The position numbers were made by a program, and so were the translations under genes. This document shows, in pieces, positions 1 through 51,942 of a stretch of DNA of 51,942 nt. The DNA lies in assembly GCA_021800035.1 (NCBI GenBank), contig JAJYZJ010000007.1, positions 1 to 51,942 of the forward strand, in the 5' to 3' direction. Below the pieces are notes generated by a model. The model was not told the origin of the DNA and ran no database searches. It worked only from the letters and a program-made list of their open reading frames with translations. Origin of the DNA: an archaeon (GTDB lineage Archaea > Thermoproteota > Thermoprotei_A > Marsarchaeales > Marsarchaeaceae). How positions within the stretch are numbered: the first letter of the stretch is position 1; the number at the start of each line of letters is the position of its first letter.

Positions 1-8
1 CCTCTTTT

Positions 9-650
9 TTAAGTGGGCAAAGGTAGACCTTTGGCAGCGTGCAATTCTGCAAGGCGGCTGCACAGCCGGCTGCGCCTTCTGAATGCGTAGGAATAGAGCG
101 AATTATAATTATGGCATTTTCTGTAAGCTACAGCGCTATCAAAATCCAAAATCTTTGCTTTCCGTCCCGTGAAGACTACGTGCCAGTCTGCCCTGCTCAA
201 TTCACCGTGGTCTACGCCGATTTCGTCGAGCTTGGCCGCTTGGGAAAGCGCCGAGCGGACGCATGCTACCAGCCCAGCATCCCCAAGCGTTTCATGATTA
301 CCGAGTGGAGTTCCATAAACTCTTTCGATCACAAGTGAGTGTTCCGAAAATGCAAACAGCTTCGGGCCCACACCGACGCTGTTCGCCCTTAGAAGCATGT
401 CTGCCTCATTGAATACATTGTCCCGGGGAGCGTCAGATCTGAGCACCTTTAGGGCAGCGTCTGTGCCCCTGAAGTCGCAGGCAATGACTGTGTGCCTGCT
501 ACCCTTGCCCAGAATCTTCCAGCGTCCGATTTCGATGCTTCCTTCGCTTTTCGGAACCGCTCCGAGTCCCAGTATTTCATCGATTCTACTATCGTCAGCC
601 GGGCCCGGGTATTGCGCTACTGACCTGAGAAGTTCGCAGGCGGACGCCAC
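9..650 (-). CDS. Predicted archaeal Ser/Thr protein kinase (COG2112-like)
   Basis: 213-residue small kinase-like protein. A glycine-rich loop (LGKGSRHTV, about residues 48-55) is followed by the ATP-binding Lys in AALKVLR (K68), a possible partner Glu (E82), a catalytic-loop-like HGELSRAD (about 148-155) and the metal-binding LDFDSA (168-173, DFD instead of DFG). This short form, with HGE in place of HRD, is what I remember of the COG2112 'predicted Ser/Thr kinase' family; substrates are unknown. It is the last gene of a thpR-cca-kinase operon: its start lies 34 bases inside the end of cca, which suggests translational coupling. RIO or Bud32 kinases are alternatives, but their characteristic motifs are not seen. 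Confidence 0.75.
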   Translation of the reverse strand: MASACELLRSVAQYPGPADDSRIDEILGLGAVPKSEGSIEIGRWKILGKGSRHTVIACDFRGTDAALKVLRSDAPRDNVFNEADMLLRANSVGVGPKLFAFSEHSLVIERVYGTPLGNHETLGDAGLVACVRSALSQAAKLDEIGVDHGELSRADWHVVFTGRKAKILDFDSAVAYRKCHNYNSLYSYAFRRRSRLCSRLAELHAAKGLPLPT

Positions 651-2014
651 GTGGGTCTCCTGTAATAGAATGCGAGGAAGCTTTGAGCTACTGCCCCCGA
701 TTTCATTATCCTAGCCACCGCAGCTCCGTCTGCAAGGAATTCCCCCGCAGAATAGCTCTTTATGATGTCAGCTGACAATCCTATCCCGCTCGTTTCGGAT
801 ACCACTTCGATTGCGACTGTCTTCTTTCTCCTTACTTCGACTACCCATCTGTCCTCTTCCACCCAGGGCCCCCGCTCTAACCTTGAAGTGTTTGCCTCAA
901 GGAATCTTCGCGAGTCCGGCTCGTTGTATACCTGAGGACCATACTTCCTCTCCCAGGGAGATAAGTGGAGTTCGCCTAACTCAAGACAGATATAACAGTT
1001 TGATTCGTCATCTGCTATCCAAGAACCGAGGACTGTGAAACCCCTGTCCGCGAGGTTACGGGTGATGCTGGAAGCTGACCTCCTTAGCTCGCCCCAAAGT
1101 GTTTCCTTGATAACCGGGGGCGACCGAAACACCGCTGCGACGAGGTGGCGGCCGAGCTGGCCATAAGCAAACGTCTCTGGAGGCGCAAGCTTTGGTGGAT
1201 AGAAGAAGTACTCCGTAGGCGCTGCGCAAAAGTCTCTAGAGGCCACTATGAACTTCGAGTAATTCTCGAGCGACACGGCGGCCGCAGCATTCCTCGTGTG
1301 GTCTGTCGGGTCCACCACTGTCAGGTGGCTCGAAAGCTCTCCTGAGTATTCATCACCAAGAGTAACCAGCGTTGGAGGTTTCCAGTTGGAGGCGGCGTTT
1401 AACACCTCTAGAAAGGACCCAAACTTTATCGTAAGGAGCTCGCACACAAATCCCGAAAAACCCAGAGTCTTGATTTCGGCTCCATACGCTCCAATTCCTT
1501 TCATGAACTTTTTCAGCAGTCTGACCTCCTCTGTTAAGCCGGGACCGAGGCGGGATTTTACGTATGCCTGGTGGAAGGGCGTTCTGTCCACTGCGGTCTT
1601 CCTTTGGGTGGCGTCCTCGACTCTCATCGCCGGAACGATATCAACTCTGACGCCCTCTTCTACGAGCCTTACGTAAGGGTGTTCCGCATATGAAACGATA
1701 CCTCTCCCTCTAGCCACCGACCTTGCAAAGTCGAGCCCCAGCCTCTCGAGCTCTACTCTTGAGGTCGAGGGCGGGAAGAGCAGAAAAAGATCAATGTCAC
1801 CCTCTCCGCTCAGCCAGGTATCACGTGCAAAGGAGCCGACGAGCACAGGCTGCACGTCTAGCCCCCTTGCCTGGGCCTCCCGGCGCGCTCTGCTAGTTAG
1901 CTCATTTGATATCTTCGATAGCTTTCGGTACTCTTCTTCTCTGGGATGTATTCTCCGGCCTACGTCGCTAATCAACGTCTCGAGGCTTTTTCTTTCAAGC
2001 TGCAAATCCATCAC
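617..2014 (-). CDS. cca: CCA tRNA nucleotidyltransferase, archaeal class I
   Basis: 465 residues, the usual length of archaeal class I CCA-adding enzymes, which add or repair the 3' CCA of tRNA from CTP and ATP without a nucleic acid template. The polymerase-beta-type catalytic motif is clear: GSFARDTWLSGEGDIDLF at about residues 60-77, with metal-binding acids D73 and D75. The rest (tRNA-binding central and C-terminal parts) runs full length without interruption. It overlaps the end of thpR by 4 bases (ATGA) and the kinase gene downstream by 34, so the three are probably one transcript from the promoter upstream of thpR. Confidence 0.95.
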   Translation of the reverse strand: MMDLQLERKSLETLISDVGRRIHPREEEYRKLSKISNELTSRARREAQARGLDVQPVLVGSFARDTWLSGEGDIDLFLLFPPSTSRVELERLGLDFARSVARGRGIVSYAEHPYVRLVEEGVRVDIVPAMRVEDATQRKTAVDRTPFHQAYVKSRLGPGLTEEVRLLKKFMKGIGAYGAEIKTLGFSGFVCELLTIKFGSFLEVLNAASNWKPPTLVTLGDEYSGELSSHLTVVDPTDHTRNAAAAVSLENYSKFIVASRDFCAAPTEYFFYPPKLAPPETFAYGQLGRHLVAAVFRSPPVIKETLWGELRRSASSITRNLADRGFTVLGSWIADDESNCYICLELGELHLSPWERKYGPQVYNEPDSRRFLEANTSRLERGPWVEEDRWVVEVRRKKTVAIEVVSETSGIGLSADIIKSYSAGEFLADGAAVARIMKSGAVAQSFLAFYYRRPTWRPPANFSGQ

Positions 2015-2565
2015 TCATGCGCGTGCAGTTCGAACAGGCTTTCGTAAACTGGTCCTGCTGGGGTGAGGCTGCTTTTCTTCAGTCTGACAGTGTCGAGCGA
2101 AATGCTACCAAAGTCGTCATCCATGTGCGGAGTGAGCTCCCTGTATAAGCCGGGCTCTGTTCTCTTGACTCTTGCAAGAGTAATGTGAGGGCTGAAAGGC
2201 GTTCTGTCATACCACACGCCCTCCTTGCTGAGATTTTCACGCACTTGGCTGGCCAAGCCTGATAGCCAATCCGCTCCGTTCGCTGCGCTAACGAAGATAA
2301 CTCTGGGGTTACGCAGTGAGGGGAAAGCACCAGTTCCACGCAAACCTATTTGCGCAGCTTGGAACCTGATTTTCCCCAGAGCTCTTGTGATCAAGCTCAG
2401 GCCCTCTTCCTGCTGGTCGCCCAAGAAAGCTAGCGTAAAATGCATGTTGTTTGGTTCGACCAGCTTAATTCCACTGAATCCCCCGAGCACCTTTTCCTGG
2501 AATCTGGTGAGTCCCTCAATTACACTGGGTTCATCAAACTCGCAGGCCACAAAGAGTCTGAGCAC
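2011..2565 (-). CDS. thpR: RNA 2',3'-cyclic phosphodiesterase (2'-5' RNA ligase family)
   Basis: 184 residues, full length for the 2H phosphoesterase family LigT/ThpR. Both signature tetrapeptides are present: HFTL at residues 42-45 and HITL in the second half, the two catalytic histidines. Family members hydrolyse 2',3'-cyclic phosphates on RNA ends and join tRNA halves in vitro. Start: GTG at 2565, about 28 bases after a TATA-like stretch (reverse complement of cttaaat near 2590), fitting a leaderless mRNA. First gene of the operon with cca and the kinase; diverges from the NucS-like gene. Confidence 0.92.
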   Translation of the reverse strand: MLRLFVACEFDEPSVIEGLTRFQEKVLGGFSGIKLVEPNNMHFTLAFLGDQQEEGLSLITRALGKIRFQAAQIGLRGTGAFPSLRNPRVIFVSAANGADWLSGLASQVRENLSKEGVWYDRTPFSPHITLARVKRTEPGLYRELTPHMDDDFGSISLDTVRLKKSSLTPAGPVYESLFELHAHE

Positions 2566-2690
2566 GGCCCAGAAACTCTTGTCCGGGCTTAAATCCTCCC
2601 ATGATTTCCGTGTGCATCCCGCGAGCCTCTATATATGTGCATTTGATAAACGGGCTACTGAAGGGTTTGCGATCTATCGGCCGGGAAGAT
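2566..2690. promoter_or_regulatory. Divergent promoter region thpR / nucS-like
   Basis: 125 bases between divergent genes. A T/A-rich box near 2589-2596 reads as a TATA box on the minus strand for thpR. A second one, ctctatatatg near 2628-2638, is a good TATA box on the plus strand for the NucS-like gene. Position and sequence only. Confidence 0.55.
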
Positions 2691-3527
2691 ATGCCGAGCC
2701 ACATTGATATGACACTTAGTAGCTTAGTAGCTCAGAATTTCACCATGTACCCGCCCGGGAGGCAGGAGCCGGTTCGATATCTCAGCAAGCCGAGTTACAG
2801 AGACGCTGCCGAACTCATCATGAACTGCGCCTCGAGAAAGAAACCCGCTGTGGTGCTTGGCTCATGCGAGGTCAGGTGGAAGTCCAGAAGTTCGTCATAC
2901 CTGGGCGACGGGGAGAGAATAGTGCTCATGAAAGAGGACGGTAGTGTGTTGGTGCATCAAACATGGGGCTACAAGCCAGTAGTGATGCAGCCACCGGGCT
3001 CAATGATTTCGGTTACTTCTGGCCCAAGATCAGTTTCGGTTTCGGCTTGGCGTAAGACAGGTGGCGAAACCATGCAGATCGACTTTTCTCGCGTCTATGG
3101 CGTGATTGAACTCAATTTCTGGGACGAATCACTTACTGAGCTTGACGCTACAGAGGTCCAGATGAAGGAGGCAGCGAGTTACGCCCCCGAGCTCATCGAA
3201 CGAGACCTGCGCCCTATCGCTCAGCAGCTCCCTATCAGATCAGGATTTGTGGACATGCTCGCTCTCGACTCTAAGGATAGATTGGTCGCGGTTGCATTCA
3301 AGCACATCACTGCGAGAAGTCAGGATGTGAACCAGCTGATTGCATATGTGGCGAGACTAAGGGGAAACTGCAGAAAACGAGCGGTGAGGGGGGTGCTCGT
3401 AGCCCCCGGAGTCAATAAAGTGGCGAAGCGCCTGCTTAAGCGTGGAGGGCTCGAGTTCAAAGCGCTAGAGGTGGGTAGATGTACAACTGTGCACGAGCGC
3501 TTGAAGAGAACAATTCAGTCGATATAA
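2691..3527 (+). CDS. nucS: NucS/EndoMS-like endonuclease homologue with altered active site
   Basis: 278 residues from the chosen ATG. NucS/EndoMS cleaves mismatched or branched DNA in archaea and actinobacteria. The N-terminal DNA-binding half is recognisable (LGSCEVRW, YLGDGERIVLMKEDGSVLVH, QPPGS), as is the C-terminal RecB-like nuclease fold (GFVDML, QLIAYV, GVLVAP, LEFKALE). However, the catalytic Asp-Glu-x-Lys set is incomplete: the Asp (GFVDML) and Lys (AFKH) are there, but the Glu position reads Ala (codon GCA at 3294-3296), and the Trp of the NWQPPG ssDNA-binding motif reads Met. Start: ATG 2691 follows a TATA box by about 55 bases; a longer reading from 2601 would cross the promoter. 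It may be inactive, divergent, or carry one sequencing error (GAA to GCA). Confidence 0.85.
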   Translation: MPSHIDMTLSSLVAQNFTMYPPGRQEPVRYLSKPSYRDAAELIMNCASRKKPAVVLGSCEVRWKSRSSSYLGDGERIVLMKEDGSVLVHQTWGYKPVVMQPPGSMISVTSGPRSVSVSAWRKTGGETMQIDFSRVYGVIELNFWDESLTELDATEVQMKEAASYAPELIERDLRPIAQQLPIRSGFVDMLALDSKDRLVAVAFKHITARSQDVNQLIAYVARLRGNCRKRAVRGVLVAPGVNKVAKRLLKRGGLEFKALEVGRCTTVHERLKRTIQSI

Positions 3528-3636
3528 TCGAGGGCAACAATACAGGGTGCACGTCTTGCAGGTAGAGGGCACAGTTATCCCCGATGTTTCGAGGGTCAAG
3601 AACACTCAATAATCTTTAAAGACTTCTGCGCTCGGG

Positions 3637-4065
3637 TTGTTCATATTGAGCGAGAACGGCTCTTCTTCAATAGGAGAGAGGGCGGGAAAGCGGATCATGT
3701 CCTCATTATATAACTCAGGCCCGAACTCAGCCCTCAAGTTGACGGAAGAGCTGCGAGCGAAGCACCCCGACGAGCAGCCTTTGGCACAGTGGCTCAGTTT
3801 CTTTGAGGCCGTTCTGAAAAATTACAAAGATGGGAATGAAAACGACGTCATAGTTGAGGCTATAAAGAGAAACGACGCAGGCTGGATTCAGAAATGCCTT
3901 GACTCAGTCAACGCCGTGAAGTCGCAGCTCCTGTTGCCAGAAGAAGAACTTCCGCGCCTAGAAGCATGCTCGCTCGCCCTCTCTTACGTGCTCGGAGCGG
4001 TAAAAAACGGAAAACACCCTTTAACTGAGAAGAAGACCCCCGACGGTGCACGTAATCACGCCTGA
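3637..4065 (+). CDS. Unknown helical protein overlapping rqcH
   Basis: 142 residues from TTG 3637 (alternatives TTG 3646, ATG 3697). I do not recognise the family. It is soluble, predicted mostly helical, rich in Leu, Ala, Lys and Glu, with no Cys pair and no membrane segment. A TATA-like box (atctttaaag, about 3611-3620) lies just upstream, so a leaderless start near 3637-3646 is likely. Its last 20 bases overlap the start of rqcH, which implies co-transcription and possible translational coupling; a role with ribosome quality control is inference from that position only. Confidence 0.65.
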   Translation: MFILSENGSSSIGERAGKRIMSSLYNSGPNSALKLTEELRAKHPDEQPLAQWLSFFEAVLKNYKDGNENDVIVEAIKRNDAGWIQKCLDSVNAVKSQLLLPEEELPRLEACSLALSYVLGAVKNGKHPLTEKKTPDGARNHA

Positions 4066-5968
4066 ATCCAAGAGCAAACACGCGCTCAGCGCACTAGATG
4101 TGCTTGCAATCACAAAGGAGCTCCGGGAGGTGCTGCCAGCGAGAGTAAACGCAATAAGGGAGATTTCGGAGTTCGCTCCGGCTCTCGTTCTGTATTTTCC
4201 CGGGATAGGGGAAAAGACGCTCGTGCTCGACCGGCGGGGTTTTGTATTTCTTACATCATCTTCGGTCGCCTCTTCTTCAAAGGCTAGTTTCACGGCAACT
4301 CTTGGACGCCTGCGTTCCACATGGTTGCGTGAGGCCGTGCAGCTGGATTTCGACCGTGCGATTCGTTTTGGTTTTTCTGAAGGTTACGAACTGATTTACG
4401 AGCTCATTGGAAAGGGCAATCTCGTGTTGTTGCATGACGGAAATGTAATCTCAGCAACTGAATATTTCAGAAAAAGGGGGAGGTCGATAATACCCGGATT
4501 GAGCTACGCCCCTCCTCCTCTTCGCGGAGCATCGCTGGACGATGATGTCCCTGTCCAGGGTCCGACGCTAATACAGGCTATGACAAAGGCATACAATTGT
4601 CCCGCTGAACTTTTTGAGGAAGCATTCGCGAGACTGGATATTTCCCCGACCCTTCCTCCGTCGCAGGTTTCTTCCGAGATACTGAAGCGTGTCAGAGCTA
4701 CTTGCCTAGAAATTATTGAAGAGGTGTCACAGGGGAAGCTCTCCCCAAACGTTGTGTATGAAAACGATGCCGCGGTTGATGTCCATCCTTTGTTTTTCAG
4801 GAAACACTCGAGAGCTCTCGGAGTTCCGAAGGATACATTCAATGACGCCCTATCCACATACTGGGAGCCATGGCTGTCCCGCCTTGCCTCCGAAGAGAGC
4901 ACAAGCGAATCAAATCAACAGGCCGAACGAGCCAATGCATCGGCGAAGAAGAGTCGAGCAGTTGCAGAAGGATATGCACACAGGGCAACCGCGCTTGGAA
5001 AGCTTGCGCAAACTCTATCCTCGAGCCCTCAAGAGTTCGCAGAGTTACTTGTGTTATCAAGATTAAACAAAGAAGCCCAGGCGTCGGCCAGGGCCGAACG
5101 CTTGGGAGTCGGTTTTGTCCTCGCAAATGGAATAAAGCTAACCCTGAAGTCTGACGGAGAAGCATTTGACTTTGATCCCCGGGACTCGGGTTTTGTCAAC
5201 CTCGGAAAACTCTATGAGGAAATAAAGGAATTGAAGAGAAAGGCAGCCGAAGCGGAATCGAACGCAATCAAGCTCGAAGAGCAGGCCAGAACGATTGAAA
5301 ACCAGCTCTCACGGGAACGACTTCGCGTGGCCACATCCGCAATTCGCCGGAGAAAATGGTATGAGAAATTCAGGTGGTTCTTTACGAGCGAGGGCATTCT
5401 TACCATTGCGGGAAGAGATGCTTCGCAGAACTCCGCGATCGTCAGGAGATATGCGAAGCCCGGCTATACCGTGATGCACGCTGACGTGCAAGGGGCTGCC
5501 GTGACGCTCGTCATGGGTAACGCGACTCAGGTGTCAATCTCTGAGGCCGCTCAGTTCGCGGCAAGCTTCTCGCGTGCCTGGGGCTCGGGGCTGAGTTCCG
5601 TGGACGTATTCTATGCCGATTCCTCAAAGACTTCGCTAAGCGCACCCTCAGGGGAGTACCTGGCCAAGGGCTCAGTCGTGTTTCTGGAGCGGAACTATTT
5701 GAGGGGAATCACGCTCTCGATTTCCCTCGGAGTTTACGAGGTTGAGCCTGGGGAATATCGGGTGGCGGTCTGGCCAACCAACCTGCCCGGCAGAGGGGCA
5801 AGGGTTGTGCTTGAACCTGGACCGATCGACAGAAATCAGCTGGCAAAACGGGTGCTAAATATACTCCGCGCGAAAGAGGCGGAGCGGAAGGAGTTTGTCG
5901 AGACGCTTCGAGCGGACGACATATTACCGCTTCTGCCAGGTAGTTCCAGAATTCTGCTTCCCTCATAG
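4046..5968 (+). CDS. rqcH: RqcH / NFACT family ribosome quality-control factor
   Basis: 640 residues, matching the NFACT family (RqcH, Rqc2/NEMF, FbpA). The N-terminal NFACT-N domain (about 1-180) includes YELIYELIGKGNLVLL; a helical region and a Lys/Glu-rich coiled coil (about 390-430) follow; the C-terminal NFACT-R part carries RRRKWYEKFRWFFTSEG and LTIAGRDASQN (about 430-460). RqcH binds stalled 60S/50S-peptidyl-tRNA complexes and recruits tRNA-Ala to extend the nascent chain. GTG start at 4046 lies inside the upstream gene. The nearest downstream gene is convergent. Confidence 0.93.
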   Translation: MHVITPESKSKHALSALDVLAITKELREVLPARVNAIREISEFAPALVLYFPGIGEKTLVLDRRGFVFLTSSSVASSSKASFTATLGRLRSTWLREAVQLDFDRAIRFGFSEGYELIYELIGKGNLVLLHDGNVISATEYFRKRGRSIIPGLSYAPPPLRGASLDDDVPVQGPTLIQAMTKAYNCPAELFEEAFARLDISPTLPPSQVSSEILKRVRATCLEIIEEVSQGKLSPNVVYENDAAVDVHPLFFRKHSRALGVPKDTFNDALSTYWEPWLSRLASEESTSESNQQAERANASAKKSRAVAEGYAHRATALGKLAQTLSSSPQEFAELLVLSRLNKEAQASARAERLGVGFVLANGIKLTLKSDGEAFDFDPRDSGFVNLGKLYEEIKELKRKAAEAESNAIKLEEQARTIENQLSRERLRVATSAIRRRKWYEKFRWFFTSEGILTIAGRDASQNSAIVRRYAKPGYTVMHADVQGAAVTLVMGNATQVSISEAAQFAASFSRAWGSGLSSVDVFYADSSKTSLSAPSGEYLAKGSVVFLERNYLRGITLSISLGVYEVEPGEYRVAVWPTNLPGRGARVVLEPGPIDRNQLAKRVLNILRAKEAERKEFVETLRADDILPLLPGSSRILLPS

Positions 5969-6218
5969 AACAATTTTCGTTGGTTGAGGATTGATACCTC
6001 GCTTATCATTGGTGACCAGAATCCGAGCCCGAATCATGCATTCATGCGACAGACAAAGGAAATAGATGGCATCTTGCGAAGGGCTAGAAGGAATTCATGT
6101 CAGTAGAGTTGCTATCACGGGCCCCTTTGCAACAGGGGAAAGTATCGCCGCTGGGTTAGGTGGTCTGCTCAACTCTGGCTCCGGGTAGCCCATGGACCTG
6201 ATTATGGGCTATGAGACG
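5969..6218. other. Intergenic region between convergent genes, with hairpins
   Basis: 250 bases between the ends of rqcH and the CBS gene. I see no ORF. There are two inverted repeats: CCCCT/AGGGG around 6126-6140 and an 8-bp perfect stem TAGCCCAT/ATGGGCTA at 6186-6211 with a 10-base loop. The second lies immediately beyond the CBS stop and may act as a transcript end. No known RNA family recognised. Confidence 0.4.
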
Positions 6219-7100
6219 CTATCTGAATTTCGCGACCGCAGATACAAGGTCAGATTTGGTTATGATGCCATTCAGTGTGCCACTTGAGTCGACGACGGGC
6301 AGTGAGCTAATCCCCCTTCTTAACATGACTGAAGAAGCCTCGGAAAGCGTGGCATCGGGCTTAATGACGAGCAAGTCGGCGCACATGAGATCCTTTGCAA
6401 CCGGAACCAGACGGAGGCTCTTCCTCAGCCAGGCCTCGTGGGAGGATATCTTTCTATTGGCCCGAGGCTGTTCGAATCTTGGGCCAAGTGGTGCAAAGCT
6501 TGCCAAGTCGCTCTTCGAAATGATTCCGACTGGCAGGTTTCCGTCTGTAATGATAAGATGAGAAATCGAGTATTCATTCATGAGATACGCGGCCCGGTAA
6601 AGCGTATGATTCCCCGAAATCGTTACAACTTTTCTTGTCATTATGCTGGACACTGGTAGTTTCGCGCTGCGGGCCCTCTGAATGGCTCTTACGACATCCG
6701 TCTTCGTAAGTATGCCCTTCAATTCGCCCTCATTATCTACTGCGGGAAGACCGCTGATTTTGTGACGGGTCATCGTTTTTGCTGCGAGGCGAATTGACTT
6801 GGAGCGTCGGATCATTATCGGATTTTTCGTCATAACTTCCTTTACAAATATCTGGTCGATCGGTAAGGTAATCCAGTCTTTTTCTCTGGAGAGGAACGCT
6901 CGCATCAAATCGGTCCAGGTTATGATTCCCTGAACTGTGCCGTCGATCGTAACCACCAGTCTGCCCACGCAATGCTTGGTCATAGTATTTCTCGCATGGG
7001 CCAGATTGTCGTTCTCCGTGACGGTTACGACCGGACTCGTCATGAACGAATTCACTCTTGCAGACAATTTGGGCCGACCTTCGTTGAGTCGCCCGGACAC
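6219..7100 (-). CDS. Protein with four CBS domains
   Basis: 293 residues made of two CBS pairs (Bateman modules). Repeats begin near SFMTSPVVTV (about 18), EVMTKNPIMI (about 87), SIMTRKVVTI (about 152) and DLMCADLLVI (about 240), and each ends in a GI(I/L)T(K/W)-type strand-helix such as GILTKTDVVRAI. There is no attached catalytic or membrane domain. CBS pairs bind adenine nucleotides such as AMP, ATP or SAM and normally regulate a partner; the partner cannot be named here. GTG start at 7100; no clear TATA box seen upstream. Confidence 0.9.
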   Translation of the reverse strand: MSGRLNEGRPKLSARVNSFMTSPVVTVTENDNLAHARNTMTKHCVGRLVVTIDGTVQGIITWTDLMRAFLSREKDWITLPIDQIFVKEVMTKNPIMIRRSKSIRLAAKTMTRHKISGLPAVDNEGELKGILTKTDVVRAIQRARSAKLPVSSIMTRKVVTISGNHTLYRAAYLMNEYSISHLIITDGNLPVGIISKSDLASFAPLGPRFEQPRANRKISSHEAWLRKSLRLVPVAKDLMCADLLVIKPDATLSEASSVMLRRGISSLPVVDSSGTLNGIITKSDLVSAVAKFR

Positions 7101-7497
7101 TTCACTCTTTCGGTTTTCGCTGCCGATTGGGTGCCACGCGTGCGCACATCAATCCGCCTCTTTCAGCACGAGCTGACAGCCGCGCTTCCCACACGCTCCG
7201 AAGATTTAGAGCGGAGAAGATGTGAGCAGGAGGGAATGCAAGTGGTGCTCTGGCGCTTAATCCGCAGATACGCGTCTACTAGGCGCGAACTCGCCGAGTG
7301 AGCAGCTTGCGTCACAGGAGTTTCCACCACCTCAGGTAACACCTTTCCTTTGAGAAATTTCCGGAATATATGGGAATAGAGCACGCGCAACCGGCCACTA
7401 TCTTCTAGGTCCCACGAGCGATTGCTAGACCGGCCCTGAAAAATCCACCATAAGGGGATTCCCTCAACCTTAAAGTCGGCTCTGCTTTGTAGAGCAT
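7101..7497. other. Gene-free divergent spacer
   Basis: About 400 bases between the CBS gene and the AMMECR1 gene. Reading frames here are short or have non-protein-like composition. Visible signals: a TATA-like ccttaaag near 7468-7476 placed for the AMMECR1 start, a second TATA-like ggaatatatg near 7363-7372 with no gene behind it, and a GGTC/GACC inverted repeat within a GGCC pair around 7393-7435. Nothing more can be supported. Confidence 0.4.
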
Positions 7498-8073
7498 GTG
7501 CGCAGAAGCCTCCTAACAGCCTGCAAACTTGAAGGGAGCGTCCGCGCGGGACTTCTGGAACTCGCGCGAGCCTCGCTGGAGGGCAGAGCACCTGAAGGGA
7601 GCGCTGCCTCCGCTACAGATACTCTCAATGGGCTCGCACATGGCGTCTTCGTCACAATCCAGCTCCATAAGAAGCTCAGAGGATGCATGGGAATCATGGG
7701 CTCCACGAAACCGCTGCCAGAGCTAATCAGGAGTGTCGCTCAACTTGCGGCCTATTCAGACCCCAGGTTTCCGCCAATGGACATGGATGAAATCAGGCAA
7801 GCATCAATCGAAGTCACGCTACTCGGGGATTTCGAGCGGCTTACCGAGTCTGAGCTTCACGCTCCTGAAGCAACATTACTCATCGGCAAACACGGACTTT
7901 ACATACGCAAGGGAGATTATAGTGGCATACTTTTGCCGCAGGTTGCAATCGAAAACAATTTTGGCGCGGAGGAGTTCCTTGAGGCGCTCTGCGCCAAGGC
8001 TGGGCTCCCTCCTCGTGAGTGGTCGAGGGGCGCTGCCGTATCGAGATTCGAGGCAGTTTGGGTATCGGAGTGA
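7498..8073 (+). CDS. AMMECR1 domain protein
   Basis: 191 residues, the normal length of the archaeal AMMECR1 family. The invariant LRGCMG motif lies at residues 60-65 and is followed by the family core (SVAQLAAYSDPRFPP, ASIEVTLLG, GLYIRKGDYSGILLPQVA). Molecular function is not established; the conserved motif suggests a small catalytic or binding pocket, and archaeal genomes often carry it near Memo or radical-SAM genes, which are not seen here. GTG start lies about 25 bases after a TATA box, fitting a leaderless mRNA. Confidence 0.93.
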   Translation: MRRSLLTACKLEGSVRAGLLELARASLEGRAPEGSAASATDTLNGLAHGVFVTIQLHKKLRGCMGIMGSTKPLPELIRSVAQLAAYSDPRFPPMDMDEIRQASIEVTLLGDFERLTESELHAPEATLLIGKHGLYIRKGDYSGILLPQVAIENNFGAEEFLEALCAKAGLPPREWSRGAAVSRFEAVWVSE

Positions 8074-8146
8074 CGAGGAATCAGGCAGTCCAACCCACCT
8101 CAAGTTCTGGGAGCCCGGCAGAGCAGATAGCACACCCTCCCAAGCC

Positions 8147-8153
8147 TTAAATG
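8147..8153 (+). promoter_or_regulatory. TATA box for glycosyltransferase gene
   Basis: ccttaaatg sits about 30 bases ahead of the ATG at 8181, the usual archaeal distance for a short-leader transcript. Confidence 0.5.
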
Positions 8154-8180
8154 CGTTAAACTAGGGAAGCTCAGGGGGCA

Positions 8181-9377
8181 ATGGGCGAGAAACTGGCCCG
8201 TTCGGAGGTAATGCTGGCTGCATGTGGCATTGGGCTGGGTCACGTGGGCCGGCTCCTGCCTGTTGCAAAAGGGCTGAAGAAGAAAGGTCTGCAACCATTC
8301 TTTACGACATACGGCGATTCCGCATATTACTCTATCAGGGAGGGTTTCGTAACTTACAAGGAGCGGACTCTGAGCTACGGCAGCAAACCCGACGGCTCGC
8401 TCAGCCTTAAGGAAACATTTCGACATCTTCCGCAGAGCGTTGCGGCTTTTCTCTCACAAATAAGAGATGAATTCTGCATAATGCGAATCCACAGGCCCTC
8501 TGTCGTCGTATCAGACAGTCGCCTGAGCAGCCTTATCGCTGCCAAACTTTTGGGTATACCTTCCATACTTGTGATGCATCAGTTCAAGGTTGTCTGGCCC
8601 ATTGATGAGAGGAAGTTTCCGTCACTTCGCGCTCTCAAGAGGTTGCTGGAGAGAATATCGCTTGAGGTACTAGGGCTGGGCTGGGATTTGGCAGAAGTTG
8701 GACTGATAACAGATTTTCCACCCCCGTATACGCTGTGCAGACCTAGTGTGGTTGTACCTGAATTTCTGAAACATAAGGTAAGATATGTTGGAACCGTGTC
8801 TCCAGCTGTTCTCCGCACAGAGAGAGAGAGCGCTCGGAAGACACTCGGGTTTGAACCTTCCGCAAAACTACTCTACTTCGGCGTGAGTGGCCTCCCCGAG
8901 GAACGAAGAAAGCTTACAGAAAACCTGCTCCCGCTTGCAAAGTCAGCCTCAGAGCGGGGCTACTCAGTGCTATTTTCTAGGGGGGAACCCACCGGAGAGG
9001 TACGGCTCACCTGGGACGGTAATATGGCAATATGCGATTGGCTTGCAGACCGAAGGCTAGCATATGCCGCGGCTGACGTTTTCATAAATGTTGGAGGGCA
9101 GACTTCAGTGGGCGAGGCATTTCGTTACGGTTTGCCGATGATCATCGTCCCAACGCCAAACCATACGGAACATGACGCCATCGCTACCTCTATACAGGAC
9201 ATGGGACTGGGCGAAAAGATCACGCTGGAAGACCTGAGCCCGCCCAGATTTGAGGCAACGCTCGCAAAGGTGCTTGGAGACCACTATGCCGACTTGGCGC
9301 TGATTGCGTCCAAAAAGGTAGTACAGTTTGATGCTTCCTCAGCGGTCGTCGAGCTAATCACGGGATACACGAATTGA
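8181..9377 (+). CDS. MurG-like (family 28 / GT-B) glycosyltransferase
   Basis: 398 residues with the GT-B two-domain layout. The N-terminal glycine motif GIGLGHVGRLLPVAKGL (about residues 14-30) is typical of MurG/MGT-type enzymes. The C-terminal nucleotide-sugar site reads VGGQTSVGEAFRYGLPMIIVP with NHTEHDAIA (about 310-345). It probably transfers a sugar from an NDP-sugar to a lipid or other acceptor at the membrane; donor and acceptor are unknown. No transmembrane segment evident. The stop overlaps the TTG start of the next gene, so the two are likely one operon. Confidence 0.85.
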   Translation: MGEKLARSEVMLAACGIGLGHVGRLLPVAKGLKKKGLQPFFTTYGDSAYYSIREGFVTYKERTLSYGSKPDGSLSLKETFRHLPQSVAAFLSQIRDEFCIMRIHRPSVVVSDSRLSSLIAAKLLGIPSILVMHQFKVVWPIDERKFPSLRALKRLLERISLEVLGLGWDLAEVGLITDFPPPYTLCRPSVVVPEFLKHKVRYVGTVSPAVLRTERESARKTLGFEPSAKLLYFGVSGLPEERRKLTENLLPLAKSASERGYSVLFSRGEPTGEVRLTWDGNMAICDWLADRRLAYAAADVFINVGGQTSVGEAFRYGLPMIIVPTPNHTEHDAIATSIQDMGLGEKITLEDLSPPRFEATLAKVLGDHYADLALIASKKVVQFDASSAVVELITGYTN

Positions 9378-9964
9378 CGAGCGTTTATACGCCCTACCTG
9401 GCAGTTATCAGGACTGGTCGGAAAACCCTGGCAACCTCACTTGACAGGGGATTGACACTCATAGTATCGCAGCAGGACTCCTATCCACCGCTTTACGGGC
9501 ACTTAATCTCGAGCTTCAGAGCCAGATTTGATTTCAACCAGAACTTCTGCGTGATAGCAGACTACTGTTTTCCGGGGCGCACCGGTGACCTCGGCGCCCT
9601 GTCGATAAATTTGGCCGTACTGGCTGTAAAGAAGGGACTTTCGCCGTCGGTGTCAACCGCCTTAAAGGAGTTCTTTCCAGACTTCGCGAAAGCCGCGGAC
9701 CTTCTTTATGTGCAGTTCAGGGGAGGTAGCTATTCCGTTGGAAGGAAGTTGTCACCCGTGAAATTGGCTAGGAACTCTAGGGTCGTGGCGCACGAGAGCG
9801 GCAGGGCCATCACATTCGAATTAGTAGGTTTACCTAAACTAGTAGAAAGGGTGTGCAAGTTCAGTTCTTTATCACCGGCATCGGTCCGGGTGTATTCTCC
9901 ACTCGACCTGGGCACGAGAGTTTACTCGGCAGGGGCTATTGGAAAAGAGTTCAGAGCTTCTTGA
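9374..9964 (+). CDS. Unknown protein coupled to glycosyltransferase
   Basis: 196 residues from TTG 9374, which overlaps the preceding stop by 4 bases. I do not recognise the family. It is a soluble, mixed alpha/beta-looking sequence without signal peptide, Cys pairs or nucleotide motif; a small conserved-looking patch is CVIADYCFPGRTGDLGA (about 58-74). Translational coupling to the glycosyltransferase suggests a related role. Its 3' end overlaps the end of the convergent DNA ligase gene by 14 bases. Confidence 0.7.
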   Translation: MTSVYTPYLAVIRTGRKTLATSLDRGLTLIVSQQDSYPPLYGHLISSFRARFDFNQNFCVIADYCFPGRTGDLGALSINLAVLAVKKGLSPSVSTALKEFFPDFAKAADLLYVQFRGGSYSVGRKLSPVKLARNSRVVAHESGRAITFELVGLPKLVERVCKFSSLSPASVRVYSPLDLGTRVYSAGAIGKEFRAS

Positions 9965-11738
9965 GCTGAGACCTATACATTTCTAGCAGTTCTTGGGTGC
10001 TTGTCGCCTCGTCAGGGCTCTTGTCAGTTCTCAGCCTGCCAGTATAGCGCGGAAACCGCACTGCGAGCCCACTTCCCTTCCTGATCTCGTCCAGCGCGGC
10101 GGTGTGCACAGGGGAAATAGTGAGCTCGGCGCCGAGGATTTCCATGACTATTGCGGGTCTGTACCAGACATCTGCTTCCAATCTGCTATCGACTGAGGGG
10201 TGGCGCGAAGGAGTGACATAACTCCTGAGCTTATCTTCCATTTCCACGAGGGCTTCGTCGCTAAAGCCGGTAGCCACCTTGCACGCAGTTTCATATCTTC
10301 CCTGCCCGTTTGGTGCAGCGAGAAGATAGCCACCGATCTTGCCGGCACGTTTCCCCCTACCATGGAAACCACCAACTATAACCAAGTCGATTGTGTCAGC
10401 GAGGGAGCTCTTGTAATCGCGCTTATATTTTATCCAAGCCCACCCCCTGCTCCCCGCTTCGTAGCCCACTTTATTGCTAAGAGTCTTCGCCATTACTCCC
10501 TCGCAGCCATCTTCGAGCGCGGATTCAAAAAAAGCCTCAGCTCTGTCGTGGTCGTCGGTCACTATCTGCTCGGCCGCTGCCATATCCTCACTTGGGCTGA
10601 GCAGCTGCACGAGCCTGTTTCTCCTTTTCGGGTATGGCTCTTTTGTAAAATCCCTCCCATCGACAAAAAGGAGGTCGAATAGTTCTACCCGGGTGGGATA
10701 CCTGCTCATGGCTTCCTCGACACCGTGCTTTCTGCGCCTGTGCATCAGCTCCTGAAACGGAAGCATTCTGCCGCTCTCTTGGTCGATCGCAACCACCTCC
10801 CCTTCGACGATGAACTCCTGCGCGCTTAGTTTCGTGTTTGCTGCCTTTACCACGTCCGGAAAATGACCCGTGATATCTTCAGTACGTCTGCTGAAGATTT
10901 TTGTGCCCTCCCGGCTCTTGTGAATCTGAACCCTTTCTCCATCATACTTGTATTCAAAAGCCGCCCTTCCGCCCATGCGCCTGAGTATTTCGTCAATGGA
11001 GCTACTCCTTTCAGCAAGCATGGGCTTCAGTGGTCTGCCGGGTTGAACCTTGATTCGTCTTACTCCTTGTGCGCTCTGGTTCGCGAGTGTCGACGCTACA
11101 AGCCCGATGTCGCACGTGATGTTGAAAGCGCGTTCTACTGCCTCTTTGTCATCGGGCGCAAAGGCCTTGGAAAGCGACGCGAGAACTGTGAGCTCGGCGA
11201 GACCAAGGCGGATATCGCCGCTCACAATTCTGGCTATATATTTCCGGGCAAGGGGGCTGCTATTCGAAAGAAGTTCAGTTAGCATGCTGAGCTTGGTTTC
11301 CTGTGAGCCTTCACCGGAGGTTGCGGCTATTTTCTTTAGGGCGTGATATATCTCGATAACCGTAAGCCCCGAACGGGCATCTTTGCCATGTTCGCCCCGT
11401 CCCTCCCTCGTGTATTCAAGCAGGGAGATTGTTGTCCCCCTAGTCGCGAGCTCCGCCGCGACCAGCCCCAGGTCGCCGAGAGTTGAGTAGCGTTGCCTAG
11501 TAAGTTCGTAGGTCGCGCCGCTTGCACGAGATATGGCCCGCAGAATGAGCTTCTCGCCAAGCCCTAGCTCGCCGTGCTCGAAGTCAGGTGCAACCTTTCC
11601 GAGCAGCAAATAGGAGGCGGGGCCAACTTCTTCTTTTCCTAGTTTGAGGAATAAAGACGAAAGAAGCGAGATGATATCCGTCCGACCGGATAGTTTGTCG
11701 ATCTCTTCTAGGAGCCGGGAAAGCTCCTCAAACTGCAA
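9951..11738 (-). CDS. lig: ATP-dependent DNA ligase
   Basis: 595 residues, standard for archaeal replicative DNA ligase (LigB/Lig1 type). An N-terminal helical DNA-binding domain is followed by the adenylation domain with motif I EYKYDGERVQIH (adenylated Lys near residue 260), motif III ELFDLLFVDGRD, motif IV DGCEGVMAK and motif V AWIKYKRDY, then an OB-fold domain with VVGGFHGRGKRAGKIGGYLL. It seals nicks during replication and repair using ATP. TTG start at 11738 about 28 bases after a TATA-like box (reverse complement of catttaag near 11764-11771). Confidence 0.97.
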   Translation of the reverse strand: MQFEELSRLLEEIDKLSGRTDIISLLSSLFLKLGKEEVGPASYLLLGKVAPDFEHGELGLGEKLILRAISRASGATYELTRQRYSTLGDLGLVAAELATRGTTISLLEYTREGRGEHGKDARSGLTVIEIYHALKKIAATSGEGSQETKLSMLTELLSNSSPLARKYIARIVSGDIRLGLAELTVLASLSKAFAPDDKEAVERAFNITCDIGLVASTLANQSAQGVRRIKVQPGRPLKPMLAERSSSIDEILRRMGGRAAFEYKYDGERVQIHKSREGTKIFSRRTEDITGHFPDVVKAANTKLSAQEFIVEGEVVAIDQESGRMLPFQELMHRRRKHGVEEAMSRYPTRVELFDLLFVDGRDFTKEPYPKRRNRLVQLLSPSEDMAAAEQIVTDDHDRAEAFFESALEDGCEGVMAKTLSNKVGYEAGSRGWAWIKYKRDYKSSLADTIDLVIVGGFHGRGKRAGKIGGYLLAAPNGQGRYETACKVATGFSDEALVEMEDKLRSYVTPSRHPSVDSRLEADVWYRPAIVMEILGAELTISPVHTAALDEIRKGSGLAVRFPRYTGRLRTDKSPDEATSTQELLEMYRSQLKKL

Positions 11739-11881
11739 CTCTATCCAGACTGAGAGGAAAAGGCCGCATTTAAGGATATGATGGCGGTAAGTAGCCGAGG
11801 TGAACGAGCAGCGGCCAGGTTTGACACTCGTTCCAAACCAAGCTGGTCAAACCACCTAGAAAATCTGGCCCAGGTTTATAA

Positions 11882-12772
11882 TCAGGCGATCTTTCCTTTG
11901 GATTTCAGGTCCCGCACCTCGCTCGCAACGAACCACTTTATCTTGTTCACTATATCCTGTGTTTGTTCCTGAGAAAAATTGCGGATCCTTATTCCATTTA
12001 TTTCCCCACTGGCAGAAGTCACGACCTCGTAGCTGAAAGTTCCGGCGGAGGCTTCTTTGGAGGTGTGCTGCGCCGAGGCCTCTTTGAGGTTCAGAAGATA
12101 TTTGTCTATTATGAAACCCTTTATGTACTTTGAGTCAAGAGGCACAGCGAAGCTGAAGTCGATGTCAAGTGACGACTTTCCGAGCGAGTAATAGGCATAA
12201 TCTATATTGTTAACAGAAATGACCTCACGCTTCTTGTCGCCGTTAACACTCTTCGGCGGCGAATCCATAGATGGCTTCTCTGCTGGGCCAGTGGGATTAA
12301 TTCGAGAAGAAGCCTGGGTTGCTGGCGCAGCCGAGGGCTTCTGTGCACCCCAGTCCTCAGTGACTGTGACGGCAATCTGACTTCTCGCAACCGGCCGAAG
12401 GGTGTTGCTCGGCTGCGGTCCACCAGGGCGCATAGATATCGACGGCTCCGCTGTCGGGCTTGGCCTTTGCGCCAGCCGCGGCCCCGCATCTATCTGAGGT
12501 TCAGCTTTTGCTGCCGCGTTAATTGCCTGCAGCTCTCCGTTTTCGCTCGCCGCTTTCCTTGGCTCTGCAACCAGTGGTTTTGCGAGCCCATTCTCCACTT
12601 CGTCTATCTCGGACACAATCTTTGATAGGGCACGCTTTTCCTCCATAATTTTCTCGAGCTCTTTCCGGAGCTTGGCAAGCTCCTCATTCTTGAGTTCGAT
12701 GCGCTTGTCAAGTTCGGTTACCAGTTTTAGTGCGTAAACTTTCAGGTCGGTAACGCTCCTCGGTTCGGACAT
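11882..12772 (-). CDS. Coiled-coil protein with Pro-rich linker and unknown C-terminal domain
   Basis: 296 residues, family not recognised. Residues about 8-60 form a strongly charged heptad-like coiled coil (LDKRIELKNEELAKLRKELE). Residues about 70-185 are low complexity, rich in Pro, Ala and Ser and probably disordered. Residues about 185-296 look folded (NNIDYAYYSLGKSSLDIDFSF; FSQEQTQDIVNKIKWFVASEV). The layout of oligomerisation segment, linker and globular tail suggests a scaffold or adaptor. No membrane segment. Diverges from hsp20 across a spacer containing an inverted repeat. Confidence 0.7.
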   Translation of the reverse strand: MSEPRSVTDLKVYALKLVTELDKRIELKNEELAKLRKELEKIMEEKRALSKIVSEIDEVENGLAKPLVAEPRKAASENGELQAINAAAKAEPQIDAGPRLAQRPSPTAEPSISMRPGGPQPSNTLRPVARSQIAVTVTEDWGAQKPSAAPATQASSRINPTGPAEKPSMDSPPKSVNGDKKREVISVNNIDYAYYSLGKSSLDIDFSFAVPLDSKYIKGFIIDKYLLNLKEASAQHTSKEASAGTFSYEVVTSASGEINGIRIRNFSQEQTQDIVNKIKWFVASEVRDLKSKGKIA

Positions 12773-12882
12773 TCCGAACTTAATCTGTACACAGAACTTA
12801 TGTCTTTTGATGGCGGTTCTTGTGCAGCGCGAGGGCTCCCGATGGACAACTCTGAAGTTTTTCTACAGACGACCGGTTCGAT

Positions 12883-12914
12883 TCGGGCATGCTCCCTTTG
12901 TTGGAGTAGCCCGA
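12883..12914. repeat. Inverted repeat in divergent spacer upstream of hsp20
   Basis: Outer arms TCGGGC (12883-12888) and GCCCGA (12909-12914) enclose inner arms CTCC/GGAG and a short loop. It sits upstream of the hsp20 TATA box and could be an operator or the end of a small transcript. Confidence 0.35.
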
Positions 12915-12938
12915 TTGCGAGTTGACAGCTCGAAATCC

Positions 12939-12946
12939 TTAAATTA
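12939..12946 (+). promoter_or_regulatory. TATA box of hsp20
   Basis: ccttaaattatg, with the AT core about 38 bases ahead of the ATG at 12981. Confidence 0.6.
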
Positions 12947-12980
12947 TGTCATCAGCATACTAACCTTTGGTGAGTAACTG

Positions 12981-13493
12981 ATGGCTCGACAGGAAAGAGA
13001 CATCTTTGACGAAATAGACGAAATATTTGAAAGCATGGAACGACGGTTCGAGGATGAGTTTGAGACTTTCTTCCGCAGGTCCGAGCGTGAGGGTCTGGTA
13101 GGAGGCAAACGATTTGGTCCTTTTGTCTACGGCTGGTCTATGACCGTTGGACCCGATGGCAAGCCGATAGTGAGACAATTCGGAAACGTTTCGCCCAGAA
13201 GACAGGCGCTAGATGTTGAACGGGAACCGCTGGTCGATGTGAACGAGACCGATAGCGAAATCTCAGTTGTAGTCGAACTACCCGGCGTCGACAAGTCAGA
13301 AATCAAGCTCAACGTCACAGAAGACACTCTGGAAGTACGCGCAGGGCAAAAGTACTATAAACTGGTGGAACTTCCTTCAGAGGTCGTCACTAACACTTCC
13401 AAGGCTACTTACAAGAACGGCGTCTTGGAGGTGAAACTCAGGAAGCGCGAAAAGAAGGACGTGCCACAGGGATTCAACGTGCCAATCGAGTGA
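12981..13493 (+). CDS. Small heat-shock protein, Hsp20/alpha-crystallin family
   Basis: 170 residues. A charged, helical N-terminal arm (FDEIDEIFESMERRFEDEFE) precedes the alpha-crystallin domain (about residues 80-165), recognisable by PLVDVNETDSEISVVVELPGVDKSEI, the ATP-independent holdase fold, and the closing YKNGVLEVKLRK. The C-terminal tail ends in FNVPIE; a classic I-x-I/V motif is not obvious. It prevents aggregation of unfolded proteins in the cytosol. Single-gene transcript with its own TATA box, ending in a strong hairpin that overlaps the stop codon. Confidence 0.95.
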   Translation: MARQERDIFDEIDEIFESMERRFEDEFETFFRRSEREGLVGGKRFGPFVYGWSMTVGPDGKPIVRQFGNVSPRRQALDVEREPLVDVNETDSEISVVVELPGVDKSEIKLNVTEDTLEVRAGQKYYKLVELPSEVVTNTSKATYKNGVLEVKLRKREKKDVPQGFNVPIE

Positions 13494-13508
13494 CCACACT
13501 GGTCACTC
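13488..13508 (+). terminator. Perfect hairpin overlapping hsp20 stop codon
   Basis: Nine-base arms GAGTGACCA (13488-13496) and TGGTCACTC (13500-13508) around a 3-base loop; the TGA stop (13491-13493) is inside the left arm. No long T tract follows directly; tcattttttg lies about 45 bases later. Possible terminator or mRNA 3' stabiliser. Confidence 0.45.
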
Positions 13509-13624
13509 CTTACCGGCTATTGAGCCCAAATCTTTCGGGCGCTTCCTTACTCTCATTTTTTGTTGAACGCTCTTTTTCCGGAATTCACTCCCTTTGGCTG
13601 ATAGGGAAAAAGCGCACTCGCAAC

Positions 13625-13634
13625 TATTAAATAT
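13625..13634 (+). promoter_or_regulatory. TATA box of the A-type ATP synthase operon
   Basis: tattaaatat lies 36 bases ahead of the TTG start of atpK. The genes downstream are packed to 23864 with spacers of at most a few tens of bases and mostly overlaps, so this is probably the main promoter for the whole operon. Confidence 0.6.
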
Positions 13635-13665
13635 GCGTCAAACTGACCCACTAACCGAACTTTAG

Positions 13666-13887
13666 TTGGTAGTCAATCCTGAAACCTCGATAGCTGCTGC
13701 CATTGTTATGGCCGGCGGTCTTATAGGTACTGGTATCGCGCAGCAGGGTATCGGCGCCGCTGGTATGGGAGTAATTGCAGAAAAACCCGAAAAATTCGGC
13801 CAGGTGCTGTTCTTCTTTGTCATCCCTGAGACCCTTTGGATCATAGGGTTTGTGCTAGGGACGATATTGCTCCTCGGAATACTGTAG
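13666..13887 (+). CDS. atpK: A-type ATP synthase subunit K (c-ring proteolipid)
   Basis: 73 residues forming one helical hairpin, the single-hairpin type of c subunit. The ion-carrying carboxylate is E55 in FFVIPETLWI, in the second membrane helix; the first helix has the Gly/Ala pattern AAAIVMAGGLIGTGIAQQGIG. Ten or more copies form the membrane rotor. I do not see the Tyr five residues after the Glu that marks many sodium-binding rings, so proton coupling is the more likely guess. TTG start at 13666 close to the TATA box; first gene of the operon. Confidence 0.93.
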   Translation: MVVNPETSIAAAIVMAGGLIGTGIAQQGIGAAGMGVIAEKPEKFGQVLFFFVIPETLWIIGFVLGTILLLGIL

Positions 13888-13914
13888 AACGCGACCTGCC
13901 GAGGTAGTCAGCTC

Positions 13915-14475
13915 CTGAGCGCCGAAGCCCTCCTTAAGGAGGTCGAACTCAGCCGGATTTCCAAATTGAAGGAGCTGGAAGACTCGTTTCGGAGTAAACT
14001 TCAGGAAGTCGAAAATCGCAAAGCAGCTGAGATTTCAAAAATCAAGACTCTGGCAGATTCGCAGACTGCTATTGCGGTGAAGAAAGAAAGAGACCAGCTC
14101 CTGAGCGCCGCACGCTTGCGTGCAAAGAGAATTCTTTATGAAGCTAACGAAGCAATGGTCGAGGCTGGGCTCGAGAAGGCTCGTGAAGTCTTGAAAGAGT
14201 ATTCTGGTTCTGAGTCATACCCGCGGCTGTTGGTCCGCTTTATCAATCAGGCAAAGTCGAAACTGGGTAAGAACTTCAGTGTAAGATGTAGAAAGGAGGA
14301 CAGGAAATTCTTTGCCGGGGAAGGAATAGAGCTCGAGGGACCAAATCTGGAAACCATGGGCGGGGCGATTTTCACTTCGGGCGATGGAAAGCTCGAGCTC
14401 AACCTGACCTTCGAGGAGCTCCTTAGGATTCACGAGGATGAGCTAAGGGCCGCCATTTCGAGCAAACGTGGATAG
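13915..14475 (+). CDS. atpE: A-type ATP synthase subunit E (peripheral stalk), probable CTG start
   Basis: 186 residues if started at CTG 13915. The first standard start in frame, TTG 13966, would give only 169 residues and lose the leading SAEALLKEVELSRISKL, which resembles the usual AtpE N-terminus (short lead, then (A/E)LLKEIE and a long helix). A Shine-Dalgarno-like GAGGT at 13901-13905 sits 9 bases ahead of the CTG. The protein is a long alpha-helical stalk followed by a globular C-terminal domain (FINQAKSKLGKNFSVRC, GGAIFTSGDGKLELNLTFEELL). It forms the peripheral stator with subunit H. Its end overlaps atpC by 8 bases. Confidence 0.85.
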   Translation: MSAEALLKEVELSRISKLKELEDSFRSKLQEVENRKAAEISKIKTLADSQTAIAVKKERDQLLSAARLRAKRILYEANEAMVEAGLEKAREVLKEYSGSESYPRLLVRFINQAKSKLGKNFSVRCRKEDRKFFAGEGIELEGPNLETMGGAIFTSGDGKLELNLTFEELLRIHEDELRAAISSKRG

Positions 14476-15544
14476 GCGAATGAGCGCAATACTGACGGGC
14501 GCATACGGCAGGTTGAAGGCGCTGTCAACCAATCTGCTTAGCAACGACTACATCACCAGTCTATTGAATTTGGGGGGCGTGAACGAGGTGGCAGAGGCGC
14601 TGGCAAGGACCTGGTACGGCGAAGACATAGAAGCGCTCGCAACTTTGTACCGCCCCCCCGAACTTATCGAAGTCGCGCTTAACCGGCATCTTGCGCGTTT
14701 GAATGCACTCTCAGTCAGCCTAGCTCCTTACCACAGCCGGGGGCCAGTAAGGGCCTATCTTGCGAAATGGGACTTGTATAACATCGAGCTGCTGCTTGCA
14801 GCAAAGGCTCAGGGCAGAACGGTCGGAGAAACAGAGTCATTCTTTGTCTCATCGAGAAACCTGCCGGTCTCCGAGACAGGCGCAAATATTCCGTTTGGGG
14901 AGCTGCGTGCCCTTCTCCAGCAACCGGACATAGAATCGATTGCGAATTATCTCGTAAAGTACGGTTATGGAGCGACTCTTTTGCAGGAGCTGCCTAGATA
15001 CCGTGAAAGTCAGGACCTCGGAATATTCAGCACTGCTCTATCGAAGAGCTACTTTGCGAGGCTGATGTGGGAGCTAAGATTCTTACGTGGAGACGAGGGG
15101 CCACTTCGGGAATACTTCCGAGCTCAGATTTCCAAGCAGAACCTGCTTAAAACCTTGAAAGCCCTGGGAGCCCATGTGCCCCGCGATGTTCTGGGGGAAC
15201 ACCTGGTTGAAGAGGGCTTTCTCGGGGCTCAGAAAATTCTGGAGATTTACTCAGCCGGCAGCTTGGATGAGATGCTGCAGTTTTTCTCGGCTTGGCTCGG
15301 ATCACAGGATATTTTCGAAGATTACAGAAAGAATAGAAATCTCTCAAACCTTGAGGTCAAGCTGGACCAACACGTCGAATCATCATACGTAGAGGCGTTG
15401 AGGGGTAACTCCCTCTCGCTCTCTACCGTCATACTATTCCTCATATTCGCCGAGCTGGAGCGCCGGAATATCAGGACAGTAGTCTATGGGAAGAAAAATC
15501 GGCTTGCTGCGGAAGACATAAGACGGTTCCTTGTGATGGTGTAG
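14468..15544 (+). CDS. atpC: A-type ATP synthase subunit C
   Basis: 358 residues, the usual size of archaeal subunit C (V-type subunit d homologue), the funnel-shaped socket coupling the central stalk to the c-ring. It is highly helical with the family patterns AYGRLKALSTNLLS near the N-terminus, RAYLAKWDLYNIELLLAAKAQG in the middle and the closing TVILFLIFAELERRNIRTVVYGKKNRL. GTG start at 14468 overlaps atpE; ATG 14480 is an alternative. Confidence 0.93.
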   Translation: MDRRMSAILTGAYGRLKALSTNLLSNDYITSLLNLGGVNEVAEALARTWYGEDIEALATLYRPPELIEVALNRHLARLNALSVSLAPYHSRGPVRAYLAKWDLYNIELLLAAKAQGRTVGETESFFVSSRNLPVSETGANIPFGELRALLQQPDIESIANYLVKYGYGATLLQELPRYRESQDLGIFSTALSKSYFARLMWELRFLRGDEGPLREYFRAQISKQNLLKTLKALGAHVPRDVLGEHLVEEGFLGAQKILEIYSAGSLDEMLQFFSAWLGSQDIFEDYRKNRNLSNLEVKLDQHVESSYVEALRGNSLSLSTVILFLIFAELERRNIRTVVYGKKNRLAAEDIRRFLVMV

Positions 15545-15549
15545 CCAGA

Positions 15550-15894
15550 TTGAGCCAAAGATTGAAAGAAATCAGCGGAAAGATTGCAATTGTGGGGGAC
15601 AGGGAGTTGTGCGTGGCCTACAGGCTCTTGGGAGCAGAAGACACTTTTGTCACAGACAATCAAAATCCCTCACAACTGCTTTCGACGCTCCAGTCAAGCG
15701 ATGAGTTCAGCCTTGTAATTGTGAGTTCATCGGTGCGGGATGGTTTACCAACTTCAATAAGAGAAAAGCTTGAAGCTTCCCTTGCTCCGCTCTTCGTGTT
15801 TATGCCAGATCCAGATAGCAGTGCTGAAGAGGAGCCTCTGGCCGAGCTGGCGAAGAGGGTGCTGGGTATAGATATGAAAATGGGTGCATCATAG
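15550..15894 (+). CDS. atpF: A-type ATP synthase subunit F
   Basis: 114 residues with the Rossmann-like fold of subunit [24 protein letters not shown] at the start (about 10-33), then FSLVIVSS and PLFVFMPDP. It contacts the central stalk and regulates the catalytic head. TTG start 5 bases after the atpC stop; its stop shares one base with the GTG start of atpA, implying coupled translation. Confidence 0.92.
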
Positions 15895-18800
15895 TGGCAG
15901 ATGGGAAGGTAGTCAGGGTCTCTGGTCCAGTCGTCGCCGCAGAAGGGCTGACTGATGCCAAGATGTTTGACGTTGTGCGCGTGGGTGATCTGGGTCTGAT
16001 CGGGGAAGTTATTCGACTGCAGGGAGGACAGGCGACCATCCAGGTTTACGAGGATACAACAGGAGTAAGACCCGGCGACAAAGTCGCAAATACCAAACAG
16101 GCGCTTTCGGTAGAGCTCGGCCCAGGCTTGCTTACGTCGATATATGACGGCATACAACGGCCCCTGAACGTGTTAAGGGAGAGAAGCGGGGACTTCATCG
16201 CCAGAGGGATATCAATTCCCGCTCTTGACGAAAAGAGAGAGTGGGAGTTCGAAGCCTCTGCCCACGACGGTGACGACGTAGTGCCAGGAAGTGTGATAGG
16301 CAGCGTACAGGAAACTGCGCTCATCAACCACAAAATTATGATACCCCACGGCGTGAGGGGCAAACTCAGGGACCTGAAGAGTGGCAGCTACTCTATCCGA
16401 GAGCCGATTGGAAGCGTGTCTGGGGGGGAAGGAAGGGAAGAGATTTTCCTGGCTACTAAATGGAGGGTGCGTACCTCAAGGCCAATAATCCGGAAGCTCA
16501 CGCCAGACACACCGCTCATCACAGGTCAAAGAGTTCTGGATACGCTCTTCCCCGTGGCCAAGGGGGGGACAGCCGCCATCCCGGGGCCGTTCGGAAGCGG
16601 CAAATGCGTTCCGGCGGGTACGCCCGTCTTACTTGCGGACGGCTCGTTAGTGCCAATAGAAAGCCTATTTGAGATCGCGTCACACGAGGAAAAGGAGCTT
16701 ATCGGCGTAGATGAGGAGATTGCGCCCATAAGCGGTTTAAGCGTACTCTCCTTTGACGGTAGGAAAATTGTCGAAAAACGGGTATCCCATGTCTACAAGG
16801 GAAAGACTTCGAGTCTGGTCCGAATAGTGACTCAAAGTGGAAGAGCAGTGGCTGTCACTCCGGCTCACAAGCTAGTCAGGCTGGGCCACGGAGGGAATTT
16901 TGAGCAGGTTCCGGCTGCTGAGCTGCGTCGAGGCGAGTATATCGCCGTGCCTCGTAAAATCCCAGTGGCCGCGATGATACAGGCTCTCGATGTTTACAGC
17001 TTTGGCTCTGCCAGAGCGGTAGACAGAGAGTTGCTCGCTGACGTAAGTGCCCTTGTTTCTGAACTTTCAGGAAAATTGGGCGGAACGGAAGCGCTGGCGG
17101 CAAGGCTGGGTGTGGATTGCTCTACACTCCTTGGTTATTGCTCCGGCCGCTCAGAGCCTACGCTAGGGTTCCTCACACAGCTCTACGGCCTCGCGGGTGT
17201 GCAATCACCGGAAATACGCTTGATAAGATCTGAGCCTCACGAAGCCGCGATAAGAGTTCCCCAAGAGCTAGATGTGCAGCTCGCAGAATTTCTTGGATTG
17301 GTGGCTTCGAGTGGAAGACAGCAGGGCAGTGTGATTCACGTCCCGGCCAGCAGGAAGTGGCTGGTTTCTATATTCAAGCGGTTGGCTGAGAATCTGTTCG
17401 GGCTTAAAGCAAAAGAGACGCGGTTTGGAAAGGCAAAATTCATATCGCTTTCTAGCCCAGCTCTGGTAGGACTCCTTGGGGCTCTTGGGTATCTGCATGG
17501 CCAGAATCCGGAACTGGCCGAGGTATCCCCCCAGATAATGAAATCCCCCGAGCAAGTGATTGAGGCATTTCTCCGTGGCTATTTCCTTGGTGCCGGTAGA
17601 TTCAGACGTAACACGGTAGTGCTCCCAGTGAAATCCCCCAGATTGCTAGGGCAGCTCTGTTACATGCTTGGCCGCCTTGGAATTCTTTATTCAATAAGCA
17701 GCTCTTCCTCTGGAAGCGGAAAGCTGCGTATCTCGGGTTCAGCCGCGATAAATGGATTTGCTTCGAAGGCGCTTCTTGCAGCGCAGGAGATTGTGCATGT
17801 GCCAAAAGCCTCCAAGCTGAAAGAGCATCTCTCAACTGTAGACGAGAGCGTTCTGGCCGGAAGAACTCCTGTTGGGACTGAAGCTCTCTACAGCCTCCAT
17901 CCTCGCGGGCCAGCCGATATTTCAAATGCCAGCAAAGCAACTCAGGCTGATGGCGTGTTCCTTGCGCCGGGTCCGCGCTCGAACGGTGGTGCCGTCTCGT
18001 TAATGGAGCCACTGGTTGAAGCCATGAATTGGGTCAGCCTCGAAAAGATCACGCGGACTGAAATACTGGCGGACGAACTGGCGGTTTACGATCTCACTGT
18101 TCCTGACACCCATAACTTCATCGGCGGCAACATCCCCATGATTCTGCACAACACCGTTGCGCAGCAGCAGCTTGCAAAGTGGGCCGATAGCAGCGTGATT
18201 GTTTACGTTGGTTGTGGCGAGAGGGGTAATGAGATGACCGAAGTGCTTGCAACTTTTCCGGAACTGGAAGACCCGAAGAGCGGTCGCCCGCTTATGGAAA
18301 GAACCATTCTCGTTGCAAATACTTCCAACATGCCTGTGGCCGCTAGGGAAGCCAGCATCTACACTGGAATCACCATGGCCGAGTATTACCGCGACATGGG
18401 TTACGACGTGGCGCTCATGGCTGACAGCACTTCAAGATGGGCTGAAGCGCTGCGTGAAATTTCAGGGCGCCTGGAGGAGATGCCGGGGGAGGAAGGTTAT
18501 CCAGCGTACCTCGGGAGGCGTCTTGCAGAGTTCTATGAGAGGGCTGGTAAAGCCGAACTGGTGTCCCCGGAAAAACGTGTGGGCTCGGTCACGGTGGTCG
18601 GTGCAGTCTCGCCCCCTGGAGGGGATTTCTCCGAGCCAGTCTCACAGAATACGCTCAGGGTTACTAGGGTTTTCTGGGCTCTGGATGCCGGCTTGGCTTC
18701 ACGGAGACACTTTCCGTCCGTAAACTGGTTAACAAGCTACTCGCTGTATGCTGACTCTCTCGCGAAATGGTACGAGGCCAACGTCTCCAAGGAGTGGCCA

Positions 18801-19208
18801 GTGCTGAGAGCCTCCGCAATGCAGACCCTGCAGAAGGAAGCGGAGCTTCAGGATATCGTTCAGCTCGTGGGCTACGACGCCCTTCCTGAGGCCGAGAAAA
18901 ACACTCTCGACGTAGCGAAAATGATACGCGAAGACTATCTCCAGCAGAGCGCCTACGATGAAGTTGACACGTATACCTCTATCCAAAAGCAGTACCTCAT
19001 ACTTAAGGCAATAGTGGAGTACGGTCGCCAGACATCGGAGGCCATCAAGAAGGGAGTGGCCGCAACCGAATTCAGTGCGCTCCCAGTCAGGGCAAAAATA
19101 TCCAGGATGAAGTGGACCCCGGAGCAAGACGTGAAGAAGATGTTTGAGGATGTCATGAAGGAGCTAGGAGACTCGACGAGCAAGCTCGAAAAGGCGGTGG
19201 TTGCCTGA
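15894..19208 (+). CDS. atpA: A-type ATP synthase catalytic subunit A, interrupted by an intein
   Basis: 1104-residue precursor; 588 residues remain after removing the intein (238-753), the normal AtpA length. Extein features: the N-terminal beta barrel, the A-subunit-specific bulge region, the P-loop GPFGSGK (231-237) continuing after the intein as [17 protein letters not shown] (beta-barrel/nucleotide region), and [28 protein letters not shown]. Subunit A hydrolyses or makes ATP in the A3B3 head. Splicing is obligatory, because the intein separates Lys from Thr of the Walker A motif. The 3' end just reaches the atpB start. Confidence 0.97.
16605..18152 (+). mobile_element. Intein in AtpA P-loop (GPFGSGK / T)
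   Basis: 516 codons in frame inside atpA. Splicing block A is [14 protein letters not shown] (Cys 1), block B has TPAH, block F reads [15 protein letters not shown], and the end is MILHN followed by the extein Thr, so all splicing residues (Cys, His, His-Asn, Thr+1) are present. I place it at the archaeal VMA-b site known from Thermoplasma and Pyrococcus. A helix-turn-helix-like stretch ([20 protein letters not shown]) lies between the splicing half and the endonuclease part. The two LAGLIDADG motifs are worn: [12 protein letters not shown] (about 462-473) and [10 protein letters not shown] (about 559-568) lack the expected catalytic acids, so homing activity is probably lost. Confidence 0.95.
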
Positions 19209-19209
19209 A

Positions 19210-20616
19210 ATGGTTCAAGTTGCATATAGGAGTGTTTCTCAGGTAGCTGGACCACTCCTCTTCGTAGAAGGGGTAAGGAACGCTGCATACGGGGAGATAG
19301 TAGAGATCACAAACTCAGAGGGTGAGCGCGTGCGAGGTCAAGTGTTGGACTCGAGAAGTGGGCTTGCAGTAGTGCAGGTCTTTGGCTCGACGCTTGGACT
19401 GAGTACGAGCGGAACCTCTGTCAGATTCCTGGGAGAAACCGCACGGGTATCCGTTTCAGACGAGATGCTCGGGCGAGTATTCGACGGACTGGGCAATCCA
19501 AGAGACGGCGGACCGCGACTAGTGTCAGCCGAGAAGCAGGAAATAGTTGGATCAGGAATAAATCCTTACAGCAGAGAAGAACCCTCGGAGTTCATTCAGA
19601 CAGGCATTTCCACAATTGACGGGATGAACACCCTGGTACGGGGCCAGAAACTCCCTCTGTTTTCCGGCTCCGGACTGCCGCACAATCTTCTGGCAGCTCA
19701 GATTGCACGCCAGGCAAAGGTACTTGGCTCGGAAGAAGGATTCGCAGTGGTTTTCGGCGCTATGGGGATCACAAGCGAAGAGGCAAACTACTTTATGAAG
19801 GAATTTGAAGAGACTGGAGCGCTTGAGAGAGCGGTGCTCTTTCTTAACCTCTCTTCTGATCCCTCCATGGAAAGAATACTAACGCCCAGGCTCGCGCTGA
19901 CCGAGGCCGAATATCTCGCCTATCAGAAAGAGCTGCATGTGCTCGTGATACTTAGCGATATGACTTCGTACTGTGAAGCCCTGAGGGAAGTCTCGGCGGC
20001 AAGGGACGAAGTCCCAGGACGAAGGGGTTATCCTGGTTATATGTACACGGACTTGGCAACAATATATGAGCGTGCGGGAAAGATCAAAGGTAGAAAAGGT
20101 TCGATCACCCAGATACCCATACTTACACAGCCAGCCGATGACAAAACGCACCCCATCCCGGATTTGACCGGTTATATCACAGAGGGCCAGGTTTATCTTA
20201 GTCGTGATCTTGAAAGGGCTGGAATATATCCACCCATCGATGTGCTTGAAAGTCTTTCCAGGCTGATGAATCAGGGGATTGGCAAAGGAAGAACGCGGGA
20301 AGACCACCGCGGGCTTGCGGACCAGCTTTATGCCTCTTACGCGCAGGGAAAGGATTTCAGAGCACTATCCGCGATAGTGGGAGAAGAGGCACTCAGTTCC
20401 GTCGACAAGCTTTACCTGAAAATCGCTGACCGATTCGAAAGAACCTTCGTCAGTCAGGGGGTCTATGAAGACAGAAGCATTGAGCGTACGCTTTCCCTGG
20501 GATGGGAAGTGCTTTCGGAGCTTCCAGATTCGGAACTAAAGCGAATCAGACCGGAGTTTATAGCGAAGTATGGTAATCGCGCATCCGCAGCCACTCGGGG
20601 CTCCTCGCAGGGCTGA
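19210..20616 (+). CDS. atpB: A-type ATP synthase subunit B
   Basis: 468 residues from ATG 19210, the likely start ([20 protein letters not shown] is the usual opening); TTG 19201 is an in-frame alternative inside atpA. The family core is clear: [37 protein letters not shown] (degenerate P-loop of the non-catalytic subunit), [34 protein letters not shown] and [31 protein letters not shown]. It alternates with A in the head and lacks a functional Walker A motif, as is normal. Confidence 0.96.
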
Positions 20617-21273
20617 TTGAGAATGCCTGCTGCGACCAATGTCAGGCCGACAAGGATGGAATACCTGCGCATTCGCCGCAGGATTCTCACGGCTCGCAAG
20701 GGTCTGAAGCTTCTAAAGCTCAAACGTCAGGCGCTCATACTGGAATTTTTCAAACTTCGGCAAACGGCCACGGCGCTCAGGGAAGACCTCCGGAGGAATC
20801 TGCTAAAGGGTTATGAAAGCGTGCACACGGCAGAGATGCTGACGGGCCAGCTGAGGCTGGAATACGAAGCTATGCGAATACCGAGGGTCGCGAAACTCCG
20901 GCTTCGTACAAGGAATGTTATGGGCGTCAAGATACCCGAGCTAAAATCGTCAGAACAGCCGGCGGGCAGTGACAGCAGATACCTGCTGGAATTGCCTCCG
21001 GCCATTCACGAAACAATCAGGACCTTCAGGGATCTGCACAAGCTTGTAATCGAGGTGGCAGAGAAGGAAACTGCGCTCAGGAAGCTTCTTCTGGAGATTG
21101 AAAAGACAAAGAGGCGATCAAACGCGATAGAGAGCGTGCTAATCCCGAGGTTAGAGCGTAGCGCGAGATACATAAAGTTTGTATTTGACGAAATGGAGAG
21201 AGAGAGCTTCATTAGACTGAAGACTGTAAAGAGGAAGATGGCCCAGAGAAACGAGGAGATTGCAACTGCCTGA
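20617..21273 (+). CDS. atpD: A-type ATP synthase subunit D
   Basis: 218 residues, normal for the central-stalk rotor subunit D. The opening VRPTRMEYLRIRRRILTARKGLKLLKLKRQAL is the family signature; the chain is two long antiparallel helices forming a coiled coil, with RRSNAIESVLIPRL and RESFIRLKTVKRK near the C-terminus. TTG 20617 directly after the atpB stop, or ATG 20623, are both possible starts. Confidence 0.94.
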   Translation: MRMPAATNVRPTRMEYLRIRRRILTARKGLKLLKLKRQALILEFFKLRQTATALREDLRRNLLKGYESVHTAEMLTGQLRLEYEAMRIPRVAKLRLRTRNVMGVKIPELKSSEQPAGSDSRYLLELPPAIHETIRTFRDLHKLVIEVAEKETALRKLLLEIEKTKRRSNAIESVLIPRLERSARYIKFVFDEMERESFIRLKTVKRKMAQRNEEIATA

Positions 21274-21304
21274 GTCTGCTACCAAGCGTAAGCTAAAGTG
21301 GATA

Positions 21305-21505
21305 ATGCCGAAGTACTATTACTGGGGAAAATATCCCTCTACGATAAGCGGAAGAAATACCGCTCAGGGGAACTCCAAGATGAGCACGCACAGATCGCTC
21401 AACGATTCTCAGCGCAGGTTTCTCAAAGTGATCACGACTTTCAGAGTTCTTGAAGCGTTTGCGATTGTTATATTCGTGGTTTTGTTCCTGCGAGTGGTGG
21501 GCTGA
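21305..21505 (+). CDS. Unassigned single-helix membrane ORF inside ATP synthase operon
   Basis: 66 residues from ATG 21305; TTG 21260 (overlapping atpD, 81 residues) and ATG 21380 (after an AGGGGAA at 21366-21372, 41 residues) are alternatives. I do not recognise it. The N-terminal half is polar and aromatic (YYYWGKYPS), then a basic stretch (SQRRFLKV) leads into one strong C-terminal membrane segment (EAFAIVIFVVLFLRVVG), i.e. a tail-anchored or small single-pass protein. The stop is one base before the ATG of atpH. Position suggests an accessory or assembly factor of the membrane motor; this is inference. Confidence 0.6.
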   Translation: MPKYYYWGKYPSTISGRNTAQGNSKMSTHRSLNDSQRRFLKVITTFRVLEAFAIVIFVVLFLRVVG

Positions 21506-21506
21506 C

Positions 21507-21851
21507 ATGAGTTCCGGGGGCAACCAGGATTATTCCCAGATTCTTCTGAAAATCAAGCAGCAAGAAAATGAAACTCAGCAACAGATGGATGCGAAGAAAA
21601 AGGAGCTTGACTCCCGGCTAGCTGAGGCGGTCGAGCATGCCGCTGCCGAAATAAAGAGAGCCCAGCAGGAAGTGGACGAGCAGCTAGGCAGCGCAGTTCA
21701 CAAGGCGAAGGAGATGGCGGAGCTTGAAGAGCAGTCCATTCTTGAGGAAGCAAGAAAGCGCGCGGATGAAATTTTAAAGAGCATACCGGACAAACGCTCT
21801 CTTAAGAAGCAGGTCGAATCTGTGCTTTTTTCCGAGTTTGGCGAGGACTGA
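21507..21851 (+). CDS. atpH: A-type ATP synthase subunit H (peripheral stalk)
   Basis: 114 residues, almost entirely one long charged helix: KIKQQENETQQQMDAKKK, then AAAEIKRAQQEVDEQLG, with a short non-helical end. This is the shape and size of the archaeal subunit H (G-type), which pairs with subunit E in the stator right-handed coiled coil. ATG 21507 follows the upstream stop by one base; atpI starts 3 bases after its stop. Assignment rests on coiled-coil character and operon position. Confidence 0.85.
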   Translation: MSSGGNQDYSQILLKIKQQENETQQQMDAKKKELDSRLAEAVEHAAAEIKRAQQEVDEQLGSAVHKAKEMAELEEQSILEEARKRADEILKSIPDKRSLKKQVESVLFSEFGED

Positions 21852-21854
21852 AAA

Positions 21855-23864
21855 GTGCTCAAACCCGCCCAGATGAGCAGAGTCGCGGTACTGGGCCTAA
21901 GAAATAACGAACAAACAATTCTTTCCGTACTGCACGACTTCGGAGGACTTCAGATTGAGCCTCTTCCCAAAGATAAAGCCGAACTGCTACATGGTGGCGA
22001 CCCAGGAGAACTCGGCAAGCAAGTAGCGGCTCAGTTGCTTCGGATAAGGGCGCTGAAATCTGCGCTTCCATCTCTTGAAGTTGCCAGTTCGACCAAGTTC
22101 AACTCGGTAGAAGATGCGCTTAATGGGGCAAAGTCGGTAACAATCGATGAAGAGGTGAGCTCGCTCGGCGCTCGTTTACAGGAACTGAAGACGGAGCTCG
22201 AGCAAAGACTTGACAGGGCCAAGCTCTTGGAACGACTCTCCTTTCTGAATTTTGACATGGCCCTTCTCGACATAAAGAGCGCAGTCCCCTTTCTCGCGAC
22301 CATAGAGCGCGAGAGACTAGCTCAACTCCAGGAAGAGCTATCCAGACTGGAGCTTTTGAGCTGGACAAGCCCCCTCGATAGCAAGCGGGAGGTCACTCTG
22401 GTTGTCCTCATTAGAACAGAGCACTTGGACGCCTTCGGAGCGCTGATACAGAAAAACGGTTTGAAGTTCGAGCGGATTCCGGCCCTGGGAGGTGCGGTGG
22501 CGGCGCTCAAAGCCGAGAACGACTCCCGTGTCGCAAAGGTTAAGGCCGAAATGGAAAAAATTGCTGCAAGGAAACGAGAGCTGTCCCTTGCGAATTACGC
22601 AACGCTGTCAAGCATCGAGGAACAGCTGACCATTGAGATGCGAAAGTTCGATGCAATGGCCAAGTTCGGCTTTACCGAGAATGCGCTCGTGCTCGAAGGT
22701 TGGGTGCCCAAAAAACGCCTCGGGCAGCTTTCGAGCGCGCTTGCCGACAACACAGATGGAACCACGTATGTCTTCGAAACAAAATCTGACGAACACCCGC
22801 CAACCCTCATGGAAAATCCTCGACGCGCGAGGCTCTTTGAGTCATTCGTTCGCTTTTACTCGGTTCCGCAGGCAGCCGAAATCGACCCAACGCTCGTATT
22901 CTCTTTTGCCTTCCCCATATTTTTTGGGTTTATGCTGGGAGATGTGGGGTACGGAGTGGTCGTGCTCGCTCTCTCCCTCTGGATTATTCGGAGAGTTCAG
23001 CACGGAGGCAAAACTATAGTTCCTGCATCAATACGCCGATTCGCCGGTACAATCCTGAAGAAATCCGCTTGGCTAAAAGTCGCTAGGGCGATGTTGATGG
23101 GTTCAATCGTCGCAATAGTGCTGGGATTTGTGTTCAACGGCTATTTCGGTTTCCCCCTGAATGAATATCTGTTTGGATATCTCAACCATACATTCGGTAC
23201 AGGACTTCCCGCGTCGGGCACTATTCTCAATCCGACTCAGGCGTTCGGGCTCAAAAAGCTTCTTCTGTTTGGGGGCTATACCGGACTGTTCTTGGTATGC
23301 TTCGGCTTCATATTGGGGGCTGTGAATGCCTACTGGGAGGGAAGGATTAGGCATATGATCGCAAAGCTAGGTTGGACTGCTGTTGCGCTTTCTATTGCAC
23401 TCCTTGGGCTTGCCCTAATTCATCACTCGCTTCAGAGTCCTACTAGCAGCCCAGCCTCCGCTCTCTATATTGGTGCGTTTGTGGTCGGTTTAGCTGCTGT
23501 GCTTTACGGGGAAGGTGCTAGGTCATTCATCGAACTCCCTTCCGTGATAAGCCACATCATTTCGTACACTCGACTGGTGGGCATTCTTCTTGCATCGGTT
23601 GTGCTAGCGAGTGTAATAGACTCCATCTTTCGTGGACTTGTAAGCAGCGGTCCGGGGCTTGCGGTTGCAGGTGTTATTATCCTGATATTCGGTCAGGTGT
23701 TCAATATCGCGATTGGACTCTTCGAACCGGCAATACAGGGAGCACGACTTCTGTACGTCGAATTTTTCTCGAAATTTTATACCGGAAATGGAAAACCCTT
23801 CAGACCGTTTGGAACGAGAAGGGTTTATACAAAGCACCAGGTGAGTATTCCGCAACCAGACTAG
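21855..23864 (+). CDS. atpI: A-type ATP synthase subunit I (membrane stator, a-subunit)
   Basis: 669 residues: a cytoplasmic helical N-terminal half (about 1-330) and a C-terminal membrane domain with about seven helices (about 335-650). Diagnostic segments are FGFMLGDVGYGVVVLALSLW, the essential Arg in SYTRLVGILLASVVLA, and FNIAIGLFEPAIQGARLLYVEFFSKFYTGNGKPF near the end. It provides the two ion half-channels next to the c-ring. GTG start; last gene of the operon. Confidence 0.96.
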   Translation: MLKPAQMSRVAVLGLRNNEQTILSVLHDFGGLQIEPLPKDKAELLHGGDPGELGKQVAAQLLRIRALKSALPSLEVASSTKFNSVEDALNGAKSVTIDEEVSSLGARLQELKTELEQRLDRAKLLERLSFLNFDMALLDIKSAVPFLATIERERLAQLQEELSRLELLSWTSPLDSKREVTLVVLIRTEHLDAFGALIQKNGLKFERIPALGGAVAALKAENDSRVAKVKAEMEKIAARKRELSLANYATLSSIEEQLTIEMRKFDAMAKFGFTENALVLEGWVPKKRLGQLSSALADNTDGTTYVFETKSDEHPPTLMENPRRARLFESFVRFYSVPQAAEIDPTLVFSFAFPIFFGFMLGDVGYGVVVLALSLWIIRRVQHGGKTIVPASIRRFAGTILKKSAWLKVARAMLMGSIVAIVLGFVFNGYFGFPLNEYLFGYLNHTFGTGLPASGTILNPTQAFGLKKLLLFGGYTGLFLVCFGFILGAVNAYWEGRIRHMIAKLGWTAVALSIALLGLALIHHSLQSPTSSPASALYIGAFVVGLAAVLYGEGARSFIELPSVISHIISYTRLVGILLASVVLASVIDSIFRGLVSSGPGLAVAGVIILIFGQVFNIAIGLFEPAIQGARLLYVEFFSKFYTGNGKPFRPFGTRRVYTKHQVSIPQPD

Positions 23865-23910
23865 TCAGGTCTTGGGCCGGTATCAGAAGGATGTGCCCAA
23901 TATTGAGAGG

Positions 23911-23918
23911 CTTAAATA
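23911..23918 (+). promoter_or_regulatory. TATA box of ABC permease gene
   Basis: cttaaata about 29 bases ahead of the ATG at 23943: a separate promoter from the ATP synthase operon, fitting a leaderless mRNA. Confidence 0.6.
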
Positions 23919-23942
23919 CAAGCTAGACCGGCTGAACGAATA

Positions 23943-25667
23943 ATGTGGCTGCGTGACCACCCCGACGAGGTCGCTGTGATTGTGCTCGGGGCGATTGTGC
24001 TCGCCGCTTGGTTTTTGCTTGGACTCGGGCTTCATCCACTTTTCATTACCACGCTCGCAGTGAGCGCCTCCCTTCTCAGGGTAGGAGTGATGATGATTGT
24101 TTCCGTAGGGCTGAGCCTGATCATCGGGGTGGGCGCGGCAAGAAGCAGGGCAGTGGAGCTGGTTGTGCTTCCGATTGTGGACGTCTTGGAAGCCGTCCCT
24201 GTAATTTCTTTCTTTCCGGTGGTGTTGCTTACCTTCGTGTATACACTTGGCGCGGGTGCTGGCACCGAGCTTGCGGCAGACTTCCTTATTCTTACTGCGC
24301 TAATCTGGAACATTATTCTCGGAGTGTACGAGTCAGTTCGTCAGGTCCCAGCCGAGCTGATAGAATCCACAAAGGTGTTGCAAATGAACTCGCTTGACCG
24401 TTTTGTGCGACTTTATGCTCCAGGCTCATTTCCATCGATTGCCTCGAACCTTTTACCCAGTTTCGCGAGCGCGCTGTTCTACCTATCAGAAAGCGAAATA
24501 ATTGCGATTGGCGCGAAGAATTACACAGTATTCGGAATTGGAAGTCTGGCTGAAAGATATATTCAGACGCCAGGCGACACAACACTTTTCGTGGGAGCAG
24601 TGCTCGTACTTCTCTTCGGGATAACTGTCGTAGTGAAGTTTGTGCTCGAACCGATGGTGGATTATTCGGAGAAGTTCAAGTATGAGCTTGTTGGGGGGTC
24701 GGGTGTCAGCACCCCTTGGTTTTCGAGACTGACTTCAAGACTTAGCACGGCTGCGAGGCCGGCTCAGCTGGGAAGACTCAGAGTGATGGGCAGGCCGTTC
24801 AATGCGTTCAGTTACATCGCAAACCAGGAAAGGCGCGCGATTGGATCCAGAAGACGCTTTGGCCAAATCGTAAGCGGAAGACTGCTCCGCGCGCTTGTTG
24901 CCGCTCTCATATCCGGTTTCCTGGTTTTTGTGCTGCTCTCAGTATATTCTTCGGGTGCACTCAAACAGACATTTTCCCTTTACACTGCTTCGTTCTTGTT
25001 CTCTCTTCTCAGGGGCACGGCCTGGGACGGCCTGAGAATTCTGAGTGCGTACGGGATTTCGCTCCTAATTTCGCTGCCGCTCGCTTACCTTATGGTAACT
25101 CACAGGCTTTTGCAGCGCATACTTTATCCCGTACTCGAAAACGTCGCAAGTTTTCCAGTCCCGCTCATATATCCTCTTATTCTTTCTGCAAGCATCTTCT
25201 TGCTGGGGCGGGATCGGATCGTCGGAGGAGTTTGGTATGAACTCGATGTTTTGCTAGTCACCGTGCTGAGCGCAATATGGTATATTCTCTTCAATTTTCA
25301 CGGTGCCCTTAAGAGGATTCCCAGCGACATACTTGAGGCCTCTGACATCTACGGGCTTCAGGGTTTGACCAAGTGGCGTTATGTCATATTACCGGGAACT
25401 GCAATGAGTCTCATTACCGGTTCAATGGAGGCCATAGGGAGCTTCTGGGCGGGGCTGATGATTGCGGATTACTTCAAGTTTAGCGCAGGCACGATACTAG
25501 AAGTTAGATACGGGCTAATGAAGATACTCGACGTAGCCACCTATTCCGCGAACATCACGGAGGCCGGCGCGGTGACCCTATTCATGATATTCCTGATATC
25601 CATAATCACGTTCACAGTGTGGTATCCTCTGCTGACTATTCTCGGCAGAAGGTACAGGTTCGATTGA
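23943..25667 (+). CDS. Double ABC transporter permease (NitT/TauT-like)
   Basis: 574 residues consisting of two fused binding-protein-dependent permease domains (about 20-245 and 310-565), linked by a basic cytoplasmic stretch. Each half carries an EAA loop that docks to the ATPase: VPAELIESTKVLQMNSLDRFVRLYAPG (split here as two pieces, about 140-165) and IPSDILEASDIYGLQGL (about 455-471). About ten to twelve membrane helices. The fused architecture resembles archaeal nitrate/sulfonate/taurine-type transporters; the substrate cannot be told. No ATPase or binding protein is adjacent: candidate partners lie at 45291-45791 and 50564-51367. Confidence 0.9.
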   Translation: MWLRDHPDEVAVIVLGAIVLAAWFLLGLGLHPLFITTLAVSASLLRVGVMMIVSVGLSLIIGVGAARSRAVELVVLPIVDVLEAVPVISFFPVVLLTFVYTLGAGAGTELAADFLILTALIWNIILGVYESVRQVPAELIESTKVLQMNSLDRFVRLYAPGSFPSIASNLLPSFASALFYLSESEIIAIGAKNYTVFGIGSLAERYIQTPGDTTLFVGAVLVLLFGITVVVKFVLEPMVDYSEKFKYELVGGSGVSTPWFSRLTSRLSTAARPAQLGRLRVMGRPFNAFSYIANQERRAIGSRRRFGQIVSGRLLRALVAALISGFLVFVLLSVYSSGALKQTFSLYTASFLFSLLRGTAWDGLRILSAYGISLLISLPLAYLMVTHRLLQRILYPVLENVASFPVPLIYPLILSASIFLLGRDRIVGGVWYELDVLLVTVLSAIWYILFNFHGALKRIPSDILEASDIYGLQGLTKWRYVILPGTAMSLITGSMEAIGSFWAGLMIADYFKFSAGTILEVRYGLMKILDVATYSANITEAGAVTLFMIFLISIITFTVWYPLLTILGRRYRFD

Positions 25668-25692
25668 GCATGCGGCGGCTCATCCCATGCGA

Positions 25693-25706
25693 GCGGGAAG
25701 ACCCGC
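25693..25706. terminator. Short GC hairpin between convergent genes
   Basis: GCGGG (25693-25697) and CCCGC (25702-25706) with a 4-base loop, in the 106-base spacer between the converging permease and protease genes. Could end either transcript; no T tract. Confidence 0.3.
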
Positions 25707-25773
25707 GCGCCTTGGTCGCAGACGTTAATGGTTCAACCCACCTTAGGTGTGATGTAGTCAACAGTCTGTTAGA

Positions 25774-26856
25774 TTAGAGAGGAGCGCTCAGAACGAGCAA
25801 AGCTACCCACACTAGGAGCATAAGCTTTCTTGACCTTGTAGGCCTTGAATAATCATTGAGCGCACCCGGATGGCCCGCGATGCTCAGGAAGAGCATGAGG
25901 AAACCCATCAGGAGGAATGCTGGCTCGATTAAAACGCCTGCCAGTATCATCGTGAGCGCCACTCCAAGTGATACATTCCGGTGCACGCTCGAACTCGTAA
26001 ACGCTCGCAGAACGTGACCGCCGTCGAGTTGAGATGTAGGTAGGGCATTCAGAAATGTGACCAAAAGTCCAACCCAGGCCGCGAATGCCACAGGATTCAG
26101 AACCAGCACCATATTTGCAGGAACCACTAGGTAAGAGACAAGGTACATAAACAGCGGTGTAAAGGGCAGTGACTGAGTTCCGCTGCTAGCCGCAACCTGT
26201 GGTGTTATGGCTGGTGAAGTCAGCACACCTACTATGGTAGCGATTATGGCTACCAAGAAGCCTCCGAGCGGACCTGAGAGGCCAATATCGAACAGCTGGT
26301 TTCTGGTCCTGAACGGCTCCCTTGCGCGTATGACCGCCCCGAAAGTACCTATTGGCGGTACTGAAGGAATAAAGTATGGCAGGGAAGCCGCAATTCGATG
26401 CCTCTTGGAAAGCATATAGTGGCTCGCCTCATGAGTGACCAGAATTGCGAGTAGCGTAGCCAAATATTCGAACGCATTCACAAAGGGGTTCCCTGAATAG
26501 CTAAAGAACCCCGCAACGAAAATGGTAGCTGCTGTAGCAGCAAAGAGCCCGATGTTCCAGCGGATGTCGGTCGCGACAGGCACCATTTTGTCGAGCACCA
26601 CGAAAGACAGGGTGTTCGGGCTGGGGCCGGCTCTGATAAGAAGCGTGTAGCCTGCGTCGGACGCCTCCGACTGAATTGATTCGATTATGCCGCTGTCGGC
26701 TGGTCTATCGGTCTCGAAGACGACGCTTCCCTTAACGACGCCTTCCCGCATGATAGTTAATTTTGCAGATAAAATCTGGGATATGGTGCGGACTGCTTTT
26801 TGCACCTTTGCATCTTGCTGGGTTGTCTGATCCTCTGACAGTAAAAATCTCCTCAT
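25774..26856 (-). CDS. Site-2 protease family membrane metalloprotease (M50)
   Basis: 360 residues. After an N-terminal soluble part (about 1-120) come several membrane helices containing the zinc motif HEASH (about residue 143), the family's PYFIPSVPPIGTFGAVI loop, GLSGPLGGFLVAI and the second metal motif LDGGH (about 278-282). These enzymes cut substrates inside the membrane and often activate membrane-tethered regulators; the target here is unknown. ATG start at 26856 with a TATA-like box (reverse complement of cttatatg near 26898-26906). Confidence 0.92.
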   Translation of the reverse strand: MRRFLLSEDQTTQQDAKVQKAVRTISQILSAKLTIMREGVVKGSVVFETDRPADSGIIESIQSEASDAGYTLLIRAGPSPNTLSFVVLDKMVPVATDIRWNIGLFAATAATIFVAGFFSYSGNPFVNAFEYLATLLAILVTHEASHYMLSKRHRIAASLPYFIPSVPPIGTFGAVIRAREPFRTRNQLFDIGLSGPLGGFLVAIIATIVGVLTSPAITPQVAASSGTQSLPFTPLFMYLVSYLVVPANMVLVLNPVAFAAWVGLLVTFLNALPTSQLDGGHVLRAFTSSSVHRNVSLGVALTMILAGVLIEPAFLLMGFLMLFLSIAGHPGALNDYSRPTRSRKLMLLVWVALLVLSAPL

Positions 26857-27033
26857 TCACGAATAGTCTTGTCGCGCACATTCCATCCGTTCTGGTTCTT
26901 ATATGTCCAGCGGAAGGCGAAGCGATTGGCCCGCCTAAGGGCCCGCCCGAGCAACACTTCGTCAGGATTACGCAGCGTGTCAGATGCCCGCGCTAACGCT
27001 TAAAACGCAACATCAAGCGGTCTAGCGACTACT

Positions 27034-27384
27034 ATGCGGTTTGAGTTCGTCGTCTTTAAATCGGTTGTTGATTTGCTGTCAAGTGTAAATGCCTATTTCT
27101 CGGCGCCTGGCATAAGGCCATTTTTTGCGCTTGACAGCTACAGGGGCTATATCATGCACCTGACTGCGCTCGGAACCGATCGAGATGAAATCGTGATGCT
27201 GGCATTTGTGACAAAAGGTTCAATTCCGGCCGGAATCATAGAATATGACCTTGTGGCGAAGAAATTCGCTCAGGTCGAGAATATCAGCCGGCCAGACAAG
27301 CTCTACTTTGCTGTGGTTGAGCCGCAGAGCTCCACCGTTGGCGATCAAGTCGTGGCCGCCTACGAGAGCAGCTACTCCCAGTAG
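27034..27384 (+). CDS. Unknown small protein, 116 aa
   Basis: Family not recognised. Soluble mixed alpha/beta-looking chain, opening MRFEFVVFKSVVDLLSSVNAYF, with no Cys and no membrane helix. A TATA-like cttaaaac lies about 30 bases ahead of the ATG (around 27000), which supports a real leaderless gene. Convergent with the dehydrogenase downstream. Confidence 0.65.
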   Translation: MRFEFVVFKSVVDLLSSVNAYFSAPGIRPFFALDSYRGYIMHLTALGTDRDEIVMLAFVTKGSIPAGIIEYDLVAKKFAQVENISRPDKLYFAVVEPQSSTVGDQVVAAYESSYSQ

Positions 27385-27404
27385 ATATAGTAGCCGCTAG
27401 TCGC

Positions 27405-28316
27405 TCACTTACCTAGCGAATTAATGGCCTTGGTATCGTCTACTATATGCCCGCTTTCGTCCCAGCGGTAGAAACCCCTTCTGCTCTTTCTGCCGTTCAG
27501 TCCCGCCGTGACCATAGTCTTTAGCAGATATGGCGCCCGGTACTTGGGATCACCGAAGCCCTTGTGCAGTACTTCGCCTACATACAATGTTGTGTCATTC
27601 CCAACATAATCCGAAAGTGTAAGCGGGCCCATTGGCCAGTTGAGCCCCAGTCTGACCGCTTTGTCAATGTCTTCTGGTGTCGCGACTTCCTCCTGCAGCA
27701 GGGACACAGCTTCGTTAAGCGCCGGAATGAGAATTCTGTTCACGATGAACCCAGGGCTGTCTTTCTTTACAAGTACAGTCTCCTTCCCCATTCTTTGAGA
27801 AAGCTCTTGGACAACTCTGACTGCCTCATCCGAAGTTAGCTGGCCGCGAACAATTTCGACGAGTCTCATCACTTGAGGAGGATTAAAGAAGTGCATTCCG
27901 CACACTTTCTCCGGCCGGTTGGTATATGACGCAAGCAGAGTAATACTAATTGAAGAAGTGTTGCTCGCGAGAACGGTCCGATTGGGAGAAAGTCTATCTA
28001 GCTCCTTGAAGAGCTCTCTCTTTATCTCTTCTCTTTCGGGGGCTGCCTCTATTACAACGTCAGCATCCGACACCGCTTCTTCGATACTCGTGGTGCTTGT
28101 AATGCGTTTCATTACTGCGTCTGCGTCTTCCTGCGACATGGAGCCCTTCCTTACGAATCTGGAGAGACTCTGGGAAATCATCCTGTTGCCTTCCCTCAGG
28201 TATTTCTCGTCGATGTCGCGCAGGTAGACGGCGACACCGGCAGACTGTGCCGCGACTTGGGCTATGCCGTGGCCCATGAGGCCGGCACCCATGACGGCAA
28301 TCTTCTTTATCTCCAT
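27405..28316 (-). CDS. 3-hydroxyacyl-CoA (3-hydroxybutyryl-CoA) dehydrogenase
   Basis: 303 residues, a stand-alone dehydrogenase of the Hbd type. Rossmann NAD site: KIAVMGAGLMGHGIAQVAA (about 5-23) with acidic D34 region YLRDID. Catalytic features: SNTSSISIT, the His in GMHFFNPP (about 138-145) and GFIVNRIL...NEA in the C-terminal dimerisation domain. It oxidises 3-hydroxyacyl-CoA to 3-ketoacyl-CoA with NAD(P). There is no fused crotonase domain. The pathway (fatty acid breakdown or a hydroxybutyrate branch) cannot be decided from the neighbours. Confidence 0.93.
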   Translation of the reverse strand: MEIKKIAVMGAGLMGHGIAQVAAQSAGVAVYLRDIDEKYLREGNRMISQSLSRFVRKGSMSQEDADAVMKRITSTTSIEEAVSDADVVIEAAPEREEIKRELFKELDRLSPNRTVLASNTSSISITLLASYTNRPEKVCGMHFFNPPQVMRLVEIVRGQLTSDEAVRVVQELSQRMGKETVLVKKDSPGFIVNRILIPALNEAVSLLQEEVATPEDIDKAVRLGLNWPMGPLTLSDYVGNDTTLYVGEVLHKGFGDPKYRAPYLLKTMVTAGLNGRKSRRGFYRWDESGHIVDDTKAINSLGK

Positions 28317-28525
28317 TTGAAATCCAAATGCAGAACAAGGAAACCGAATTAAGCCTTTTCGAGTGCTGTTTCTGCGCTGAACCAGCTTGAGAGGTTTGTT
28401 GCATTCCTGTTGCGATAAGTTTTGTCAGTTGGGTCCTTTCGATAAATCGCAGAGCTTCAGCAGTAGGAGATGCGGACTCTGCCATCGCATGACCTATATG
28501 AGCTGTAATTCGCCTTGGCAGTGTA

Positions 28526-29008
28526 TTGACTACAGAGGCAACTCTCTGCTACGTATTTGATGATAAGGGGCGTGTGCTGCTGCTTCACAAAGCCGCAGGA
28601 TTATTTGGTGGCGGAAAGTGGAACGCCCCCGGGGGCAAAGTGGAAAAGGGAGAAAATCCCCTGAGCGCCGCTTCGAGAGAGGTAGAGGAAGAGACCGGTA
28701 TTGTAGCTACAAACCTGTCCCCTGCTGGTGAACTGCATTTCTACCTGGGCAATGAGAGCGTTCCGGACATGCACGTACATCTATTTCGGTCATTTGAGTT
28801 CAGGGGATCACCCCGACCGAGCAGAGAAGGCATACCTGAGTGGTTCAGCGTCGATTCGCTCCCCTACGCGCATATGTGGGAAGATGATGCGATATGGGTA
28901 CCACACTTGCTCTCCGGCCGGCGCGTGCGAGGAAGCTTCTATTTTGAGCAGAATTACGGGCGACTTCTGAGTTACGAGCTCATTCTGGGGCCAGCAAGCG
29001 CTGATTAG
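28526..29008 (+). CDS. NUDIX hydrolase, MutT/8-oxo-dGTPase-like
   Basis: 160 residues from TTG 28526. The complete Nudix box is GKVEKGENPLSAASREVEEETGI (about residues 37-59; shown broken: GKVEKGE, REVEEETGI), preceded by GGGKWNAPG, which is the MTH1/8-oxo-dGTP diphosphatase pattern. It likely removes oxidised or other unwanted nucleotides. A downstream WF.VDSLPYAHMWEDDAIWVP segment is also typical of this subgroup. Substrate not provable from sequence. Confidence 0.88.
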   Translation: MTTEATLCYVFDDKGRVLLLHKAAGLFGGGKWNAPGGKVEKGENPLSAASREVEEETGIVATNLSPAGELHFYLGNESVPDMHVHLFRSFEFRGSPRPSREGIPEWFSVDSLPYAHMWEDDAIWVPHLLSGRRVRGSFYFEQNYGRLLSYELILGPASAD

Positions 29009-29097
29009 CGCGGTGATTCAGGAACTTCAGCCTTCTTTTTTGACAGCAAACATATAGCTCGGCATTTGATCGAACTCAAGTAGGAGAACGTAAAGAG

Positions 29098-29874
29098 TTG
29101 CGAACATCCGCGCTTAGACCTTCTCGCTCAGGCGCGGCCTACCATGTGGGGCTGGGCAAAGACAGGCTTCCGAGGTCATTTCTTCTTCCGGGCGACCCTG
29201 CAAGGGCGAAGAAGATTGCAAATAGTTGGGACTCGTATGAGATTCTTGCTGAAAGCCGAGAATTTACTTCGTACAGGGGCACTTATCAGGGCACACCCAT
29301 CGGAGTGATAAGCACCGGCATAGGAGGACCGGCCCTTTCCATTGTGGTCGAAGAGCTTGCGATGATGGGCGTTAGAACCATGGTACGGGTAGGGAGCTGT
29401 GGCTCCGTTTTGAAGGGGGTAAGGGTCGGAGACATAGTGATTTCAAAAGCCGCAGCCAGGTTTGACGGAGCGAGCAGGACCTACGCGCCTCCCGAATATC
29501 CCGCGTCCGCGGACCCGTTGGTTTTTTGCGCATTGGTAGAGGCCGCGGAAAGAGCTGGGGTCAGATACCATACAGGAGTAACTGCATCCTTTGACTCTTT
29601 TTATGCTGGTCAGGCGCGGCCAGGGTTCAAGGGATTCCTTCCTCCCGGTTCAAAGAGCTGGCTATCCAATTTGCAAAGATTGAACATCAAGAACGTGGAG
29701 ATGGAAGCGGCTACGCTGTTTACCATTGCCAATATTTATGATATAGCCGCGGGTGCGGTTTGTGCAGTTTTCGCAAACCGTGTGACCAACGAATTTGGCG
29801 AAGAGGGAGAACGAGAGGCAATCCTTGTAGCCAACGAGACTATAAAGAGTCTTGCGCAGAGGGCTAAAGTGTGA
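29098..29874 (+). CDS. udp: Uridine phosphorylase-like nucleoside phosphorylase
   Basis: 258 residues of the PNP/UDP family: phosphate loop LLPGDPARAKKIA (about 29-41), STGIGGPALSIVVEELAMMGV, RVGSCGSVL (about 98-106) and the ribose-binding NVEMEAATLF (about 199-208). It splits pyrimidine (or purine) nucleosides with phosphate. TTG start, with AGGAG about 10 bases upstream and TATA-like catatag near 29050. The end overlaps the GTG of the regulator gene by 4 bases, so the two are translated together. Confidence 0.9.
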   Translation: MRTSALRPSRSGAAYHVGLGKDRLPRSFLLPGDPARAKKIANSWDSYEILAESREFTSYRGTYQGTPIGVISTGIGGPALSIVVEELAMMGVRTMVRVGSCGSVLKGVRVGDIVISKAAARFDGASRTYAPPEYPASADPLVFCALVEAAERAGVRYHTGVTASFDSFYAGQARPGFKGFLPPGSKSWLSNLQRLNIKNVEMEAATLFTIANIYDIAAGAVCAVFANRVTNEFGEEGEREAILVANETIKSLAQRAKV

Positions 29875-30815
29875 AGCCGCCCTGCGAAGTAATGGTCAAA
29901 TCTTTTCTTCCTGCTGTTCGCGCGCTGGTTTCGCGTAGGCTTCGTGAACTTGGTTACGCTCAAGCAGAGATTGCTGGAATGCTTGGCGTAACGCAAGCCG
30001 CGGTGAGCAATTACCTTTCGGCCGACCGAGAAACGCAAGTTCGTAAGGTCAGGGAACTTGGGATGGATGGTGCGCTACTTGAGTCGATGCTTGAGGAGCT
30101 GGTGCCAGCAACCGTGCGGAGTGACACGCTCTCTACCAGTATTCTCTATCGCCACTGGAGCTCACTCTTGTCTTCTGGCACTGTTTGCAATTTTCACAGA
30201 GCTCAGGCGCGGGGACTGCTCGATTGCGAGTTCTGCCTTCATGAAATGAAGGGCGGCGACCCGGAGAGGCATGGTGTGCTTGCCTCGCTAAAAGAAGCGA
30301 CAAAACTTGTGCAGGCGTCTCCAACCATTGCTCGCTATATACCAGAGGTCTACACGAATATAGTGTATTGTGTGCAGAGCGCCGTAAACGAGAAGGACGT
30401 GGCGGGAGTGCCTGGCAGAATTGGAAGGAGAGGAGGGCGAGCTCTCGCCCTGAGAGAGCCGGAATTCGGAGCCTCGAGTCATATGGCCAAGGTAGTTCTG
30501 GCGTTACGTAGCAGGAATCCTTGGGTGAGGTCAGCAATCAATCTTAAGCTGGACAAAGTGCTGCTTGAGTGGATCGCAACGGTTGTCGGCCACACGCCGG
30601 CAGTGCTGGATAACTACATCGATTTGGAGGAGCTGTTCTCGAAACTGAAAGAGGCTCTGGTTAGTTCGCCTCTTGATGCCTTGGTCGACCCCGGTGGGAG
30701 AGGATTCGAGCCGAATGTCTATCTCCTAGGGATAGATCCCGTGAGCCTGTGCAACATAGCAAATTCTGTTGCCACGCTTGCCAGCCGGGGAAGCCGATTC
30801 GCAGGAGCTGGATAG
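29871..30815 (+). CDS. HTH-ThiN regulator (ThiR-like)
   Basis: 314 residues. The N-terminus has the helix-turn-helix found in archaeal ThiR and ThiD-ThiN proteins: AVRALVSRRLRELGYAQAEI (about 16-35) and GVTQAAVSNYLS (about 39-50). A middle section holds CEFCLHEM (possible metal site), and the C-terminal half (about 150-300) resembles ThiN, with PEFGASSHMAKVVLALRSRNP and VRSAINLKLD. ThiR family members sense thiamine phosphate and repress thiamine genes. Here the gene is coupled to a nucleoside phosphorylase, not to a thiamine gene, so the regulon may be different. Confidence 0.82.
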   Translation: MKPPCEVMVKSFLPAVRALVSRRLRELGYAQAEIAGMLGVTQAAVSNYLSADRETQVRKVRELGMDGALLESMLEELVPATVRSDTLSTSILYRHWSSLLSSGTVCNFHRAQARGLLDCEFCLHEMKGGDPERHGVLASLKEATKLVQASPTIARYIPEVYTNIVYCVQSAVNEKDVAGVPGRIGRRGGRALALREPEFGASSHMAKVVLALRSRNPWVRSAINLKLDKVLLEWIATVVGHTPAVLDNYIDLEELFSKLKEALVSSPLDALVDPGGRGFEPNVYLLGIDPVSLCNIANSVATLASRGSRFAGAG

Positions 30816-30837
30816 GCATCCTCGCTTTCGCTGTAGT

Positions 30838-31089
30838 TTAGCCCGCGCTTCGCTTCTCCAGTCTCGCTACAAGTTCCTTGTACAGAAGTTGCAGCCTGGC
30901 ATACCTGTCAACTGCGGTTTCCGCCGCAGATACAAAGAACGCCAGGTTTGTGTCATTCTGTCTCTTCTTGTATGCATTTCTTTTCTCATAGAAATCCTGC
31001 TCGCCTACTAGCGCGTGTCGCTCCACTGTCTTGATTCTAGCCCTGAGATCTTCATCAGACAGCTCCTCAACCCTTTCGTCTAGTTTCAT
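30838..31089 (-). CDS. Small helical protein, 83 aa, unknown
   Basis: Start chosen at ATG 31089, about 29 bases after a clear TATA box (reverse complement of gagtatatatc, 31113-31123); a longer frame to 31185 would cross the promoter and the end of archease. The protein is highly charged and helical (LSDEDLRARIKTVERHAL; YARLQLLYKELVARLEKR), resembling a short coiled-coil hairpin. Family not recognised. Follows archease on the same strand. Confidence 0.65.
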   Translation of the reverse strand: MKLDERVEELSDEDLRARIKTVERHALVGEQDFYEKRNAYKKRQNDTNLAFFVSAAETAVDRYARLQLLYKELVARLEKRSAG

Positions 31090-31141
31090 CTTCGTGCGGA
31101 AATTTCTCGCACGAGTATATATCCCCAGCGGACTCCCAGAG

Positions 31142-31588
31142 TCAAACGTCCAGCACCACAGTGCAACTCCAACCTTTAGCATCACTGATTACACGGAATC
31201 CATGATAAGTGACCGCCTTGACATCGACACCCAACTGATGCCGACGGGCGTCAATCTGCTCGCCCATCCCTAGAGCCCTTAGCCGAAGTCCGGAGTCAGT
31301 CTTGGCTATCTCGACCTCTACTGTCTTCAGGAGCAACCTCTTTGCGTCCTTGAGAAACACAATTTCAGACAGGAAGGCATGAAGAAGTGACTCTTCGTCC
31401 ATCGCCTCCACGCGAATAACCTCTTCTGTGACAGCCCGAAGCGATGCCATATCGACCATTGACGAAGTGAGTGCGAGAGCGGCCTCTTGAAAGAGCTCGC
31501 GCAGACTCTCCGCTCTGGCTTCAAAAGCGAGATCACCGATTGCTACATCTTCCAGATATCGATAGGGCAATGTTAGCTCTCCTTTCAA
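31142..31588 (-). CDS. Archease (RtcB activator)
   Basis: 148 residues, normal archease length. Opening YRYLEDVAIGDLAFEARAES corresponds to the family's (F/Y)xxxxHTADxGxxAxG region, where the usual His-Thr reads Leu-Glu but the Asp is kept. LFQEAALAL, ESLLHAFLSEIVFL and the closing VKAVTYHGFRV are conserved. Archease speeds guanylylation and turnover of the RNA ligase RtcB in tRNA splicing; rtcB is not in this window. The altered HTAD is worth noting. Confidence 0.85.
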   Translation of the reverse strand: MKGELTLPYRYLEDVAIGDLAFEARAESLRELFQEAALALTSSMVDMASLRAVTEEVIRVEAMDEESLLHAFLSEIVFLKDAKRLLLKTVEVEIAKTDSGLRLRALGMGEQIDARRHQLGVDVKAVTYHGFRVISDAKGWSCTVVLDV

Positions 31589-31711
31589 TCCGCTTCAGAG
31601 TTTAAATCGCTCGCCCAGCAACGTGCCAGCTTAGATTTGGAGCTCAAGACTTCAGAAAGATGTAAAGCTCGCAATTGTTAAATCTGATGGCGTAAATCTT
31701 GAACGAGTTGG

Positions 31712-32005
31712 ATGAAAGTACTGAAGACATCCGAGATTAAAAGGAGGCTGAAATCAGTTCATGGCTGGAGCTATACAAAGAAGGGACTCGTGAAAAGATA
31801 TGAATTCGGAGACTTCCAGCAGGCGCTGGATTTCATAATCAGGATTGCTCCTTTTGCGAACGAGCTGGACCATCATCCGGACATATACAATTCATACAAC
31901 CGTGTAAAGCTGACTTTGTTCTCTCATGAGGCGGGTGGGATTACCGAGCTTGACTTCAAACTTGCCGAGAAGGTGGACTCGCTCGTGTCGCCAGGCTCTA
32001 CGTAG
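31712..32005 (+). CDS. phhB: Pterin-4a-carbinolamine dehydratase
   Basis: 97 residues, full length. The active-site set is complete: ANELDHHPDIYNSYNRV (two adjacent His, about 52-53) and SHEAGGITELD with the third His. It dehydrates 4a-hydroxytetrahydrobiopterin-type carbinolamines in pterin recycling. A TATA-like gttaaatc lies about 33 bases upstream. Located 29 bases before the chorismate mutase gene and probably co-transcribed, linking it to aromatic amino acid metabolism; no aromatic amino acid hydroxylase is visible here. Confidence 0.93.
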   Translation: MKVLKTSEIKRRLKSVHGWSYTKKGLVKRYEFGDFQQALDFIIRIAPFANELDHHPDIYNSYNRVKLTLFSHEAGGITELDFKLAEKVDSLVSPGST

Positions 32006-32034
32006 CCGGTGGCATCCTTCAGGGGTCAGTTGAA

Positions 32035-33165
32035 GTGCAAGGGGCTAGCTCTGAACAGGATTCAAGTCTCGCTGAGTACCGTAAGCAGCTTGACGCTATT
32101 ACTCTCGATATCGTTCACGCAATTGAAAAGCGCCGCGAACTCAGCGAAAAAATTCGGGATTTGAAGAAGCACTTGGGTTCTCCGGTACTGGACCTTTCGC
32201 GTGAGGAGGAACTTGTCAACCGGCTTGTAAAGGGAAGTTCGGTGAGCGAGAAGCCTCAGCTTAGGCGCGTTCTTCGCGAAGTAGTATCTCTCTGCAGAAA
32301 TGTGCAAAAGAACGTCAAGGTCGCAGTTCCCCCATTAATGGGAGGTTACTGTGAAGAAGCGGCTACTGCCATTCTTGGTTCCTCGCCGCAGATTGTCGGA
32401 GTGGACAGCGCAGAAAGCGCGTTGAGAACAGTGAATTCAGGATACGCCGATTACTGCGTTGTTCCATACGAGGGAACTGCCCAGGGAGCCTTCCCTGCGA
32501 CGCTTGACTCACTGGTTGAACTACCTTTGAGTGTCATAGGCGAAACCGTAATGGGAATTCAGTATTATGTTGTTTCTTCCGAAGACTCGGCCGCCAAAGT
32601 GAAATCAATACATGGAGATCCCGAGGCCATTGCGGCCTGTAGAGGGTTTCTCCTCAGGGTTTTTCCGCACGCGAGGTTGATATATGAATCCACTTTGTCA
32701 GGCTCTCGCTTGGAGATGAGAAGTAAGAGCGCGTCGCTCGTCACCTCATACGACGCTCTTCGATCTCGACTACATGTGCTCGCCGAAAACGTCCAGGATC
32801 AGAAGGATAACGCAGTCCGATTCATTCTGGTCGGCAGGAAGGGAGGGCATATTTCGGCGGAAGCCAAGAAGGGGGTCAGATATCGAACGAGCCTTGCATT
32901 TACTGCGGCCAATCGTCCGGGGGCATTGGCCGAGATACTTTCTGAATTTTCCAGTCGAAAAATCAACTTGACCATGATTGTCTCAAGGCCCATTCGCAGC
33001 AAGAAGTGGGAGTACGCCTTTGTGGTCGACTTTGAATGCATTCAGGACGACAAGCGTTTCGAGGAGGCGCTTCGTGCTGCGAGGCCAAATATGACTTCGC
33101 TAAAGCTCTTTGGAACCTACCCGGCCGTCTCAGCCAAAGAACTCGGCTTTTCTATAGGAAAATAG
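32035..33165 (+). CDS. pheA: Chorismate mutase - prephenate dehydratase-like - ACT protein
   Basis: 376 residues in the P-protein layout. Residues about 10-85 form an AroQ chorismate mutase with its key residues (YRKQLD, KRRELSEKI, LK, LSREEELV). Residues about 95-270 align with prephenate dehydratase, and about 285-360 form an ACT domain. However, the dehydratase motifs differ from active enzymes: the catalytic Thr of TRF is Val (NAVRF, V261), VVPIENS reads VVPYEGT, GPxGTFS reads PPLMGGYC. In the ACT domain ESRP reads VSRP (V316). The mutase looks active; the dehydratase may be altered or lost. GTG start. Confidence 0.85.
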   Translation: MQGASSEQDSSLAEYRKQLDAITLDIVHAIEKRRELSEKIRDLKKHLGSPVLDLSREEELVNRLVKGSSVSEKPQLRRVLREVVSLCRNVQKNVKVAVPPLMGGYCEEAATAILGSSPQIVGVDSAESALRTVNSGYADYCVVPYEGTAQGAFPATLDSLVELPLSVIGETVMGIQYYVVSSEDSAAKVKSIHGDPEAIAACRGFLLRVFPHARLIYESTLSGSRLEMRSKSASLVTSYDALRSRLHVLAENVQDQKDNAVRFILVGRKGGHISAEAKKGVRYRTSLAFTAANRPGALAEILSEFSSRKINLTMIVSRPIRSKKWEYAFVVDFECIQDDKRFEEALRAARPNMTSLKLFGTYPAVSAKELGFSIGK

Positions 33166-33209
33166 CCCACGGTTTGGGATTCCAGGCATACCCCCAGATT
33201 GAATTTCGG

Positions 33210-33641
33210 CTAGGGGGATACCATTGTTGCCAGTCTATTCAGAATCATGGGAAGCATGTCCGGGTGGTAAACAAAGGTCGCGGTTATCGCGAAAATTACT
33301 GTCAGCCTTATAGAGTTATAGAGCCGGCGTGTATCGTACATTAAATGTCTTAGAGGGTTGTGCCTGGGATCAGCGATATCCCAGTGAATCTTGAAGATGT
33401 CACGGTATTCCCTGACGTGAATGCACCGCCCGCTCGGCAATGCTAGTCGCCAGTTTGTGAGTGCTCCTTTTCTCCAGCCAACGCTCTTGCGGAACCCGAA
33501 TCGAATCGGTTCTTCCACCTGCAACCTGCTTACGAGCAGATCCACGTGCGGGGGCATCTGTTGGACCTTTTTGATTAGATCAGACCATTCCGAGCGAAAT
33601 CCTTTCCAGCCTTTCCAGCTCTTCCTCTTCGGCCCTCTCAC
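33210..33641 (-). CDS. Unknown protein with C-terminal membrane helix, 143 aa
   Basis: Family not recognised. The N-terminal two thirds are soluble and basic (WRKGALTNWRLALPSGRCIHVREY is the most conserved-looking part), and residues about 112-130 form one membrane segment (LTVIFAITATFVY), making it a tail-anchored type. GTG start at 33641 is about 27 bases after a TATA box on this strand (reverse complement of gttaatataac, about 33662-33672). Confidence 0.65.
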   Translation of the reverse strand: MRGPKRKSWKGWKGFRSEWSDLIKKVQQMPPHVDLLVSRLQVEEPIRFGFRKSVGWRKGALTNWRLALPSGRCIHVREYRDIFKIHWDIADPRHNPLRHLMYDTRRLYNSIRLTVIFAITATFVYHPDMLPMILNRLATMVSP

Positions 33642-33775
33642 GTTTATGGCCCTTTTGGCGCGTTAATATAACTCTTACCAGTTCGCCCGTCACATTGGTT
33701 CATCGATGAGGTAGTGGCTGTGCGCTTGAAATCTGCACGAAATGTATGGTGGATCCGCGCGAGAACTAGGTAACG

Positions 33776-33961
33776 TCAGATGAAATCTTGGGTTGACTCT
33801 GTTGCCGCAAGTTCTTCCAAACTTTCGAGCAGATCGCGATTAATCCAGTCATGGCGTGGACACGAGTTCGCGATTAACCTGCCCTCCTTTTCGCACCCCG
33901 GACAGTTCTGGTCGTCCGTAACAAATCTGAATGTGTCCAGTCGCACAGGAGTACGCGACAA
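33776..33961 (-). CDS. Small putative zinc-binding protein, 61 aa
   Basis: TTG start at 33961 directly after GAAGGAG. Contains NCPGCEKEG and NSCPRHDW, a C-x2-C...C-x2-H pattern that could bind one zinc, followed by an acidic helix (INRDLLESLEELAATES). Family not recognised. The opposite-strand frame over the same bases has no such pattern. Confidence is moderate because of size. Confidence 0.5.
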   Translation of the reverse strand: MSRTPVRLDTFRFVTDDQNCPGCEKEGRLIANSCPRHDWINRDLLESLEELAATESTQDFI

Positions 33962-34018
33962 CTCCTTCTAAATCCCAGAGGTAACTCCGGAGGTGCCGAA
34001 TCCAACGGGAAAAGGAAT

Positions 34019-34025
34019 AAAAAAA
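34019..34025 (-). terminator. T tract downstream of the zinc-ribbon gene
   Basis: Seven consecutive T on the minus strand, about 47 bases past the stop of the 47-aa zinc-ribbon gene; archaeal termination typically uses such U runs. Confidence 0.45.
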
Positions 34026-34071
34026 TTGAAAGGTTTGGGGTACAAAGGTTGACGCCGTGGCTCTGGAGATT

Positions 34072-34215
34072 CTAGGCAGCGCCTATCCTGAAAAGTTTGG
34101 TCCCGCATGTGGGACATGTACCGCGAATTGCGGGCTTACCATTCTTTAGGGTGACCTTTTCGGCTCCTTTGATTTCTTTCTTGGCTCGGCATTTTACGCA
34201 GTAGGCCTGGACCAT
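34072..34215 (-). CDS. DUF5679-type zinc-ribbon protein, 47 aa
   Basis: 47-residue ORF, complete with ATG and TAG. It opens MVQAYCVKCRAKKEIKG, continues VTLKNGKPAIRG, and closes CPTCGTKLFRIG: two CxxC knuckles, the pattern of the small archaeal/bacterial DUF5679 family. Its function is unknown; the fold suggests a zinc ribbon. A TATA box on the same strand at 34246-34254 and a downstream T tract define a monocistronic unit. Confidence 0.88.
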   Translation of the reverse strand: MVQAYCVKCRAKKEIKGAEKVTLKNGKPAIRGTCPTCGTKLFRIGAA

Positions 34216-34245
34216 GTTCGAGTCAAGTGAGGTTTCTATACCCTC

Positions 34246-34254
34246 TTATATGAG
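34246..34254 (-). promoter_or_regulatory. TATA box of the zinc-ribbon gene
   Basis: Minus-strand ctcatataag, about 35 bases ahead of the ATG at 34215. Confidence 0.5.
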
Positions 34255-34357
34255 TGTCGAAGCGTGCTGCCATTGCGGGACTTCACCGCGTTTGAAGACA
34301 AGCTCACTGGCGAAGAAGCATAAACTCCGGGGAGCAGTGAAAATCGTCAGAAACTAA

Positions 34358-34625
34358 TGGTTTTTGATAAGAGAAAAAAATTTTGCTTGAGCCCTGCCTA
34401 AAGAAGATTGGATGCGTAAGCTTCAAAATGGCGTTTGCTATTTGTGGCATCTCGCGCGTGTGAAAGCCCATGGCCTGGCAATATGATGCGGTAGTCGGCT
34501 CGCCACCCCGGGGTTTCTAGTAAGCGTCGTTCACTCGTCGCTCTGCCCCCTAAGGGTATGCATCCGAGGTGACAGAATTGTTATAGCAATTGTTTGCGTG
34601 CGAATCACCGGGAGGTTAAAGATCC
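34358..34625. other. Spacer upstream of cdvB-like gene
   Basis: About 270 bases with no supportable gene. It holds a small inverted repeat AATTG-TTATAG-CAATT near 34576-34591 that includes a TATA-like box, and a GGGAGGT Shine-Dalgarno-like site at 34611-34617 ahead of the TTG start. A short AGCG/CGCT stem occurs near 34524-34543. No RNA family recognised. Confidence 0.4.
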
Positions 34626-35213
34626 TTGGGAGAGAGGGAGAGCTTGAAGCTGCAGATTAACGATGCTATTACTACAATCCGAGGGTTACAGAGCAAGATA
34701 GACATCTCAACAAACAAGATGGACGAGCGTGCAAAGCAGTTGCTGCAGTCGGCAGGGGAATACTACGGAAAGCAGGAGCGGGAAAGAGCCACTCTATACG
34801 CTAACGAAGTCGCACTGATTCGCAGTCTGTCCGGTAAACTCTCAAAGAGCAGACTGGTCCTTGAAGTCATCGAGCTCAGACTGGAGACTGTCGTAGAAAC
34901 CGAAGACTTGGCTTCAACTCTTCGCCCTGCAATAGATGCAATTAAGAACGTAAAGAACGACATTGGTCCAATCATTCCAAAGGCTGACGAACTGCTCGCT
35001 CAGGTGAACGGCCAGTTGAGCGATATACTTGCGACCACATTCCATACCGATGTTAAGTCGGTTGACACGGTCATCAAAACTTCCAGTGCTGAAGAGGTAA
35101 TGTCGGAAGTTAGGGCCATGCTTGGTGCAGGCTTAGCGGCTGAACTGCCAACTCCGCCAGAGACCGAATCGGTTGCGCTCACCCAGTCTCAGGAAGAGCT
35201 TTCAGAAGCCTGA
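34626..35213 (+). CDS. cdvB: ESCRT-III / Snf7-like protein (CdvB family)
   Basis: 195 residues, highly helical. The N-terminal segment (KLQINDAITTIRGLQSKIDISTNKMDERAKQLL) and the following helices (RATLYANEVALIRSLSGKLSKSRLVLEVIELRLETV) match the ESCRT-III core of archaeal CdvB proteins, which polymerise on membranes during cell division. The C-terminus (about 150-195) is acidic and Pro-rich, and I see neither a winged-helix domain nor an evident MIM2 motif for the CdvC/Vps4 ATPase, so this may be a shorter CdvB1/B2-like paralogue. TTG start with GGGAGGT upstream; cdvA and cdvC are not in the window. Confidence 0.87.
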   Translation: MGERESLKLQINDAITTIRGLQSKIDISTNKMDERAKQLLQSAGEYYGKQERERATLYANEVALIRSLSGKLSKSRLVLEVIELRLETVVETEDLASTLRPAIDAIKNVKNDIGPIIPKADELLAQVNGQLSDILATTFHTDVKSVDTVIKTSSAEEVMSEVRAMLGAGLAAELPTPPETESVALTQSQEELSEA

Positions 35214-35231
35214 TTTGGCGCATGAACCTAA

Positions 35232-35242
35232 TTTTTTTTTTT
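35232..35242 (+). terminator. T11 terminator after cdvB-like gene
   Basis: Eleven consecutive T begin 19 bases after the stop codon, a typical archaeal U-tract terminator. Confidence 0.65.
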
Positions 35243-35305
35243 AAAGTCTGACTGGGGCGCAACTCGTGGGGGCTCATACGGTGGCAGGGTATGCGGCAGA
35301 GAGGC

Positions 35306-38300
35306 TCATTCGCACTTGGTGAATCCGCACATCTTGCAAGTAAAGCAGCCTCCTTCATTTACGAGAGATTCCTCTCCACAGTTCGGGCATCGCTCAAGGC
35401 CGGCCAGCGTGTGCTTTAATTCGGTTGTGTCAGCAACAAAATCTGCGAGATTCGGTGCAGGGCTCGAAGGCTGGGCTGGTTGCTGAGACTGCGGCGCAGC
35501 AGTGCCTCCAGCGGGTGAATTCATCATCTCTAGCGCCTTCGCTATCGCGTCCGGGACACTGAGGAGATGCAATCCCTTGTCCCACGTAGCGTTTCTTCCC
35601 TGGATTCCTTTCAGACTGTGAATAACCGCGGTAATATCTCCTCCGAGCTGCAGGAAGTTACTGATCAGTTTGCCGATGGCCTCGCTGTATGTTTTCTCTT
35701 CGCTACCCGATTTGCCCAGATTTACAAAGACTTCCCTTACTCTGTCGTTTTCGTCCTTGTTAACAGTTATATAGATTGGACCCTGCACTAGCACCAGTTT
35801 GATAGTTTGCCCGCTCAAGCTCCTCGGCCTTTCCCATTCCTTCTTTAACCCGACTTCGTCTTTTTTGAGTTCTGTTCTATCTGTTATCAGAACGCCTTCT
35901 CGGGATCCTTCGCGGTAGACAGTAATACCTTTGCAACCAGCCTTCCAAGCTTGGAAGTAAATTTGCTCGACCTCTTCGACGGTTGTTTCCTCGGATAAAT
36001 TGACGGTGCTCGAGATGGCGCTGTCTATATGCTTCTGAATCACTCCCTGAAGCTTAACCCGAAATTCGGGTTTGATTTTGTGGGCAGGCACAAAATACTC
36101 AGGCAGTTCGTCCTCGCTCTTTAGGTTAAATTTCGCAATGTATTCCGCTACAAGGGGATGGTAGACTTTGAAGTATTCTTGGCTCAGAGATTCGGACCTT
36201 CTCGTATAGCTGAACGCAAAGATTGGTTCTATTCCACTCGAAGTCCCGGCAAGCACCGAGCCGCTTCCTACTGGAGGGACTGTGAGTATGCAGACATTAC
36301 GAAGGCCATTCTCCTTGATTTTGGACCTGAGTTCTTCGGGCAGTGCAGCAATGAACGGTCTTTCGAGATGTTTTGTCGCGTCGAACAGCGGAAATGGCCC
36401 CTTCTCTTTTGCAAGTTCCACGCTCGCGTCATAAGCCCAGAGTTTGATTTTTTCGAACAGGTGGTCTATATATTCCAGAGAATCCTCGGAGTCATACTTT
36501 ATCTTTAACTTCGCGAGCATATCGGCTAGGCCCGTGAACCCGAGACCTATTCGCCTTCCTGCTCTGCAGGCTTCGCTCTGCGCCGGAAGCGGGTGGCGGT
36601 CATTGTTATAGGTTAATACGTCGTCCAAGAACCTCACACTTACTCGCACACACTTTTCTAGACTCTCCCAGTCAAGCGTCGGGCGGGCTCCGAAGGCATC
36701 CTTCACAAAGTGAGAGAGGTTTATGCTGCCGAGGTCGCAGGCGCCGTAAGGTTGCAGCGGCTGTTCGCTGCAGGGATTCGTGGTTAGCACTTCCAAGCCG
36801 TTATATTCGCTTGGACTCCCTCGCTTTACCGCGTCCCAAAAGATAATACCTGGCTCAGCCCAGTCCCTAGCTGAGTTCACAAGCTCTTTCCAGAGTTCCC
36901 GGGCACGCACGACCCTTTCAATTCTCCCAGTAACAGGGCCATCATACCAGAGGGCGAACTCGGAATCCGACTCGACTGCGCGCATGAACTCGTCTGTCAC
37001 GCGTACGCTTATGTTCGCGTATCTCACGTTCTTCAGATTTCTCTTTACTTTAATGAAATCAAAAATGTCCGGATGGTCGACTCTGATTGTGATCATGAGC
37101 GCGCCTCTACGGCCGGCTTGACCGATGGTACCGGTTGTCTCGCTCATAACATTCATGAATGACACCGCACCTGTGGAATAGGCCGCGGCGTTATGCACGG
37201 GAGCCCCTTTCGGTCGAAGAATGCTGATATCCGTACCCACGCCTCCTCCCAGGCTGTAGGTTCTTGCCGCTTCTTTGCACCAATCGAATATTCCCTCTAT
37301 AGAATCCTCTTTAACGGGAAGTACGTAACAGTTCCCGGTGAGCACGCCATTTCCCAGCACGAATGTATGCGTCTTTGGCTCTTCGCAGCAGTACACTTCT
37401 TCTTCAAACGCAGTTGTAGTGATTGACTCTATGCCTATGGTGTAGTTCCTTTGCGGTTGCGGAGACTTTCTGTATATGGCAGCGTGGTCAGTTCTAAGGA
37501 ACAGGTCCTCGGAGAGCGTAGACTTTCGAAGTCGAAGGCGATAACGCGCGCCGAGCTGCATTTTATCCCGGGTGCCTTTCTTAACCTTAGTGATCCTGTT
37601 TCCGATGATTCCCAATCTGCCTAGCTGCATTTTGATTGCCTGAAGGTCCCCTTTTTGTCGCGACTCGAGCGAGACGCCTCCACTACGAGAATCGACTCGG
37701 GCGCTTGCTGCAAGGAAACCTGACAGGAAGCCATACCAGTATGACGAGGTTTCATTCTCTGGAGGGGGTCGTGTGAAATCATGGGCCGAATTCATTTCAT
37801 TCGTGAAAAGGATATCTCGAGGGATTTTGCTGCTTAGGTCGACTTCTCGCGCTGCAGGAAGATACTTTGCTAGTTCTCTCTTTGGGCCTGACAACTGCAG
37901 CCGATATGTATTCCCGTTCTTTCGTCGTTTATCTGGCCCAGTTCCGTACACAATCCCGTGAACCACACCATCGTAATACCTGCGGTCCTTTGCCGGCCTG
38001 GTGGGAAGGCTTAGCGCCAGTCCGCGATAACCGCTGAGATTCATCAGTTGTCTGGTGGTCGTCTTGACAAGCGCCCCCTTTGTTCTCAACACCCACTCGT
38101 GATTACCCGTGGCGAAGAGAGTATCGCCGTTCTTGAGTGAAAGTCTGAAGAGCTTTTGCCTCCCGAAACTTCTGAACTTTACCCTCGACCATCCTGCAGG
38201 AGTCAGGACCTCTACATCTTCGCCTGCAATGCTGGATATCGGAACACAATCTATTGTGCTCGAAACGGAGAGAGACTGGGCTACCAGCCCGCTACCTTGG

Positions 38301-38689
38301 GAGGAAGTGCGCACTCCTGCTGAGGGCTGGCGTCTTATGAGGACGTTTGTGCTTCCCCTAAGGCAGTTGAGTAATGTGGCCCTCCTGCTCTGGCCCGCGC
38401 CGAATAATATTCTGCCTCCAGGTATGAACGCGAAATTTTCTAGAAGCCAATAGAATTTCTCTTCCCACTCGGCCCTCTTTTCATTCGAGCTCTCTGCGCT
38501 CGCTATTTCCCTTGCTACACGTCGCCACATCTGCGGGGGAGTGATCTCCTGCAGCGTCCCTTTCATGTCCTTCAGGGCATACTTTTCTAGAAAAACCTTT
38601 GCACGGAGGTCGTCGCCCCCGAAGAACTCGCTCGTCACCTTCGGGACGCCGGCGGTCGCGTCTTGGTCGTTGATTTCTGACTCCGTCAA
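35306..38689 (-). CDS. nrdJ: Class II (B12-dependent) ribonucleotide reductase with intein
   Basis: 1127-residue precursor; 782 residues remain after removing the intein (109-453). Extein motifs: RATLLN/CYVLP (redox-active Cys, directly after the intein), YSLGGGVGTDISILRPKGAPV, the radical-site motif NPCSEQPLQPYGACDLGSINL, and GLGFTGLADML. The C-terminus is a Cys-rich zinc ribbon (CPNCGEE, CFTCKMCGFTKCE), usual for adenosylcobalamin-dependent forms. It reduces ribonucleotides to deoxyribonucleotides. TTG start at 38689 with a GGAGG about 7 bases upstream and a TATA-like box near 38711-38720. Confidence 0.95.
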   Translation of the reverse strand: MTESEINDQDATAGVPKVTSEFFGGDDLRAKVFLEKYALKDMKGTLQEITPPQMWRRVAREIASAESSNEKRAEWEEKFYWLLENFAFIPGGRILFGAGQSRRATLLNCLRGSTNVLIRRQPSAGVRTSSQGSGLVAQSLSVSSTIDCVPISSIAGEDVEVLTPAGWSRVKFRSFGRQKLFRLSLKNGDTLFATGNHEWVLRTKGALVKTTTRQLMNLSGYRGLALSLPTRPAKDRRYYDGVVHGIVYGTGPDKRRKNGNTYRLQLSGPKRELAKYLPAAREVDLSSKIPRDILFTNEMNSAHDFTRPPPENETSSYWYGFLSGFLAASARVDSRSGGVSLESRQKGDLQAIKMQLGRLGIIGNRITKVKKGTRDKMQLGARYRLRLRKSTLSEDLFLRTDHAAIYRKSPQPQRNYTIGIESITTTAFEEEVYCCEEPKTHTFVLGNGVLTGNCYVLPVKEDSIEGIFDWCKEAARTYSLGGGVGTDISILRPKGAPVHNAAAYSTGAVSFMNVMSETTGTIGQAGRRGALMITIRVDHPDIFDFIKVKRNLKNVRYANISVRVTDEFMRAVESDSEFALWYDGPVTGRIERVVRARELWKELVNSARDWAEPGIIFWDAVKRGSPSEYNGLEVLTTNPCSEQPLQPYGACDLGSINLSHFVKDAFGARPTLDWESLEKCVRVSVRFLDDVLTYNNDRHPLPAQSEACRAGRRIGLGFTGLADMLAKLKIKYDSEDSLEYIDHLFEKIKLWAYDASVELAKEKGPFPLFDATKHLERPFIAALPEELRSKIKENGLRNVCILTVPPVGSGSVLAGTSSGIEPIFAFSYTRRSESLSQEYFKVYHPLVAEYIAKFNLKSEDELPEYFVPAHKIKPEFRVKLQGVIQKHIDSAISSTVNLSEETTVEEVEQIYFQAWKAGCKGITVYREGSREGVLITDRTELKKDEVGLKKEWERPRSLSGQTIKLVLVQGPIYITVNKDENDRVREVFVNLGKSGSEEKTYSEAIGKLISNFLQLGGDITAVIHSLKGIQGRNATWDKGLHLLSVPDAIAKALEMMNSPAGGTAAPQSQQPAQPSSPAPNLADFVADTTELKHTLAGLERCPNCGEESLVNEGGCFTCKMCGFTKCE
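37331..38365 (-). mobile_element. Intein in ribonucleotide reductase at active-site Cys
   Basis: 345 codons in frame, inserted between RATLLN and CYVLPVKED. Block A is CLRGSTNVLIRR (Cys 1); block B is ATGNHEW with the His; block F reads YCCEEPKTHTFVLGNG; the last residues are VLTGN before extein Cys+1, so the usual penultimate His is Gly. One LAGLIDADG-like helix remains, FLSGFLAASARV (about residue 320-331), with Ala at the acidic position, and the second is not evident; homing activity is probably gone. Splicing is needed because the +1 Cys belongs to the enzyme's active site. Confidence 0.93.
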
Positions 38690-38870
38690 GCCCGACCCTC
38701 CTCAGAGAGGAATGTTAAATTCGCTGAAATGGAACTCGTCAAGTCAGCCTGCGGGTATCTTGCAAACATCAACTAGAGACACATGGTGGCATTAATAACA
38801 GTTTTAGTTGGTGTTCCACTGAACTTCGTAGGTGCCCTTCGGCCACGGGTCCGCAGAAAGGCTGGCCTGC

Positions 38871-38878
38871 TTATATAA
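38871..38878 (+). promoter_or_regulatory. TATA box of purA
   Basis: gcttatataaca, core 38871-38878, about 34 bases ahead of the ATG at 38909. Confidence 0.6.
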
Positions 38879-38908
38879 CAGGGCTCGTGGGCTCGCTTAG
38901 GTAGACTG

Positions 38909-39913
38909 ATGTCAGTAACAGTTGTTGTTGGAGGATTCTACGGGGATGAAGGGAAGGGCAAGATTGTTGCCTTTCATGCGCTCTCACAGAAGCCTGCAGT
39001 CGCGGTCCGTGGAGGCGTCGGACCAAACGCGGGACACACCGTGGTCATGGATGGCGTCACAAGAAAGACGAGGCTGATACCCTCTGCATTCGTGTGCAGT
39101 AGAACCCAGCTTTGCGTATCTGCTGGCGTGTTGGTTGAACCCAGTTTGTTTATATCTGAAGTGAACGAACTAGGAGTAGCGGGAAGGGCGTATTTGGACT
39201 CTGGAGCGGGTGTGATTGAGAAAAGACATATAGAACTTGACAGAACTGACCGAAATCTCAGCTCCAAAATTGGGACTACCGGAACGGGTACGGGGCCCGC
39301 TATGAGCGACAGGGTGTTGCGGCAGCTCAAACTTGCAAGCGAAATAGCAGAGCTCAGCCCATATATGGCTGACATTGCCGGAAAGATCCATAACGCCATC
39401 GAAGAAGGAGAAAGCGTACTCCTAGAAGGTACCCAGGGCACATTTCTCTCGCTTTACCATGGAACCTACCCCTACGTAACTAGCAAAGATGTAACTGCGT
39501 CTTCGATTTGTGCTGATGCAGGAATAGGTCCCACCTGCGTAGATCATGTCCTTGTTGTGTTCAAGAGTTATGTGACAAGGGTGGGGAATGGACCACTTGC
39601 AAACGAGCTTGGTCAGGAAGAGGTAAAGAGCAAGGGCTGGACCGAGCGAGGCAGCGTCACGGGCAGGCTGAGACGCGCGGCACCATTCAATATTGAGCTT
39701 GCAAAACGCTCGGTCAGGCTAAATGGAGCGACGATGTGCGCGCTCACCAAACTGGATGCGATTTTCCCTGAAGCGTCCGGAATGCGCGAGTATGGAAAAT
39801 TACCGAGAGAGTCTAGAGCTTACATAGAAGAGCTTGAGGAGGCGCTCGGCGTACCCATAGTTTATGTAGGCACCGGATCGGAGGTAAAGGACACGGTAGT
39901 CGTGCCTCACTGA
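38909..39913 (+). CDS. purA: Adenylosuccinate synthetase
   Basis: 334 residues: the short archaeal form (bacterial enzymes are about 430). GTP P-loop-like GGFYGDEGKGK (about 8-18), GGVGPNAGHTVV (about 32-43), EGTQGTFLSLYHGTYPYVTSKD and WTERGSVTGRLRRAAPFN are conserved. It condenses IMP and aspartate with GTP to adenylosuccinate on the way to AMP. Monocistronic with its own TATA box; its end overlaps the convergent gatE by 7 bases. Confidence 0.96.
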   Translation: MSVTVVVGGFYGDEGKGKIVAFHALSQKPAVAVRGGVGPNAGHTVVMDGVTRKTRLIPSAFVCSRTQLCVSAGVLVEPSLFISEVNELGVAGRAYLDSGAGVIEKRHIELDRTDRNLSSKIGTTGTGTGPAMSDRVLRQLKLASEIAELSPYMADIAGKIHNAIEEGESVLLEGTQGTFLSLYHGTYPYVTSKDVTASSICADAGIGPTCVDHVLVVFKSYVTRVGNGPLANELGQEEVKSKGWTERGSVTGRLRRAAPFNIELAKRSVRLNGATMCALTKLDAIFPEASGMREYGKLPRESRAYIEELEEALGVPIVYVGTGSEVKDTVVVPH

Positions 39914-41811
39914 TTCTCGCGAGCCACCGCAGTTTGCAGGCGCTCTTTCAGTTTCTCGGATACCAGCGAGCCCGGTGCCCGTCCCTTTACTGCTGCCATT
40001 ACTTCGCCCATTAGCGGTTTGAAGGCTTCCTCCTTTCTTTCCTGTATGATGTGCAAGTTTCTTGCAAGCACATCTTCTATTATGGAATCAAGTTCGGATT
40101 TGGATAAGGTCCTCTCTGCAATCATTTCGATTGCCTTTTCCGCTTTGACTTCGCTTTCAAGCATGAGCTGAACTGCTTGCTTAAGTTGCGTGCGAGTCAG
40201 TCGAGAATTGGATGCTATCTTCAAAGTGGCTAACAGGGTCTCTTGATCAAGCCTGTCTGTGGCGGCCCCCTCCCTCTCAAGCTCTTTCAGGTCTTGGGTC
40301 AAGAATGCTCCGGCAGTCACCGCATAGTTCGGATTCATACTCAGCAATTCTTCTATTACTGGTAGCCACTCGGAACCGACAATTTGCGAACTGAGTTCAG
40401 CGCTCGCTCCAAGCCTCTTTAGAGTTTCTGCGGTTTTTTCGATCGGAGCAGGAATATTTCTGGTCAGGTCTAAGAGGTAGCCAGAAGTAATCCGGGTCCC
40501 AGGCACGTCTGTCTCCGGGTACATCCTTGCTGAGCCAGGCAGTGGACGAGAGTACCTTGTCGTACCGTCTGCTTCTGGCGAACGAGTCTCAGGCACGACC
40601 CCGGTTAGGGCATCGTTGCACCGCCGACTGACTACAGCAAGCGCTCTTTTTGCAGCCTCTTGCCTGCCCACGACAATAACGAAGGCGTCTCTCTGGGAGC
40701 AACCTACTGTCTTGTGAACTTCATCAACTTCCTTCTGCTTTATGCCGTAAGCGGGTAACTCATCCGAGTGAAATATCCCTCCGACACCGGCCAGTCGCCT
40801 TGCATAGTCCGCAACTTCAGCTCCGAACCTTAGCCCAGGTGCAACTTCAGTGCCGAAGACACCCACGAATCCCCGAACTCTGAGAGCGTACACCCCTTCA
40901 CGCCGCTTGAGCGCGGACTGGATCGCTCTCGAGTCGGTCTGCTCGAAGACATGAGTGATATCTACCGGAACACAATTCTCGACCTTGGCACCAGCTGCAA
41001 CCAAATTCCTTGCCAGCGAAATCAACCCTTCCTGCCTCTGTTTTTCAAATCTGATCACTTTTGGAATCAGGCTGAGCTCCTGAACTCCTTTGATTTCAAC
41101 TCGCGCGCCGCCCTCCACCGATATATTTACGTCCTGTCTGATTGTGCCCAGGCCCCGCTTGGTTCTTCTTGTCCGCCTGAGAATTTTTCCGATTTCGAGA
41201 GCGGCCATTTCGGCCTCTTCAGCGTTACGGAGATCTGGTTCTGTCGATACTTCGATAAGCGGGATTCCCAGCCTGTCCAGCCGGTAGACCACTTCTCCAC
41301 CATCTTTTCTTGTATCAACGAGTTTTGCTGCGTCCTCTTCCAGGCACACCGTGGCAATTCTTACCTCTCTATTGCCTACAGGCACGCTGCCTCCGGTCCC
41401 AATCAGAGCAGTTCTCTGAAAGCCCCCAGTGTTTGAGCCATCAATCACTATCTTTCGCATAACGAGCACCTCGTCGACAGGTTTGGATTTAAGAAGTAAC
41501 GCCACCTGTAAGCCAATTTCAAGCGCTTCGCTATTGAGCCGGTGGGGCGGCTCCTCATCCATCTCCACAGCACACGAACTTTCGGTAGGTGCCTCATAGA
41601 CAAACTTCCTTCGCCTTTCCTTTTCAAATTCGGCCGCCGGATCTTCCTGTCCCAGCTCACTCTTCGACGGCCTTAGAACGCGTGTAAATTCAATTACCCG
41701 GCCGCCGGCAGAGCCTCGGGTTGGACAGTCGCAGAAGAGTTTCCTTTGGGTGTCTAATTGCTGGTGAACCTCTAAGCCCGCTTTCAAACGTAACTGCCCT
41801 CCGCCACCCAC
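39907..41811 (-). CDS. gatE: Glu-tRNA(Gln) amidotransferase subunit E
   Basis: 634 residues, the normal GatE size. It opens LKAGLEVHQQLDTQRKLFCDCP, the GatB/GatE signature, continues with MDEEPPHRLN, VDGSNTGGFQRTALIGTGG-like segments and GLGTIRQDVNISV, includes the GAD domain inserted mid-protein, and ends in the YqeY-like tail (SELDSIIEDVLARNLHI). With GatD it converts Glu-tRNA(Gln) to Gln-tRNA(Gln), the archaeal route. Its start lies 28 bases inside the end of gatD. Confidence 0.96.
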   Translation of the reverse strand: MGGGGQLRLKAGLEVHQQLDTQRKLFCDCPTRGSAGGRVIEFTRVLRPSKSELGQEDPAAEFEKERRRKFVYEAPTESSCAVEMDEEPPHRLNSEALEIGLQVALLLKSKPVDEVLVMRKIVIDGSNTGGFQRTALIGTGGSVPVGNREVRIATVCLEEDAAKLVDTRKDGGEVVYRLDRLGIPLIEVSTEPDLRNAEEAEMAALEIGKILRRTRRTKRGLGTIRQDVNISVEGGARVEIKGVQELSLIPKVIRFEKQRQEGLISLARNLVAAGAKVENCVPVDITHVFEQTDSRAIQSALKRREGVYALRVRGFVGVFGTEVAPGLRFGAEVADYARRLAGVGGIFHSDELPAYGIKQKEVDEVHKTVGCSQRDAFVIVVGRQEAAKRALAVVSRRCNDALTGVVPETRSPEADGTTRYSRPLPGSARMYPETDVPGTRITSGYLLDLTRNIPAPIEKTAETLKRLGASAELSSQIVGSEWLPVIEELLSMNPNYAVTAGAFLTQDLKELEREGAATDRLDQETLLATLKIASNSRLTRTQLKQAVQLMLESEVKAEKAIEMIAERTLSKSELDSIIEDVLARNLHIIQERKEEAFKPLMGEVMAAVKGRAPGSLVSEKLKERLQTAVARENQ

Positions 41812-43133
41812 GTGCTTCTCGAGCCAATTTCACCCGCCATGTTCTGGCGCATCGCTTTACCTATATTCTCTTTCGGGAGGTTGGCCAAGCACCAGCTCAG
41901 CTTTACGTAGGCTGTCTCGGGAAGCATGTCGTCCAAAGGAATCACACCCACCGACTGGAGCCTTCGGCCGGTAGTGTATACGTCCATATTGACCCTCCCG
42001 AACAAGCACTGAGAGGTCATGAATACCAGCTTTCCGTCTGAAGTCAGCTTGCCGAGCTTGGAGACAAGCTCAGAACTCACGTGGCCCAGACCCGTACCTG
42101 CTATTACTACACCGTCCACTCCGGAATTGAAAACCGCCTCCAGCAGCTCTTCCTTTAGCCCCGGAAACGAATAAAGCAGAGCCGCCCTGTCGCTAAATTG
42201 CGGTTTAAGCTTCGGTATGCCCCCAGATCTCGCGCTAAAATCTCCGCACATCTCGATTTTATTGGGGCTTGCCTTGGCAACCAGACCGTCGTTCACAGGT
42301 CTGAACGCTGCACGGGAGCTAGTATGCATCTTTCTAGTGCGTACACCAGATGTCACGTAGCAATCTGAATCAGAGGGCGTCCCGTGCATGCATACGAATA
42401 CGCCCGCAGCGTTCGCATCTTTTGCGAAATTGACCGCGCTTAACAAATTCAGGTAGGAGTCGCTGCTGGGTCGGTCGCTGCTCCTTTGAGAGCCTACGAA
42501 TACGACTGGAATTCCAAGGCCCTCAAGCGCAAAGCTCAGCGCTGCCGAAGTGTATCCCATTGTGTCCGTCCCGTGGGCCACTACCACCCCGCGCGGCGCT
42601 TTCAGTATTTCAGAATATACCGACTCCGCGATGGTTGTCCAGTAGTTCGGCTTCATGTCTTCGCTCAATATGCTCATCAGCACCTTTGTTTCAACTGAGG
42701 CGACGTCATGGAGTTCCGGAACCAGGTCAAGAAGGTCACGGGCCTCAAGCGCGGGCTTTACCGCTCCAGTCTCGTACTCGACTCGGCTCGCAATCGTGCC
42801 GCCTGTGCTTATCAGCGAAACACGTGGCCCGGAGGCACTACTCTGATTTAGAGTGTCCTCTGTCAACGACTCTTCAGAGTGCGGATATTTTGTTACAACT
42901 CGCACGGAGCATCCTTCAACGGAAACTCCGACATTGTATCCGTTTGCCAGCTTGAGGGTGACGATTTCGTCCCACTCTGACTCCGCCCTGGGCATCAGGC
43001 TCCCGCGCATTACGTGTTCAGCGCAGGAGATCTCAATTGTGTCACTTATCGCGGCACCCGCGCGGGTGAGCGCGGCCAGCGCCCTTCCTCTGTAGCCCGC
43101 ACTAACAAAAGCTGCCAATCTGGGTTCACGCAC
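41784..43133 (-). CDS. gatD: Glu-tRNA(Gln) amidotransferase subunit D
   Basis: 449 residues from GTG 43133. The frame is open to 43235, but homology begins at GYRGRALAALTRAGAAISDTIEI, and TATA-like boxes on this strand at 43158-43166 and about 43178-43185 put transcription start near here. An N-terminal small domain precedes the L-asparaginase-like glutaminase: LISTGGTIASRVEYETGAV (nucleophile Thr), VAHGTDTMGYTSAALSF, GSQRSSDRPSSDS and TSQCLFGRVNMDVYTTGR. It releases ammonia from glutamine or asparagine for GatE. Confidence 0.94.
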   Translation of the reverse strand: MREPRLAAFVSAGYRGRALAALTRAGAAISDTIEISCAEHVMRGSLMPRAESEWDEIVTLKLANGYNVGVSVEGCSVRVVTKYPHSEESLTEDTLNQSSASGPRVSLISTGGTIASRVEYETGAVKPALEARDLLDLVPELHDVASVETKVLMSILSEDMKPNYWTTIAESVYSEILKAPRGVVVAHGTDTMGYTSAALSFALEGLGIPVVFVGSQRSSDRPSSDSYLNLLSAVNFAKDANAAGVFVCMHGTPSDSDCYVTSGVRTRKMHTSSRAAFRPVNDGLVAKASPNKIEMCGDFSARSGGIPKLKPQFSDRAALLYSFPGLKEELLEAVFNSGVDGVVIAGTGLGHVSSELVSKLGKLTSDGKLVFMTSQCLFGRVNMDVYTTGRRLQSVGVIPLDDMLPETAYVKLSWCLANLPKENIGKAMRQNMAGEIGSRSTWVAEGSYV

Positions 43134-43157
43134 TCGTTTTGTGACTGAATAGCGACG

Positions 43158-43166
43158 ATGTATATG
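43158..43166 (-). promoter_or_regulatory. TATA box of gatD-gatE operon
   Basis: Minus-strand catatacat, about 29 bases ahead of the GTG at 43133; it lies within the longer gatD frame and so argues for the shorter start. Confidence 0.45.
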
Positions 43167-43392
43167 AGGACGATGGAATATTTGCGCAAGCCCAAAGCTC
43201 AGTAACGCTCCCGTTTTGTCCATAACCTCGCTCAAAGACTGTAGACATCCTCAGATTGCTCACTAGGAGGAAAATTCCGCCAAACAGTCCCTGCCCCAGC
43301 GGGATTGCAGCAGTACAGGATGCGGACGTGGTTCGGGTGGTTATGGTATGGACTGTAGCCAGTTCGAAACCGGACAGAGTGCCTCAATACCC

Positions 43393-43399
43393 TTAAATC
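43393..43399 (+). promoter_or_regulatory. TATA box of eS30 gene
   Basis: cccttaaatc, about 36 bases ahead of the ATG at 43432. Confidence 0.5.
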
Positions 43400-43431
43400 G
43401 GCGACACCGAGGTATGAGCCGGATAAGCTAA

Positions 43432-43599
43432 ATGCCGAGTCACGGATCATTGACTAAAGCAGGGAAGGTGCGCTCTTCAACTCCGAAGATTGAAGCGAAG
43501 ACCAGACGTTCTTCAATCCCGCGCATCAAAAGACGTGCGGTTTACTTCCGCAGACTTGTTCACAGGCAGGAGACTCCGTTCCGTCGACGGAGGTTCTAG
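43432..43599 (+). CDS. rps30e: Ribosomal protein eS30
   Basis: 55-residue ORF, ATG to TAG. It opens MPSHGSLTKAGKVRSSTPKI, which is the eS30 signature (GS(L/M)xxAGKVRxxTPK), and the rest is strongly basic (RRSSIPRIKRRAVYFRRLV), ending in RRRRF. It is a small-subunit ribosomal protein shared by eukaryotes and TACK/Asgard archaea. Single gene with its own TATA box. Other frames over this stretch are shadows. Confidence 0.92.
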   Translation: MPSHGSLTKAGKVRSSTPKIEAKTRRSSIPRIKRRAVYFRRLVHRQETPFRRRRF

Positions 43600-44016
43600 G
43601 GAGCAGGAAAACTTCGGACACGCTCACGATTGTGAGTTGAAAATCCCGCACGCTTTGCGCTTGGGATGCAAGCGAGTCTGCAGCTATATAATTTGTATTT
43701 GTAGATGCAATAAACTCAGGACATTTGTGAACCCTGAGTGAAAGAAACTTCAAGGCCTACGGGATGTTTTAAAGGGGGCACTGTCCGAGGGCAGCCGGAG
43801 ATTCGTGTCTGTTGTGATGGAGCTTCTATCCATTCCTTGGCAAGCCTTCTTTAGGAAAAAGGAGGGCCAGGCGCCTTTACCGTGACAGTGCAGCGCAGAA
43901 TTTTCTTGGTTTGGTTCGCTTCATCAATCCCCAGAAACTGCATGTTGAAAGAATACCGTCAGAAACAAATCTCAGTCAGGTTTCTTGGGCGGGTTAGATG
44001 CGCCTGCTTCCCCAGA
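43600..44016. other. Long spacer between eS30 and nop5
   Basis: About 420 bases without a supportable protein gene. It contains a TATA-like ctatataatt near 43683-43692, a 7-bp hairpin ACTCAGG/CCTGAGT (about 43713-43739), and a stem GCCTTCTTT / AAGGAGGGC around TTTAG (43843-43866) that vaguely resembles an IS200/IS605 right end. A small RNA is possible but no family could be recognised. Confidence 0.35.
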
Positions 44017-44025
44017 CTATAAATA
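44017..44025 (+). promoter_or_regulatory. TATA box of nop5
   Basis: ctataaata 27 bases ahead of the ATG at 44048; it lies inside a longer TTG frame (43985) and favours the shorter, leaderless start. Confidence 0.65.
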
Positions 44026-44047
44026 TGGGGATGCCAAGAATCCCCAC

Positions 44048-45241
44048 ATGGAAGCCTACCTCGTCTCGACAAGCTATGGGGTCTTCTTGGTCGACGCGGA
44101 TGGAAACGTTATAATCGGCCGCCGATCGACCGGCGATGGCTCTGTCGCGAAAGAGGTAGTTACAGAGGCAAAGAATCTAGGTTTCGAAAGAATATTCACC
44201 TATGAACGCGGGCTCAGTCAATATGCCGAACAAATGCCTGACAGTTCGGGGAGTGCCAGGCTTTACTCCCACGAAAGGTTCGGCAATTTCCTTGGTCTCA
44301 CTCCTGCAGAGACTTCTGCTCTGATTCGGGAAGCCGCAATGAGGCAGACAACAAGTGGTATAACAGAAGCATCGGGAAGGCGCGACAAGATAATTTCACA
44401 GGTAATTAATGCAGTCGACGAGTTTGATGAGACTCTGAATGTGTTTGCCTCAAGGGTAAGGGAGTGGTATGGATTGCACTTTCCAGAGTTGGGAGAATTG
44501 ATTGAGGACAACCAGACTTACCTGAGGCTTGTATCTCAGGTCGGACTCAGGGGAAATTTCACTTCCGAGAAACTGAGCGCTCAGGGGCTTGCCGGAGAGA
44601 AAATGGCGGATCTCGTCCGAGCCTCAACTACCTCTATTGGTGCTTCTCTTACTGATGAGGATTTTGAACCCATACGCATCATGTCAGAAGCGATTTTTCA
44701 GCTGTATTCATTGAGATCAAAGCTGAGTGGATATATTGAGCGACTCATGAAAGAGACGGCGCCAAACCTGTATGGAGTTGCCGGCCCAGCAATTGGGGCT
44801 CGTCTTATCGCACTTGCCGGTGACCTGGACAGGTTGGCCAAGTTTCCATCAAGCACGGTCCAGGTCCTTGGTGCGGAGAAGGCGCTCTTCCGGGCTATGA
44901 GGCGTGGGGCAAGGCCACCCAAGCATGGCGTGATCTTTCAGGACCCTCTTGTCCATAATGCTCCGCGGTGGCAGCGTGGCAAGATAGCGAGAGCTTATGC
45001 AGGCAAACTGAGCATAGCCGCACGCGTCGACCTCTACCATGGCGCCGATATCGCTTCCAAACTTCGCGCAGATTTTGAGTCCCGGGTGGCAGAAATCAAG
45101 ACCAATTTTCCCAACCCTCCAAAGGGGGAGTCACAGCGGCGTGAGCCGGAGAAGGAAACCTTCTCAAGGGGAGAGGGGAGGAGGAGACGCGGCTTTGGAA
45201 AAGGAAAGAGAGCTCATGGACGTGATCGTTTCAACCGTTGA
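44048..45241 (+). CDS. nop5: Nop5 (Nop56/58-like) box C/D RNP core protein
   Basis: 397 residues. The N-terminal domain (YLVSTSYGVFLVDADGNVIIGRR) binds fibrillarin, a central helical coiled-coil domain (about 110-230) mediates dimerisation, and the C-terminal Nop domain holds ETAPNLYGVAGPAIGARLIALAG, FPSSTVQVLGAEKALFRAM and PKHGVIFQDPLVHNAPRWQRGKIARAYAGKLSIAARVD (last parts about 260-355), which contacts L7Ae and guide RNA. A basic, disordered tail ends the protein (RRRRGFGKGKR). Fibrillarin (flpA), usually next to nop5, is not present here. Confidence 0.95.
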   Translation: MEAYLVSTSYGVFLVDADGNVIIGRRSTGDGSVAKEVVTEAKNLGFERIFTYERGLSQYAEQMPDSSGSARLYSHERFGNFLGLTPAETSALIREAAMRQTTSGITEASGRRDKIISQVINAVDEFDETLNVFASRVREWYGLHFPELGELIEDNQTYLRLVSQVGLRGNFTSEKLSAQGLAGEKMADLVRASTTSIGASLTDEDFEPIRIMSEAIFQLYSLRSKLSGYIERLMKETAPNLYGVAGPAIGARLIALAGDLDRLAKFPSSTVQVLGAEKALFRAMRRGARPPKHGVIFQDPLVHNAPRWQRGKIARAYAGKLSIAARVDLYHGADIASKLRADFESRVAEIKTNFPNPPKGESQRREPEKETFSRGEGRRRRGFGKGKRAHGRDRFNR

Positions 45242-45290
45242 ATAAGGATTATCTAAGGCTGGCACACTTTCGGATAGCGAGTAGAATAAT

Positions 45291-45791
45291 TTGAGGTTTT
45301 TACCAGCAAGAGTTAGGGTGGGCCAAGTAATCGGTTTGCTCAGTGCCGCAATGGATTTCGGAGAGAAGGCGCTTGATCTCTACAAACTCGCTGACGAGAT
45401 GAATCTCACCGCCGAGACACTCATCCCCATTTTGCGCGCTGCGCAGGTCCTGCATCTTGTAAACGTCTCAAAGGGAGACATACACTTGACCAAAACTGGT
45501 GTAGAACTGGCGCAGAAAGGACTGGCAGGTCTGACTTCGGTTCGGGACATTCTTGCCCGGACAGAGCCATTCTATACCGCACTGTCTCTCGCAAAGAAAG
45601 GACCATTTACTCCTGAAGAGCTGGCTGCTGAACTGAGCTCGAACGCAGCCGGCTGGGTGGATTCCGATTACACGGACGCGGCCGTACTTAAGGAGATGTT
45701 GGTCGACTGGGGCATATACACAAAGCTAGTGAGCTACGACGGCGAAGGCGTGTTTGGTGAATTTCTCGAAAGTCGAGCAGCTGGGACATAA
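45291..45791 (+). CDS. Stand-alone ABC-transporter AAA-associated C-terminal domain
   Basis: 166 residues. The sequence matches the AAA_assoc_C domain (Pfam PF09821 from memory) normally fused behind NitT/TauT-type ABC ATPases: LPARVRVGQVIGLLSAAMD at the start, LYKLADEMNLTAETLIPILRAAQVLHLV, GDIHLTKTGVELA, and the closing LVDWGIYTKLVSYDGE. Here it is a separate polypeptide; the ATPase at 50564-51367 ends without it and the double permease is at 23943. It likely regulates that ATPase. TTG start. Confidence 0.82.
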   Translation: MRFLPARVRVGQVIGLLSAAMDFGEKALDLYKLADEMNLTAETLIPILRAAQVLHLVNVSKGDIHLTKTGVELAQKGLAGLTSVRDILARTEPFYTALSLAKKGPFTPEELAAELSSNAAGWVDSDYTDAAVLKEMLVDWGIYTKLVSYDGEGVFGEFLESRAAGT

Positions 45792-45889
45792 TGGACGCGA
45801 GCAGCCTCGTTCGATTTTGCGATGACCTATGCGTCGCTGAAACAGGAATCCCCGTGCCTTTAGAGGCAGGAGAGGAAGTCAGTTGGTAA
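45791..45889 (+). mobile_element. Relic of an IS200/IS605-type right end with tnpB tail
   Basis: A GAATCCCC at 45846-45853, the hairpin TGCCT-TTAG-AGGCA (45855-45868) and AGGAAGTCA (45873-45881) follow the layout I know from IS200/IS605 right ends (GAATCCCC, hairpin around CTTTAG, GGGGAGGATGTCA), which also form the 3' part of the TnpB guide RNA. In frame across it runs a 32-codon remnant ending VAETGIPVPLEAGEEVSW; tnpB C-termini commonly end E(A/T)G(I/S)P at this point. The 3' arm is worn (GGAGAGG) and no other part of tnpB or tnpA remains. Starts at the stop codon of the preceding gene. Confidence 0.55.
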
Positions 45890-46066
45890 CAGCTCGCCAA
45901 CTCGTGGTTTCAAACAGACTGCTGGGGACCAACCCACCTCAAGAGTGGAAGCATCTGGGAGGGTTAATCTTCTTATGCAGCGTTCATTTGCCGCTTGTTC
46001 GCCTCGAACCGACTCAGGCTGCTATCTCAGCATACTTCAAGATCTTTGAAGTGACACAAACTAACC

Positions 46067-46074
46067 TTTATAAC
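46067..46074 (+). promoter_or_regulatory. TATA box of cdc48, flanked by inverted repeat
   Basis: tttataac about 29 bases ahead of the GTG at 46100. AACTAA (46059-46064) and TTAGTT (46089-46094) form an inverted repeat around the box and could be an operator, though six bases is short. Confidence 0.5.
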
Positions 46075-46099
46075 TATCTTAGTAACTTTTAGTTAGTGA

Positions 46100-48271
46100 G
46101 TGGTGATATTTTTGGTTGATGCTCAGGTCGAGGTACGAGTGGCAGAGTCCCTGCCTGGAGACGTGGGTAGAGGAATCGCTAGACTGGACCCCAAAGTGAT
46201 GCAGGATCTGGCCCTAGACACCGGAGACGTTCTCCGGATTTCAGGTAGTAGGACGACTTTTGTCAAGGTAATACGGAGCTATGTGGAAGATTACGGTCGA
46301 GGTGCAATTCGTTTAGATAGGTTCACAAGAAATAATGCGGGTATCGGAATAGACGATAAAGTAGTGATCAGGAAGTGGGAGGTTAAGGAGGGAGAAAGTG
46401 TTTCGCTTTCTCCAACGGAATCGCTGCAGATTATAGGGGCAGAGGACTACGTCTCCCAGAGCCTTGCTGGAAGGGTGATCACGAGAGGTGACGTCGTGCC
46501 ACTGACAATAATGGGCAGAAGAATCAACTTGGCCGTAACATCGACCTCTCCTGCTAATGGGCCGATAATCGTGGAAGAATACACAAAGGTGCAGCTGAGC
46601 GACAAGCCCCAAGCGATTGAAAATCTACCGCAGGTGTCGTACGAGGACATTGGTGGAATGCGTGATGTCGTGCAGAAAGTCAGGGAAATGATAGAGCTTC
46701 CCCTGAGACACCCCGAGCTATTTGAGAGACTGGGCGTGGAGGCGCCCAAGGGCGTGTTGCTATACGGTCCGCCAGGCACTGGCAAGACACTCTTGGCGCA
46801 GGCGGTTGCTAACGAAACCAATGCGCACTTTACGAGCATAAGTGGCCCGGAAATCATGAGCAAGTTCTATGGCGAAAGCGAACAGAAGTTGAGGGAGATA
46901 TTCGAAGAGGCCCAGAAGAACGCGCCCTCCATAGTATTTATCGACGAACTGGACAGCATCGCTCCCAAGAGGGAAGAGGTGACGGGCGAGGTGGAGCGCA
47001 GAGTGGTGGCGCAACTGCTCACGCTCATGGATGGTCTTGAGTCAAGGGGCAAAGTTGTGGTCATAGGTGCGACGAATAGACCGAATGCTATTGATCCGGC
47101 CCTGCGTCGGCCCGGTAGGTTCGATCGCGAAATCGAAATAAAAGTACCAGATAAGGATGGCAGACTTGAGATACTGCAAATTCATACTAGAGGAATGCCG
47201 ATATACAAAGACGTAGACCTGTCAAAATTGGCTGAGGTAACTCACGGTTTTGTTGGGGCCGACATAGCGGCTCTGGCGAAGGAAGCCGCAATGCATTCTC
47301 TACAGCGAGTCCTTCCCAAAGTCGACCTGAACGCCGAAAAAGTGTCCGCTGAAATTCTGAATGAGATAAGCGTAGATATGAAGGATTTCGAACACGCACT
47401 GAAAGAGGTTCATCCTTCTGCGATGAGGGAAGTCTATATCGAGCGACCAAACGTCACGTGGAGCGACATAGGCGGTCTCGAAGGAGTCAAGCAGGAGCTC
47501 AAAGAGGCGATCGAATGGCCTCTCAAGTTTCCAGACTTGATGGAGAGGGCCAACATATCTCCCCCGAGGGGGATACTGCTTTATGGTCCCCCTGGCACCG
47601 GCAAAACGCTGCTGGCGAAGGCCGTGGCTCATGAGAGCGAGGCAAATTTCATTTCAATAAGGGGCCCTGAGCTTCTTTCAAAATGGGTAGGAGAATCTGA
47701 ACATGGTGTTCGAGAGGTGTTCAGGAGGGCAAGGCAGGCTTCACCATGCATAGTATTTTTTGACGAAATAGATGCTCTCGCGCCGCCCCGTGGGCAGGAC
47801 TTCGGCTCAAATGTGACGGAGCGCGTTGTAAGCCAGTTTCTGACTGAAATGGATGGAATCGTGCCACTAAATAATGTTACAGTAATAGCCGCGACAAATC
47901 GGATGGACTTGGTGGATAACGCGCTACTTAGACCCGGAAGATTCGATAAATTGATCGAAATTCCCCTGCCGGATGAGGTGGCAAGGAAACAGATACTCGA
48001 AATTCATCTTAAATCCAAGCCCCTTGCAAAGGATGTGTCAGTGCAAGAACTAGCCCAGCAGACTTCAGGCTTAAGCGGCGCAGATTTGGCGGGCCTGGTG
48101 CAGACAGCCGCGATGCTAGCAGCGCGTGAGTTTCTAGCGAAGAATGGCACTCGTTATAAAGGGAAGATTTCGCAGTTTCAGATCTCTTCCGCTCATTTCG
48201 CAGAGGCCCTTAAACAGATTCGCTCTAGGACACCTGGCCAACGGAAAACTGAATTGAGTCTGACTCCATAG
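46100..48271 (+). CDS. cdc48: Cdc48/p97-type AAA+ ATPase
   Basis: 723 residues with the archaeal VAT/Cdc48 layout: N-terminal double-psi barrel domain (about 1-185), D1 (about 190-440) and D2 (about 460-705). Both rings have Walker A GPPGTGKT and Walker B (VFIDELD, VFFDEID), with second region of homology GATNRP...RRPGRFD and AATNRMD...RPGRFD. Pore-loop residues are KFYG in D1 and KWVG in D2. It unfolds proteins for the proteasome and remodels complexes. GTG start (46100 or 46103) just after the TATA box. Confidence 0.97.
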
Positions 48272-48291
48272 CTCGAACGGTAGCCCTTCGG

Positions 48292-48537
48292 CTACAAACC
48301 AAAGTGGCAGTGCACTACACCCTTGACTCTCCGCACGAAATGAGGACAGGAGAGGCACTTCAGCGCCGGAGACTGTCCGCCCACCATCGGGCAGTCCACC
48401 ACTTCCTTTTTCATGGCATTGATGAATCCCTTCCCAATCTTGAGCTCCCTTAGCTGTTTCATCAATTCCTTGTCGGGTTTGAATTCGAGCTCTGATTTTT
48501 TTATTTCGATTTCTCTATACGAAATTTGCTGGCTCAT
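48292..48537 (-). CDS. Small Cys-rich protein, 81 aa
   Basis: Family not recognised. The N-terminal half is charged and helical (KKSELEFKPDKELMKQLRELKIG); the C-terminal half has DCPMVGG, LKCLSCPHF and VVHCHF, i.e. four Cys and His residues that could bind zinc or an iron-sulfur cluster. The conserved-looking Cys pattern and the short gap to the upstream gene on the same strand (31 bases) support a real gene. Convergent with cdc48. Confidence 0.65.
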   Translation of the reverse strand: MSQQISYREIEIKKSELEFKPDKELMKQLRELKIGKGFINAMKKEVVDCPMVGGQSPALKCLSCPHFVRRVKGVVHCHFGL

Positions 48538-48568
48538 CGCTCAGGCATAACGGGTAAACAGAAATAAG

Positions 48569-49015
48569 TCATTCGGGTGAGTCTTCGCCGAAAAGTGCGG
48601 AATCACCGTTCCCGAGTTTTGAAAGATGCTGGTGAACAACCCTCCACTTCCCACCTGCGTGGTGTAGCACAAATGTGGCCCTGGACTTCGCCGACACCCG
48701 CCTAGCCTCAAACGAGTAATCATTGACAAAGATGCCTCCGTAGTTCAGGTAGCAGGTGGCCACGGCCGTATCGCCGAATATATCCACTCGCAAGTCCTCC
48801 ACGACGCAGGTGAAGTCGGTTATATTCGTAAAAAGCACTGTGTCATAATGGCGAGCGTTATCTCCATCTAACCGCTCTAGAGGCGGAGAATCCCCGAATT
48901 TGGTAAAGCCTGCCCCCCAATCGTTCAGCTCGCTCAGCGCCTCGAAGTCCTTGTCCCTCGCGGCTACAAATATGTCATTGATCACGCGCCGAATCTCTAG
49001 CTTCAGACGCTCCAT
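48569..49015 (-). CDS. SnoaL / NTF2-like protein
   Basis: 148 residues from ATG 49015, about 30 bases after a palindromic TATA-like promoter; a longer frame to 49114 would cross it. The sequence has the cone-like NTF2 pattern: an N-terminal helix (EIRRVINDIFVAARDKDFEALSEL), a strand-rich middle (VVEDLRVDIFGDTAVATCYLNYGG) and the closing RATFVLHHAGGKWRVVHQHLS, typical of DUF4440/SnoaL-like proteins. Whether it is an enzyme or a binding protein is unknown. Confidence 0.78.
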   Translation of the reverse strand: MERLKLEIRRVINDIFVAARDKDFEALSELNDWGAGFTKFGDSPPLERLDGDNARHYDTVLFTNITDFTCVVEDLRVDIFGDTAVATCYLNYGGIFVNDYSFEARRVSAKSRATFVLHHAGGKWRVVHQHLSKLGNGDSALFGEDSPE

Positions 49016-49039
49016 ACTGCTCACTGGATTACATTGTGC

Positions 49040-49051
49040 GTACTTAAGTAC
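49040..49051 (-). promoter_or_regulatory. Palindromic promoter element
   Basis: GTACTTAAGTAC is a perfect 12-base palindrome whose AT core sits 30 bases from the ATG at 49015; it may be TATA box and operator at once. Confidence 0.45.
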
Positions 49052-49162
49052 TGTCGAATTCTCGCTGTTTGCGGCGCGCACATTGAAAGAGCGCGTCTGC
49101 AATTCCTCGCTCAACAGCTGTGCTTCCGGTGACCACAGCAGAATCTATAGAAAATCAGCTGA

Positions 49163-50329
49163 CTAGAAGATTTCTGAGCTGTCATGATCTCGTTTGGAGG
49201 CGGCTTCGACAAGTTGGTTTGCCTTGTCCCAGTTTGCCGCTTTTTTTCGACGGTGTTCGCGTGCGTAGTCCAAAACTAGGTTAACCAGTTCCAGTTTGCA
49301 TTCGCCGCAAAGTCGTTTTCCTGTAAGGCATTCCTCTCGCACCTCCCTGAGATGTGTGTCACTTTCTAGGAAATGGTCGCGATAGTACTCGTAAATCACG
49401 CATTTATCCGGCTCTCCGCCCATTTTCCTTTGCTCATCCGTTGTCGCCCTTCCGCCGGTAACTGCGCTCATCAGTTTTGTTCGTATTTGGTCATCGTCAT
49501 CGCTAAATGTGAGTGTGGTTGCCGATGAGCGCTTTGACATCTTCGGTGAACCGTCGAGCCCTCTGACTATTTTGTGGAATACTGCACTAGGCGGTACAAA
49601 CCCAAATTGTTCTCTGAACTTGAACGCGAGGTCCCGCGCCAGTCGAATATGGGGATCTTGGTCAGCTCCTACAGGTACGAGCACAGGCTTGGGTCCACCA
49701 AATTTCCTCAATTCCGGCAGAAGTATGTCTCCTGCCTGAACTAGGGCTGACATATAGAGTCCGAACTGGCGCTCCCCGTATATCGCTCTCATCATTGAAG
49801 CCGTTACTCCGCGCGAGAAGATGGCGGAGAGATTAGCAACCCGGATTTCCTGGCTCTGTCTGTATACGTAGGTTCTGTCTGGTTCAAGTCCGAGCGCTAG
49901 GGCGTCTGCCACGTTATCTACTGCATATACCCCAGACTGCGAAAATTTCAGGCCATTGTCGCAGTAGGCTTCTATATCTGCAATGCAGTAATGCACCCTA
50001 CACTTCTTTGAGATAGACTGGAAGTAACTCATGGCCTCGGTGGTTGTCTTTGTGCCAAGGTGGAACGGTGAGCTCGGCTTGATTCCTGACATCACTGCGA
50101 AGTCCTGACCATTCTTTGCTGCGTTGAGAATTAGTCCCAGGTCACGGTGGCCGAACCAGACTCCTCTCCTTGCGAGACGTGAGGATCCACCCAAGCTGGC
50201 GCGCACAGTCGAGAGAGGTTCTATTCCGAAGTCTGCCAATAACTTGGCGTAGTCTATTGCGTCATTACTTCCCCAAGGATCTATTGTGCCATCGGAAATG
50301 ACTGCGTCCCCCAACTGGAGCATCATCAA
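49163..50329 (-). CDS. trpS: Tryptophanyl-tRNA synthetase
   Basis: 388 residues, of the archaeal/eukaryotic type. Class I signatures: PFHLGT (HIGH motif, about 90-95) and PKMSKRSSATT (KMSKS). Other family features are GVYAVDNVADALALG, RQFGLYMSALVQAGDILLPEL and VPVGADQDPHIRLARDLA. The C-terminus has CLTGKRLCGECKLELV (usual for this type). It charges tRNA-Trp. ATG 50329 with further ATGs right after (MMM); the upstream spacer is shared with the ABC ATPase promoter. Confidence 0.96.
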   Translation of the reverse strand: MMMLQLGDAVISDGTIDPWGSNDAIDYAKLLADFGIEPLSTVRASLGGSSRLARRGVWFGHRDLGLILNAAKNGQDFAVMSGIKPSSPFHLGTKTTTEAMSYFQSISKKCRVHYCIADIEAYCDNGLKFSQSGVYAVDNVADALALGLEPDRTYVYRQSQEIRVANLSAIFSRGVTASMMRAIYGERQFGLYMSALVQAGDILLPELRKFGGPKPVLVPVGADQDPHIRLARDLAFKFREQFGFVPPSAVFHKIVRGLDGSPKMSKRSSATTLTFSDDDDQIRTKLMSAVTGGRATTDEQRKMGGEPDKCVIYEYYRDHFLESDTHLREVREECLTGKRLCGECKLELVNLVLDYAREHRRKKAANWDKANQLVEAASKRDHDSSEIF

Positions 50330-50442
50330 CCGTTCACGCTGCCTTTTTAGTTCTTGCCAGCCTTTCCGTAAGCTCGAAAGTTTGGTGAGTCATCTCTCTC
50401 GGCCAATCGCTTATTTTCGGCTGGGCTTTCCTGAGGCGCGGC

Positions 50443-50509
50443 GCGATGAGCTGGCTCTCAAGAGCTGAAGAATGATGAATTTGAAGCCGTGCGAGCGGCC
50501 GCTCTCTGA
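50443..50509 (+). ncRNA. Candidate box C/D guide RNA
   Basis: In the trpS/ABC spacer: C-like GCGATGA (50443-50449), D' CTGA (50465-50468), C' ATGATGA (50472-50478) and D CTGA (50506-50509). The first guide is 15 bases and D'-C' spacing 3 bases, as in archaeal sRNAs; the second guide (27 bases) is long, box C has one mismatch, and the terminal stem is weak. Could be chance. Confidence 0.25.
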
Positions 50510-50528
50510 GGACGCTACGCAAAAAGAC

Positions 50529-50536
50529 CTATAAAT
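50529..50536 (+). promoter_or_regulatory. TATA box of ABC ATPase gene
   Basis: ctataaat about 31 bases ahead of the ATG at 50564, the leaderless distance. Confidence 0.6.
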
Positions 50537-50563
50537 CGAGGAGCGCGAGTTTGCAGGGCTCTC

Positions 50564-51367
50564 ATGACAGCCGCAACTCGTCTGCAGCCTTCGGACTCGT
50601 TCACTGCTGTTGGCAATCTTCCAGTGGTTGCAGTGAACGGCGTCAGCCACTCCTTTTCGCACAAGAAGTCCTTGGTTCAGGTCCTGAACGACTTCTCGTT
50701 CGAAGTATTTCCCAAGGAGTTCGTCGCGCTGATCGGCCCAAGCGGCTCAGGCAAATCCACGCTTCTCAGAATAGTTTCCGGATTGATAAAACCTGACAAA
50801 GGTGAGGTATACATTGAAGGACGCAAGATTGATGGGCCGTCACCCAAGGTATCTATGGTGTTCCAGACATTTGCGCTTCTCCCTTGGTTCAGTGCGCTTG
50901 AGAACGTCGAGATGGCGCTTCTCAAGTCTGGCCTGACCAAGGAAGAGAGATGCGCGAAGGCCGAGCACATGCTCGAACAGGTCGGGCTGAAAGGATTCGA
51001 AAGGGCCTACCCTAAGGAGCTGAGCGGCGGAATGCGCCAGCGAGTTGGGCTGGCTCGCGCGCTTGTATCTGACCCCCAGGTGCTTCTTATGGACGAGCCT
51101 TTCAGCAGTCTGGATGCGCTCACTGCGGAGTATCTTCGAAATGAAGTGATGATGATGCTTCAGGGTAGCCAGATACGTGTCAAATCCATACTCATGGTCA
51201 CTCACAATGTTGAGGAGGCTGTGGAAATGGCGGACAGAGTTGTAGTATGCAGCCACAGACCAAGCCACAAAGTAGCGGATATCGTTGTGGACTTCCCCAA
51301 ACCCAGAAATAAGAGAGATCCCGTGTTCATAGAATACGTGGACCAAATTTATACGCTGCTTACCTAG
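50564..51367 (+). CDS. ABC transporter ATP-binding protein (NitT/TauT type)
   Basis: 267 residues: Walker A GPSGSGKST (about 58-66), Q-loop VFQTFALLPWFSALENV (typical of the nitrate/taurine group), signature LSGGMRQRVGLARAL, Walker B LLMDEPFSSLDALT and switch VTHNVEEAVEMADRV. It ends soon after the switch region and lacks the AAA-associated C-terminal domain that archaeal members often carry; that domain is a separate gene at 45291-45791. Likely powers the double permease at 23943-25667. Confidence 0.92.
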   Translation: MTAATRLQPSDSFTAVGNLPVVAVNGVSHSFSHKKSLVQVLNDFSFEVFPKEFVALIGPSGSGKSTLLRIVSGLIKPDKGEVYIEGRKIDGPSPKVSMVFQTFALLPWFSALENVEMALLKSGLTKEERCAKAEHMLEQVGLKGFERAYPKELSGGMRQRVGLARALVSDPQVLLMDEPFSSLDALTAEYLRNEVMMMLQGSQIRVKSILMVTHNVEEAVEMADRVVVCSHRPSHKVADIVVDFPKPRNKRDPVFIEYVDQIYTLLT

Positions 51368-51459
51368 TAAAAGACCCCTTTGCAGGTCCCCAGGTCTCAG
51401 TCGAAAATAATCAGAATCCAGAAGGTTTGCTTTCGGAGGCCGTGGATTTTAAAGCAAAT

Positions 51460-51942
51460 TCAGTAAGGGCTCGAAAGCGCTAATTTGGACAGAGTTCTTG
51501 CGGCCTCCTCCAGATCCTTGTGGCTGTCAACGCTCATCCAGACAGCATTCGGGAATTCAACTACAGAAAGGAGGTGGTTCTTTGCCAGATTTGGGAATGT
51601 TGTTTCTTCAATCTCTCCGCGATCGGGAAGGTAGTCGAATATCGAAGATTTGAGTGCGTATACTCCCGCGTTAATCCAGTAATCCCGAAGCTTGGGTTTC
51701 TCCCTGAATTCCTCGACAAGCATAGTCGAGGGGTCGTATCTGACTACTCCATAAGGAGAGGGCAATGGAGTCACCGCAATCACGCCCACGCTGCCGTTCT
51801 TCAGCTGAGCAAACATGCTGGCAGGCTGCACGTCGGTTATTACATCCCCGTTAACAACTAGGAACTCCGATTCGTTCTTGATCAAATGTTCGGAATTCTT
51901 TATTGCTCCGCCCTTACCAAGAGGTTCCTCTTCTATTGCGTA
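51460..51942 (-). CDS. Sugar-1-phosphate nucleotidyltransferase, 5' end cut by the window
   Basis: The frame continues past the window end; 160 residues are visible. EEEPLGKGGAIKNSEHLI, the metal-binding VVNGDVIT, YGVVRYD, EFREKPKL, INAGVYALKSSIFDYLP and WMSVDSHKDLEEA are the middle and C-terminal part of the glucose-1-phosphate thymidylyl/uridylyl or mannose-1-phosphate guanylyltransferase family. The chain ends shortly after the nucleotidyltransferase domain, without a left-handed beta-helix acetyltransferase extension. The sugar and nucleotide cannot be told. A start at 51885 would cut through the domain and is not right. Confidence 0.88.
   Translation of the reverse strand, partial: YAIEEEPLGKGGAIKNSEHLIKNESEFLVVNGDVITDVQPASMFAQLKNGSVGVIAVTPLPSPYGVVRYDPSTMLVEEFREKPKLRDYWINAGVYALKSSIFDYLPDRGEIEETTFPNLAKNHLLSVVEFPNAVWMSVDSHKDLEEAARTLSKLALSSPY

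Follow-up and report, generated by a model that had tools for sequence, protein, structure and literature searches.

Gene Content of the Locus

We analyzed a 51,942-nucleotide stretch (the window) of a metagenome-assembled genome (MAG) from the archaeal family Marsarchaeaceae (contig JAJYZJ010000007.1 of GCA_021800035.1). At its center of interest is an open reading frame for a 376-residue protein with a chorismate mutase (CM) domain, a domain derived from prephenate dehydratase (PDT) whose catalytic motifs have been replaced (hereafter PDT*), and an ACT domain. The features discussed below are as follows.

31142-31588, minus strand: archease (PF01951, 5.1e-36), a conserved divergent neighbor, given for context
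31712-32005, plus strand: pterin-4a-carbinolamine dehydratase-like gene (PF01329, 3.8e-28), the upstream partner in five of five family genomes
32035-33165, plus strand: CM-PDT*-ACT protein, open reading frame with a GTG start, 376 residues
32077-32310, plus strand: chorismate mutase domain CM_2, residues 15-92 (PF01817, 3e-12), active site intact
32341-32841, plus strand: PDT-derived domain, residues 103-269 (PF00800, 2e-27; motif table and dN/dS), catalytic motifs replaced
32815-32823, plus strand: V261-R262-F263, the position of the TRF motif (alignment and motif table)
32890-33081, plus strand: ACT domain, residues 286-349 (PF01842, 1.4e-13), GAL kept and ESRP reading VSRP

The CM_2, PDT and ACT matches all exceed the Pfam cut-offs, and the PF00800 score (96.6 bits against a cut-off of 25.2) places the second domain in the PDT fold family. 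The protein nevertheless misses the NCBIfam PDT equivalog cut-offs, with 174 of 219 bits for PRK11898 and 124 of 577 bits for PRK10622. Judged from its sequence, it is a CM-PDT-ACT (P-protein) fusion in which the chorismate mutase site is intact and the dehydratase site is non-canonical. An AlphaFold2 model of the protein, made with one relative, had low confidence (mean pLDDT 43, pTM 0.30).

The upstream gene matches the pterin-4a-carbinolamine dehydratase (PCD) profile and its translation carries the HHP motif within LDHHPD, in agreement with the first-pass annotation of this DNA, which had placed the fusion gene next to a pterin dehydratase. In all five genomes of the family that encode the fusion, the PCD-like gene lies directly upstream of it with archease beyond, and this conserved adjacency suggests that PCD and the CM-PDT* protein are functionally linked. 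Among 60 relatives, PF01329 is found only in this family (f1) and in family f9. That the pterin gene serves a phenylalanine hydroxylase was considered and rejected, since PF00351 has no match in any of the five genomes, the f1 members tested.

Several other genes of the window deserve mention in their own right. An adenosylcobalamin-dependent ribonucleotide reductase (35309-38689, minus strand; TIGR02504) is interrupted by about 310 residues that match no family and look intein-like by eye, starting near CLRGSTNVLI and ending near VLTGN followed by C. A Snf7/CdvB-like ESCRT-III protein that falls below the NCBIfam CdvB1/B2 cut-offs is encoded near the fusion gene (34626-35213, plus strand), and an HTH-ThiN protein (29871-30815, plus strand) is possibly a thiamine-responsive regulator.

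Distribution of the Divergent Form

Among the 60 relatives, the divergent form is carried by five genomes (G000, G001, G002, G004 and G005) that belong to one family and span three genera. Searched against 229 genomes of the same class, a profile of the family matched only these five, at 651 to 685 bits, with the next best protein at 191 bits. Fused CM-PDT-ACT proteins are numerous across the 398 genomes of the phylum, and the 29 best-scoring ones, which we read, have canonical PDT motifs in every case. In a tree of the PDT-ACT part, the five proteins form one clade (support 100/100) whose stem measures 1.46 changes per site. Given that this clade is restricted to a single family, the changes are a lineage trait and not an accident of one contig. 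The family sample comprises six genomes, of which G003 (0.6 Mb, 71% complete) has no match for the gene. A search of genome contigs with the single protein returned a same-genus contig as the sole match, and a scan of viral contigs found no relatives.

Active-Site Residues

In an alignment to E. coli PheA, each of the eight CM positions has either the conserved residue or one typical of archaea (R16, R33, K44, D53, R56, E57, C87 and Q91), which bears out the earlier statement that the mutase residues look complete. Of 29 intact fused archaeal P-proteins, 23 likewise have a cysteine at the S84 position. The AroQ type II (PF01817) catalytic residues R11, R28, K39, D48, R51, E52 and Q88 are kept in all five family proteins.

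The dehydratase site is another matter. Using E. coli PheA numbering for the lost positions, we find that T278 is V261, that E159-N160 has become E146-G147 (context VPYEGT), that the GPxGS loop reads PLMGG at residues 100-104, that SHPQ reads GDPE at 194-197, and that Q215 is A201. The 54 other archaeal PDTs compared, all from the same phylum, are invariant at G110, P111, N160, S233, T234 and T278, and have Q or E at 215 and H or N at 209. None of the five family proteins retains GP, N160 (now G or D), H209 (now D) or Q215 (now A); the T278 position reads V, V, C, T and T, and the ST loop is variable or shortened. R279, F280 and E159 are retained, so that, of the canonical set GPxGS, E-N, SHP, STxxA and TRF, the five proteins share no more than the E of E-N and the RF of TRF. 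The altered loops also hold newly fixed residues (P99, M102, Y145, T148, P154, Y177, D195, E197 and A201), among them the acidic changes of H209 to Asp and Q211 to Glu. The sister genus g4 has retained the TRF threonine and lost the rest of the site; therefore, the change from Thr to Val is not by itself the defining one. For comparison, changing T to A in the TRF motif of a fungal PDT abolished its activity (PMC11980547).

These results agree with the first-pass annotation, which had reported a valine in place of the catalytic threonine (NAVRF), altered IENS and GPxGTFS motifs, and changes too many for sequencing error. The same residues are found in an independent MAG of the same genus (96% identity) and most of the losses recur in two further genera, which excludes such error. 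On the alignment evidence, the changes in the dehydratase site exceed ordinary variation.

An ordinary prephenate dehydratase with an unusual site is an unlikely reading, though one with points in its favor. Aromatization of prephenate is readily catalyzed by acid, and D195 or E197 could therefore stand in for the usual residues; E146 and RF are kept, the TRF threonine survives in g4, and such an enzyme would explain phenylalanine synthesis in the four genomes with no other PDT (see below). However, nearly every motif is replaced, including the residues invariant in the 54 other proteins, and the scores lie below both equivalog cut-offs.

In the ACT domain, E329 of the ESRP motif is V316, giving VSRP, and the position is V or G among the five family proteins, in which G-L and SRP are kept; in the two Phe motifs, G, L, S, R and P are thus retained. 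In the 54 canonical archaeal PDTs the same position is Y in 21, E in 20, L in 12 and I in one, the glutamate likewise missing from 34, and a working fungal PDT naturally has NSRP (PMC11980547). Given that just 20 of the 54 have the glutamate, VSRP is not diagnostic of a lost Phe site: the substitution had been read correctly in the first-pass annotation, but its use as evidence for such a loss does not hold.

Pathway Context in the Five Genomes

Each of the five genomes encodes chorismate synthase and the tryptophan-pathway enzyme IGPS, and has a single CM_2 match, the fused one. TyrA, sought with PF02153, gave no match in any of the five, although class matches to this profile can be weak and a very divergent TyrA could escape it. 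Among class relatives with a canonical PDT, 24 of 24 have a PF02153 match together with CM (24/24 versus 0/5, Fisher p = 8e-6, the five being one lineage and not independent). Phenylalanine hydroxylase was not found with PF00351 in any of the five genomes. Neighborhoods of aroC, viewed by eye only, revealed no aromatic amino-acid cluster.

The search for a second dehydratase that had been proposed for this genome found none, as the MAG has one PDT-family gene. For the family as a whole the answer is mixed: no other PDT was found in four of the five genomes, and at completeness of 78 to 93% such a gene would escape detection in all four with a probability of about 4e-4, assuming independent misses, whereas G002 has a separate, canonical, monofunctional PDT (L021) on a 7.5-kb contig of matching composition. 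That contig has tetranucleotide correlations of 0.89 and 0.91 with two other contigs of G002; true fragments give 0.90 to 0.94, and correlation with contigs of other family genomes is 0.37 to 0.45. Contamination as the source is consequently not favored, although the contig may conceivably come from a close relative. On this contig (G002:C85), L021 is accompanied by a transposase-like open reading frame (L092), and the PDT groups with those of family f9.

Taken together, the known consumers of the mutase product are mostly missing in the five MAGs, which are incomplete. Given an intact mutase, chorismate being made, and no other CM_2 or TyrA, we infer that prephenate is used.

Selection on the Altered Domain

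We estimated dN/dS by the Nei-Gojobori method for each domain in two genome pairs. Between G000 and G001 the values are 0.24 for CM, 0.041 for PDT* and 0.19 for ACT; between G004 and G005 they are 0.12, 0.076 and 0.13. Behind the value of 0.041 are 2 nonsynonymous and 15 synonymous differences (Fisher p = 4e-8). The difference between domains (p = 0.04) involves few changes and is weaker evidence. PDT* is the best-preserved part of the protein and therefore functional, and strong purifying selection together with newly fixed residues indicates a domain that was retooled and is not decaying. A relic being lost from organisms that take up phenylalanine and tyrosine would account for the missing known tyrosine enzymes, and for the missing known phenylalanine enzymes in four genomes, but is very improbable: the selection test contradicts it, with PDT* at 0.04 and 0.08 below both CM and ACT, new residues are fixed across three genera, CM is intact and a Trp-pathway gene is present.

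We are confident that the protein joins a selected, non-canonical PDT-derived domain to a mutase with an intact site. The first-pass annotation had suggested that the second domain had become a sensor or had come to accept another substrate; a change of role under selection is upheld, with both options as candidates.

Comparison with Known Systems

PheA from E. coli and its fused archaeal homologs share the three-domain order, the intact CM site, the PDT fold family and an ACT domain with GAL and SRP, and differ from the 376-residue protein in that its PDT catalytic motifs are replaced and its scores fall below the equivalog cut-offs. Monofunctional archaeal PDTs, including L021 of G002, are homologous to it over PDT and ACT, but keep the canonical motifs and lie outside the clade of five. 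GqqA (PDB 7alz), a PDT with AHL acylase activity, is an example of a PDT-ACT protein that has gained a second function (PMC8192741); it complements an E. coli pheA mutant and so remains a PDT.

BacA-type enzymes are derived from PDT and decarboxylate prephenate without losing its hydroxyl group. They resemble the 376-residue protein in this origin and in having lost the TRF threonine, yet a decarboxylase of this type is a very unlikely identity for it. BacA-type proteins keep GPxGTSS, S/T-HP and STSxAA and lose E-N and the R of TRF, which is the reverse of the pattern described here and disfavors the assignment, and they are without CM or ACT. A phmmer comparison of three BacA-type proteins with the five family proteins returned no match; the BacA-type proteins compared were plasmid genes, two of them annotated BacA.

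Proposed Function

Our tentative preference is for a chorismate mutase in which the cleft inherited from PDT has been remodeled to handle prephenate, or a ligand related to it, in a non-canonical role. The PDT active site would have been rebuilt once, in the ancestor of the family, and then held under strong selection. The mutase would make prephenate, and the rebuilt cleft would bind prephenate or its amino-acid form and act on it non-canonically, most likely still contributing to its consumption; the newly fixed acidic D195 and E197 and the retained E146 and R262-F263 may serve in this cleft, with the ACT domain as the probable amino-acid-sensing part. Evidence against a rebuilt enzyme comes from T278, which is replaced in two of the three genera and whose replacement was fatal to the fungal enzyme (PMC11980547). 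In addition, the ST loop, variable or shortened within the family, is as compatible with ligand binding as with catalysis, and the separate canonical PDT of G002 means that PDT* is not needed there for dehydration.

Somewhat less probable, but a serious alternative, is a non-catalytic sensor in which the PDT-derived domain and ACT bind a ligand, whether an amino acid or a pathway intermediate, and thereby regulate the chorismate mutase. Such a domain could dispense with catalytic positions, as has happened here with Thr, Asn, ST and GP, and the ST loop unconserved within the family, the largely kept ACT motifs, the strong constraint on the domain and the separate PDT of G002 point the same way. 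A sensor, however, would leave prephenate with no known consumer in four genomes, and a regulated mutase without a downstream enzyme is implausible unless unknown enzymes exist. We favor the rebuilt enzyme over the sensor on two grounds: the mutase would hardly have stayed intact if its product went unused, and PDT* is the sole PDT-family protein found in four genomes. More speculatively, the fusion and the adjacent PCD-like protein might together supply a previously undescribed path from prephenate to phenylalanine, tyrosine or both, with PDT* catalyzing a new reaction, in archaea without TyrA or phenylalanine hydroxylase and mostly without a canonical PDT; we regard this as rather doubtful.

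PDT-family genes are readily annotated from a Pfam match, and the 376-residue protein would therefore pass as an enzyme of phenylalanine biosynthesis even though its canonical active site is gone. If PDT* does have a new activity, it could fill a real gap: the lineage makes chorismate and has a gene of the tryptophan pathway, but has no known route to tyrosine and, in four genomes, none to phenylalanine. If it is instead a sensor, the family would illustrate clearly how an enzyme domain can become a regulatory module while remaining part of the same polypeptide.
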